Source of the DNA: Pycnopodia helianthoides
Lineage: Eukaryota; Echinodermata; Asteroidea; Forcipulatida; Asteriidae
Reading direction: 5' to 3'
Assembly (NCBI GenBank): GCA_032158295.1
Contig: CM063243.1
Span: 13,174,931 to 13,238,930 of the forward strand
Length of the DNA: 64,000 nt
Shown: piece after piece, positions 1-64,000 of the stretch
Layout: every line of letters begins with the position of its first letter
How positions within the stretch are numbered: the stretch's first letter is position 1
Translations under genes and position numbers: made by a program
Notes under the pieces: generated by a model
Told to the model about the DNA's origin: nothing
Databases searched by the model: none
Seen by the model: only the letters and a program-made list of their open reading frames with translations

Positions 1-471
1 TATGTACGTGTACATCAGTTTCGTTCGGTTCTCTAGGACAAGTTTTATCCGTGCAGGCCAGGCTCAAATTATTTTCTTACGACTATCATGGTATCCATAT
101 GGATGACATTTTGAAGAAAAACGGAAGTGACAGACAAGAGTTCTCCCTCTCTTTCAGGTATGGAACTCGCCAACCGAAAAAGAGAGGAAAAGTATGACAA
201 GGTAACATTGTCAGCACGCATTACATGCTGTCCAAGGTGCATTGGGTCTCATCTCCAGACTGTCATGCCTTATGTAATGTACACTACCACAGATTTTATT
301 TATCCTTTGATGCATGTGTTGTATCAAACTTAAATAGCTGGATGATTTGCGTTTTTTATGCAGAAGGAAATTTTTTTAAACATGGAATTTCCACAAACGG
401 CTGGATTAAAATCTAAAAAAATTATAATGAGGAAATCCGCAGAGAAGTCGCTTGTTTGCTCTTTGGAGCAA

Positions 472-692
472 AGCCCAATTTCATGGCTCTGCTTACTCTA
501 AGCAAAGAATCTGCGCTTACAAAGTGGAATTCCACACTTACATGTAGGTCAAGCGTATTTCACGGGTTAGCAGCTTGTGCGCATGTTACAAGGCATTCAT
601 AACATACAAAGCTTGCGCAGAAATTTGGCGCTTGCACTAAAGCAAGAATGGTGATCGCAAGCGCAGAATTAGGCGGCGGGTAAGCAGAGGCT
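472..692. repeat. Degenerate GGGCCC-type inverted element
   Basis: The segment opens with a degraded form of the 'cccaatttcatggctctgcttac' type end and closes with 'ggtaagcagaggct', the same internal arrangement as the intact copy at 24710-24960. It also shares the internal 'caagcgtatttcacgggttagc' type block. I see no coding sequence here. The rest of 1-1510 shows no gene or structure I can support. Confidence 0.6.
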
Positions 693-1510
693 CAGAACTC
701 TTCTTCCTGCTCAAGAGATATGCACACATACAGGCCTCGAATTTCGCCACGGCACCCACAGCTGCCCTTAAAAACCTTCAATACAAATTCACAATTTCCT
801 CATTGGGTGCCCTTCATTTTGGGGAAATTGCTGTGCCCTTTTAAACCAGAGTTCGAGGCCTGCACATACACGTATACACAAAACAGTTTACCATGTTTTC
901 CTGCATATAAGACATAGTACCCCCCAAATTAACAAAACAAGATTCAAGTGTCAAAGTTTAAGGCACACCATGGTATGAGACGCAACAGGACCACTCTACA
1001 CAGAAGCCTTCCAGGTGCCACTCACTGATGGTACATGATGTACATGTACATCACCACATCCAGGGGTCATTGTGTTGGATGACAATGACCATAATGTTAT
1101 GGGATCATAAACCTTTAAATCTTGAACATGAGTAACAAACACATCGCTTCATTTCTGCATTTATACTTTTTCTAAAAAAACATCGCTTCATGACGTTTTT
1201 TTTTTTTACAACGAGCACGCACACCCATATTGTCCCACCATTTCCCAATGAATGCGCTGCTAGTCTTCGTAATCTCACTGTTTTGCATGCTACAATACAT
1301 GCAAGAATTACCGAATGCTAGCGGGCGCTTTCACAATAACGCAAGAGGGTACGCCCTCTATTGGCAAAATCTAACAGTGCATTACACAATAACATGCAAA
1401 AAATGACTTGATAAGTAAAGAATAGTATTTCACTGGTGTGCATGCTATAGCCGTGCACGGCATGAGTCGTTTGCTTCTTCGATAAGTTTCTTCATACATG
1501 TAACAGCTCC

Positions 1511-1822
1511 TTAAAGGCCCTGTACACTATTGGTAAGATCGAAAAACACAATGTTCACAGATTCACACATAACTTACATGATTTAAAGTAAGTAATGGTA
1601 GAAAGGGTTCCTTAAAATATTTCTGCCTAAAATGCTATCGTTTCTGAGAAACGAGTAAAACAAAAGAAAACACATAAGATCTCTTTTCACTATTTTCTCG
1701 TGACCTCGATGACCAATTGAGCTCAAACTTTCACAGGTTTGTTTGTTCATGCACATGTTTAATCACACAAAATGTGGACACTGATTTTTGAGCTGTTACC
1801 AAAAGTGTACAATACCTTTAAA
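1511..1822. repeat. MITE-like element bounded by TTAA
   Basis: The left end TTAAAGGCCCTGTACACTAT is matched in inverted orientation by the right end, which reads ATTGTACACTTTTGG on the minus strand beside CTTTAA. Both ends sit on TTAA, the target-site duplication typical of piggyBac-type transposition. The ~310 bp interior has no long ORF. I recall similar sequences as common in echinoderm genomes, but could not check this. A non-autonomous DNA element is the best reading. Confidence 0.65.
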
Positions 1823-1973
1823 GCCATACAATGTGTATGGAGTATGTTTTATTTTCATAAAAAGATTACATGTTGGATTACCCTGGACAAAAAAAAGGAT
1901 TATTTTACACTATAGATTTAAGATTGGACAGAGTGATCATAACAATGAACTCAAGCAATACCAGATAAGACCA

Positions 1974-3940
1974 GATAAGGCGCACTGTTAGATAAAGCGC
2001 ACCGTTAGATAAGGCGCACCGTTAGATAAGGCGCACCGTTAGATAAGGCGCACCGTTAGATAAGGCGCAACGTTAGATAAGGCGCACCGTTAGATAAGGC
2101 GCACCGTTAGATAAGGCGCACCGTTAGATAAGGCGCAACGTTAGATAAGGCGCACCGTTAGATAAGGCGCAACGTTAGATAAGGCGCACCGTTAGATAAG
2201 GCGCACCGTTAGATAAGGCGCACCGTTAGATAAGGCGTACCATTAGATAAGGCGTACCGTTAGATAAGGCGTACCGTTAGATAAGGCGTACCATTAGATA
2301 AGGCGTACCGTTAGATAAGGCGCTACCGTTAGATAAGGCGTACCGTTAGATAAGGCGTACCGTTAGATAAGGCGTACCATTAGATAAGGCGCACCGTTAG
2401 ATAAGGCGCACCGTTAGATAAGGCGCACTGTTAGCTAAGGCGCACTGTTAGCTAAGGCGCACCGCACCGTTAGATAAGGCGCACCGTTAGATAAGGCGCA
2501 CCGTTAGATAAGGCGCACTGTTAGATAAGGCGCACCGTTAGATAAGGCGCACTGTTAGATAAGGCGTACCGTTAGATAAGGCGTACCGTTAGATAAGGCG
2601 TACCATTAGATAAGGCGCACCGTTAGATAAGGCGCACCGTTAGATAAGGCGCACTGTTAGCTAAGGCGCACTGTTAGCTAAGGCGCACCGCACCGTTAGA
2701 TAAGGCGCACCGTTAGATAAGGCGCACCGTTAGATAAGGCGCACTGTTAGATAAGGCGCACCGTTAGATAAGGCGCACCGTTAGATAAGGCGCACCGTTA
2801 GATAAGGCGCACCGTTAGACAAGGCGCACTGTTATATAAGGCGCACCGTTAGATAAGGCGCACCGTTAGATAAGGCGCACCGTTAGATAAGGCGCACCGT
2901 TAGATAAGGCGCACTGTTAGATAAGGCGCACTGTTATATAAGGCGCACCGTTAGATAAGGCGCACCGTTAGATAAGGCGCAACGTTAGATAAGGCGCACC
3001 GTTAGATAAGGCGCACCGTTAGATAAGGCGCACCGTTAGATAAGGCGCACCGTTAGATAAGGCGCACCGTTAGATAAGGCGCACCGTTAGACAAGGCGCA
3101 CTGTTATATAAGGCGCACCGTTAGATAAGGCGCACCGTTAGATAAGGCGCACCGTTAGATAAGGCGCACCGTTAGACAAGGTGCACCGTTAGATAAGGCG
3201 CACCGTTAGATAAGGCGTACCGTTAGATAAGGCGTACCATTAGATAAGGCGTACCGTTAGATAAGGCGTACCGTTAGATAAGGCGTACCATTAGATAAGG
3301 CGTACCGTTAGATAAGGCGTACCGTTAGATAAGGCGTACCGTTAGATAAGGCGTACCGTTAGATAAGGCGTACCATTAGATAAGGCGCACCGTTAGATAA
3401 GGCGCACCGTTAGATAAGGCGCACTGTTAGCTAAGGCGCACTGTTAGCTAAGGCGCACCGCACCGTTAGATAAGGCGCACCGTTAGATAAGGCGCACCGT
3501 TAGATAAGGCGCACTGTTAGATAAGGCGCACCGTTAGATAAGGCGCACTGTTAGATAAGGCGTACCGTTAGATAAGGCGTACCGTTAGATAAGGCGTACC
3601 ATTAGATAAGGCGCACCGTTAGATAAGGCGCACCGTTAGATAAGGCGCACTGTTAGCTAAGGCGCACTGTTAGCTAAGGCGCACCGCACCGTTAGATAAG
3701 GCGCACCGTTAGATAAGGCGCACCGTTAGATAAGGCGCACTGTTAGATAAGGCGCACCGTTAGATAAGGCGCACTGTTAGATAAGGCGCACTGTTAGATA
3801 AGGCGCACCGCACCGTTAGATAAGGCGCACTGTTAGATAAGGCGCACTGTTAGATAAGGCGCACCGCACCGTTAGATAAGGCGCACTGTTAGATAAGGCG
3901 CACCGCACCGTTAGATAAGGCGCAGCGTTAGATAAGACGC
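1974..3940. repeat. 17-bp minisatellite, about 115 copies
   Basis: The unit GATAAGGCGCACCGTTA is repeated head to tail for about 1.97 kb. Variants are spread in runs: GCACTG, GTACCG, GTACCA and GCAACG in the middle of the unit, plus GCTAAGG in place of GATAAGG. A 22-bp variant carrying GCACCGCACCG starts at 2459, 2685, 3455, 3681, 3805, 3861 and 3900. The spacings of 226, 226, 56 and 39 bp equal whole 17-bp units plus 5, so larger blocks were copied. No reading frame stays open. Almost every unit contains AGATAAG, a GATA-factor consensus. Confidence 0.97.
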
Positions 3941-4261
3941 AGTAGTTTTATTTTTTTTATGTTTTGATAGTCAGATAAGCTGCATCTTATATGTCGGAAA
4001 GTCGGCTTTGTGTGCAGCATCCGTTTTAATACATTTATATTACCAAAATGTGCATTAATTTTGTACAGTTGGAGTTCTTGCGATGACTTTAATATAGGTT
4101 GCAAGCAATCACTATATTTAATGAACACCTGATTGATTGTGACTGTAGTGATCAAGTAACAGCATCGCGATGTTGATTGGTGTATGTTTACAATGTTGAT
4201 GGAGGAAATCCGCTTTGCACAATGTACATGTATTTTTTTGTAGGAAAAAGGCATAAAATCT

Positions 4262-4440
4262 CTTCAATCAGGTCTGGAATCACACAAAGGTCATGGCCTC
4301 TGTTGCCTTGGTCTTGGCCTTGGGGCCCCTTTTAAAGTTTCCCAAAGACTTTAAGATTTCCCTATAGAAGTGCCCTTCGCAAATTGAAAATGGCCTATAC
4401 TATAATCTAGCCCTCTCAACAACAACAAATGCAGGCCTGT
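4262..4440 (+). repeat. Dispersed repeat, 'ggccttggtcttgg' family
   Basis: This stretch contains a 'tcatggcctctgttgccttggtcttgg' type block, then a 'gtttcccaaagacttt' type block and 'gtgcccttcgcaa'. The same order recurs at 17705-17880 and 36240-36430, and in reverse complement at 8870-9065. The four copies differ by many substitutions, so the family is old. It is non-coding. Confidence 0.75.
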
Positions 4441-6779
4441 TCAATGCCACAAATGAACCTTTACAATGTTTGCCATTTGTGTGCAGATGTTTCTACATAA
4501 GCAAGGGGCATGTAACTATGTCTACATTTATAGCCCATACATGCAGACAACCCTTCATTGTCTACATTGACACAGCCATGTACAGTATTATGTCAAAGAA
4601 AAGTTGGTGCGTTTCCAGAAATTCCCCCACTCCAAAAGGTTTTGAGTGCAAATCCACGTTCCCACAAGACAAACGATCAATGAATACTGGCAGTTGCTTC
4701 CCAATTTACTCAGGGAAAAAACAACAGTCCCCAGCAGAATCCAATGACTGACCTCTTTGTTAATTTACTCTGCTATTCAGTGGAACGTCAGGCCTAAAGC
4801 ATGATATGGCTAAGGGTCTACATTGAACATCTGTAATTTACTGCCTCATGACCAAGTACTATGCATACACGTACAGCGTGTGTTCACACTAAATACACTG
4901 AATGGCAGATCTGTAAAGGAAAGACTCCCAAGAGGCAAGAGAAGTGGTTTGAAGACAGGGCACATATATGTGTATTAACCTACACTGTATGCACTACAAC
5001 TACAAGGAGGACCAGGGACAGACACAAACAAACTCTAAGAAATGCCCATCTAAAGTGCCTTTACTCTTAAAGAATCATAGAGGAAATAAGGTGGTTTTGA
5101 GGACTGATTTGACACAATGTAAGATTTGTGCAGTCTTCTAATATTTCCCCGAGGCATGAGCACAATGACGAGCACTACAAGGCAGGTTCACGAGCCAGTC
5201 TAGTCCAATGGCTAGTTTCTCTCCACCATGGTCTCATGATGTTGATTCTTGAGCCTACGAGATTGGAAACAGTGAAGGCTTCCAAAAGTCAAGTACTAAA
5301 ACCTTCTCTTCCACTAGAGAAAACTGAACACTGGGATTGCTTATATGTACAGTGGTGTACAATTGTAAGTTATCAGGTGGGAAAATGTTCATACATAGAT
5401 AAAGACACTAAAGAGCCATTGTGTGCATCTCATTTTACATTCACTAATACAAAAGAGTGCTGTATATGACACCTGTGCTTTTACAAGTTGCTGCCTAGTA
5501 TCCTTCTCGTTGCTACTGGTTTTGAATGTCACTCTCCCTTTGTGCATGATAAAGGAACCCAAGGCCAACATTTGTATTGACAGTTTACCTGTACAGTAAA
5601 CAACTAAGGTAACCAATACAAAACCACACACAGATCAACCAGGGGCTATTATCCCGTTCTCTAGGGGCAATCTATTCACAGCGACTGGCACACACAGCCA
5701 CACAAACTAACACATACAGGCACTTACAGGTGTATTATGTGGACATTACTTAAATTGATTCAATGGCTCGGATTGACCTCTGTTTATCTAGTGGCTACAC
5801 ACTATACAGATCAATGCCAGATTAGTGATCCATTTAACTGTCCATGCATTTAGAGTGTTTGAAAGTGAAGCCCTTCAGGACAGGAGTAATATTCATAACA
5901 CCGCAGAGCGTGGGCCGGCACGCTAAACATAAAATCGTACGGCGAAAATGACAAATCACCTGTACTGTGCTTGCTACATTTACAGCTTGGGTATCATCTT
6001 GCACTGCGAGGTACTTGTGTCAATTTACTGTGAGGGGCTATAAAATTTCTCAACAATTCATAAGTACTGAGCAATGCATTCAAGATCAATGGCAATTGCC
6101 ACAGTGAAAAAAATCCCCTCTTTTTTATCGTATTACCGAGGGGTGAAAGTGCTTTGGGAATCACTGATTGAACTCTTGATTGATATCCATGATGTAGTGG
6201 CTCACACTTTATATTGTGTGGAACTTATCCCCAACCACCATCAGGTGTCTTAAAGCACCCTAAATGGATCAAAATGCAACACAGTTGAAAATGGAAACCC
6301 TGCTAAATGCAGCATAAATACATTGAAAGGATTCTCTGGCATTGTGAAGTGAACTGGCTAACGCCACACTGGGCATTTACCCTGCTAAGCGCACTAATAT
6401 GCATTGATGTTTCCTGGGGACTGGGATTGCACATGGACATGCCAAGGCCATGTGAAACCAGGCATGTAAGTGGGCAGTGAGAAATTTATGTACAGAAATC
6501 TTCTGGTTGTATAGAGTGTATGGAGTGCGATGCTATAGCAGCATGATATCTTGGATGGGCTCCATTTTTACTGCAGATTTGAGGCCTAATGTCCACAAAA
6601 TTGCAATCACTGGTTGCCATACATGTAGTTCATAAATCCTGTATGACTTCTGCTTCACTAGTATCTAACATAAATGTCTATAAACAGCGGATGGTTTGGA
6701 TTGAAAACAGAAACTTTTCCATTTGTAATACATGCCGCACGCGTAAACAATGCGTGAGACAACTCGGCCGTTGACAAAC

Positions 6780-7000
6780 TCAGCGCCCATTTTCAGACGT
6801 GCAACCCTTGTCCGAATTAGCGGGTATGACAACGGCTACGGCTCGATCAGCACATCATTGTGCATTACAGCATACGCTGCCCATAGCAACACCTCTAGCA
6901 AACAGCCGCAGCTTAAGTCGTAGCCGCTTTTTCAGACTAGTTTACAGCCCATGTTCAAACACAGCCAAGTTTTCAGCCGTTCACCGGGTCTAGCCCCGAC
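6780..7000. repeat. Dispersed repeat, 'cttagcaacagccgcagc' family
   Basis: Shared blocks (a gccaattagcggcta-like start, a mid-section with cgttgaagcat, then ccatagcaacacc and ccgcagc...gtagccgc) recur at 35315-35485 and, split by another element, at 57770-58125. A short piece is also present at 63765-63800. It is non-coding and of unknown class. Confidence 0.6.
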
Positions 7001-7600
7001 TCACATGCCAAAATCACCATGAAATCTTAACCATGTGCAGCCCGATGCCCAGTTCCAGACAGTACGCTTTCTTCCAGTTTTGTGCAAAAAATTGCCTGGT
7101 GGGTTCAGACATAACTATCACACAAGTGATCTTACAGCCTTTTAGACCGACCTTTGGATTTGTACACGTATCACAGGTTTACAAATGTATCAACAATTTA
7201 ATTAAAAATCCTACTGAGGAATGTGTAAGGTTTGTGAGCATTCAATTTTGGGATAACCTTCAGCTTCTGATATTACATGTGAGCATTATGTACTCAAAAT
7301 TAATTTTAGATATTTGAATACACAGTGTATGAATGGAATCAAAATACCGCTCACAGGCAATTTAATTTTGTTTTACCTGCACACACTTTACCAAAACTAA
7401 AAGTGAACGTGAAGCAAGCCTCTATATTGCCTGCATACTTTTTCACTAAAAAAGGTTATCGTGTGTCTGGTTGTTTGTTTTTGGTGAATGCGAAAAGATA
7501 CCACAATATCTAAGTGGAAGATTTCCCCAAGTTACTATACATAAAAAATGCAGGTAAATAGTTTGCCACAAAACAAAATTTGCCATCAAGATTTGCTTTG

Positions 7601-7840
7601 CATTAAAACCCTTTACTCCCTGGGCCCACTTGCCTACAGGTGACCTCAACCCTCCAATATCCTCCTCTCCTATGTCACTCACGCCAACATGTTTAGACAC
7701 AGAAAAGATTAGAACGCCTGACCCAGCGATAAGCCAAGTGTCTATCATGCATTAAAACCTTTACTCCCTAGGCCCACTTGCCTACACGTGACCTCAATCC
7801 TCCTCTCCGATGTCACTTCATGCAACCATGTTTGGACTGA
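7601..7840 (+). repeat. Local direct duplication of about 90 bp
   Basis: A block beginning CATTAAAACCCTTTACTCCC at 7601 recurs at 7750 with few changes: the GGCCCACTTGCCTACAGGTG section and the CCTCCTCTCC...ATGTCACT section both repeat. A weaker echo of the following 'gattagaacgcctgacc' sequence appears at about 8095. It is non-coding. Confidence 0.7.
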
Positions 7841-8869
7841 AGCCCCTTTCACACCAGACGAATTTCCTGGTAAATTTCTACTAGCTTTTCACTCTTGAAT
7901 TGATAACCCTTGCAAACTCCTGGGAAAAACAGATATCTCGGGAATCAGCTACAATACAATACCCCTGCTTTGGAGAAGGGTCAGCACATTGAGTGTGCAT
8001 TTCCCGCCCAAAAAATTGCCAAATGAACACAGGAATTTCTTGGGGCTTTTTTTCCTAGGAATTGGCTCCGTGAGTGTGAAAAGAGCTTTAGATAAGATTG
8101 GAATGCCTGACCCCTTGATCGGCAATTATTATCCTCAGTCCTTCTGAATCCTTACAGTTTAAAACGAAAGAACCTGGACTCCTCGCTTGGAAAGTGTGGG
8201 ATATTGTTTTTTTTTTCATTATGGGGGGAGTCCATAAACAATATCCCCACTCTCCATGTGAGGAGTCTAGGCTCTTTTGTTTTAAACTGTAGTTTAGCAA
8301 AAAGAACACATATAGAAGGACTCAGGAGTTTAAAAGTTAATTGAGACCAAGATGTAGGCCTACCATGCTTTTGTGAAGTAAGGTGAACTTTTAAATTGCT
8401 TCAAGTTCCTTAAAAGACCTAAAAGACAATTACTCGTACCACAAATCTGACAAAATATTGGCAGAGATGCAAACAGGGTGACATTTTGTGGGAGGCCCTT
8501 GACAAGTTCTCTCAGTTTGAGTACGTTTACACTTTTTACAGTACGAATGAGAGAGGAAGAAAATGTCATAACTGTCAAGTTTGTTTCACTTTGGGAGAAA
8601 GCTGTCACAGACGTGTCACAACCTTACTCCTTGAGAGAGTCTATCAAAACAACACTGTCATTAAAACTGTCATAATAGCAACTACCTCAAGCATGCTTGC
8701 TGCTTGAGAAACATAAATCAAGTAATTTGGGAAGGTTTGATGTTATTTTCACATTGCTAATGCCTGTAGTTTTCTTCAGGTATTATATTGAAACAACTTT
8801 TATCTGATTTCAAAATGTCAGTGCACAGTGTTCTTCATTTAAAACAATACAAACAAACAAGCCTAGAGT

Positions 8870-9065
8870 TTTACTTTGAGAGGGCAGGGCCATTTGAATT
8901 TTGCAAAGGGCACTTTCATAGGAAAATCTTTTCATGTCTGGGGAACTTTTGAAGGGGAACCAAGGCCAAGGCAAAGACCAAGGAAAACAGAGGCCATGTT
9001 TTTGGTGGCCTCCATGTACATGTACAGTAACTCCAGGTCTAAACAATTCATGACCTTTAAAATAA
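8870..9065 (-). repeat. Dispersed repeat, reverse copy of the 4262 family
   Basis: Read on the minus strand it has the order seen at 4262-4440: ggcctctgttttccttgg, then a cccttcaaaagttcccc-like block, then agtgccctttgcaaaatt. It is non-coding. The overlapping open frames on both strands are spurious. Confidence 0.7.
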
Positions 9066-10302
9066 ATGATTTGCAATAATAGGCCAGGAGTTAATTTCAA
9101 GTACAGTGTATACACTACAGAACAAACAATGTTTGAAGAAGAGATTATAAACGATAGGACTAATCTACAGAACTGGACATCAGAAAGGGTGCGGCGTCCA
9201 TTCTCTAATATTTTATATCAAATCTATCGACAGCTTAGTAGTAGCTGTGTTCGGGTTTTGTCGCATTACGTGTACCTGTAATGCTGCATTATCCTGTGCG
9301 CTTGAGAAATAACTACCAAGAACTGAAAGCACAATCAATCAATTTTGGGCATCATGTAGAAGTGCTCTAAAGCCTTTTACATACATGCAGAGCTGTCATT
9401 CTGAGTAAACTAGGGCTCATTGTAAAATGTATGCTTGAATGTTACACAAGTAGGTTGATCTTCACACTGAAGATAAAACCTGCATGTAAAATGCATGCTG
9501 AACACTGACTGGGGTTCCAAAAAAATGCTTCACCCTGACCTAGCAGTCACAGACATGCCTAAAAGCAAAAAATGGATTCGACTTTGAGGCATTTTGCATT
9601 AGAGAATCATAAAATACACATGCACACGTAACTTTGTAAGTTGCCATTGAGCTGTCATTGATTTGTGAACTTCACACAAATGTGTTTCAACCGTTCTACA
9701 TTTGAAATTGACCTCTGAATCACTTGACCAACGCTGGATAAACAGAAAACATGAATGGGTTTTCACGGTAAGGGCAATTGGATAACTGAGCCAGCTCAGC
9801 ATGTGTGTGGTTTCACTCCCAGAAACCCAAGTTACACATCTGCTGTCTCTGGTTGACACAGTACAGGTTTGTAACAGCCACAGTGTTCACACCATACATG
9901 TACATGTCAGCCAACGATTTCCCTTGTGTAGCCTTACACAAAATGTATCAGAATGCTACTCAAAAATCATAATTTGCTACTCAATATTGGCCTTCAGTGT
10001 GCATAAAACCTGTGCAGGCTCAATATTTTGCAATGCCAAATTCCTTGATGAAACCATCCCCTGCACGAACATGTAGGTATAGGTTGTTCATATTCTACAA
10101 CTTGACAAGGACATGAAAATGGTGCACTTTAACTTAACTTACACCAAGTGTTAGGAAATACATTGTTCCTTGGCATGCCAAACCTCTAGAGCTCTACAAA
10201 TGGAATGCATGTGAGCTAGTACAATGATATATATTTTGTCCCAGAACAATGATTATATTTTGTCCCAATACTGGACTCAATTCACAAAGAGCACGTTATG
10301 TG

Positions 10303-10366
10303 GTAAAGAAAACCACCAACTATCATCATAAACATGTTTATGATGATAGTTGGTGGTTTTCTTTAC
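10303..10366. repeat. Perfect 64-bp palindrome, 32-bp arms, no spacer
   Basis: The left arm runs from GTAAAGAAAACCACCAAC to ATAAACA and is followed, with no gap, by its exact reverse complement ending at 10366. The centre is AAACATGTTT. A further partial copy of one arm (GTTGGTGGTTTACTTTATG) follows immediately at 10369. In RNA this would form a 32-bp hairpin with essentially no loop. In DNA it could extrude as a cruciform. It has no coding role. Confidence 0.97.
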
Positions 10367-10684
10367 AAGTTGGTGGTTTACTTTATGTATACAAGTACAA
10401 TAATACATGTATCAGCAAACAAGTGTGGAAACAAATTACTCTTGCCATTTATATTGGCAGGCGAATATGCCCAGTTTTCATCTTTTTTTTAACGCACCAT
10501 GGGCATCAGGGTTCTCCACATCCACAAGCTAGCGTATCAGCTGATACGCACAAATTGTGTGCCGATTCTGCACAAATTTTGGCAGATACGCAAAAAAAAA
10601 AAAATCATCGAGATGAAACCATTTAGAATGCTCCAGAATGCACAGTAAGGCTTCTAAAACCATACTAAACACCAAGTAGAAAAT

Positions 10685-10775
10685 ATTCTGAGGACCTTGT
10701 TTCAATTCAGTGTGATTTGGCCAAACTTCAAAAATTGGGGTCTAGAAGTAGAATGCCCCCAAGTTTAAAAAAAAA
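10685..10775 (+). repeat. Dispersed repeat fragment, second copy at 12520
   Basis: The order 'attctgaggaccttgtttcaa', 'ggccaaacttc', 'ggggtctagaa...gaatgccccc' recurs at about 12518-12600 as 'attctgagggcctcatatcaa', 'ggccaaacttcc', 'gggtccagaatgccccc'. Both copies end in a C-rich run. Between them, 10776-12517 shows no gene that I can support. Confidence 0.6.
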
Positions 10776-12769
10776 AAATGGTCGTCTCGACCAATAATGT
10801 TGATGCTAATATACAAACAGCCTGCCAGCCTTGACGCGCGTTGAAGCCTGTGATTATAAACTGTAAAAGTGTTCCAATAATGATGGGGTACACATGATCA
10901 CATACAAGGCATATTAAATTCCTCTAAAATAGACTGGTCTACATTGTATACAATCTACTGTTTAAAAAGTGGTCCATACATCCCATACATGCCTCAAATA
11001 TAATATTGCCTCACACCAATGACTTGGGCTCAGACAACCATCCATTTCAGGTAAAAAAGAATGAATAGAATAAAACGTGCTTTGAAACAGGAAAAGGAAC
11101 TGAGCTGAAAATTTCATACAATGCTCATACAGACCCTTTTATCAAGATGTTGCCATGATCCCTTTCTCTGTGCAGGCCTGATATATCATTCTTGTAAAGC
11201 CAAGGCAGATTCTCCTTACATGTAGTTAAGGGCAGTTAAAAAATGTTAAGGGAACATTACAAAGTGGTGTGTCTCTAGCTCTAACTAAGAAGTACTCCTA
11301 ACTGGCCTGTCTCTGTGTTATCAAAATCATAATTACTGAGTATTGAATCTCCATGAACATCAAAAAGAGGCTAGATAATTGTCTTCCCTTCCAACCTCAG
11401 CTTGGATAATTCAAAAATACAGGATTGGTAAGGATACAAAATATTGATTGTTTCATTTTAGTGTGAAAACTTGTAAGCTGATTATGAATCTCAAACTACA
11501 TGTCGAACCAATTTTTTTTTTCTCTGTGAAATTTTTCCCATTGAAATGAAGTCATATTCGAGAAAACTGTATCTGAAAACCTACAAAAGAACGCAACAGC
11601 TGATTTTGGTTGTTACTTCCAAACTTAAGGACAATGTGTTTACATGCTGAAAATTGCGCGTGGTTTTTCAATATTTTCTCCAGACTCACACAATGGATTA
11701 AGCCCAAATGTCCACAGGTTTGTTATTTCATGTATAATGGTTGATTAAACATGGGACTATTTTGTCAGTCACCATAAATCCTGTATAATACCTTTTAACA
11801 TGTAAGCGTGCACCAAAGGGGAAAACAAGACCTCTACTACAAAGTACAGTACTTAAAGGCAATGTGTCTCTGCTCTATGATCAGATCTACTGACAACTCT
11901 GCACTGACCAAAGTCTCCGTACCTACAAATGGCAAATGCCAAAGCAATGTTTCCATTACACAGCGTTTACTATCAGATTGTAATTCCCTGCCCGGCCCGG
12001 CCGTGTCTGCATCAGGCCAGGTTTTGTATTTGAGCCACCAGGGCTTCACACACAATTTGTAAAATCCCAAGGTGTATGAAAAGCCAATGTGTGCGTATAG
12101 CGTGGTGGTAAAGTGGCATTTGAATCATCACACCGTTAGGACTCCGATGAGCCTCACAGATCTCAATCTCTGAGACTCAGGTGTAACGGATCGCTGCGTT
12201 GCAGTCAGCGCGGTCTTGACCTGCATCCCCCCTCGGCTGATTTGGTTGTGATTTAATTTGAAGTGAAGAATCTAAATACTGTTCTCAAGGCACAGACACT
12301 GGACTTGCTGTCCACATGATCTATGCACTAATGTACACATTTACATGTACTGTATGTAAATACAGAAACAGGGTATATCATGTAATACGCAACAGAATGT
12401 ATTTCCTATTAAATTTAAGATCAAATTCACCAAAATTATACATAAAAGCCATTACAATTATTCTTCAGACTGCAAAAATTTTAAATACAAAACATAAGCA
12501 ATGAGAAGTATAAAACATTCTGAGGGCCTCATATCAATTTAGCGTGCTTCGGCCAAACTTCCAAATTCTGGGTCCAGAATGCCCCCCCCCCCGGCCCCGT
12601 TGGGAGAACCCAGAGAACGTACATTTATTCTAATATTTGTTATTCACAAGTTGTCTACGCAAAAAGGAGTAACAATGCTTTAATGGCTATTACGCACACA
12701 TGCACTTTCAATGGCAGTAAAATTGAATTATGACAGGAAAGGCCAACAAGCTGTGCATGGCTGTAAAAA

Positions 12770-13240
12770 CACAATCAGGGCTTGAAGTACCCACAGGAAC
12801 ACAGGCAAGAGTCCAGTAGTTCTAACACTTGGCCAGTAACCCCGGAACTGAACAAGTCCAGTAGTTAACCAGGCCTTGCGTTTAAGCTTTTTGTAAAGTA
12901 GCCCGCTGGGCCAGTAAACTGTGGATTTTACTTGCACCCAGGAAGTTTTAGTAGCCAAGATTTTAAACAGGAATTACCATAAATGTAATGTTCTGATGTG
13001 TTAATGTTAACGATCACAACCAGTTTAATGATCAAATGAAGTTATATTCACACACTCAATAAGGATTAACACATTTTATACATTAATTATTCAAATCTGA
13101 AAAGGAAGAAATGAGCATTTTAAACAAGTAGGTTGCACAGTTTTTAGTAGCCCACAGGGCAAGTTGAGAAGTGGTGTTTACTAGCCCATAGCATTTTTTA
13201 CTAGACAATGTATGCCGGGCTAGTGTTAAGGGCAAGCCCT
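12770..13240. repeat. Dispersed repeat, 'gggcttgaagtac...gccctg' family
   Basis: This copy carries blocks 'aggccttgcgtttaagctttttg', 'gtagcccgctgggccagtaaactgtg' and 'tgtatgccgggctagtgttaaggg'. The same blocks, in order, occur at 48535-48875 and in reverse complement at 50020-50382. Ends of the type AGGGCTTG/CAAGCCCT are inverted, suggesting a non-autonomous DNA element. The minus-strand open frame inside it is spurious. Confidence 0.75.
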
Positions 13241-14987
13241 GTTAACCAAACACATCTTTTAGACGATTTACTAACTCTTAAGGTAGGTTCATCGTTTGAT
13301 AATGACCCCGAAAAAAGATGGGAATGGTAGTTAGCCTTGTGCGAAATTGTTGTCTGAAATGCCCCTGTTGATTAGAATTTAATAAAAAACATATATCTGA
13401 AATATGATTCATGCATGAATCCCTTCTCAGATTTCTGAGGGTTGGTGTCCGTTCACGAATGCTGCGGCTGGAGATGTGATTGGTACGCACATGTACCTGC
13501 CTACCTCACTAAGCATGGATGGGTTTGACGTTTGCGTGAAAATACTGCAATTTTTTTGCTGCTTTCTCAGCAAGTAGACACTGCATTCAGCTGAAGTGAA
13601 ACTTTCAAAGGTGACTTTCATTGTATCTTTCTTTATAATTTTGCCTAGATAAATAGGCTTTACGTTGACAAAACCAAATGATGACCCTTACCTTTAAGCT
13701 TTCAATTCCAAATCTCCTCCATAAAAGGCAAGCAAATATTAAATAAGAGTCTTGTTAAGTATTTTCTGGTCCAGTGAATTGAAAGTTCTGAGCTACATAC
13801 TGTACATGTAGTGTACAAGACCTGCCGATTAGTGGAGAAATTTCTTGAAATCCTGAGGTCTGATAATATAGCTCTGCTAAAGACTTTTTAGTCAAGGCCA
13901 TCATGGCCTTAGCCACAAAGTGAATGGAGAGGTAGACGACACGTGAGTGGCAAAGTCATGAGGTCTTTTCTAACTTGATTTTGCATTTTTGTTGTTGAAT
14001 TCATAAAGATTCAAACATAAATTACTCATAATTGTAAGAAAATAAGTAAAGTGCTGAAAGATTAACCAATCACAACATTGCTCAATACATGTAGGTTAAT
14101 GTACGGTGACCTCCATCGCTTATGATTGGTTTAGAATTTTGCTTTCTCGTTAGGCTAGCAAAAATTAAGCAATAAAGAAAAACACTAGAAAAGGCCTCCC
14201 AAGTGTGCTGTGGTCTCGGTTCCAGTCGCTTTGCGACCACACAGATGTCTAAGCCATGAAGACCTTGACGAAAGGCTACTTAAGAGTAAGACTCTACTTC
14301 TGTGTACAGAAAGCCTATTTCCAATTCCATTTTCACCTTTGGGGATACACTGAAAGATTCTGACCAGGTACTGCAGATACAGACCTGGTACACTGCATAC
14401 TTTATATTATTAAATTTTGGTAGGAATTAGTGTGAGTTTCGCTGCCCGCTTCTTTTGATCTGGAGGTACATGTACCCTCATGTAGTGACTCATTACTCTT
14501 AATAATAGATAACCCTTCCAACACAATCATTCCGCCCCCCTAAGATTTAGACAGGTATTAGTCTGCCGGCTATTTCCCTCAAGCGTAAAAAACAACAACA
14601 CAACAACAATTTTTCACAGCTCATGTAGATGACCAAGTGCTAAATGTATAATGTTACATGTACACGCTCCACCTGCACAGCCTTACAAGAAGCCGTTCAG
14701 TCAAATACAATCAATGTTTGAAGTGTGGTCAGCCTGCCAGTCCCAGGGGCTTTTGTTTGTCCCAAAGGATGAGGTAAAACTGTTTACCTCCTCTCCGGTC
14801 AACGTACTTAGGGTCAAGTGTTATCGAAGATACATTTACTTGGCACATGTAACTAGAACAATAACTATTCTGGGATCGTAAACATGAATTGTAAGTCCAG
14901 CTGTTCATATATGTATCCTCTTTATTAAAATGTTGTCAGTTTTTTTTAATGCACAAAACAGAATGCATGATTGTTTTGGGGTATGTC

Positions 14988-15380
14988 TTAAAGGAACATT
15001 ACAGAATTGTTTTTTGCTAACAAAACAGTTGCTTGCAGTGTCAAGCACTTTATGTAATCCACCATATACATAAACTGACAAACCTGTAGAAGTTTGAGAT
15101 CGATCGGCCATCTGGGTCACGAGAAAATAGTGAAAAAACCGATTACACATTTGCATGAAATCATATAGATTCAACAAATGAATAAAACGCTCACTGAGCG
15201 ATAAACTCCAATCAGAAAATTAGTTTATTCATTTCTCATCAAATATGGCATTTCAGACAGAATATGTCAAGGGATGTTTTCTATATCATCATCATTAGAC
15301 CATGTAAGTTTTATGTAAATCTGTGATCAAAAAGTATATTTACAAGTTTTTTTCTTACCAATTCTGTAATGATCCTTTAA
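14988..15380. repeat. MITE-like element with TTAA ends
   Basis: The left end TTAAAGGAACATTACAGAATTG is matched, inverted, by the right end CAATTCTGTAATGATCCTTTAA, about 20 bp with few mismatches. Both begin or end in TTAA. The 393-bp interior has no long ORF. The terminal design resembles the element at 1511-1822 (TTAAAGG...), but the interior differs, so these are probably two families mobilised by similar machinery. Confidence 0.75.
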
Positions 15381-15400
15381 TGTATTTATGTTAAACTTTG

Positions 15401-16496
15401 CAATTTTGCAAAATAGAGGAAATGGAAAAACCACCAAACTCTCTAGAATGTTTTTTCAGTTTTCTATTGTACTAATTAGAGGAAATCGGTTGATCAGCTG
15501 AAAAGTTGAATGCCTGGAATGTTTTTGTATACAATCATTCTAATGAATTTTTATTTGTTTCAAAAAACACATCAGTCTACCAGTACAAATCACATCCAAG
15601 TTATGTACTTTTATGATGGCCAGCAAATAACGTTTAAAAACTAAGTCCTTAAAAGATTTCTAAGTGAACAATTGTTGCGTACAAAATAGAATAGCAGTAG
15701 CAGCAGTACAACAATTATCAAATCATTCAGGTTTTAATATTTTGGCACATGTATTGTGTTGTTGAAAAAGTTAAAATGTTGATTACACTTTCACTTTACA
15801 CACGTACTTTATTTATGTGCAAGTTCTTTTTATACGTAGAATGTATGTAAACTATGAAAAGTTATAACTTCAGGATATTTGTCATTTGAATAATGAAACC
15901 ATTACATCTGAAGTCAAATGAGTTGTATTATTCTAGCCACAGAAAACCTTGAAAACCCTGGGCTGAGTATGTCTGTAATGTGGGATGTAATCTACACCTA
16001 TGCAAAGGTATTTTTCTTTTCAATTTTGCAAAATAGAGGAAATGGAAAAACCACCAAACTCTCTAGAATGTTTTTTCAGTTTTCTATTGTACTAATTAGA
16101 GGAAATCGGTTGATCAGCTGAAAAGTTGAATGCCTGGAATGTTTTTGTATACAATCATTCTAATGAATTTTTTATTTGTTTCAAAAAACACATCAGTCTA
16201 CCAGTACAAATCACATCCAAGTTATGTACTTTTATGATGGCCAGCAAATAACGGTTTAAAAACTAAGTCCTTAAAAGATTTCTAAGTGAACAATTGTTGC
16301 GTACAAAATAGAATAGCAGTAGCAGCAGTACAACAATTATCAAATCATTCAGGTTTTTGTCATTTGAATAATGAAACCATTACATCTGAAGTCAAATGAG
16401 TTGTATTATTCTAGCCACAGAAAACCTTGAAAACCCTGGGCTGAGTATGTCTGTAATGTGGGATGTAATCTACACCTATGCAAAGGTATTTTTCTT
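15401..16496 (+). repeat. Head-to-tail direct duplication, 620-bp unit
   Basis: The sequence starting CAATTTTGCAAAATAGAGG at 15401 restarts at 16021 and is nearly identical, with single-base changes in A and G runs. The second copy lacks 142 bp found at roughly 15735-15876 of the first, then resumes at GTCATTTGAATAATG (15881 and 16359) and continues to about 16496. Near-identity indicates a recent event. It is non-coding. Confidence 0.95.
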
Positions 16497-17183
16497 ATAG
16501 ATTTTGTTAATCCTTTTCCTGACTTGGCCTCCATGGGCTTAGAGTCTTATTGATTGACAATTCAACATAATTCAAAGTCTCATTTTTCAAATCACCCATA
16601 CGTATGATGTTAATGTTCACATGTTATGATGCGGAGTGCTGCTGAAACCATATGAAATGCGTTGTGAGATGTATACATGTACATGTGGTATTTGTGCATA
16701 TAGAAAGAGTTAGCCCTCCATCCAGCAACTAAAAAAGTGTTGATGCTTGTAATGTCTCAATGCCAATGAGCACAGCCACAGTCATGGGTACACTTTTTGT
16801 TACAAAGACACCAAATGAACAACACATAAATATTGATTATCTCTTTGCAGATCTAGTATTCGACAAACTCAAGTACTTTCTACTCTTCATTCACACAGTG
16901 CTGGTTAATTAATTTACAAACAACATTGAAATAACTGTTACACCACTGGTTTTCAAACGGTTGTTCATAACATGGACACGAAAACAAAGTGTATCCATGA
17001 ATGTGGCTGTGCACCAATGCAAGTTCATACAGAAACAGAAAATAATGAGGAATGAGCATCACTGTCAACTTGATTAAATTGTACTTTACAATTTTCAACT
17101 TTTGCACAATCCTCACACAACAGCATTATGGCTAAGAATAACCTTTGCCCACATGTAGCTTTTTGTATGTGTTTTGGTGGTGG

Positions 17184-17211
17184 TGGGGGGTGGGGGGGTA
17201 GGGGGTAGGGG
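17184..17211 (+). other. G-quadruplex-type G-run cluster
   Basis: Four runs of 6, 7, 5 and 4 G are separated by T, TA and TA. This fits the usual four-tract quadruplex pattern with very short loops on the plus strand. Its location is about 2 kb from the promoter at 19.3 kb. No function can be inferred from sequence alone. Confidence 0.7.
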
Positions 17212-17704
17212 TGGCTAACAGGCTAGCACAACGACCAACAATTAAAACCATGAAAAGATTTCTCGGCACACTGGACACTTAGCATTGGCACACTGGTCAA
17301 ATGCCACCAGCCAGCTAGTGCTTGTCAACATAGCATGTCAAATTTTCTCAGAGTTACATATTGTTCAAAATGGCTAATAAATTGCTTCATATGCAATTTC
17401 CACTTATAAATACATCAATGCTTATGGTTTAAAGGTTTCCATTTATCCAGGCTACAAAGTTTTTCTTTACCACACATACTGTACCTGTAAATCCATTCAT
17501 AAACTTATTTATTGTTTCAATGTTCCTATCAATTTTGGGGGGAAATAGGAAGAAGAAAAAAACGACAGCATTTTTTCCCTTCGACGTCGCAGTATGTACC
17601 GTAAGAACAAACAGAAGCATGAAACTTCACTTTTGTCAGGGAGAGCTACATGATGTCTCCTCTCACAAACCTGCAATTTTCTTCCAAAGTTGATATGTAG
17701 TATC

Positions 17705-17880
17705 ATATGCTGGGCTTGGAATTACAAGTACGTCCCAGATACCTATGGCCTATATTAATGTTGCCCTGGTCTTGGAGACTCTTGGCCTTGGTGCCCCTTC
17801 AAATTTCCCATAGACTTGAAGATTTTCCAACTTGAGAGGGCCCTTTGCATAATGTGATTGTACTGCCCTCTCAATCAAAC
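17705..17880 (+). repeat. Dispersed repeat, family of 4262
   Basis: The order 'gccctggtcttggagactcttggccttgg', 'cccttcaaatttcccatagactt', 'gggccctttgcataatg', 'gccctctcaa' matches the copies at 4262, 8870 (reverse) and 36240. It is non-coding. Confidence 0.7.
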
Positions 17881-17919
17881 TTAACATGAAGTTCCATGCC
17901 TGCTGAGTACTCCTACATG

Positions 17920-18011
17920 TAGTCCTAGAACTATGACTTTGAGGTTCGTTCTGCTATCATCTCCACGAACGTGGAGACGATGGCGGAACGAACCTCATAG
18001 TTCTAGGACTA
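17920..18011. repeat. Fold-back inverted repeat, arms about 40 bp
   Basis: TAGTCCTAGAACTATGA at 17920 and its complement TCATAGTTCTAGGACTA ending at 18011 enclose further pairing: GAGGTTCGTTCTGC with GCGGAACGAACCTC, then ATCTCCAC with GTGGAGAC, around a GAAC loop. The left arm has a small insertion (CTTT region). The result is a near-perfect long hairpin. It is non-coding. Confidence 0.9.
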
Positions 18012-18108
18012 GATATTTACGGAGTATACCATGACACTGCATCAAACCATGAACGAAAGAAACAGTCCAACTGCCACTTTCTCACTCGGTATGACTATGA
18101 ATCATTAG

Positions 18109-18641
18109 TTGAACCATGGGGGAAGGAAATACATGGAGTTCGAACGAACCCAACATCACTAAAAGAACAGAGTAGGCTGCCGCGGTATTTTAAATAGCGT
18201 GCGGTCCAGCTCATACCAGACTGAATTCTGAGGCGGTGACGTAACCGTTCAGCAAATCGCGCGTGCGCAATTCCAATCGTTAAACAACAATCTCTGTATG
18301 TGGCATAGGCAAATTAGTGTATTTTTAAATGTATAACATTTCTGGAACACTCTGGATGCCTCGAAAACATACACGAATGGACGCGGAAAATTGCAAATTC
18401 TACAACCATTGACTTTTCAAGCACTGGAGATCACTGGAAAACCACTAAAATCATTAAAAAATGATTATGTATTTCCCTCGAAATTATAAGACTATCTTGC
18501 GTGCGCGAACTATTCTGTTCTCCAGTAATGGTCAGTTTCGGCGGCCGACGCTGTGCACACAGGATTTTATCACCGCTGCGCGGTTCTTTTGATGTTGGGT
18601 TCGTTCGAACTCCATGTATTTCCTTCCTCCATGGTTGAACA
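18109..18641. repeat. About 530-bp element with about 50-bp inverted termini
   Basis: The left end reads TTGAACCATGGGGGAAGG and continues to CGAACGAACCCAACATCA. The right end reads TGATGTTGGGTTCGTTCG and continues to CCTTCCTCCATGGTTGAA, the reverse complement with one or two mismatches. The interior is CpG-richer than its surroundings (for example gcgtgcgcgaac) and carries no long ORF. It looks like a non-autonomous DNA transposon sitting under 1 kb upstream of the bidirectional promoter. Confidence 0.8.
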
Positions 18642-19199
18642 ACAATTTATTATTTGGTTAAATATAAATAAAATACTGCTAACTAAGTGACTGACTATAC
18701 AGTATACCTTTCTTTATGTCTATACCAACCCATGCATTAACTATCATATTTTGTCTCTAATCTAGTATAAATGAGACGGGGGTGAAAAAGTGATGGTATT
18801 TTTATAATTCATTTTGCCATCTTTTCTCAGTTCAACATTAATTTAATAATTAATATTTTCACGTGCAACCAATGACCGTATAAACTTCTCATTTGAACTG
18901 CAACGATTGTTCATGTTTACCCTTTGTAGCACGCCACGGTTATTCTTGCGTAAAAATTTCCGGGTGAAGTCAATCTAAACCATCTGTGCACACACGCAGT
19001 ATACTGAACCAGTGCAGTACTCACACACACACACACACACCCGACCCGAGAACCGAACCCAAGGAAGTACCACACTCCGCAGTTCTGTGGCGTTCTAATT
19101 TAACACTAAAGTTTTGAGTGCCATTTTTTTCTTTGCACGCTTCTCTTCGACAATTTTTGAAAGCTCTATTAATTCATGATTAAGTGGGAGCTCACTAAC

Positions 19200-19276
19200 C
19201 TTTTCCGGTGACGTTGTTGGGTCGGGGAGTTGTTTTTCGCCCGTTTAGAAGGTTGAGGTCCACCGCCGGTCGCCAT
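19200..19276 (-). CDS. First coding exon of an unidentified divergent gene
   Basis: On the minus strand an ATG in good context (GCAAAATGGCG) opens a 25-codon frame, MATGGGPQPSKRAKNN..., ending CGG AAA AG at a consensus donor (AAAAG|GTTAGTGAG), intron phase 2. The peptide is basic and resembles the low-complexity N-terminus of many nuclear proteins, with a KRAK cluster, but I do not recognise the family. The exon lies head to head with LIN52, 193 bp between start codons. No second exon was found between 1 and 19190, so the rest is either far to the left or missed. The case rests on start context, open frame, donor and position in a promoter-like region. Confidence 0.55.
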
Positions 19277-19469
19277 TTTGCAAATTTCCTTACGTGTGTG
19301 TAGATTTGATCCGATTAACCGACCGATCCCGCCAGGCCGCTACACTACCAGCCACACGGTACCGATAATTCCAGAAACAGCAAATTTTTCCCGCAACTTA
19401 CACAGCGCCACCATGTGGTGAGAAAAACAAAATAATCTCATGATCTGTCACGTGATATATTCCGTAAAA
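19277..19469. promoter_or_regulatory. Putative bidirectional promoter
   Basis: This 193-bp gap separates the start codons of the unidentified minus gene and LIN52. It is richer in CpG than the surrounding kilobases. It holds a palindromic E-box-type site TCACGTGA at 19448-19455, 15 bp upstream of the LIN52 start codon. Such sites bind bHLH-zip factors (USF/MITF/TFE class). There is no clear TATA box for either direction, as is usual for housekeeping divergent pairs. Confidence 0.5.
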
Positions 19470-21150
19470 ATGGCAGCGTCAAGTTCGAGTGCGGGTAAAT
19501 TAATTTATGTTTTCCTTGATTAATTTTAGTTTGTGGCATAGTGTACTTTGAGGCCCTTTTTTCTTAACTCAAAGCTGGGATCTAAATTGAGTTACACATG
19601 ATTCGATCAAGCAACATTTCAAACATGAAATCAATTGCCAAACATTAAGATCTTGCCTAAAAAACTAACGTTCTTTTCTAATTTCAGTTCACCATACGGA
19701 CACGACTATCCGATTAATCTCAGTTGCCCTGAGCCTGAACCCCTGAACATTTTAGACTGCAACGTTTTCCCTGACGTGACATTTTACAGTCTTGATTGAT
19801 TGTTTGTTGGACAATAAGTTGATGGCTGGACCACTGCACTAGCCGCCTAGTAATCACGAGCCTAATGCTGCTTTGCTTTGACTCTCGAATTAATCACTGA
19901 GCATCGACACTCGTTCCCAGCACTTGGTCATGTCAACGAACCATGTCAACAATGCAATCAAGCAATTGTTTGTTGCTTAACCAAAGTAATGATGTGTTTT
20001 GCTAGACTAGAAAAAGGATGCAGATGTAGAATTTCCCCCACTAAACAAAATGTTAACCTCTTAACTATACCTACTTTCCTCCTCGCTCATCCGATCGATC
20101 AACTTTTGCACATGAAGGTCTTGTATTGTAATGAGTTTATTAAAGTAAAATTGAGCCGATCAACTACATTCTTTTCTTGTTTCCATTGTAGATATCGACA
20201 GGACTCTATTGAGCTTTGAAAGTCTTGACAGAGCTTCCCCTGAACTTTGGCCAGAGCAAAGTAAGCCTTTAACAGGAAAATATATCTTCATATCTTTATG
20301 TAGCACTGATATTTCTTTTAATTAAAAAAAAATCTGTAATAATTCCTTCATTTAATGTTTCTTTTTCAGTTCCAGGCGTTTCTGATTTTGCTCCCATGAA
20401 AAGTGTAAGTATTACTTTTTAAAGAGTTAAAGGGACTGGTATAATTGAGATTGGTTCTCTCCAATAGTGCAGTACTTTGACCCTAATCCTGTTTGGATTC
20501 ATTGTTTTAAGACTTAGCAATAAAATGGAATGAACTTTCTGTCCCACTCAACAAAACTTTTGTTTCTTAATTTAGCCCCTGGGTAATACACAAGTTGCAG
20601 AGGCACAACCGTGGGAAGCAGACCTGGAACAGAATGACATTGATATGCTGAATGGTAAGTCGATGCCCTCACCACTCCTTCCCCATCTGGTGCCAAGAAG
20701 GTCAATTGAGCAAGTACCCAACTATTGCCTTCATGATGGGCAGTCTGTATTAACAGTATGTGATAGTTTCTTCTGGTTACCTTGCTTGGAATTTTTTTTA
20801 AATGTCGCTGAAAACGCCAGTTAAAAATTGTGCCATTTGTCATCTTTCTCTTGCAGAGCTTGGCAGTCTTACCACAGCCAACCTGATGGAAAAGGTCAAA
20901 GGGCTACAAAATCTAGCCTACCAACTTGGCTTAGAAGAGTGTAAGTATGAATGTGATCAGTAAACAATTTCTTTTCTCATTCTGGCTTTTTACTGTTGAT
21001 GACCCATTCCGAAAAACGTTTTATTAGTCTGACTGAAATAAATGATCAGTTCAATAGTTTTGATTGTGAATGTTTGTTTATCCTGCAGCTCGAGAGATGA
21101 CAAGAGGCAAATTCCTAAACATTCTGGTGAACGGAACAAAGAGGAAGTGA
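19470..21150 (+). CDS. LIN52: LIN52, MuvB/DREAM complex subunit
   Basis: LIN52 is a small nuclear subunit of the MuvB core, which joins p130/p107-E2F as DREAM to repress, or B-Myb to activate, cell-cycle genes. Six exons: 19470-19494, 20192-20260, 20370-20404, 20576-20654, 20857-20940 and 21089-21150. All have GT-AG ends and compatible phases. They total 117 aa; the human protein is about 116. Near the N-terminus the pocket-protein motif LxSxExL is intact (LLSFESL, residues 14-20). It is followed by RASP with Ser24 at the position of the DYRK1A-phosphorylated serine that switches MuvB towards DREAM. The C-terminal half (NDIDMLNELGSLTTANLMEK, then LQNLAYQLG and SREMTRGKFLNIL) is the conserved region that contacts LIN9 and B-Myb. 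The ATG has an A at -3 (AAAATGG). It is divergent from the exon at 19200-19276. Confidence 0.96.
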
Positions 21151-21289
21151 CCTTTGACTGAACCCACTTTGAAAGTCTTCCATCGAAGAACCCTTTTAAA
21201 CATTAAGACCATCTCGTGTTAAAATTGTGCATCACCAGGGTTAAATATCATAGAGCTGCTGACACAGACAATAGTACTTCACAATTTTT

Positions 21290-21432
21290 CCTCTTAGGAA
21301 AAAAAAAACAGGAAACCAAACACAGATGGTACATGTGACAAGGTATTTTGACTGGTAAACCTTATTCTGGTAATCATAATTTTGTTGTGCTTGGCTACTT
21401 TTTGTGCTTAAGCAGCTCTATAAAAAATTGGG
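21290..21432. repeat. Degenerate GGGCCC-element fragment in LIN52 3' region
   Basis: The blocks 'cacagatggtacatgtgacaaggtattttgactggtaa', 'cttattctggtaatcata' and 'tttttgtgcttaagcagctctat' match the interior and right end of copies at 25370-25556 and 37080-37200. The left end is lost. It lies just downstream of the LIN52 stop codon, so it probably forms part of the 3' untranslated region. Confidence 0.6.
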
Positions 21433-22403
21433 CCAAAACATATCAAAACAATTTTCTCAGGAGTTTTTAAAAATTTTACTTGTGCCGTTTCTGAGAGCGT
21501 AGATCGTGTAAATACACTCAATCTACAGTCACATGTATATTTGTTTTGATTCAGCATATGCTCTAATATCGTGAAACACACCCTTGTTGCTTCGGCTGTC
21601 AAACACTAACTCCATCGAAAAACAAGTAGCGTTTTTTTTTCTTCAGAATTTGGTGTTGGGTAAGGGTCAATGTGTCTGACCAGTGTAGTCTAGCAGATAC
21701 ATATACTACAAAGATACATAAGTACTGGATTTGGTTTCTTCAATGTGCATACATGTACGTATGTACATAAAAAGCCATGGTAGAATAAACACGGAAGTGA
21801 ATTCAATCGAGACCAACTTTCATGGCACTATTTTACCTTGAAGAATCTGCGCAGAATAAGGGCAGCAGACAATTTGTCACTTTTGTAAGCATTAGGTAAG
21901 CAAGGATGTTAACGTGGCCTCTATACCTAGATCACATTGTTGCATAAGGCGTTTTAACAGCTTACTTTGGAGGCTACCAACTGCACTACATGCAAACAAA
22001 ACAGCTTGTCCGAGGGACATCTTTGTAACAGTCTTGCTACCCCCAAGATAACTACATAAAATGTGATTTTTTTAAAGGGTTGATTGCCTTGGCCAGGCTG
22101 CCTGTATTTAGCCGAAAAGACAATGCCCCTAGGTGGGGTAGACCCTTTGCTTTGCACAAGGTGAGAGAATCGTTACTGCCAACACAACACTGTGGTTCAC
22201 CGTGTCAGGAAGTTTGGCCTCAATACTAATACATATATGATGAAAATATTTGAAGTCATTGAATCATATTTTATTGTGGTGTCATGAGGTTGATAAGGGA
22301 TTTTTTTTAACTGTAAGGAGCTGATTACTTTTTGACCCAATAATGATGATAAATTTCTTTCTAAGAACACATGTATTGTAAATAAGTAAATTTGTGTTGA
22401 ACA

Positions 22404-22409
22404 AATAAA
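22404..22409 (+). promoter_or_regulatory. Candidate polyadenylation signal for LIN52
   Basis: AATAAA lies about 1.25 kb after the stop codon, in an AT-rich stretch directly before a SINE. A second AATAAA occurs at 21784-21789. Which is used cannot be told from sequence. Confidence 0.3.
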
Positions 22410-22430
22410 GAGCTGATTGATTTCAAAAAA

Positions 22431-22690
22431 GTTGCATCCCCTTAAACTTGAGTGTGATCCCTGGTTATATGGCAGTTACAGGTTGAATGGCTTCTGACTG
22501 GCACCCCGAACAAAGTTTTTGACTAAATAGGGAGCCGCCATTTTTAGGGCTAGATAGCTCAGTTGGAATAGTGCCTGCATGTTAATCCGGAGGTTTCCGG
22601 TTCAAAAACCGCTCTGATCAATTTTTCTTTGTTCAACCCAAAATTATATAAACTTCACTCAGTCAGATTCCCATGTGGTTTATTACTTTG
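22431..22690 (+). repeat. tRNA-derived SINE, family A
   Basis: A head with 'gcatccccttaaacttgagtgtgatccctgg' precedes a tRNA-like body: TAGCTCAGTTGG (box A), a GCATGTTAATCCGG middle and GGTTCAAAAACC (box B). Then come 'caatttttctttgttcaaccc' and a tail ending GTGGTTTATTAC. The same architecture recurs at 33525-33795 (+), 38255-38500 (-) and 47738-47890 (+), with a tail fragment at 46830-46890 (-). Confidence 0.85.
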
Positions 22691-22989
22691 TAAATAAAAC
22701 ATATTTTAAAAAACCACTTTGTACATTGTTTAATCCACTTGCTTCATTTATTGTGTCTTAAAAAAAAGGTATTCAAAAGCTCAAACAATGTGAAGAAACA
22801 TACAGAGCACTTGCTAACCCTTTAGAGACCATTCATTTATGTATAATCATCATCATACACCCAGACATGGCTAGAATATTTTTGATTTTATGTCAATTTT
22901 CTCAAAATAAATGTCTGGAAAAATAAATTACAAAATAGAAATTTTGTTTCATTGGAAATTGTTCATTCAGGTCATGGCCTATACTTTGA

Positions 22990-23420
22990 CCGGGGACTGA
23001 TTTCATAAAGCTGTTAAGCAGAAAATACTGCTCAGCAAATTTCTTTGCAAAGCAAAAATTGAATGGGGCACCAGTCACTGCAATGTAGGCTTGATAGAAC
23101 TTTGGCTGGTTACCTGTTTCTGCTAGGCAAGAGTATTCTGTGCTTAGCAAGTTTCTGTGCTTGCAAGCTTTATGAAGTTGGGCCCTGTTTGGTCGAGTGG
23201 AAGTACAGTCTGGCCGGGTCCGCTATTATCCCTATGGTTAATCTATCCAGGGCCCAATTTCATAAAGCCATAAAGCAGAAAATTGTGCTTAGCAAATTTA
23301 GCAGGGAACCAGTTAAAAACAAGATACATCATGTGTTTCGGCTGGTAGCTAATTTCTGCTTAGCAGAATTTTTCTGTGCTGAGTCATTTTTTGTGCTGAA
23401 AAGCTCTATGAAATCGGGCC
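22990..23420. repeat. Two adjacent degenerate GGGCCC-type elements
   Basis: One copy runs from 'ctgatttcataaagctgttaagcag' (about 22998) to 'gctttatgaagttgggccc' (about 23185). A second starts GGGCCCAATTTCATAAAGCC at about 23250 and ends 'agctctatgaaatcgggcc' (about 23420). Both have inverted ends and share interior blocks with 25109-25556. The overlapping plus-strand open frame is spurious. Confidence 0.75.
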
Positions 23421-23579
23421 GTCTTGGCATATGTGATGTAATTCCATCATATATCATGCCTACATTAGACAACATCTCAGAAATGATGTACACACACACG
23501 GTATACAACACCCAGCCATGAAACCACAGTTGTTTATACAACTGTTGCAAGAGTCATTCATATTTACAAGTCAAGTCAA

Positions 23580-23830
23580 GTCAATTTGACAAGGCATTTA
23601 CAGTGATTATTTACAATGGTGAGAGTCATTGCTGACAAAAAGGTCTGAAAGATGGACTCGGGACAAGGAGGCATGCTGAAATGATGGAATTTCCACTTTT
23701 TTTATAACTTTTGGAGTTACAGGTTCCAAGGAGCTTTTGGGAACAGCACCCTCAATGCCAGAGGAGTAGAGCAAAGAGAATGATGTCTTCATGAACTAGA
23801 AAATCACAGCTTTTGTTTTTTCACAAAGCA
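23580..23830 (+). repeat. Dispersed repeat with second copy at 42590-42790
   Basis: 'ggtgagagtcattgctgacaaa', 'aggtctgaaa', 'ttggagttacaggttccaaggagcttttgg', 'agcaaagag' occur here. They recur in the same order at 42590-42790, inside the ENT intron beside the duplicated helix-1 exons. The class is unknown and it is non-coding. From 23831 to 24270 I see nothing but AT-rich unique sequence. Confidence 0.7.
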
Positions 23831-24271
23831 GACTTGCAAACAGTCTAATATTTTTGTGTTAGTATTTTGTTAGTAGCATACCCGACTTTGGCCGATGTCC
23901 AAACAAACCTGATACCAACTTTTAAGTTTATAAATTAAATCCGTAGTAGTCACAATTTTATACAATAAAACAATCTAAAAATAACTGCAGAATAACCAAA
24001 CCAACCGGATTAAAAAACTAAACCTATTAGTAAACCCTTACAAAAATATATTCCACTTTTGAAGATATCATTGATCTTAGGTTGAGTAAAGATTGAAGAG
24101 TTTTCAATTGAAAGAAACATAATGCACTCGATTTTAGTACTCGATAAATTATACTCCAAAAATAAAGAGGATATTTTCAAAGTTCTATGGTTTTCTCTGC
24201 TTGAATTTCAAGTACACTATTAATTTTTCTTACAGACTTCAAACAAGCATACTGCATCATAATAATGCATG

Positions 24272-24709
24272 TCATGGCCGAGCGGTTTAGTGCAATCCGA
24301 CTCAAGTTCTGTTGGCTATTAGTCATCTGGATGAGGGCTCGAACCCTGGTCATGTCAATGTCCTTGAACAAGACACTTAACTATAATTGCTTCTCTTCAC
24401 CCAGGGGTAAAATGAGTTCCTGTGAGGGCATGTGATTGATTTAGTTTGCTGCGCTACATACATTACTTGCCAACACAGGCTGTATGGTTATTTTGGGTGG
24501 TCCCTGAAATAGGCCACTGAGCCTCACATTGAACAGCTGGAGTATATTGAATATTGATTAGGTACTTGGACCCCAATTTAGCTGCCGGGGCTGCATGCTC
24601 ATAAGGAGCTGAAATGGTTTCAGGAATGTCTCTGGCCCTGATGAACTAGAGAAGGCACTTTCACTCTTTGTTTTAAGCGCCAAATAAAGGCTGATGTTCA
24701 TCAGTATCA
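24272..24709 (+). repeat. tRNA-derived SINE, family B
   Basis: The head CATGGCCGAGCGG (box A of a Leu/Ser-type tRNA) and GGCTCGAACCC (box B) are followed by 'gacacttaactataattgcttctcttcacccaggggtaaaatg', 'gctgcatgctcataaggag' and a tail GCGCCAAATAAAGGCTGATG. A second copy is at 27886-28225. The GGGCCC element at 24710 abuts its 3' end. Confidence 0.8.
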
Positions 24710-24960
24710 GGGCCCAATTTCATGGCTCTGCTTACCGTAAGCAAAGAATCGGCGCTTGCGGAAGCAGGGAATTCCGCGCTTACGTCAAGCGTATTTCACG
24801 GGTTAGCGGGGAATTTCGGCTTGTGCGCGTGCGTACTCCACGTTACTAGGCCTTCTACGCTTACACAGCTAGCGCAGAAATTCGGCGCTTGAACAGTAAG
24901 CGGAGAATGGTCACCGCAAGCGCAGAATTCGGCGGTAAGCAGAGCCATGAAATTGGGCCC
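24710..24960. repeat. Intact GGGCCC-type MITE
   Basis: The inverted termini are essentially perfect for about 27 bp: left GGGCCCAATTTCATGGCTCT, right ending AGAGCCATGAAATTGGGCCC. The 251-bp interior contains 'caagcgtatttcacgggttagc' and no ORF. This is the best-preserved member of a family with degraded copies at 472, 22990, 25109, 29461, 37024, 45953 and 57811. Confidence 0.9.
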
Positions 24961-25108
24961 TGATGTTCTGATCGCCAACTTCTACATGCATGTATTTTCT
25001 TGAAAGTAGAACATTTTAGTAAAGTTAAGAATAAACCCAGTCGTGCATTCAACCAGCAACATCTAAAGTAGTAAACGATCTAACAATAGTACACAAAGAG
25101 ATACAGGC

Positions 25109-25556
25109 AGGGCCCAATTTCATAAAGCTGGTTACCGGTAAACAAGTTTATGTGATAACTTGAGCAGAAAAATCTTCTCGAGCAAAAGTGTACTTTGATA
25201 AACAATTAAGAACATTTGATAGGGGGTGTGTGCATTTACAATGGATTTGCACAGTGGCATCACTCATCTGCTTACTAGCACCAACGGCAAGTTAGTGTTC
25301 CTTTTGCTTTGCTTACCCTAAGCAGTGTCCATGAAATAGAAACTGTGTAAAGGCCTGGACCCAGTTTCATAGAGCTGCTTATATAAGCAAACAAAACCAA
25401 CTTAAACAATTTCTGCTTAGCAAAAATAAGCAGGATACCAGCCACAGATAGTACATGTGAGATGGTATTTTGGCTGGTAACCTTGATCTTGTAAACATAA
25501 TTTGGTTGTGCTTAGCTACTTCTTGTGTTTAAGCAGCGCTATGAATTTGGGCCCTG
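25109..25556. repeat. GGGCCC-type elements, partly nested
   Basis: A left end GGGCCCAATTTCATAAAGC at 25112 is followed by a second left end 'ggacccagtttcatagagctgctt' near 25364. A right end 'agcagcgctatgaatttgggccc' closes near 25556. The interior blocks (catgtgagatggtattttggctgg; ttgtgcttagctacttcttgtg) match other copies. It lies just beyond the ENT stop codon and is therefore likely in its 3' untranslated region. Confidence 0.75.
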
Positions 25557-25678
25557 CTCTGTAAGCAGAAAACGTCTGCACACAGACTTTATAAAACTGG
25601 CCGCAGGTCTCCAGGGAAAACATTTTCTTGGGTTTTGACTGACCATTAATAAACCTCTAACTGTTTGTTTAGGAGATC

Positions 25679-28600
25679 TCACATGATCTTCTTGACTACT
25701 ACAGAGATTACCGAGCCGATCGCTAGGCCAGCCGACAGGAAAAGAGCCATCATCACACCGGCAGTCTCGCTGTGTTTCGATTCAACAAACCTATAAAGAC
25801 ATCAAACATGAGACAATCGTCAGTTTTATCTATAGGGGCCTAGACTTTAATCATGTTGCAGGTATCTTATTTATCAAACGAGGGTCACCAAACCAAGGCT
25901 GGAAGGACAATAGTTAGGTCCTTTTTCAGCGTAATAAAAATTAGTAGACGTGATTTATATGGTTGACAGGGGACAAGACAAAGATGGAATACTGTTTGCG
26001 AACCTAACAGCTTAATGAATTTAGGTTTTAGTAACAGACGAATCTGTAATGGAGACTGGATTGTCACCATTTTCTACACTGCGACCAGTGTAACTTTGTT
26101 CACACTCCAGGTATGTTATAATGTTTACACAACTACGCCAAGCAACAGCCTACTGCAAGTGTACTTGTCACCCAACTCGCCCTTTGCACGGTCAGCCGTT
26201 TGCGTGTAGCACCTCGATTTGGGGACAGCAGTGAATAGAAGCATTACATAACTCTGTTATGACACGGTAGTGTAATGACACTTTCATCCAAACGGATACA
26301 TTTATACAATACAAATGGGTCCGTGCAAGTAGCGAATAATGGCGGTCCATTGACCTCTGGCTTTGTCTATAGGATAGGCAATAAAACACACATTCGAAAC
26401 TGAACACAACTCACTTTGGCCCATAAATCATAATCAGGCTGCCTAGGTACCCGTTGGAAAGACCGAACAACGCGTTGAAGACAAATGGGTAGGCGTCATT
26501 GTTGAAGACTACATTTGAGAGCTGAGTTGCGGGATGGATGTTGCAAAATGCAAATAGTGGAAAGAAGACAACTCGTACCACGCTGAGGATACTGATGAGG
26601 ATCATGTTCTTCTCAGTCGGCTGACAAGTAAACAAACAAACAAACAAACAATTGGTGATGATTGTTCACTGATGACATGTGACTCTATCAATTCATGAAT
26701 TTTTATAACTACTACAAAAACTGTGTTCGATATTACATTTAAGATTACAAAACAATGATTTCTACGGTAGGCAAACATTCTGAAATAATATAGGCACTCT
26801 GAGTTCCAACTATGACATTACATTGTTGGCCGAGTGCTGTAAAGTCCCAATAATAATAATAATACTTTTACAACAAATTTTCCATATTAAAAAAGATAAA
26901 ATGCGCCCTTACAACTGAACAAACTAAAATATTAAAGAACAGATATAGAAATAAGACAACAATACCAATAGCAAACGAATACCAACAAAAGTTAAAACAC
27001 ATTCTGAAACCACACCCTCATATAGAGACATCATATCTGCAAGGCCTAATCATCTTACAATGATTATAAATAATATTATACACAAAAATGAAATACCACA
27101 TATAAATTTTTTGCATACCCGAAAGAATGCTCATATTTTTCAAACAGTTACTTTGGGGAAGGTATACCACCAATAAACTCAATTTACTACAAATGCATAC
27201 ATATTGCACTGAACCAGTGTCATAGGGGATTTTGTTACCTGGTGTGTGTCCCCAAGGCCATAGATTAACATGGACTGAAGGAAGTCGAGTCAAAAGAGGA
27301 CACTATAAGACGAAATTTCTACACAATTTGCCTTACAGAGGACAGAATCTCCAGGGGGACAGAATCTCCAGGGAGACAGAATCTCCAGGGAGACAGAATC
27401 TTCAGGGAGACAGAATCTCCAGGGAGACAGAATCTCCAGGGAGACAGAATCTCCAGGGAGACAGAATCTCCAGGGAGACAGAATCTCCAGCCACACTGGC
27501 AATATGTACATATAAAGTTTCTGAAGAATGTTTTGCTATAATATCCACTCGGTCTGCTGAGCAGAAATTACCAGGGACCAGTGAAAAAAAACATGCGTGA
27601 GCTGTGGTCATGGCCAGTTACCGGGGCCCAAATTCATGGCACTGCAATTACCACAGAATTCTGCATTTACGGCTCCCTGTAAAGCATCTGATTTTATGGG
27701 CCGTTAACGCCAAATTATGTGGTAAGCAGCTCCATGGGACCTGCTTCTTACAAGTCAAGGCCCAATTTCATTAAAGTTGTGAAGCAAAATAAATTGCTTA
27801 GCACAGAAAATATCTTGCTAAGCAGAAATAGTTTACCAGCCAAAATACCACATAATGTGTATTGTTTGTGACTGGTTCCCTGCTAAGTCTTGTGGCAGAG
27901 CGGTCTGGCGCATCATATTAAAGTTCTCATGGCCGAGTCATCAGAGTGTGGGTTCGAATCCCGGTTTGACACTTGGGCCCTTTGGCAAGACACTTAACCA
28001 TCATTGCTTCTCATCACTAAGGAGTAAATGGATACCTGCGTGGGTAGTGATTGTTGTTGTGAATGAATGGCAACCTGTGCAACCATTCGGTTGCCGGTGC
28101 TACACACTCCAAATGGAGTTGAGGATGTTGCAGAAATTCTTAAGGCCCAGTGAACTGAGTCAGTAGTAGTGGCACTTTGATACAATGGGTTTTAAATAAA
28201 GTGCCCAATAAATGCCTATTGACCCCTTGCACAACGCGCTGCGCACTTACACGCACCCATCCTGTCCGCCATTTTGGGAGTCAAAATATACACAAAGGAA
28301 TTTACCCCCAAAATGGTGGAAGCGCATTGTCCCTTTGGATAGTGCTTTGGTTCGCTTTTGGGCAATCCCTAGGCTTCTGTTTGCTTTTTCTGTATTTTTG
28401 TTATGTCTCTCATTGTCTTCCTAATGTTTTTAAATCCTACATTTTCTGTTATTGTTGCTGTGTGTTTTTGATGTTTTTAAAGCCTGAAAGAATAAATAAA
28501 TGAATAAATAAATAAATAAATAAATGCCTCACCCATTGAATCACTGAGAGTGACCTTCCGGTAAAATCCATCAGGTTAAAGGTTAAGAAACACATCACTG

Positions 28601-29162
28601 GAACAAAATAGTCATCTGAAACAAGAAGACGATGGATACAAATACGTATTGCAATACTTCTGTTGTAGGGTCATAAATAATTTGTAATACATATTCAGGA
28701 AGGAGAATTTACATTTTTCTTTGGGGGGATGTCACTATACAAAATGTCAACAAGAGTTAACTCTGTAGAGATCAAATGTTTATTTTTCAAAAGAAGACAA
28801 CACACAATAATTGAAATGCATAAATACAGCAATTTTGACCCTCAGAATGATGCAACAGTTTTTGATAAGGTTTTTAGTCAAGGAGTGTGCGAGTTTGTAG
28901 TGACACTCCACGGTTGCTATCACAAAGAAAAACAATGGGGTCCATGTTATCGAGATCCACATTTGTCAGGACAAACGTTAAATAAAGGGGGTCTACAATT
29001 GGAGGTCATTACACACCAAGGACCAAGAACAATAGGGTCCCAGGTTGGGTAAAGGTCCCCAGTTGAAAAGTTTGTATAAAACCAACAGGAGCTGTTGCCA
29101 AAAAGTTTCAGTACAAACAAAAGGGGGACAATAGGAGGTCTCCGATTGCATGTGTTTACACG

Positions 29163-29212
<50 letters not shown>

Positions 29213-32200
29213 AAAGAAGACACTTACTGGCCCAGTATTTGTTAGTTGTATTAATGGCTCCAATGGATGATATTGTGGCTGGAAATAACGCTAGCGTCAC
29301 CGCAAAGATGATTAAAATCATCAAAGCAGGAATCTTAATCTGTAGATGGAAAAGACAACAAATGAATTCTTAAAGAATCTGTCCAACTTTGAATCATTTA
29401 GTCTTATCATCCAACCAACAACTGATTTTGAGTGTGACTGTGCAGCTGTTGCCTAAACCTGGGCCCAATTTCATAGAACCGCTTAAGCAGTAAATATTTC
29501 TAAACAGCTTTCTGCAACGCAAAAATGAGCAGGGTACCAGTCACATGATGTGCAAATTATTTTTTGGCTGATAACCTCATTCTGGTAAGCATAGTTTTTT
29601 TGTACTTGGCTCCTTTTAATGCTAAAGCAGCTCTATCAAATTGGGCGCAGGTTGGCTGTCAGTTCTACTGACAAATCAAAGCGATATTCATGTGCTGCCA
29701 TTACTGGGTAGGGCACTTTTCCCTTATATTGTGTCCAGCTTTCATTAAGTACGCATCAAAGGCATCTTGGACCAATGATGTTGATGCAACCGTTCCATGA
29801 TGCCAGCCTGACACAAGATAAAAACCTGCGCACGATGCGCATGCTAGCAATATGCGTCCAAGTTTGGCCTTTAAAAAAAAGGGTCTTATAAGTTAACCAT
29901 TGAGGCAAACAGCTTTATTGATTATAAAAACCTTTTGAGTACGTATACTTTTCCTGTTAATAAATACTTCGAAGAGAGATGGTATGTCATTATTTATCAT
30001 TAATCATTTGTATTAAATTCATTGAATTCAGAAAAAAAGTATAAAATTTCTCATCCCTAAGTTATCGTAAAAAAATTGAAAAATACCTCACCTTCCAAAA
30101 GATTTCATAGAATGGTGGTCTCTGATGGTGTTTGACCTTCTCAAAACTCTCAGTGCTTTCCAGATCCTTAATCCGTTTAGATTTGGTTAAATCAGCTGCA
30201 AATAAAGAAATACAAACACCGGCCTGATACTTTATCCTTGTCAAGGCAAGGCAGTTTTGCTTTATTATGGGGCAACTCTAAAAGGGATTGAAAGTTTGTA
30301 CTGAAACATTTCAAGGGGGCACCAAGTCAATGACCAGGGGAATGAATGGAGATAATTGCCTCCATTGGCTCGGAGTTCTCCATGTAGTATCAGGCTAGCA
30401 AACAACTTTAAAAACTCACACCTACTGCATTGTACTCTGAATGGCACACCGCACTAATGCTAAAAAAAGAGGTTAAGTGCCCGCATCTCAAACAACGTGT
30501 CAAATTCCACTAACGAACTGGTATGTACAACAGGGGCGGATCCAGGATTTTTTAAACCGGGGGCACAACGGTCCAACCAGGATTTACTTTCAGAGGGTAA
30601 AAAAAAAAAAATGGGTGGGGTCCAGGGGCGAAGCCCCGGTGGGGGTTTCAGGGGGAGAAGCCCCCTGAAGCTCTGAGCCTTCGGCGTTCTGTGGGGTTAA
30701 AAATCAAGCCTCCATGTGCATAAAACAGAGAAATAGACACACTCTTGCTGGAAATCAGATCCATATAAATCTTCTAAATTTACTGAAAAACTTTCTGTTA
30801 CATCGATAGTGTGAGTCCAGGGGTAAAGCCTCGGTGGGGGTCCAGGGGGCGAAGCCCTCGGAAGCTTTGAGCTTTGGGCATTTTGAGGGGTGAAAAACCA
30901 AGCCTCCATGTGCCTAAAACAGAGAAATAGACACACTCTTATTGGAAATCAGATCCAAGTTTACTGGAAAAATTTGGGTAACATCGATGGTGGGGTCCAG
31001 GGGTGAAGCCCTGGTGGGGTCCAGGGGCGAAGCCCCCAGAAGCTCTGAGCTTTTGGCTTTTTGAGGGGTGAAAAATCAAGCCTCCATGTGCCTAAAACAG
31101 AGAAATAGACACACTCTTATTGGAAATCAGATCCAAGTTTACTGGAAAAATTTGGGTAACATCGATGGTGGGGTCCAGGGGTGAAGCCCTGGTGGGGTCC
31201 AGGGGCGAAGCCCCCAGAAGCTCTGAGCTTTTGGCTTTTTGAGGGGTGAAAAATCAAGCCTCCATATGCCTAAAACAGAGAAATAGACACACTCTTGTTG
31301 GAAATCAGATCCATGGATCTGAACGCTGCAATATCTGGTTTTATGCACATTCATTCATTAAAAAAATATAGTTCAAGCTAAGTGTAGTCTTTACACTTGA
31401 ATGCCAGAACGACATGAAATATATTTTATCCAGGACAAATTGGCACGTCAGGTTTCAAACACTTACGTTATCATGCAAATCTAAGCAATTACAAGTGACA
31501 TATCATGAAAGATTCATTTTGGCAGAAAAAACAAAATTAGGATGAAAAAGAAATCCATTTTTTTTTTTTTTTTTTAAATTTTACCCGGGGGGTGGCCCCC
31601 CCCCCATGGATCCGCGCCTGTACAAAGTTCAAGTTTTTGGTTTACTCGCGTGCACCGACTATACTACTAGTGTGGTTTGGCACACCAATGAGGCGGTGAT
31701 CGCGCAAGTGATGGAATTTTTGTCCGACAGCCGGGTATTTTGAGCAAAAGTGACGAAATTAGTGCAGAGTGCTCTGAAAACCTTAAAGTGAGTGCTGGTT
31801 ACACTAAGGCATGGCACATTTTTAACTATTTTACTGTTTTCTCCAAAGTGCAATGCCCTGGGGGAGTCAAAGTCCTTGATCTCCTAGACTGGACCATTCC
31901 ACATGTCTAAGAGGGGGGTCACTTCCCAGAGTTGTGTACGGTAGTTTTCTTTTTGAGAAGCTGAAAAACATTTTCACTCATAAACTTCAAAATTGTGCAG
32001 ACATACAGGCCTACCCAGATCTAACCCTCAGATAAAGTGGAGCCATTTGCTCTTTGTAGCAGGCTTCCAGATGTTTTGCAGACAGCCTGTGCTAGGTTCT
32101 GAGGTTTCCATCATCCCTCCCCCCTGCCAATCGGACTTTTTGGCTAACTGGGGAGCCAGTAACAAGTGGAACCTTCCTGCGTTTGTGTAATTCCTAGGGA

Positions 32201-35200
32201 TAATCCAGCACTTAAGGGTTTTAAAAAAGAGCATGGGTAATAACTGTGAGGGAACTAACTGCACCATAAATGCACCAAGGCCTGAAGTAAACGGTGGCGT
32301 TGATGTAACTTACAGTGTCTGTTGAGAAAGAAGGATGCGTACTTCACTTTAGGAAGCAGCAGGAAAGCGACCAGGGTGAAGGCCATACACGCTAACGCAC
32401 ACAGAAAGTATATGAAGCCACTGTCAACTGCAGTATGGGAAGCTGTGGAAAAAAACAAAATGAAAACAAAAATCACAACATTTTCTTCATTCACTTCAGT
32501 TTCCATAAAAGTTGGCAGTAAATTGACCCACTTTCCTATATCTATCAAATGCATGGGTTTTTCTAGTCAAACAAATGTGCACAGCACTAAACACGCACTG
32601 TTTGAATGCATTCACCACATATTGCAGGCTCTATAGTGTATCTATAATTCAAAAGCATGTAGACAGGGCTTGATTTTAGAGGGAAAATCTGCAAGACCGC
32701 AGGCCTTGTGGTTCACAACGTTTACTGGACCAGAATTGTTTTCACAAGATCAGAGTCCAATTGAAAGAAGACATGAAAAGACCAGAATCAAAATGAACAC
32801 AGTTTTTAACACACAAACTGTTTTTGGTTTTTAAATGTTTGTGGGAAGAGATGATTGATCTCATTTGTGTTATCATAAGGACATGTTGATACTCAACAGA
32901 ACTGAAAGATATTTATCAGAGTCAAAGTCAAAATTTGAACATCATTAAAAAAAAATAAAGATATTGAATTGAAAAACACAAGACTGCCGGACCTGTTCGG
33001 TCGTGAGTTCACTGCGACAATATTAGGGCCACGTTATGGTCAGTGTAAATTTTAAGCCCTGGTGTAGCCAGTTATAAAGATTATTAAATGAGTTTTAAAA
33101 CATTTGACAATCCAGCAAACAGAAAGTACATCCAAGCTTTTTCCCATTGTATACTGCGTGCTCTCGATCGTAAACCACTCGAGAGTTAAACAGCAGATAA
33201 GCCCCTACAGTCTTTCTTTCTCTGGGGAATTCACAGTTCAGGTTGCAGTCTACCAATATTGAATTACACATTCTACACACATGTTAGTTATTTTTATGAG
33301 GATGCACCAGTAGTTGTAAACCTGTGTAGTATAAATACACTGATGAAAAAGAGGAAATTACAAAAGTACTTCCTTCTCAGGTAGTAAAAGGGCAATAACC
33401 CAAGAAGTAGCTGGCAAAAGCCATTCAGTCTCCGGTTGACATATATTATTTGTACAGCATTAACGTTTTGAAGAGATCCCTTACAAAAATAACTCATTCA
33501 AAATAATTGTTAACTTCTTTTTTAAGTCGCATCCCCTTAGGGTGATCCCTTTGCTGCCGCTTCCCAGGTTGTATCGTAAACTTGGGTGTGATCCCTGGCT
33601 ACGCGGCAGTTAACTAGTTGTAAAAAGATTTTGACAAAATAATGAGACCACCAACATAGGGCAAGTTAGCTCAGGTGGTAGAGCGCCAGCATGTTAATCG
33701 GAGGTCGTTGGTTCAAATCCCGCTCTAGTCAATTTTTCTTTGTTCAACCCCAAATTATTTATTATTTACCTAGTCAGTTTCCCTTGTGGTTTATTACTAG
33801 ACTCTATTTTTGAGATGATGTTTTCTTCATTACAAGGAATCCTTGTCAAAACGGGTAACTACAGCATGCAATTGCCAACTTACCGCTGATGGAAATGATG
33901 CTTAAGAGTGATGGTAGAATGCCACCCATTCCTTGGCCGGACATTATTGCCTGCATGTAACGCTTAGGTAAAACACCAGCAACACCGAATACACTGCCTT
34001 GGAAAACACCTCCGAATGCTTTCAAAATAATAATAATAATAATTAAAAGCAGACAATGATAATTTGCCCACTTAAGCTGATGTTTCTAATAATATTTGTA
34101 TTGTTGTTATTATTACTTTCTGGTGATTCAACCAAGGATGCCTCAATTGCAAACTTAATCACTGTAACCCGGCAGCCTGTAGATGAGGTTGCTTGCAATG
34201 AACCAGAAACAAAAAAGTAAACCCCTACTCTTCCATGATATGTGTTCTGGGTTCTTTTATGTTCACTTCCTATCCTAGTACACAGGACCTACGGCTTTAT
34301 GTCCCATCCGAAGGACAAAGCAATAATGGTAAAGTATCTTGCTCATAGAGACAAGCCTCCTGACCAGCTGGGATTTGAACCCACTCTCTGTGAACGACAG
34401 AACTTATTACAGTGCACAAGAACATCCTACAATTGTATCAGGGATGAAGAACATTAAATGTATGATTTAGTTTTCCCCCTGTACTACTGTGTGACATGCG
34501 CTGTACCCCAAGTGCTTTTCAGGGTCCTGCAGAACAATAAATCCAAGTATACCTCAGGGCTCGATTTAACAAAGAGTTCAGACAGATTGATCTAAAGTGC
34601 AAACCAATCTCAATTGCTAAGCAAAATGATGTGATGTCACAATACAAATTACTATGGTAATACTGACAATTAATCTTGCTTTGTGAAATCGACCCCAGGT
34701 CAGATTTGAACCATTCTACATTCTAGAGCAGACGTCAACCACTAGCCCACTGAGCTCACCCAGTGATTACAGGCAAGTGGGAATCCTATAATGGGAGACT
34801 TTTGAACGCTAGATGGCAGCAGACATACCAGGTAAAATTCAATTTTTGTGCGCAGTTGTAAGCATGCGCACATTGCCAAGAACAATGGATTTACCTGGTA
34901 AGTCTGCTGCCACCTAGTGTCCAAAAAGTCCCCCATTAGTTGTAGTTAGATACAGCAAACAATATAACTGACGAAATTATCATTGCAACAGAAATTTAGT
35001 ATTACAATGATGTGTATCAGCCACAGCCATCTGGAATTTAATGATCTTTTTCTTAGTTGAATGTTTTGTTTTCCAAAGTTCATTGACTCATTGTTTGATA
35101 ACAATTCAACAGGTTTTTCCCCAGAAAATGCACAGCACCAGGATAAATGTGAGTATTCCTATACATTATAATCAGGTGATTAAATCCTATAGTAAACTAT

Positions 35201-38200
35201 GATACAGACCACACAAGTCTCGTGTCTTTGAGTTGAGAACATTTTCATGAGCCTCGCTCTATTGCTGTAACGTGTGAAGGAAACAAAATTGTGCACTTTA
35301 ACGAGTCTCAGGTGTGGCCGAATTGGCGGCAATGGCTATGGCTGGAACACAAAGTCAACATGCGTTGAAGCATCAGCTGCCCTAAGGAACAACCTTAGCA
35401 ACAGCTGCAGCCGTAGCCACCACCCTTAGCAACAACTGCAGCCGTAGCCACAGTCACAAATTCAGACACGGCCTCGATGTTGAAATGCACATGAGACTTG
35501 CACGGTCTGTTGATTTAATCAACGTACAAAGTACATGTAAACACAAGGTACAAGACTAACAGACAGAAACAAAACTCTGAGTAGAATGAAATAAAAAAGG
35601 GGCTACGTATCAGGATACAGTAAATTCAAATATTGGAATTATCAAGATTACAATAACATCATATTTACCATTTATGAGTACAATGCTGCATATGCAGACA
35701 ATAAAGAAACCCGTTTGCCCTGCAAAGAAACAAAGATCAACAATTGAGAACGACAAATTATCATCTGTTGTGTCTCAGTTACAACACTTCATGGTGTTGC
35801 TTTTCTGTGTATTTATTTACATGGACTTCTCATTACACTTAGAGCACCAACATTTTAAAAGTTGTTTCTTTGAAATCAAATGAAGAAACAATATAAACCC
35901 CCTCCCTTCACAAAAAGTACGCTATATATGTAAGTCTTTGTAAAGAAGTTTACTTTCCTGTTTTCGTCCAAATAAAGCATTGAGTGCTAACGAGCACCAT
36001 TACAAAAACATCATCTTGTTAAACAAACCATTCCTACATAGAAAGTTGCACTCTATCGATGGAAGTTGATGCAAATGACATGTGTCAAGCAATTGAAGAT
36101 GCGCATGTACATACATGTATGTACCAGGCCTAGAATAACAACAGGCATTTGGTCCTTGGTTAAAAGTAGGAAAACTTAAAAGTATAAGGGCTGACCAACA
36201 TGTACAAACGGTGTTGCTGTAATAGACATTTCAGGCTATTTACTAAAAAAATTGCTCATTTTTCTGAGGACCAAGAAAAATTGTCATGCCTTTTACAAGA
36301 AGGCGATGACGGTCATGGCTTCTGCCTTGGTGTCCTTGAAAAGTTTCCATGAACTTAGCAATGGAAGTGCCCTTTGCAACATGAAAAAGGCCTTGCCCTT
36401 TCAAAGATTTTATTCCAGGTCTGATGTTCATGTACAAATATAGCAACAAACCATTTCTGAGGGAAAAAAAACCTTCCAATTAATGACTGCAATGTATGAA
36501 TGTTCACTTGGACTTAAATAAACACGGATCTATCAGAAATATGCTGGTAGGTTGTTTATGCTTGTACTACATGTACTTATTTCCACGGTAATAATTGCTG
36601 TTTTGTAAATTGTTTTTTTACAGTGTAACACTTGTAATTCTTTCCTTCAGCCACAATATGAATTAATGATAATACCTAGAGGAAAATTGGAAATATCTGC
36701 TGATGTCTGTCCTAAATGAGCCCAAACCATGGATGGCTGTATTTAGTTTTATATCACAACTTCAATTGTTTGTTTGTTGTTGATATTTTAAAAAACCTAC
36801 TTATTATCAAATTGAGGTTTTGACAGCTGGTGCACTCTAGCATAAGAGTTGAGCTACACATTTTAATAATTAACATAAGCCCCCTTTTACACTACACAAA
36901 CATCCTTGGAAATTCCTTGGAAATTTTGCCTGACCTTTTCACACTTGAAATTGCTAGCTCTTGCAAACTCATTTCCAGTGAATAGCTACCCCTGCTTGGG
37001 AGTAGGGTTATGCCAGACAACCCCTGGGCCCAATTTCATAGAGCTGCCTAAGCAGAAAATACTGCTTAACAATTGTCTACTAAGCAGAAATGAGCAGGAC
37101 ACCAGTCGCAAATAATACATGTGACATGGTATTTTGGCTGGTAACCTTATTCTGGTAAGTATAACTTTGCTGTGCTTGGCTACTTTTTGTGCTTAAGCAG
37201 CTGTTTCATAGCGCTGCTTAACGGTAAGCAAATTTTTGAACTAATTGTAGCAGAAAAATTTGCTTAAGCATAAGTGTATTTCACAGGTTAGCAAGAAAAT
37301 AAGGCGTTCATCTTGCGCGTATTTGCATTGTTACGCCATTTATTTTCGTGCAGTACATGTAAGCACCGAGAGGTTAGCAAGCCCTTTCGTGTGCTTACGG
37401 TTAGCAGCGCCATGAAATAGAAACTCGTACGTAAGCACAGAATCGGCCGCTAAGCAGCTCTATGAAATTGGGCCCAGGTTAGCATCTTGAGTGTGCATTT
37501 TTCCCAAGGAAAATAGCATCAAGTGTGAAATGAACATGGGATGGCGGTGGGGTTAAAACTACCCAGGAATTCCCTGGGGTTGTATTTCCTGGGACTTGGC
37601 TCGGTAGTGTGAAACAGGGGCTTGTAGGTTCTACTCTACTCCTTACACTCATCTGTGTTTATTCTGGTGAGGACTGCTGTCACGACAAAAAGACCCATCA
37701 TTCCAAGGAGGGGAGCAACTACCCGTACTTGCAGACTTATCCTGGAATGAGCAACAACAACAACCACCAGATAAATACATTGCATGACAACATGAACATT
37801 ATGAATACAGTTATTTGCTGTCCCGATCTTCTTATAAACTTTGAACTTTCACAGCCCTTTTCATAATGAGTTAATTGGTAAGTTTAAAATAAGTTTTAAC
37901 AATTTTATTAACCAATTTGTGGACTTGTTTTCTTGTTCAGGTTTTGATTTACTGTATATTATGCACATTATAATGATGTGATATTGGCTTTCTGTTGGAA
38001 TATTCTAGCAGAATGCCCTTCATTTGTTCAAGATTGAGAAAATGCATTTTGAAAATGTCAACTGCACTCAATCCCCACAACAAATCACTACATAATTCAA
38101 ATTTTAACTTTTCAAAAGCATGTCTGCTAAAATTTGAACTGATATAAAACATAATGCATTATCTTGAATTTCCAGGATCCTACATCAAGTAAATAAATCA

Positions 38201-41200
38201 AGGGAGAAAGGGTTAACTGCCAACAATGCCCCTAAATTGGCAATGTTCATAGAAAAGTGTTTGGGGTTGAACAAAGAAAAATTGTCTAGAGTGGGATTTC
38301 AACCCACTACCTCCAGATTAACGTGCCGGCACTCTACCAACTGAGCTATCTAGCCCTATGTTGGCAGTCTCCCTATTTTGTCAATATCTTTGTCCAGGGG
38401 GGGCAGTCAGAAGCCATACAAGAAGCCAGGGATCACACCCAACTATACGATACAACCTGGGAAGCGGCAGCCAGGGGATCACCTTAAGGGGGTGCAACTT
38501 TTTTATTTAAAATTTATTTAAAGTTTACCAAGTCAGTTTCCCTTGTGGTCAAAAACCAAGTGATTAAAAATGCCGACCCAAACAGTCTTTCAACTCATAT
38601 CCCAAAATATTTCCCTTATGTTGAACAATAACCACATTAGCTTTGACAAGACTCATGCACTAAAAAGAAAAACCACAAAGTAGGAAGGCACAAAAACAGG
38701 CTAAACTGATACTTTTCCCTTGTGATTTCATTGTAACCGATACTTGCATTACTAATGCTCATCCTCAATGAGACTCAAGATTACACCCTGCCTATATGGA
38801 TTTTTTCCACAGGAAAATCTACAAAATGTCTGAAGTAAGTAAAACAATCTGATTATAAACATGTTGCTTCTGTACAGAATCAGTTTGGCATACAATTAAA
38901 AAAAAATCTTTTATGTGGCTTGTTCCTTTGTAGAAAAACAAAGTATCAATTGAATCGCAAGCCCATTTTTCAAAATAATTATGTATATATACATAATTAT
39001 TTAGAAAAATGGACTTGTATATCTACATGTTTAAGTTATGTAGTTATTATACCGACTTGTTTTTGTTTTATTTCGCTTATCAAAATTGCCTACAATTTTT
39101 AGGCTGTTTTCCACTTTTTTGATACTTTGTACATGTTTATTTCCTCTTTATTGTTCTACGTTGTGATGTTTGTATGTTTGTCTCAGGGTGGGGGGAAGCG
39201 GTAGGGAGAACCTCCTCAATTTCCAGGCTGTTGCATTTTGGAGGATAATCGGACTCTCAACAACTTCAGCACAAATGCAACAATTAACAAAAGAGATGTT
39301 TTTCTTCCCTCAGTGGCATAGCCAGGGGGAAAACAGGGACATAAGCCCTGGGTGCCAATTCGAACCATTTTTTTAAATAATTGTTTCCACTGCTTGTTTT
39401 TTCCTTTTACAAGAATGATATCCACCTCAGGACTGTGACTAATATCTATGCTATTTGGTTATGTTTATCACAAATAGTTGATCTCATAAAAATGCCTCAT
39501 ATCTCATAATAAAAACAAAAAGGCAAATGAAGCGGCACCATCCTCTAACCTCGACCGCCATAAACCCTAGCTAGACCACTGTCTTCCCTTTCTGGTCAGT
39601 TCATGTATTTCAAGAAATTTTCGAAGGCAGATCAAAAAATCCCAGAAACCTGGAGAAAAAATAAATAAAACAAGCCTGATGTATTGACGGTTTGTGTCAG
39701 GACATTTTTCTTTGCATTTGCTCTTGCATTAAAGTATGAACCAGGCTTGGTCTGCACACATCACATCAGACAACAGCTAAATTGTTTCACATAACACAGA
39801 GGGTTCTTCCCCGAACTACACTCTTGCTTCCTTACCTGTGCTGCAAAGCTAAATTTAGCAGCATGATCAAAATATTTGGGACCATGGCTGCAACAGCGAA
39901 GTAACTCTCAAACATCATCTGTAACTGTGTGCTTTCATCCAAGTTGGCTGTGTAATTACTCGTCGTGTTGCGAAGCTTGTAACTGAAGTACTGTTGGAGA
40001 GCACATTGAAATCGATTAGAAAATGTACCCGTCATTACTTCAACAAAAAATGATAGCGATTGGAATAAAATGAAGAGCAACATTTTTGCAAAAATTTAAA
40101 AGCAACAGCTGGATATGATTACATTCTGCTCAGTAATCAGTGTAATTGCTCCCCCCTTTAGTAAGCCATTTGCCAGTTAGATTTTGAATACTGTCTGGTA
40201 CAAATGACTTGCTTGGTAAAAATTGAACACTCAAATGGAATTCCCCAGACTAAAGACGGAATTGCTTGGTCACATTATTATTATTGTTATATATTTCTGA
40301 ACGAAACCAAGGATGCCTTATAAGTGAACTTAATTATGTCGCCAAATTTAGCTATATGCTGCTATGATATTTTTTCAATAAATAAAACCATAAACCAAAA
40401 TAAAATCACACTTCGACATGACATCACATTCCGATTAAGGAATGAACAGATCCATAATTTGAAACTTTCTGTTGTGTCTTGCTTCAAAGGGAGGAGGTTG
40501 GGGCCAATGTGAAAATCCCAGGAAAATGCAGGGCTCAATTTTGGGCGAAAAATCCACAAGACCACAGGGCTAGTAGCTCAAAATGTTTACTGGACCAGAA
40601 TTCATTTTACAAGACCAGAATCAAAATGAACAAAAACTTCCCGAGTCCTGGCAACACTAATTTAACTGTTTCGAACAATTAAGCACCAAAGACATGTCAG
40701 AGAAGATTCATCTCATCTGTCTTTTGGGGTATTAAGTATACTTCATTACATAGAACTGAAAGGTATTTTACCAGACTCAAAATCAACATTTGAACAAATT
40801 TGTTTCTATGAGGTACATGTATTGTTACTAAACTGAAAAACACAAGACCACCGGACTTGTCCACTCAAAAGTTTACTGGCCCGATAATGAAACCACTGGC
40901 CTCGGGCCTGTGGTCCAGTGTCAAATTCGAGCCCTGAAATGGATTCTGGGACTGGTCCCTTTTATTCTAGACCCAGAACCTCTTCAGATGTTACATTTTC
41001 AGGAGGTTTGCAGACGCTGTGCATCACCAGATATAAAAAACTACAGGTTTGGACACAATGTGGACTATTTCTTTCTCCCTGTGGCAATTGCTCTTCTTCT
41101 TTCAAGAAAATTTGAAGGCTCAAGGAGATTTTGAGAAAGTCCTGAAATCAGGAAAAAAAACTGAGAAATCACACGCCTGTGTTGAACTGAGCAGTGGTTT

Positions 41201-44200
41201 TTGCTATAAACACTTCCTTTTCAAATGAAGAAGCATCCATGACATAATTGCTTTCTATTCAGTTATGTAACTTCAGTTATGTAACAAAAATAATGAGAAA
41301 TCTTCACATAAATGAACACTTTGCAACAGAAGTGATTGCCTCCATCTCCTGAGTCGTTGTCTTGGTGAAATATTCTTTTTTATAAATATCTGCTACCCTA
41401 AAGGACAATCCTCTCGGCAAGAGATTTTGTCACATGTGCACACATTTGCTGCTGTACATGAACGTGTACGCACAAGGCTCTGGTTACTCACAGCTCCAAA
41501 GCTAGCGTACATTTGCTTAGTGTCTATGCCCCCCAAAAATCACTAATTCTATCGCTGAAAGGCATTTCTTGTAACATAAAATTAAGGTGCATGCAATTCT
41601 GAGAGGAGCTTGAGACTTTGCAAAATAATTTGTGAAAGGCAGGTCAAGGGAAAATTTTTATTTTTTACACATAAATCCGCAAAGAAAAACTAACCCAATG
41701 CATTTCCTATGAGCTTCTTGCAATAACACTCTGCACTATTGACGTCACTTTTGCTCGAAACACCCGGCTGCTAGAAAAACATTCCACCACTTACCCGATC
41801 ACTGCATCATTGGTGCGCCAGACCGCACTAGTGGTACAGTCAGTACAGGTGAGTAAACAAAAAGCTTAGACATGTATGCGCGCATACGTTAGTAAAACTT
41901 GGCCTGTTGTCTGAGTTCCGGGTACTGAGCACCTATTTTTAGCATGAGGGCAGAGTGCTTTTATTGAGGAGAGTTATCAGTGAAGTAAGCATGGCCTGTA
42001 CAGTTGAACTACATGCATGCCAGACTTACGATACCGAGTAGGTGCTAATAGACCCCCTTGCATATGATGTCACAAGCTCAAACAGCGCCCTCACTGAGGT
42101 CAAAGGAAGACCTATCCTTGGCTGAGAACAGTGCGTGGCATGTTCACAGTGTGCATTTCCATTGTTTGACCTCAGCGATGGGGGCCTATGCAAGGGGTCT
42201 ATTGCCCTTAAAACTTGCACAAGAATAAAATATCAGACCTGCATGTACATGCAATAAAAAGCCACCGATGGAACTGACCTTTCTTTTCGCTGCTTCAGCA
42301 CAAAAAGCAACTACACTCAAAACAATTTTGCTAACCAGAATAAGGTGACAAACCAAGTACCATGTTTTATATACCGTTTGCACCTTGTATCCTACTCATT
42401 TTTACTTAGCTGTTAAGCAATATTTTCTGCTAAAGCGTCTCTATGAAATCGGGCCTTGTAGACTGGAAGGTGGAAAGTAGGTCATGAAATAGAACAAGGG
42501 GAATTTCCAACCCTGTAACCTGGATGTATTTTCACGCAATCGGTAAACAATACATCAAATAATTTGTGTACCACATTCTAGAGAGATTAAACGGGTGAGA
42601 GTCATTGCTGACAAAAGGGTCTGAAACTAGGTTCCAAAATTTCAGGAGGTATGGTCAATGGCATTTCAACATGTTGGCAACCCCTGGAGTTATAGAATTC
42701 AAGGAGCTTTTGGACACAGTATCTGCAGGACTAGGGAAGCAGAGCAAAGAGCAAGATTTCATGAAATGAAACAGTCCAGATTTTGCCTTGTGATTATATT
42801 CTGCGACAATGCACTCACATGCATCCATGTGTGCTATCATACACAATGGCAAATTAAAAGGCATAAAGAACCGCCAAACTGTGCACAAAAAATCAGCAAT
42901 CAGACGTCGTTGACCACGGCTGCTTACCCTTACTGCTGTAATGAACATGTTCCATGGTAGAACTGAACATATCCCCATTGTAAAGCAAATAATGTAGACT
43001 ATGTTGTACCTAGAGCCATGTGGGGTGGAAGAGAGAACATGGTTATCTGTTAGGATGAGAGGAACATTAAGGGGACAAAAGAGTGAATGTAACGGGCTCA
43101 CCTCGGTAGCTGTGATGAACATATTCCACGGCAGGAGTGAACACATGCCCAGAAGGAAGAAGACAAAATACACAATGTGGAAACTGAGACCGAAGAAGAA
43201 AAAAAATTATAAACAGAAAAACTTTGAGCAAAACAAAAACAAAAAACAAAAGCTCCAGCATTTACTCCAAAGCAGTGACAAGGCACCATTTATGAAAAGA
43301 AAACTTTGATTAGTCATGATAAGAGAATGATTTTTAACCATGTAAAGCTTAATCAAGTAACAAACTTGATACCAGTCCAAATAGTCCGGTATCTGTGTGG
43401 AATACCACGAATTGCAAGAAAAAGTAGACACAAAAACTTGACAACAAAAAAGGAGAAATCCCCAGCATTCAAACAAAAGCTGTGAAAAGGCACCATTGAT
43501 GGAAAGCAAACTTAAAGAGATTGGTCATGATAAAAAAAGAATTTCCCTGTAACGGAAATAAGGAAATACATGCAGAACTTGGAAAAAGTTTCATATTGCA
43601 TCAGAAGTTAAGATACTTCCTTCACCCCACTACATAGTGTATATTTGTTTCATTTCTTCTACTTCTGCTTTTTCTTCTTTCTTTCCTTTCCCGTTTTTGT
43701 TTTTGTTTTTTTTGAGAGGGAGGGGGTATGCTTTTTAATAAACACACAATGTAGATTGTTGGCCGCATTTTGAGAAAACGAAGATGCTAATTTTGATCTC
43801 ATAATCAGGCACCAATTTTGCTTCATCACGCATTACCCCTCCTTCTGTCTGTCGCAATAGACTTTTACCATGGTGCAGCCATCTTGTCTTTCTTCCATTC
43901 AAATCAGTGTAACCAAATTGAGGCTGGAGGAGAAAAATAGTCTGGTCCCTTTTTATAAATTGGCAAATAATCCTCACAGTGTCATTGTGTATACAGGGAA
44001 TCTGACAAAGATGGTTGCAGTGTGATAAAGGTATACACATTGCACACAGTTTTTATGTTTAAGGGTTCGCTACCCATACAAGCTAACTTTTTTGTAAAAA
44101 TAAAAGGTTACAAAATATAAATGCCCAAATTACAGCGGGGGTAAAAGGTAGAAAATTCACCTTCAAAGTTGCATCGCCCAAAACTCTATGTTTTCTCTAA

Positions 44201-45131
44201 ATTTAGACAGATAATGCTGTTTTAAAAGAGCATAAAAATATTCTTACGTAAAAATGTCATGCGCAATGCACAAGATAATTTTAACATGCAAATTGTTTGT
44301 AAACATGGTTGATGGTAACACGAGATAATGCCGGCCCTGACAATAACTCATCTGTATCCTTTAACTAACTGTTAGTAACCATTTAACGCATTTACTCAAT
44401 CAGTGTCTAAACTGAAAGTTTATAACTTCCTCTAAACTAAAGGAATAATATTTTAATCACATTTTTATCGGCAAGAAATTGGGCAATGCATCCTTAAAAC
44501 ACACACACATACACAAATGATGAAGCGAGCATGTCAAAAAAGAAATGCAATATCGATGATAAATTCACAGGAAGTCACGTGAGCTGTGAAACCCTTGTAC
44601 ATGTAGTATCCTTTTTGAACAGTGGCTTGTAACATCCTGGTCAAGGAAACAATGCCTCGTAATAACAGCTTGATCAAAGACTGACTTTAGTCACCCAGAA
44701 CACACTGTTCATGCATTTCCCAAAGTCATTCCCTCGTATAATAATTGGCAATTCCACACAAATGGGCACAAAAGTGTGACATGGGAGAGGAACATGGGAA
44801 AGTAATGACAAAATGAAGTCATGTTTTTTGTCTGTGTACATTCAAAGGCACATGAGGATTGTGGTTGAAAAAAGGGGTAAATTACTGAGTATTTAAGAAG
44901 CTGGAGGAAATAAATCTTCAAAATTTATACGTTTGTAACAAGGACAGACATTTTTGTTTATCAGTGGAATGTACTGGAAATGACTGAGATTTATAAAATA
45001 GTTACTTTCGTCTCACCCTCCCATGACTCTCTTACAAAGTTATCCTTTGGCCCATTATTGTGGAAGTGTCCATTATTATTTTGTTTATATGACTTTCTTG
45101 CATAGTCCTGGTGCTCAGGTACATTTGCCAT
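25679..45131 (-). CDS. Equilibrative nucleoside transporter (ENT, SLC29 family)
   Basis: ENTs carry nucleosides across membranes by facilitated diffusion through 11 helices. Exons in transcript order: 45036-45131 (start), 43102-43183 or 42928-43009 (helix 1), 39836-39990, 37647-37741, 35669-35719, 33884-34018, 32314-32442, 30092-30195, 29228-29339, 28533-28615, 26415-26620 and 25679-25790 (stop). From helix 1 onward all phases agree and give 421 residues before the stop; with the N-terminal exon about 452, the family norm. Seen: LPWNMFITA (helix 1), sequons NTT and NYT in the first outer loop, DEWQTGFF, FQGSVFGVAG and MSGQGMGG (helices 4-5), a hydrophilic central loop with KSKRIKDLESTESFEK, PVMCFLTFNLMDFTGR (helix 8) and GLSNGYLGSL...YGPK (helices 10-11). 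The helix 9-10 region (VVFNNDAYP) recalls ENT3 and invertebrate ENTs more than ENT1. The paralogue is undecided. The junction of the first coding exon to helix 1 is out of phase. Confidence 0.95.
27339..27490. repeat. Second 17-bp minisatellite, about 9 copies
   Basis: The unit GGGAGACAGAATCTCCA is repeated about nine times in an ENT intron. Each unit contains GGAGA and TCTCC as inverted arms around CAGAA, so each copy can form a small hairpin. Because 17 is not a multiple of 3, all frames cycle through the units and long open frames appear on both strands; these are not genes. The sequence differs from the 17-bp repeat at 1974. Confidence 0.95.
27886..28225 (+). repeat. tRNA-derived SINE, family B, second copy
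   Basis: 'gtggcagagcggtctggcgcat' (box A region) and 'gtgggttcgaatcccgg' (box B) precede 'aagacacttaaccatcattgcttctcatcac', 'taaatggatacctgcgtgggtag', 'gttgccggtgctacacactccaaatgg' and a tail GTGCCCAATAAATGCC. The layout is that of 24272-24709. It is intronic and antisense to the ENT gene. Confidence 0.85.
28490..28526. repeat. AAAT microsatellite beside an ENT splice donor
   Basis: A run of (AAAT) ends seven bases into the intron that follows the helix-8 exon. On the transcript strand the donor reads TGG|GTGAGGC and is followed directly by ATTTATTTATTT. Confidence 0.9.
29166..29210. repeat. TG/CA microsatellite beside an ENT splice donor
   Basis: About 22 TG dinucleotides. On the transcript (minus) strand this is a CA run starting 18 bases after the donor of the helix-7 exon (GCCA|GTAAGTG at 29228). 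CA runs near donors are known hnRNP L binding sites in vertebrates; a role here is inference. The histidine-threonine open frames in the run are artefacts. Confidence 0.95.
29461..29650. repeat. GGGCCC-type element, degraded
   Basis: The left end GGGCCCAATTTCATAGAACC and right end 'aagcagctctatcaaattgggc' are inverted. The interior has 'aatgagcagggtaccagtcaca' and 'ggctgataacctcattctgg'. It is intronic in the ENT gene. Confidence 0.8.
30531..31620. mobile_element. DNA element with inverted ends, 5-bp TSD and tandem core
   Basis: The left end CAGGGGCGGATCCA and the right end TGGATCCGCGCCTG are inverted with one mismatch. TACAA flanks both sides (30526-30530 and 31621-31625), a plausible 5-bp target duplication. 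The core has about four tandem copies of a ~178-bp unit (GGGTCCAGGGGTGAAGCCC ... AGACACACTCTT ... ATCGATGGTG). There is no transposase ORF. It is non-autonomous and intronic in the ENT gene. A fragment-like G-rich relative may be present at 39311-39365. Confidence 0.85.
31625..31850 (+). repeat. Dispersed repeat, inverted copy at 41715-41880
   Basis: 'gtttggcacaccaatgaggcggtgatcgc', 'gccgggtattttgagcaaaagtgacg' and 'agtgcagagtgctctgaaa' recur in reverse complement at about 41715-41880 ('tgacgtcacttttgctcgaaacacccggc', 'cgatcactgcatcattggtgcgcc'). Opposite copies in the same ENT pre-mRNA could pair. Confidence 0.75.
32668..33065 (+). repeat. Dispersed element, second copy at 40520-40937
   Basis: It starts 'agggcttgattttagagggaaaatctgcaagaccgc', has 'tttactggaccagaattg' and 'aaaacacaagactgccgga', and ends 'taaattttaagccctgg'. 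The copy at 40520-40937 has the same blocks with ends CAGGGCTCAATTTTGGG and 'aaattcgagccctg', inverted. It is a non-autonomous DNA element, intronic in the ENT gene. Confidence 0.75.
33525..33795 (+). repeat. tRNA-derived SINE, family A, second copy
   Basis: The head is 'gtcgcatccccttagggtgatccc...gggtgtgatccctgg'. The tRNA-like part has AGCTCAGGTGGTAGAGCG (box A) and GGTTCAAATCC (box B). The tail is 'caatttttctttgttcaacccc...cagtttcccttgtggtttattac'. There is no acceptor-stem pairing, so it is not a functional tRNA gene. Confidence 0.88.
34555..34702 (+). repeat. Dispersed element related to 61127-61385
   Basis: 'gggctcgatttaacaaagagttcagacagattgatct', 'ccaatctcaattgctaagc', 'gatgtcacaatacaaattactatgg' and 'ttgctttgtgaaatcgacccc' give inverted outer ends. 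The larger copy at about 61127-61385 has the same half-sequence plus a mirrored half. It is non-coding. Confidence 0.7.
34792..34937. repeat. About 145-bp MITE, 'gctgccacctag' family
   Basis: The left end ATGGGAGACTTTTGAACGCT, followed by AGATGGCAGCAGACATACCAGG, is mirrored by CCTGGTAAGTCTGCTGCCAC and ending AAAAAGTCCCCCAT. The interior is tiny and has no ORF. A second copy, split by another element, lies at 61085-61825. Confidence 0.85.
35315..35485 (+). repeat. Dispersed repeat, family of 6780
   Basis: It contains 'gtggccgaattggcggcaatggctatgg', then 'catgcgttgaagcatcagctgccctaagg'. Two tandem blocks of 'cttagcaacagctgcagccgtagccac' follow, and a terminal 'caaattcagacacggcc' inverts the start. 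It is intronic in the ENT gene. Confidence 0.75.
36240..36430 (+). repeat. Dispersed repeat, family of 4262
   Basis: 'gacggtcatggcttctgccttggtgtccttgaaaagtttccatgaactta', 'gaagtgccctttgcaacatgaaaaagg' and 'ccaggtctgatgttcatgtaca' match the other three copies. The neighbouring stretches 36431-37020 and 34940-35310 show no gene parts that I can see. Confidence 0.75.
37024..37480. repeat. Composite of two GGGCCC-type elements
   Basis: The left end GGGCCCAATTTCATAGAGC at 37025 and an internal right-end-like 'tgcttaagcagctgtttcatagcgctgc' at about 37190-37215 are followed by a second body of the 24710 type ('gcgtatttcacaggttagc'). The final right end 'agcagctctatgaaattgggccc' is at 37478. It lies next to the helix-3 exon of the ENT gene. 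Confidence 0.75.
38255..38500 (-). repeat. tRNA-derived SINE, family A, reverse copy
   Basis: On the minus strand: a head ending 'gggtgtgatccctggc', the tRNA-like part 'gctagatagctcagttggtagagtgccggcacgttaatctgg', box B GGTTGAAATCCC, then 'caatttttctttgttcaaccc'. On the plus side a stray 'accaagtcagtttcccttgtggt' tail follows at about 38527-38550, apparently from another truncated copy. Confidence 0.85.
42046..42205. repeat. 160-bp MITE with AATAGACCCC ends
   Basis: The left end AATAGACCCCCTTGCATATG and the right end TATGCAAGGGGTCTATT are inverted. Subterminal blocks also pair: 'ctgaggtcaaag' with 'tttgacctcag'. It has no ORF. It lies about 700 bp beyond the second helix-1 exon in the same ENT intron. 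Confidence 0.85.
42928..43009 (-). CDS. ENT helix-1 exon, copy 2
   Basis: The acceptor CTCTAG|G and donor AGG|GTAAGC bound 82 nt: one base completing a split codon, then 27 codons, YNIVYIICFTMGICSVLPWN...AVR. It shares 16 of 27 residues with copy 1, the same length and the same phases (in 2, out 0). Including both copies would shift the frame because 82 is not a multiple of 3, so the two must alternate. Position 33 by human ENT1 numbering is Ile in both, as in ENT2; Met there favours dipyridamole sensitivity in human ENT1 (published mutagenesis). The last residues, AVR here and ATE in copy 1, swap charge at the mouth of the first outer loop. Confidence 0.88.
43102..43183 (-). CDS. ENT helix-1 exon, copy 1
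   Basis: The acceptor TTCGGTCTCAG|T, with a long pyrimidine tract, and the donor GAG|GTGAGC bound 82 nt, reading FHIVYFVFFLLGMCSLLPWN...ATE after one split-codon base. The end ATE followed by YFSYKLR from the next exon is the family pattern, so this may be the ancestral copy. Only 92 bp separate it from copy 2. That intron has no stop in frame, so retention would still yield an open product carrying two copies of helix 1. Confidence 0.9.
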
Positions 45132-45152
45132 GGTGTGCTAACTTCTCATGCA
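45036..45152 (-). CDS. ENT first coding exon
   Basis: A strong acceptor (CTATTTGGTTTACAG) at 45153 is followed by 21 nt of leader and ATG at 45131 in excellent context (CACCATGG). The 32 codons MANVPEHQDYARKSYKQNNN... end PKDNF at TTT|GTAAGA. A short hydrophilic N-terminus ending in P-x-D is typical just before ENT helix 1. The donor is in phase 0, whereas both helix-1 exons need phase 2. Up to GAT AA the exon would fuse perfectly (D-K-Y-N or D-N-F-H). An unseen small exon, an unusual donor or a sequence error is therefore required. Confidence 0.7.
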
Positions 45153-45952
45153 CTGTAAACCAAATAGAACAGCTTTCATTAACATGAATATTAGACTAAT
45201 GAGGAAATAAACACAGCGTTTGTGAGGAACAAACACCATGTAGATTTTTGTGCCGGCATAATTACACTTTCCCCACCATTGGCAAAGAGACATTGAACTG
45301 CATAGCGCTTTCTATAATGTCCAGAAAACTACATGAACTCTGCAGTTGATCATATAAACAAAAAATGGATAAAAACATAAAACAAACAAACCCCCGAACA
45401 AACAGAAAACAGGCATTGTCACAAACCAAAACTACATTACTTGTAAAAGGAGACTTAGACTCAGATTAGAACCCTAACCAAGAAATGCCAGTGAACAGTT
45501 TCCTTTTTATGGCGTAGCAAAATGCCATGGAAAATGTATTCAGTTGAAACTCGAATGGCACAGGGGCTAACTTGCTATTCAATGTTGGCATTCAGAGTGC
45601 ACAAAAACATTTTCAGTTCAAATATTTTGCTATACAAAACTGCTGGACGAAATCATTCCAGGAATGATTCATCTTTAAAAAAAATAATAGTATGCAAGCA
45701 TACTTGATGAGTGTCAGATATCAGACGATGGTACTTGTTCAGTGCCCCACCACTGGTAAAATGACTGCACTCAAGCCAGGGGTCCAGTTATTATTTTTTA
45801 TTAGGCCTACTTTAATACGGTTTGTTAACAAAAACATATGGTTTGGCAGCCACTTGTTTGCAATAGAATGGTATCAATTAAAAAAAAAAATCCAGTCCTG
45901 CTAAGTCACAGGTGGACTGTAGAGAATCAAGTATGACTTCCCTTGCTAAACT

Positions 45953-46147
45953 GGGCCCAATTTCATAGAGCTGCTTAAGCACAAAAAGTAGCTGAGCACA
46001 ACAAAATTAGGCTTACCAGAATAAGGTTACCAGCCAAACTGTCATATCACATATGTACAATTTGTAACTGGTATCCTGCTCATTTCTGCTGAGCAGGCAA
46101 TTGCTAAGCAATATTTTCTGCTTAAGCAGCTTTATGAAATTGGGCCC
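45953..46147. repeat. GGGCCC-type element
   Basis: The inverted ends are GGGCCCAATTTCATAGAGCT and ending AGCTTTATGAAATTGGGCCC, about 22 bp with few mismatches. The interior is 'aggttaccagccaaactgtcat' and 'tgctgagcaggcaattgc'. It is non-coding and lies in the presumed first intron of the ENT gene. Confidence 0.88.
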
Positions 46148-47737
46148 TGATAAGCTTAAACATGCAGCCCATTTGTCAACACACCGGTCAAGGTCTGCAT
46201 CTGTTTGATCATTTTCAAAAGTTCTGTCTACCTTTGTAACAACGAACTTGGATTGAACTTGGATTGACCCACCGTGTTAGCTATAGAGGGGTGTCTGGGC
46301 CGTGTACATGTATGAGACAAGCTGTTATCAAGTCCGATACCCTGCTTCTGTTACTTACATAAAATAAGTATTGGATATGAACAATTTGGATCGCCTGTTT
46401 TTGAATTTCCAGAAAATCTGGACATCCACTTTCCAGGTCCTGGCTATTAAATGCATTGGTAAAATTTTTGGTAGAGGAGGGCAGTTAGCATGATGATTAA
46501 ATGCTTTTAAACTAGGCCTATTTTACATAAAAATGTGTAGAGCTGTTAAAATTACACTGTAATGTATTATCTATATTCTAAATTGAAAAAAGAACAACTT
46601 TTGAAACATTGACACTGTATTCAAGTCAATACATGGGTTCAAAGCTGACTTCCCAATCTTTATTTTGGTTGCCGCTTGCACTTCCATTTTAAGGGTCATG
46701 ATAAACCCTGCCAATACGCAGTCAGAAAATTAGGCAGATTTAATTGGCCATGGACTAAAGGTGCACCTGCTGATCAGTGGTGAGACTGTACAACAATTGA
46801 CAAATCTTGAAAGTGGTTAGCAGTCTCCTTTTAATAATAAACCACAAGGGAAACTGACTTGGTAAATTTTAAATAATTTTGGGTTGAAGGAAATTCTGAC
46901 TAAGTAAATTGCAGAAAAAGCTGTTGGTTTTGTTGTTGTTAAATTGAGGATTCCTGTGCATCAAATACTTTTTTTTATGGCAACTTGTGCTGGTCGGTTG
47001 ATGTGAATTAAAACAAATAAAAACAACAAAAAACACAAAGTTGTGTTGTGTTACACAACCCTTCCATCAACAACCACTAGCATGACTAGTGTCAACTAAA
47101 ACATTTATGATTGTTATGACAAATTAAGAACCTTTGGCTGTAAATTTTAGAAAGCATTTCACTATTTTCATACTCTTTTTGAGTCTTGCCGAATCATAAA
47201 AAGATGTAATTTCTTTCACATTTTTTAGCCCAAACCACATTATGATCAACTTGTGATTCTAAATGTTTACTGACAGACCATTTACACAATTTCTTTTATA
47301 GCTTTGCTGAATGTGCAAAAAGTGACATTCCAAAACACAACAGGTGAATTACGTGCTTTGCATCGATTGTGAACAAATTCAATGCTTTAATTTTACTTTT
47401 CCTACATGTAGGCCTAACCTGATTTTTAAGATAACAAAGTCCAGATGTATTTCCTACTCAAGAGGTTTGATTACAGATAAAAGGAAGATTTTAGAAGCCC
47501 TCGGTATGGAGTGGCTTGATTTGCTATCAACACCTCTCATTAGGCCTTAATGTGATAAAAAAAAATTCATACTGAAACCAGAGCATTTTGACCTTTGATG
47601 TACTGCCACGTTTTGCCTGCAGATTCTCATTCTACTGGTTTTTTTTCAGAATGGTTAAATTCTAAATGGGCAATTCCACACTAATGGGCCAAAAGATACA
47701 AAAGAGTAAGACAAAAGTAACTATTCTGTCCAGTCTT
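46148..47737. other. No gene seen; SINE tail fragment
   Basis: This AT-rich stretch lies in the presumed ENT 5' intron. A reverse SINE-A tail (TAATAAACCACAAGGGAAAC) lies at about 46835-46890. No exon with splice signals and family resemblance was found. Confidence 0.5.
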
Positions 47738-47890
47738 TTCTAGATAGATAGCTCAGTTGGTAGAGCGCCGGTACGTTAATCTGGAGGTCGTTTGTTCAAA
47801 TCCCGCTCTAGTCAATTTTTTTTTGTTCAACCCCATACTATTTATAATTTACCCAGTCAGTTTCCCTTGTGGTTCATTACTTGACAGTCT
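47738..47890 (+). repeat. tRNA-derived SINE, family A, 5'-truncated copy
   Basis: It starts at the tRNA-like part TAGATAGCTCAGTTGGTAGA, followed by 'gcgccggtacgttaatctggaggtcg', 'gttcaaatcccgctctagtca' and the usual tail through 'cccttgtggttcattac'. The head present in other copies is missing. Confidence 0.88.
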
Positions 47891-48534
47891 TTTCCTGTAC
47901 ATTCTAAAGCTGTTCCTGATTCTTCATAGGACTCAGGGAAAAGTATTTAGTTTAGATTGCTTAACACACATAGGTGTGTGTGGGTAAAACACTTGAAATT
48001 CCTTATCCCATTCTCGATGCAAATTTAACATTTTAAAAAGTAAGCAGGGCATTGCCCAGAAACTGAACGTTGTTGATTTCATTATGTTACCGGTCTTTAG
48101 GTGCCTGTGCATCATCTAGCCTCCTGCATGCACCATGGTTGGTCGCAATATCTGTGGATGCTATCAGATGATCATCCTCCTCATTATTATCTGATATGTA
48201 TTCATCTTCAAATTGAGCCGCAATGCCGTTCAGGCTGCCCTCTGCTGGAGCCATCATCTCTTGGGTACTGGATCGCTGTTCAACTATTCAACCAAATGCT
48301 GCGGGACAGAGAAACAACTTTATGAGTGTGTTTGAAGAGGTACTATTCTGGCCTGTTGTATGGAGACTACAGGGGCCATGACCCTGTAGCTCAGGTTTAC
48401 TGAATTGCTTTCCAACTATTCACTCGGAATCTGGAAGAAAAACAACTTTATGAGTGTGTTTTAAGGGGTAATGTTCTGGACTGTTATGTGGAGAATACAG
48501 GGGCCATGTCCATAGCAAAGATTTACTAGATTCA

Positions 48535-48875
48535 GGCCTTGCGCTTAAACTTTTTGTGAAGTAGCCCGCCAGGCCAGTAAACTGTGCATTTTACTTGCCC
48601 CCAGGAAGTTATAGTAGCCCAGATATAAACAGGAATTGCCATATAATATTCTGATGTGTTAATGATTAATGATCAAATGAAGTTAATATTCACACACTCA
48701 ATAACGATTTTATACATTCATTATTTACATTTGAAAAGGAAGAAATGAGCATTTTAAACAAGTTAATTACACAGTTTTTAGTAGCCCACAGGGCAAGTTG
48801 AGAAGTGGTGTTTACTAGCCCATAGCATTTTTTTACAAGACAATGTATGCCGGGCTAGTGTTAAGGGGAGCCCTG
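48535..48875. repeat. Dispersed element, family of 12770
   Basis: It has the blocks 'caggccttgcgcttaaactttttgtgaagtagcccgcc', 'agtaaactgtgcattttacttgcccccagg' and 'tgtatgccgggctagtgttaagg', as at 12770. Around it, three imperfect copies of 'caactttatgagtgtgttt(g/t)aaggggtac/aat' occur at 48309, 48442 and 48918. These suggest the element landed in an older local tandem repeat. Confidence 0.75.
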
Positions 48876-50019
48876 AGATTGCTTTTCCACTATGAACTCA
48901 GAACCTGAAAGAGAAACAACTTTATGAGTGTGTTTGAAGGGGTACTATGTGACATGTTACAAGAAACTACAGGGTCACGACCGTAGCAAAGGCTTAGGCC
49001 TACAATATTTGTATAATGGAAGTGACTTTTAAAACCTAACCTTTGCCCCTTCAAAAACCCAAACAATATAAAGTAAATAAATAACAGTAATCGTGATAAA
49101 ACAATATACAGCGCAGCTCTTAGCGTTAGCATTTACATTCAGTCATAATCAGATCAGTCATTATCAGATCGGCCATTATTGATACAGTGTGCCTCATCAA
49201 TAGCCTTCAAAATGTTGCAGAAAACCCAAGTTGAAAACTACATCCCAAGTACTGTCATGATGAAGGTTGTTGTATTATCAAATCCTATTTCCTTTCCAAT
49301 TAAATAATCTTGTGTTGTGATTGACAACTCTGAGGGAGATTGTTTTTACAAAAGTGGATCAATTTATTTATTCATTGCTGCGATGTTGCGTTGCTCCTCC
49401 AAACATGATGTGATCAATGGACTCAGAATAAAGTAAAAATTTCTCACAAGTGCCTCAACTTTTTTACTTGAAATATGTTTGCACTTGGGACTGAAAAAAA
49501 ACCACATTTTGGAAATCCCAGCTATAGTATTATTTGTTTTGCAGAGAAAGAGACCATCGATGTACACAAATATATACTGTACCAGCACCTCTCGCTGAAA
49601 GGGAAACAATCAAAGCTATGATTACACTCTTTAGGTTGTTACTGTTAGGAGGATTGCGGGTTAGGATTATCGCAACTACCCCACCTTGTGACCCAGGATA
49701 TTGGTTAACATTACATCAATTTAAAAGACACTCAATAACAGATGCTACTTTTACACTAAGTTGATGAGGATTTATTACACCATGCCTTCAAATGATCTGT
49801 ACTGGTGAAACAAAGCTAGCCACATCAGCCGTCCGACTGACTGCAACAAATTGAGGACGCTCCAAAGCTGTTGTTATAGGCGACAAAAGGAATCTGCCAG
49901 AAGCCAGTTTAGAAATATTAGGCAGATATAGGCTTATAGGGCCTACCTCATTTGACTTGAAGTGGTTAAAGCAGCTCAACGAAATTTAACCCAGAGCTCA
50001 GGCTTAGCCTGAGATGACA

Positions 50020-50382
50020 GTACAGGGCTCGCCCTTAACACTAGCCCGGCGTACATTGTCTAGTAAAATTGCCATGGGCTAGTAAACACCACCTCTTAAC
50101 TTGCCCTGTTGGCTACTTAAAACTGTGGAACCTCCTTGTTTAAAATGTTCATTTCTTCCTTTTCAGATGTGAATGATTAATGTATAAAATGTGTTAAGCA
50201 TTCTTTAGTGTGTGAATATAACTTCATTTAATCATTAAACTGGTTGTGATTAGAACATAACATTTATGGCAATTCCTGTTTAAAATCTGGGCTACTAAAA
50301 CTTCCTGGGGGCAAGTAAAATGCACATTTTACTGGCCCGGCGGGCTACTTCACAAAAAGCTTAAGCGCAAGGCCTGCAGTAT
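50020..50382. repeat. Dispersed element, reverse copy of the 12770 family
   Basis: 'acagggctcgcccttaacactagcccggcgtacattgtctagtaaaa' through 'gggctacttcacaaaaagcttaagcgcaaggcctg' is the reverse complement of the arrangement at 12770 and 48535. With 48535 it forms an inverted pair about 1.2 kb apart. Confidence 0.8.
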
Positions 50383-50466
50383 ACACATGAGCTGCCAAGC
50401 ACAACCAGCATTTATGACCAAAACACCACTTATTGACCTTGTTTACAGTTTTGTCCGTTAACCTAC

Positions 50467-51050
50467 CTTTACAATCGTCTCGTGACACATTTCCCTCCGA
50501 CGAGTCCGAGTGCAAGCCACAACTTACAATTCGTTATTAATGTAAGTAATGTCGATGCAGTAAAATGAAATCCCACTTGTCAACTGCAGACCGGTTCGAT
50601 ACCGATTGAACTAGTACTACGCTCGGACATGTATGCGTCACACTGTCGCTGTTAGACATGTAAACACGTTCACGACATCGAATCCTATGCCTGATGGCAC
50701 TACAAAAAAATAACAATAGCAATTTGACCCGAGCTGTGGGAAACTTGTCCCCAAGATTGCAAGAAGAATAGATTGAACTAGTTTGGCTATTTGCATGCGC
50801 AAACACGGCTAAGACAGATTGTTCTAAAGTACAACTTACCGTTCCAGGCACTCTCACTAACACTACACCAGCACCAGTGCAGTAGCAGCGCCCACAAACC
50901 GAGACAGTACCTTGTGATTTATTGTGAAATCCAGTTTTAGTTTTATCTCTTTTATTCGGAAATGTTGAAATACCAAAACAATCAATGTATAGGTCAGTCA
51001 GAAACCTGTATAATACAGTATTAAGTACCATTTACCGACGTCTGGGGGCA
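50467..51050 (-). promoter_or_regulatory. Candidate ENT promoter and noncoding first exons
   Basis: On the minus strand two consensus donors occur: GAACG|GTAAGTTG at 50840 and GTAAAG|GTAGGTTA at 50467. Either could splice to the acceptor at 45153. The stretch is richer in CpG than its surroundings. A 164-codon open frame overlaps it (50537-51031) but is interrupted by the first donor and has no family resemblance, so I read it as chance. Exact transcription starts cannot be placed. Confidence 0.35.
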
Positions 51051-51879
51051 ATACATTATTAACTTATTGGGGGCGCCCTTTAACTTTCGTAAAGGAATGA
51101 AAAGTTTGACAGTGTTCTTTTTGAGTGCATGACAATAACACTGAAAACCAACAAAAGAGATGAAGAAAAGGGAAACAAAACAGGAAAAAATTATTTTATT
51201 GTTGAATTAGAATGTGTTTCTACGCTGCTCGATTAAATTACAGATGCATTCATATATAAAAAGAGTGGGACGGTTTATATCGACACCCTTGGTCGTCGTC
51301 TATAAACGGGTTTCCTTCTAGCTAGTTCTATCAGAAATAAAGTGTTGATAACAAATATGTTAAAATTTTTGATAATGTGCTTATAATTTTACTTTGAAGG
51401 ATGTAGAGCTTTTACTTCTATTTGTCACCGATTGTTACAGAAAGGCTGCTTAAATAAGTCATATTTTTGTCACGAAAACAAAATACAAGCGAAAAATATA
51501 TAATAATATCAGCCTAAGGCAGTTTCAGACTGAGCACAGATCGTCTAATGAAGAAGGTGAAAATGATGAACTAGCACACAATAATACTTTATCCAAAAAT
51601 GACTACATTATGTGGTAAACCGCAATGGCGAAGCTGACTGCACAAACATGCTGCAATTTTACTTTTTGCACTTTTGGGGGGACCGGCATCAAGAAATATG
51701 CAGACATATTTTAAAGTAGTCTCTAACTTATCCATCCTGTTCTAAGACTATGAGCGTAGGCAGTAAGAAAAAGAAAAATGGAACACGAGAAATGTGAACT
51801 TTTTGCCGGTGCTTTTTTTGCACACACATACAAGAAGTAGGGCTAGATATCACCTCCGAGTCTGCGATCATCATGCCGG

Positions 51880-52155
51880 CGGCCGAAGAGAGACAACATA
51901 ATTTTTTGCGCTGGACTTCTGCGCGCACGCGTGTCGACCACTTCGCGCGCGTTTCTATTGATTGCGTCACAAGACACTTTTCGTGACAACGGATTTGGGA
52001 CAAGACATAAGTTACCATCCACTGCCAGCCAGTGCCAAACATACAACAAAATACCAACATTTGAAACATGAACTTCGCTTTGAACGGTTTTGCAATTATG
52101 GGAAGTTGCAGTTGCATAATATTCACCTCAATGGGAAACTATAAATATCTTCAGA
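51880..52155 (+). promoter_or_regulatory. Candidate promoter and first exon of the EF-hand/WD40 gene
   Basis: A CpG-dense patch (51880-51960, with gcgcgcacgcgtg) precedes a stretch ending at the donor CTTCAGA|GTAAGTTG at 52155. The next acceptor (TTTTTTAG at 52472) leads two bases later to the start codon of the EF-hand/WD40 gene. This makes a reasonable noncoding first exon. Its start is unknown. Confidence 0.4.
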
Positions 52156-52473
52156 GTAAGTTGAGACTTCCACTATAATTTAGAGTTTTATAACGACAAT
52201 AAGACTTAGAATATTAGCAGTAGGCCTACCGTAAGTTTGCTAAAAGTGTGTTATATAAATTAATACGCAAATGTAGGCCCTACAAATAGCAAGGCTCAAC
52301 AATACTTAGTTTTCCACAAAAAGGCCTAGCTATCTTATGACGAAAAAAAAACCTCACTCTTTCATGAACAATAAACGGACAATCAAGTTTTTTTATATGG
52401 ATTATTTTGATATGAAAAAATGTCAGTGACGGTGACGTGAGCTCTTTGCCTTTACTTGTTTTTGTTTTTTAGA

Positions 52474-55400
52474 ATGAGTAAAACCAACGTGCGAATGAAA
52501 ACTACTTTTGTGCCGAGGCGTGACTCTTTCACCAGCTCAAAGTCAGAAGACAGCCATGGTGCAGAGAGAAAGGTAAGACAATTATTTGAATGATGCTCCA
52601 AGAGTGTGCCATCACTTATCCAGATGACGAGATGATTAAACTCGCCAAGTCGACTCACTGAACGTAAGACGGCTTACTGAAACGAAAAGTGAATTATTAC
52701 AGTTCGCCGTTTGCCCGAAAGAAGGAAGTAACGAAAAGTTAAAGGAGAAAGGGCGTAAGCAATTAATATGCAAAATTAATGCGTACATCAATACAGGATA
52801 TCTGAAAACATTATTTGGGGGTAATTTTAACATTGATGGCATATTTATTTTGGAAGGGGCAATTTTCTTGCTCACAGCCTTCTGCTATAATGGAAAGTAC
52901 TTTTTGTGCCTGCCGGGCACACGACGAGTTTCAGTTAGTAATTTGGGCGAGATGAATCACAAGTCATTCATAATCAATAAAAGTCGACTGGAAATCAAAT
53001 TCGACTTTCCATAAAATGTTCGACACACATTTACCTCGTTGTCTGGATAAGTGGATGGCACTCATGGGGCTCCGTACATTGAGAACATTTTGAAAGATGT
53101 ATTTTTCAAAATCCTTGCTTGCGTTTGCAATACAGAGAGAAAGCCAGTCTAAGCCAGAGCGTTCCTTCAATTGTTAGTGTCAAAAGTTCTTTGTTCAGTG
53201 CTTTTCAATCGTTTTTGTTTCGTTTTGTTTGACTTTTTTAAAAGTCAGCAAGGCAAAAATCTTTATTTCCATTTTGAAATGAGTGGCGCAATCGACGATA
53301 TTTGGGCGGCAATAGCCTAACAGAGAGGAATGTCAAATTTGCATATTCATCGTCACAGAGCCCGATGGGGGATCGAGACATCCACAAATACAAAGTAATA
53401 TCATTGGGAATATACAATAACTTTGTTCGCAAAATATATTGTGACCAAAAAACACCACATTAAGGGCAAGCGAATGTACAAAAGAAACGTTTATTGATAT
53501 AAAATCCACCACTTGATAGAAGTATGGGTATCAAAATAACTGCACAAAGCACTAGGCACGTTAATACAAAACCAAACCCCAGGAAGAGACAAAACAAGAC
53601 AGAAATTAAGGATAAAAACAACAGTATCGATTTGGTAAGCTTCATAATACTGGTACTTAATTAAAGCTACTGCAATTCACACTTGTAACTTCGACAACAA
53701 AAAGAGAACGATTTGCATCTCAAACTGTCCCTTTCTGTGATCCGCTTGCATAGCTTATCACATTACATAATGATGTGTATCGACATGAACACCTTCCGTG
53801 TGTCTTCATTTTAATCAACTGACAACGTCTTCACTTAATCAACTGACGACAATCTTCTAATTAAGAAGAGCCAATATTTAATTTTATCATCAATGTTTTC
53901 ACGCGTTGGCTGGGTTGAGAATGATCCCATTATAATACAACCGACGACAATGAGAGTATTGTGGGCTTACACCAAGGCGAATGGGATCCTCCTCTGTCTG
54001 GACATATAACTGTTGTAGCATACAATAGAAATACACAGCCACACAACAGGGATGATCTGTTCGTGAGATAATCAATATCAGCTTATTAAGAGATTATGTA
54101 GATGAGATATTGAGCGGTGACAACAGAATAAGAAATAGGCGTTCGTTACCACAGTAAATAAGACAGGTTGGTTATGTGTACGCGTTAACTCACCGCACCG
54201 AATGGACATACAGAGGAATTTAATTTAGCAAAGCCCAGATAAACAAATCCATCCTTCATGAAGAAATTATGTTAGAAAGACAGCCTCAAGTTCCAGCACT
54301 ATGTAACGCTTAATGGAAAGTGCGATCGTTGAGAGTTAGGCCTATTTCAAGTAGAAAGTGGACACACAAGGTGACTCTTTGTTGCAACGAGCTCTATCTG
54401 TGGAACATCTTTATTTACGGAGTATAATCTTAAAGGAGTTGACTGCTCAAACTCCTACGCAATGATGCAAGATAGTTTAGCACCCCGGGCACACCAGGGA
54501 AACCTCCCATAGAACGCACACCGGACCTGCTAACCCCTAACCGAACACATCGTCACCCTGCGGTCCCTAGGTCTGCAGCATCCCACAGGAGTGGCTTTAC
54601 CGGGTCATCAGCCGCGCTCTCCCCTTATCCACAGGTAGGTCTGGGCATGGTCTGGGTATTAAGAGATCCCATGTCAGGGGTAAGAAACACTCTTATGCAG
54701 GGATCCTTTTGTTAAGTGACTTCAGAGGATGGAGCCAAACAGGTTTTTTATACGATGGTACACACATGAGATTAGTTACAATTACGGTTCAATTAATACT
54801 ACAACTGTGCTCACATTCTTTGAATTTTAAAGGTACAGTAAAAACAACCTTTGACAGTTTCGTTTTCTATTTATTTGATGGACAGGAAAATGAAAAATAC
54901 ATTCCATCGATCTCAATCTTATAGGGGCATTAATCAACATTTCTCATTGCGCTTATGCCCTCCCCCAACACACAAACTATGGACTTGCTTGATTAGAAGT
55001 CAACAGGTTGAATTGAAGAGTTGTACATTGTTTCTTGAAGAGTACATAAACTACCCTCATTTTATTTTTAAAAAGAAAATATACAAACTACAATACGCAA
55101 CATTGTAAAGGTTTACGGTATTACCATGTACATAAATCTCTCGTATGATTGAGTTATGGCGGTTCTGAAAAGAGCCGGTGGTGAAACAACTCGACGTTTC
55201 AATCAGTATCCTCTGATCGTCTATACAGAAGATAGTGAACAATCATTGCAATAGGTGTGCAAGTTTCGAGAAAATTGCGTTACAAGATAATAGGTTCGAG
55301 TGTGTTTATACTGGGTTCGATAGTTTCACGGAAATGACAGTATCTCAGCAAAAAAAGACATTTATGATGCTTGGTACCATTAAAAGAAAGCTATGAGATT

Positions 55401-58400
55401 AAAAACTAACATATTTCTACGCAAGTGATAACATCAAAAACCTTCGAGGACACCCCCTTTTTATATACTAAAAACCAAACATGCATCTTCGCTTGAAACA
55501 AATGGCACCCACAGCTTGGATGAATGACGTCACATAACTAATACGAATAATTTCAATGATTGAATTCTCCCCTTGGAATTGTCTCAGGTCTCCAAGGGTT
55601 CGATGGCCGGTAAGCACCAGGCTGACCTAGCATCTCAAGCTGGTAGTATGGGAGCCAGGCTAGAGGATGAGATGAACAATGATCATCTTCATAAACTACA
55701 AGAAATATTCGAGGTAAGGTTTGACCCAGAATAGTGGGTAAAGAAAATGCACACTTAGCAATTAAAATGTTTTTTACTTTGGGAGGAGATTACCCGATTT
55801 GAAGGCTATGAAATAAGTCAGTGGAACCCGATGAAAAACGGGCAGCAAACTATTCCTTACATAAATTCATGTATCCATTGACTCTATACTGATAGACTGA
55901 CCTCTAAATGAATGGATACAACATTTCAACTTACAATAGTGTTACCTTGTTTGCTTCACTCAAAAAAATGTTAAACACATCACTGAGTAGTTTTTCTAGA
56001 AGTGTTAATGATAACAGTAACCTCGCTCTTTCGTTCAAGCGTGCAAGGAGTATCAACACTGCAACAATTCATTGGCATTATTCCCCGCTTGATCCCCTCT
56101 GTCACCGCCTTATTCCGGGGTTCTCTTCGTCGGTTAGCCGATTATCAAGGGATTAGTCCCAATCTCAATGACAGTTGTAAAGTCGGTGAGAGCCTCTCTG
56201 CTGAGATGTTTGGAAACATCTGAACAGTCTCAATGCCGCACCACAATGAAAGTGTGATGGGGATTGGGAGTTGAGGTTTTTTTTAATGGTAGTTTATGGA
56301 GCAATGCTGCTGGCTATCAACAATGACAGTGTACCACTTTGCTGTTTCTTAACCGTCTCTGCAAATTTCGATATCATGAGTTAATAACATCTGTACAGAA
56401 GTGTTAAAACACGATACCATTCTGCTGTGTCAATTGTTTAATTTGATGATTTGATGGTTCACCTCTGTTTTGTGTGTGGAAAAGTATGTTCCTTTCAACG
56501 GTCTTTTTTACCACACTAAATATCCTGAAAAACTAACATCTCATTGTGATTGGTACTTTACGTTCAGCCTTCGAAAATCCCAAAGAGGATTAAGCAATTG
56601 TGAAAACACAAACTAATCACCAAATGAGCGTATGGAAATGTTCACACTGGTTTGGCACAGCCACTACACCTCCAAACAAAATAAGTCCATCCAACTTGCA
56701 ATCTTGGGCACTCACATACTCAACATTTTGTGCTCCTTTGTTGCTACTGAGGGACTTAAAAGGGTTTTTGATGGATTGTTTGTGGTCCTAAAACCCATGA
56801 AAACACTGGACTGGTCACACATCTGTGAATGTGGCCTAATAAAGAGAAGGAAAAAAAAGGCAATGGTTCTAGAAAAAGGTGTCAGAAACCTGAAGTAAAA
56901 TGTCCTCAAGTTTCCTCTCTATTTCCCTTACCTGTGGGTGGTTCTGAAACCATGTTCCCCTTGGCGTTCAAAATCTTCTCTTTGTTTGTTCTTCAGGAGG
57001 CAGACGAGGACGGGGGAGGGGCCTTGACATTGACGAGTTCCGTCAGGCGATGAGGAAGATTATGGGAGAAGGAATGGTGAGTTACCATTGAACACTTCAT
57101 TTCATTTTAAGACAATTTACTTCACGATACAGGTGTTGTTAAACAGTTCCTATTATCCACTAACAGATGCTACAAATTTTCTTGAAAAAATGAGTAATCT
57201 TGCAGCTGTGAAAATGTTTTTACAGATTATGGGCTGCTTGTCTTGAAACTTTGAAACATAAGCTTCAACTTTCTTTGTGTGGATATAGTTTGTGTTAACC
57301 ACTGTGAGGTGACGTGGAATGAGTTACGCATCACCTCCACACCAACCCATTCCGTAATTATAGCGCACCCAGAAAGAAAAAAATACCCCAACAAAAAAAC
57401 AAACACGATAATAATGATGATAATAAAAAAAACAAGAAAAGTTGAATAAAAAAATAAACTAAAAAATACAAAAGTTAAATAAAATAGTTTGTACATTAAT
57501 CTTTAAAAAATGTTTTTGTTTACCTTTTTCAACGAACAGATGGAAGAAGTAAGTGATTATAATCAACTTGGTTGACAATCTAACATCACAAGTACTATAC
57601 CCACGCACCTCTTTTTGTGTTATGATTAAAAGTGGCTGTTGATTAACCATGATTAAACATAGGCGAAATGATTTCCGCACAATTTAAGAATGTGATGACT
57701 GACTGTGTTTATGGCACCCTTAAAAATAACGTACTGTGTGTGATTGTGTATAACTCATGCTTTTGACTGAGGCCGTGTCGAATCACCGCGTCATCATCCG
57801 TTGAAGTATGGGCCCCAATGTCATAGCGCTGCTGAAGCGTATAAAGCGTATTTCACAGGTTAGCAAGAAAATTGGGCGACCAGCTTGCGCGTTCACGATG
57901 GATTTGCATTGTTACGTCATTCTTTTTCAAACAGTAATCACTGGAAGGTTAGCACGACTTTTCGATCGCTTATGGTTAGCGCTATGAAAACGAACTACTT
58001 GCACAGTAAGCACAGAATCGGCCGTTAAGTAGCGATATGAAATTGGGCTCACAGCGTCCTTAGCATCACCCTTAGCAACAATCGTAGCTGTAGCCGTAGC
58101 CGCCAATTCAGATATGGCTTAATATTAAATTACTTTACTGATAGTTATGTTTAGACACTCATTTACTGAACCGACTCCTCAGGCTACTCTATTATGTCAC
58201 ATTTCCTGTAACCGTAATCAATTATACGAATGCTGTTTTCCTTTCAGCCTCGGTATGAATGGAACATAACAATAAATGACCTGACCATGGTAAAACCTAC
58301 AATCAAAATTTTCTTCCTGTCTGACCATTTGGCAATATCATAAACTGTGGTTTTGCGTGATACATAAACTATGCCAACCTGCAAGTTATGATAATGTGTT

Positions 58401-61400
58401 GAATGCATCTGGACACTACACATAAGAACGGACAGTTAGTTCTGTGCACTGTGTGTATGTGCCATGCCACGTACAGAACTTGTGCAGTTGAACAGTTTCA
58501 AAATGGTTCGGCACCTCGCTGGAAGATTTTACCAAGAGTAGGAGGGTTAACTAACTCTAACTCTAACGTACTCTAACTTCACATATTATGAACTATTTCA
58601 GCATTTTCAAAATGTATTCTTCGTTGATTGATTCGGTGTTAAGGATAACTTTTATCGCTGTATATCGAATGAGAATTTGAAAAGTATGGTGTGATCAAAC
58701 TTACCGCATGGTGGAAGGTAAGAAGGTTGAAAAAGCGAAGTACAGTTTCATGTAGTTAATTCCTACGGAAGCTCATTGCCGCCAAACTGAAAGGTAATCA
58801 AGTAAAATAATAATTCGTTAAAACGGCGAAGGAAGGTTAGGTCATTCCTACGAAAGCTCATCTGCCAAGTTGGAAATTACTGACTGTAGTGTGTCATTTG
58901 TTCGAACGACTTAGTATGTCGTTCGAAAAACTTATTATCTCGTTTGAATGACTTCGTGATAGGTCGTTCGAACGAAAAACACAAGTGTACATTTCAACAT
59001 GCAGCAATGAGCTTGCACAAAATTCCTGATATACCTAATGGAAAAGCACAATCGAATCACAACATTTAACATCGGCTTGCGGTGACTAATAATTTCGTAT
59101 TTAATATGACCGTTTTCAAAACCACAGCTTGGGCTTGGGCTTGGTGGCTCCGTCAGTTACTTATAAAGCATGTGCTTTCCTTACGGGGCTTCAAGCAGGC
59201 GTACGGAGTCCAAGCTGAAGCCCAAGCCAATGGTGTGGTTTCGAAAAGGGCATAATGGTAGAATGATGACCGATTATTGGTTAAATGAGCAACATTTTTG
59301 TTACTAGTTTTACCCGATTCAAAGTTAACATTTGGAGCACACCACGGACCTGAGTTTAATATAAACAAGCATATTATTTACAAAACAAAAGTTTTTCACA
59401 TTTAAGTTTTAGAATGAGAAAACTTTTTTTTTTAAAGTGTGGTTACCTACTGGTTGGACTTTTGGCAAGCATGCATTTAAAGTTCACTTCCCTCAAGTAA
59501 ACTGTATGTCATCTTTAAAGAGTCATGTTTTTTGGTTTTAATGTTCAACAGGTTGATGACAAAGAGCTGGCCATTGTTTTCATGAAAGTTGATGCCAATT
59601 GTGATGGCACGGTGGATTGGGTGAGAGTAGTCTTTCTTATATTTATCAGACCACGACTTAAGTGTAGTCAATTTGACGTGTTGAATTTGTATTTGTTTTG
59701 TTCATTTAATAATCATGAACTCAGTAAACCGATGTTTGTCACACCACTGTTGAAAGTGACTTTCCTGGATGCGCATCCTATCGTGTTTATGTGGTGAAAA
59801 GGGCCATACAGGCACATACGGTGTACACACGGATCTGACGTCACTTCACTCACAATCTACCACACACAGTGTGCACGCAAACAGTGGACACGTGCGGCGC
59901 TCGCTGTCACCTCTGTATAAATTGTTCTAAAACATTTCAACAAAGTTCTTACGATCAATCCTCTTTAAAATGTATATGTTTAATTGAATATGGATCAAAG
60001 GATGGAAATCTGTATCTGAACAGTCTCTACGTGTGGTATGACGATGTCAAGGTCAGACGCTGTTTCTTACGGCATTTATCCAAGTTCAATCAAATCGACC
60101 AAACAGTTTCTCGTAACAAGTTCCCATAAAATGCCTTTCATTAAACCAGAAGTGTAAGATTTTGGTATGTGATGGTAGAATGGACTGTCTCGTTTCTCTT
60201 TTCTTTGTTTATGTACATTTCACAGCTGTTTTGAATTAAATCTTTGTAATAGTTACACACGCGCATTTATGTTTTTTTTCTCTACCTCTGTTTCTAAATC
60301 CGCAGGATGAGTATTTATCGTACATGCTTATGGAGTATCAGGAACGAGATCATATGAGTAATTTATTCAAAGAGGTTAGTATTAACAACATACCGACAAT
60401 AGTTTTACATTTACAGTTATTAAAGGTGTCATTGACAATGTATATTGATATAGGGATGCACATTAAAAAAACAAACAAAAACAATTCCCCAGCACACAAT
60501 AACAATAATAATTGCTTATTTTCACGAAGTGGACTGTTGTAAACATGTGATATTTAAACATGGACCTTCATTAAGGCAAAGAGCGATATAAACCTTATGC
60601 ATTGACGTCAACTGGCCGCCATCTTAGAAGTACCAATGACGAAACAATGGAAATGCACGGATTTGTACGCGTGGCGCACAGGATGGGCCGATGAACAACA
60701 TACCCCGTTTGACCTCTACGCCGCGAGGGCGCCCTGCTCCAATTACGTCATGTGCATAAGTTCATTTGTGTTCATTCAGGGATGGGAGACTTTCTTATTA
60801 TGCCCAAATATACTTCTTGCATGGCAGAAATTACGTTGTTGCTTGACGATAAAGGTCAACTCGTTTATTGAACTCAATGTCTCGATTGATTGGCTAAAGC
60901 TAAGCCAATCTTGGACGGTTTCTAATTAACATTTCTTTGTTTCCCTTTTTTTCTTCTACACACGAACAGAGAGTAAGTAAAACTCATTTGCAGTAATAAC
61001 TAATCAGCGTGTTTTCTGAATCTAACTCTCTTTGATTTTATCAAGAATAGTTTTCTTTGATACGTTTTATCATGGAGTGCACTTTCTGACTTTTGGGGAC
61101 GCTAGGTGGCAGCAGACTTACTGGGGCTGGATTTCACAAAGAGCTAAGATTGATCTGAACTTGTGTACCAATCTTAATTGCTAAGTGATGTCACAATACA
61201 AATCACAATGGCGATATTGACAACTCATCTTAAGATGAATCTTAGTGTTTTGTGAACATGAAGCACCAAGGTTCATCTTAAGATGAGTTGTCAATATCGC
61301 CATAGTGACATCACACGTTGCTTAGCACTTAGAATTGATTCAATTTTAATCGATCTCATTCTTAATCTATGAAATCCTGTTCATAAGTGGGACGCAATTT

Positions 61401-63698
61401 AACTGCATGCAACGTCCACCTCATCACAAACTGGCTCCAGAAGCCCACAGAAGTTGCATTGAGCTAGTTTGTATTTGATAACTTGGGCAAGAAAATTATT
61501 TTTAACAATTGCACTTTTACACACGTTCTTCAAAGTCTCTCCAGAATTTTAAGTTTCTGTTATAATAGGCCTACATGCTTTTGGGCGATAAAAAAGAACG
61601 GCTTTTGGTAAAATTACACACAGTTGTATGTCAGCTTTAGAGCCGGGAGTAGTGATACCTTTGTGCGTGTAGCAGATACGCCCGCGTATGACTTACCAAC
61701 AGAATAGCCATTAAGAAAGGACAGTTTTCTTGCAAATTTCCACATGCTCAAAACTAAGTAAACAATAGAAATTTACCTAGTAAGTTTGCTGCCACCTAGC
61801 GTTTCAAAGTCTCTCATTTGAATGTGTTGTTTTATGCAAAAATATCAATTTCCGTAGAAAAAACACTTGGCATGATATAGTGCGAGTTTTCAAGATTTAT
61901 ACATTGATATTCTGTCATCGATATTACCAATCGTGATGTATTTAAAACACTCCTGCTGTGATGTGCTCCTGATTTTACGACAAAATGCTAAAATCGATAA
62001 TTATCGAGCATCAATTCAAACTGTGTCTTCAAACTATGTAAAATGTCTTACATCAATGACTAAATTTAGGGAATTTTCTTCTTCCTCCCTTTTTGTACAG
62101 ATACCGTTTCCAAAACCGCTTAGAGAAATCAACAGGTAGGTTGCTTTTTGCAAACGTTCAGTATACGATGCAGCGAGGCATGGACTTCCTAAAAGTTATT
62201 GAAAGTAGACGAGACACGAATAAACCTATTATTGTTTGGGTTTTTACAAAATATAGCTGAAAAGGAGCCTTAAATGCGGTAACCCTTTTCATATAATTAT
62301 ATTACAGGATACAATTTAAAATGCAATCTATGTAATCATGCCCGGACGCCCGCCCCCCCAAAAAAAATCCAACTTCTGAGGGAGGCACATCACCCCTCAG
62401 ACTCCCCCGTGCGTTGCTGCGCGGTGGGCGGTGCTAACCCGCCGATGTACTTTTTCTTTCACATTGCCCCCCCCCAAAAAAAAAATCCTGGTTACGGGCC
62501 TGTATGTGATCTATGTAATATATCTATCTAATCTATCTAATTTATATTTACGTATCTAAATCTATCTAAGCTAATCTATCTAATCTATTTAATCTATCTG
62601 ATCTATTTAATCTATCTAATCTATCTTATCTATATAATCTATCTAATCTATTTAATCTATCTGATCTATCTGATCTATCTGATCTTCCTGTCTATCAGAT
62701 CTACATGATCTATCTAATAAATCTCATCTGTCTAATCGATCTAATTTATTCCCCGTGTAGTAACCACCGCGATATGCTCTCGAAGGTCGGCTTCTACCAG
62801 AATCTTAATCTACGTCACGGCAACCTTCATGACGAAGGAGAACATGGCGGCCGATATATATCAGTCAGCAAAGAGGGCGTTATCAACTTCTGGAGCACGG
62901 ATATGCATTTGCAACGATCAGTAACGGTAGGATAAACTCCGTTACGTGTTTAAACCAGTCATGAGAACTTAACAAAAAAGTGAATACGTAATTACGTGTT
63001 GTTGCATCTTTAAGAAATGCGAGTATGAATATAAATATAGTTAAGATGAAGTGACGTTTACTTATGAAATTTGAGTCGATTTTGTGAAAAGAAGTAAAAT
63101 ATAGTAAAATAATATTACAATTCAATCCTTACATAGGTGGTGTCTCGTGCGGTAGAAATTAAAATTGTAAAACGTCCGCATTTGGTTATTTGAACGACGT
63201 GTCTAGTCTATAATATGAATCAGTCAAACTAGAGTTATGATTGCATTTATTTGACAGATCGAGCAACCTCGAGAGAAGACTAAGCCCATGTGGCTGACGG
63301 ACATGGTATGCATGCCCAACGTGAACATGATAGCTGTATCGTCCACAGAAAGAGACATTAGTAAGTTTGATATCATACAGAATAATTCAACATTATTCAT
63401 ATTGATAAACCACAGTTTACAATGCTGTATTACATCACTTTTCTTCTCTAAACACATGTACAGTAATCATGTACATTGACATGTCTGCATTGCTGGAAAT
63501 AATGTAACCATATTTCGTTTTGAAATACTCTGCTAGGAAGACTTCGAGAAAGACTCTGCTAGGGTCGAAACGTCAGGCCACTAACTAATTTTTTGCATAT
63601 TTCGTTTTCGCAGGCTTTTATGATGTAAATGCAACCAAATTTGACCGATGTTTCCAAGTATCGGGTCTCGATAACTGTGCCCTCACAATGGATTATTG
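52474..63698 (+). CDS. EF-hand/WD40 protein, WDY/WDR49/WDR64 type (5' part)
   Basis: Exons seen: 52474-52572, 55588-55713, 56997-57076, 58248-58289, 59552-59620, 60306-60374, 62101-62135, 62761-62926, 63258-63360 and 63614-63698; the gene continues beyond the window. After a low-complexity N-terminus comes EF-hand 1 (EADEDGGGG/LDIDEF, see frameshift) and EF-hand 2 (DANCDGTVDW|DEY, loop split by an intron). Then LMEYQERDHM, PFPKPLREIN, and the start of a WD40 propeller (GRYISVSKEGVINFWSTDM; WLTDMVCMPNVNMIAVSSTE; RCFQVSGLDNCALTMDYW). This order is that of Drosophila WDY and vertebrate WDR49/WDR64/EFCAB8, poorly characterised proteins linked mainly to testis and cilia. The EF-hand residues at loop positions 1, 3, 5, 6 and 12 are present for hand 2. 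Splice phases agree throughout, except the exon at 56997, which is one base short. Calcium binding and ciliary role are inferred. Confidence 0.88.
52573..55587 (+). other. Intron of the EF-hand/WD40 gene; no other gene seen
   Basis: It is mostly AT-rich. A GC-rich patch at 54470-54650 ends in a good donor (CCACAG|GTAGGT), but its phase does not fit the flanking phase-0 exons. No repeats of the main families were recognised here. Confidence 0.5.
56997..57076 (+). CDS. EF-hand 1 exon with apparent one-base deficit
   Basis: The acceptor TTCTTCAG and donor ATG|GTGAGT bound 80 nt between phase-0 neighbours, where 81 is required. The first eight codons read EADEDGGG. From 57023 the other frame reads LDIDEFRQAMRKIMGEGM, exactly the second half of an EF-hand loop. 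One base is missing in or near the G-run at 57012-57021. One extra G codon base would give a perfect 12-residue loop D-x-D-x-G-G-G-L-D-I-D-E. It may be a sequence error, an allele, or a real break of the gene. Confidence 0.8.
57540..57548 (+). CDS. Candidate 9-nt microexon
   Basis: ATGGAAGAA is bounded by a pyrimidine-rich acceptor (CTTTTTCAACGAACAG) and a near-perfect donor (GTAAGTGA). It would add Met-Glu-Glu in phase between the exons ending at 57076 and starting at 58248. Nothing else supports it. Confidence 0.35.
57770..58125. repeat. Nested insertion: GGGCCC element inside the 6780-type repeat
   Basis: The outer repeat begins 'gaggccgtgtcgaatcaccgcg...ccgttgaagtat' and resumes 'cagcgtccttagc...gtagccgccaattcagatatggc'. 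At 57811-58049 it is interrupted by an element with ends GGCCCCAATGTCATAGCGCT and ending 'gcgatatgaaattgggct'. The outer family is therefore older than this insertion. Confidence 0.75.
60595..60770 (+). repeat. Dispersed repeat, inverted partner at 63805-63975
   Basis: 'cttatgcattgacgtcaactgg', 'gacgaaacaatggaaatgcac', 'gcgcacaggatgggcc', 'tgacctctacgccgcgagggcgcc' recur in reverse complement at 63805-63975 with about the same spacing. Both lie in introns of the EF-hand/WD40 gene, so its pre-mRNA would contain complementary segments. Confidence 0.8.
61085..61825. repeat. 'gctgccacctag' MITE split by another inserted element
   Basis: The left end 'gacttttggggacgctaggtggcagcagacttactgg' (61089-61126) and the right end 'cctagtaagtttgctgccacctagcgtttcaaagtctc' (61778-61815) match the ends of 34792-34937. 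Between them is a large inverted structure, about 61127-61385, whose halves share 'aactcatcttaagatgaa'/'ttcatcttaagatgagtt', plus about 390 bp more. Confidence 0.75.
62335..62505. repeat. G/C-rich repeat fragment, 'acgggcctg' end
   Basis: It contains 'gcccggacgcccgccccccc', C-runs followed by A-runs, and a right end 'tcctggttacgggcctg' that resembles the ends of invertebrate elements of the CAGGGGCGGATCC type seen at 30531. No target duplication was found. Confidence 0.45.
62517..62757. repeat. TCTA-type microsatellite forming a splice-site tract
   Basis: Imperfect tandem TCTATCTAA/TCTAATCTA units run for about 240 bp and end just before the acceptor CCCCGTGTAG at 62760 of the exon 62761-62926. 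The repeat supplies most of the pyrimidine-rich upstream tract of that acceptor. Confidence 0.9.
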
Positions 63699-63804
63699 GT
63701 GAGTATAAACACAAACAGTTAGGCCCCCCTATATCGTTAATAAGTGTTGAGGCAAAGGCTTCCCCAATACACCCTTAGCAACAGCCGCAGCCACAGTCGC
63801 TAAA

Positions 63805-63975
63805 AGACCGTATGCACTTTGAGTGGGGCGCCCTCGGCTAGAGGTCAGAAGAAGGTTGTTCATATCCATTGGCTCATCCTGCGCGCCGCGCGTATGTGCG
63901 TTTTCCATTGTTTCGTCATCGTTTTACCTCTAAAAATGGCTGCGTGATGACGTCAATGCATAAGACCCATTTGGT
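63805..63975 (-). repeat. Dispersed repeat, inverted copy of 60595-60770
   Basis: On the minus strand 'cttatgcattgacgtcatcacgc', 'gatgacgaaacaatggaaaacgc', 'gcgcgcaggatgagcc' and 'gacctctagccgagggcgcc' follow the order seen at 60595. It lies in the last visible intron of the EF-hand/WD40 gene. Confidence 0.8.
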
Positions 63976-64000
63976 CACAGTCCAACAGTAAGTTGTGACA

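Follow-up and report, generated by a model that had tools for sequence, protein, structure and literature searches.

A Pycnopodia helianthoides gene that is, from its family match, an equilibrative nucleoside transporter (ENT) of the SLC29 type, with predicted transport activity, carries two adjacent, homologous exons for transmembrane helix 1, here called A and B. These exons are most probably spliced in a mutually exclusive manner, such that one gene would give rise to two 476-residue transporters with different versions of helix 1. The exon pair was confirmed as real rather than a chance similarity, and all coding exons of the gene model lie within the window, the 64,000-nucleotide stretch of DNA analyzed here.

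Gene model and the duplicated helix-1 exon

Each of the two isoforms scored 249.5 bits against the family profile PF01733 of Pfam (cut-off 29.8), isoform A matched the solved structure of human ENT1 (6ob6) over residues 51-474 with an E value of 8e-76, and the helix-1 signature of SLC29 proteins (PWN, Gly22, and Ala35) was present in both. A protein search scored 7998 candidates, of which 338 were homologs with E values ≤0.001; residue counts were made on the best 120 of the 338, mostly fish ENT3 by name. The nearest protein among these was the Asterias rubens ENT1-like isoform X2 (P0001), 82% identical over its full length, followed by isoforms X2 of Acanthaster planci (P0002) and Patiria miniata, both 60% identical.

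For the gene model, the minus strand was read and exons were linked according to frame and GT-AG sites, and the result is a closed model: each transcript has 12 coding exons with GT-AG sites throughout, and the coding sequence with either A or B runs from start to stop over 1431 nt (Table 1). The first coding exon, E1, is followed by the donor gtaaca and fits both A and B, the split codon reading Arg with either, and the N-terminus that it encodes is included in the likeness to the A. rubens protein.

Table 1. Coding exons of the ENT gene and the intron between the two helix-1 exons (window coordinates)
Feature	Coordinates	Strand	Details
E1, first coding exon	48257-48091	minus	starts ATGATGG, ends PKD + CG, phase 2
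E2A, helix-1 exon version A	43183-43102	minus	82 nt; phase 2 at its start, phase 0 at its end
A-B intron	43101-43010	minus	92 nt; candidate branch point CTAAC
E2B, helix-1 exon version B	43009-42928	minus	82 nt; phase 2 at its start, phase 0 at its end
E3, shared	39990-39836	minus	frame + GT-AG model
E4, shared	37741-37647	minus	frame + GT-AG model
E5, shared	35719-35669	minus	frame + GT-AG model
E6, shared	34018-33884	minus	frame + GT-AG model
E7, shared	32442-32314	minus	frame + GT-AG model
E8, shared	30195-30092	minus	frame + GT-AG model
E9, shared	29339-29228	minus	frame + GT-AG model
E10, shared	28615-28533	minus	frame + GT-AG model
E11, shared	26620-26415	minus	frame + GT-AG model
E12, last coding exon, stop TGA	25790-25679	minus	frame + GT-AG model

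The original prediction had apparently taken an exon ending at 45036 as the upstream partner, and E1 replaces it. The ATG exon at 45131-45036 was rejected on two grounds: it reaches its gtaaga donor in phase 0, incompatible with both A and B, and its 3′ part and donor lie inside a dispersed repeat (∼45086-44995). A genome query with 44990-45131 scored 40 places including itself (of 47 candidates), the others matching ∼45086-44995 at most, and the repeat is thus present at at least 39 other places in the genome. It holds a PKDNF stretch and a donor that imitate the ENT N-terminus, seemingly by chance. Two further repeats were seen by eye within introns, namely a short tandem array of GGAGATTCTGTCTCCCT units at 27360-27485, between E10 and E11, and repeated CTTCGCCCCTGGACCCCACC units at 30580-31350, between E7 and E8, the latter resembling a degraded mobile or satellite-type repeat.

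The model and the profile scores bear out the prediction of two adjacent 82-nt helix-1 exons separated by 92 bp. A and B are equal in length and phase, have AG/GT at all four borders, and are identical at 53 of 82 bases and at 16 of 27 residues, leaving 29 base and 11 residue differences; adjacency, homology, and equal length and phase are features of mutually exclusive homologous exons. The last residue, where the first outer loop begins, changes from Glu37 in A to Arg37 in B, as had been claimed. Also as foreseen, the two exons cannot be combined in frame: joining A to B, or skipping both, produces a frameshift and an early stop.

A helix-1 profile of 27 residues, made from nine sequences with A and B included among them, scored 107 and 100 for A and B, respectively; no other place in any of the window's six frames scored above 22.9. 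No third helix-1 copy was found in the window by either the profile or an ungapped scan. When the peptides of the 11 other exons were scanned ungapped against the three minus-strand frames, the best second match was 30, vs. 100 for the helix-1 copy, and the helix-1 exon was the only exon of the gene found doubled.

Elsewhere in the 479-Mb genome, a pattern of PWN plus the following residues, which helix-1 exons with other residues would escape, occurred at three places, A, B, and one paralog at C1:12543926, and the reversed pattern had no match. In the close paralog (C1:12543875), the helix-1 exon is likewise 82 nt long, agrees in phase, and is present as a single copy; no second helix-1 exon was found there in 59.4 kb at C1:12.54 Mb (39.6 kb on both strands and 29.7 kb on the plus strand). 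In the more distant C3 paralog, 19.8 kb contained no convincing helix-1 exon, the best-scoring stretch (35) being downstream of a C-terminal exon. Human ENT1 (SLC29A1) has a single helix-1 exon, unlike the doubled exon described here.

Selection on both exons and their counterparts in other starfish

The comparison of A with B gave a dN of 0.26 and a dS too high to compute, which is taken as saturation; so the duplication appears to be old, and both exons have probably been retained under selection. Differences between the two fall 8/5/15 on the three codon positions, with the first exon base set apart. Copies of A were also simulated under neutrality (n = 200,000), each altered at 29 of the 82 sites; the fraction that remained open with ≥16 identities was 0.0006, and none of these preserved the LPWNMFITA block as well. 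Six helix-1 positions are invariant across the best 120 of the 338 homologs (Tyr15, Gly22, Pro28, Trp29, Asn30, and Ala35), and A and B retain every one of them, the 11 positions at which the two differ lying elsewhere.

Helix 1 of Acanthaster X2, a predicted isoform with one residue fewer in this helix, is nearer B (18 vs. 16 of 26 residues), and the B residues Cys18 and Val36 each occur in one of the best 120 of the 338 homologs, both times this same protein. Asterias X2 is nearer A by a small margin (21 vs. 19 of 27) and contains a mixture of A-like and B-like residues, and Patiria X2 is also nearer A by a small margin (19 vs. 17 of 27). The Ser at the Asterias split codon and a four-residue insert in Patiria X3 would be compatible with an exon whose first base is T, as in A, and not G, as in B. 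This Patiria X3 isoform (P0004) differs from X2 in the insert, SPSS, before helix 1 and in a missing stretch equivalent to E6, and not by a B exon. The insert points to an alternative acceptor located 12 nt ahead of the A-like exon.

In a tree test on 27 residues with seven hand-chosen trees, the topology that groups window A with Asterias and Patiria, and window B with Acanthaster, scored best of the seven. AU values of the other topologies ranged from 0.0415 to 0.193, including 0.043 for a species-specific duplication and 0.106 for a forcipulatid-only duplication, which was not rejected; SH and KH tests rejected none of the seven. An ancient split between A and B is thus weakly favored by the topology scores.

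Helix 1 is also less conserved than the rest of the protein between starfish (21/27 vs. 337/393 for window A and Asterias; 17/26 vs. 303/387 for Acanthaster and Patiria) and more conserved between two sea urchins (23/27 vs. 283/401). The lower conservation in starfish is a hint only, because 10% of the 27-residue sliding windows between Acanthaster and Patiria (n = 366) are no more alike than helix 1. Both exons were not found together in another species among database proteins, which comprise one protein per 90% cluster; a search with the 142 N-terminal residues (region 49-140) for a fragment carrying B gave one candidate and no match, and one with helix 1 and its flanks (isoform B, region 50-105) gave two candidates and recovered only Asterias X2.

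Taken with the Acanthaster protein, these comparisons suggest that the A/B pair is old in starfish. It is possible, and we propose it tentatively, that starfish have kept a two-way ENT helix-1 switch since before the split of Asterias and Acanthaster, yielding two transporters that would be made in different cells and would differ in how they handle purines or respond to inhibitors.

Splicing of A and B

The 92-nt intron between A and B is short relative to the other introns of the model (612 to 4907 nt). In its best predicted branch-point candidate, CTAAC, the adenine is 52 nt away from the exon A donor and 40 nt short of the exon B acceptor. According to one study, efficient assembly in vitro requires that donor and branch site be ∼50 nt apart (PMC6692369), and steric exclusion is therefore plausible rather than certain, since 52 nt is at the reported limit and not below it. 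With the branch point at this spacing, joining of A to B would be inefficient. Any messages that included or skipped both exons would presumably be removed by nonsense-mediated decay. The frame argument has exceptions: in a human catalog, 377 of 629 clusters of mutually exclusive exons (60%) would break the frame if joined, and joining reads are still found for 83 of the 377 (22%; PMC5740500). Given those reads, a broken frame makes mutual exclusion probable without guaranteeing it. The equal phase, the broken frame, and the 92-nt gap of the original argument, together with the equal length and the marks of selection on both exons, lend good support to mutual exclusion; the steric block, with its predicted 52-nt spacing at the limit, is the less certain part.

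Weight-based donor scores were 10.2 for A and 9.0 for B (range in the gene 4.7-11.4), and the pyrimidine fractions of the acceptors were 0.88 and 0.69 (range in the gene 0.69-0.88). With its higher donor score and more pyrimidine-rich acceptor, A may be the default exon, and B would then need a regulator. The same figures could mean that only one exon is in use, the other being a relic that fell out of use recently and has yet to decay, since B has the less pyrimidine-rich acceptor and the slightly lower donor. This is unlikely: both B sites score no lower than sites seen elsewhere in the gene, A and B are open and in phase with four intact splice sites, their dN and saturated dS argue for retention, and a B-like helix 1 is present in the Acanthaster database protein, a predicted isoform.

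The two exons might instead belong to transcripts with different promoters and first exons, the choice being made by transcription start and not by splicing, and the 4.9-kb intron before A leaves room for another first exon. Such an arrangement is very unlikely, given that A and B both need a phase-2 upstream partner and E1 fits both, and that the one candidate examined, the ATG exon rejected above, is in phase 0 with its 3′ part in the dispersed repeat. Scarcely credible is a poison exon, by which the frameshifted message with both exons or neither would be a regulated outcome and then destroyed: both combinations do give early stops, but B encodes a full, conserved helix 1 that a poison exon does not need, and a B-like helix is found in the Acanthaster protein.

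For mutually exclusive splicing of A and B, a docking-selector arrangement was also sought; no such pattern was seen among 11 inverted-repeat pairs in 39800-48300, assessed without a chance control, and pairs I4 and I9 overlap the dispersed repeat. Just upstream of A on the minus strand is a local direct repeat of ∼100 nt, 75% identical (43238-43333 and 43443-43544). A genome search with 43200-43335 found only itself and missed even the neighboring copy, so further diverged copies may exist. The direct repeat could be a regulatory element or the trace of a further tandem duplication whose exon was lost.

Proposed helix exchange and comparison with known systems

Human ENT1 (6ob6, 6ob7, 8tzi) is of the same family, and its helix 1 aligns without gaps. 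With Gln158 as the anchor for numbering, hENT1 position 26 is Leu in A and Val in B. The PfENT1 mutant L50C, at the aligned site, grew slowly and showed no uptake in a 15-min assay, and was still killed by 5-fluorouridine. In hENT1, Leu26 and the NBMPR purine ring are in hydrophobic contact (PMC10729961). Val occupies this position in 9 and Leu in 111 of the best 120 of the 338 homologs, so both residues are tolerated in ENTs; eight of the nine Val26 homologs are named as echinoderms, and helix 1 of the ninth (P0006) is one residue off that of Diadema. The Leu/Val difference is not a lasting one between A and B in starfish, since the A-like helix of Patiria has Val.

Because A and B differ at the hENT1 Leu26 site and have Glu and Arg, respectively, where the first outer loop begins, we infer that the helix swap may tune substrate or inhibitor handling, and the two isoforms could have altered selectivity. 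If both are made, they amount to a natural helix-swap experiment in a drug-relevant family of transporters, in which a substrate-lining helix is exchanged and the rest of the protein stays the same, and their comparison would reveal which residues of helix 1 set purine preference or inhibitor binding.

The exon-swap device is of a known kind, and no report was found of its use in the ENT family: a search of openly available literature, judged by the titles and starts of abstracts listed, found none of mutually exclusive exons in an ENT. In the human catalog, mutually exclusive exons are likewise neighboring and homologous with equal length and frame, SLC25A3 and SLC39A14 being named, and exons for membrane helices are argued to be unlikely as plain cassettes (PMC5740500). 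The transporters named there belong to other families, and the catalog is validated by RNA-seq, whereas the A/B pair is known from sequence alone. If both isoforms are made, an ENT would join the transporters tuned by exchange of one membrane helix. In two known pairs, exons 4a and 4b of OGDH (PMC7969005) and the two exons of alpha-tropomyosin (PMC6692369), the exons are prevented from joining by branch points that lie close to the donor of the intron separating them; in both, the branch points are reported as found, whereas the candidate in the A-B intron is predicted, at 52 nt, on the edge of the reported limit.
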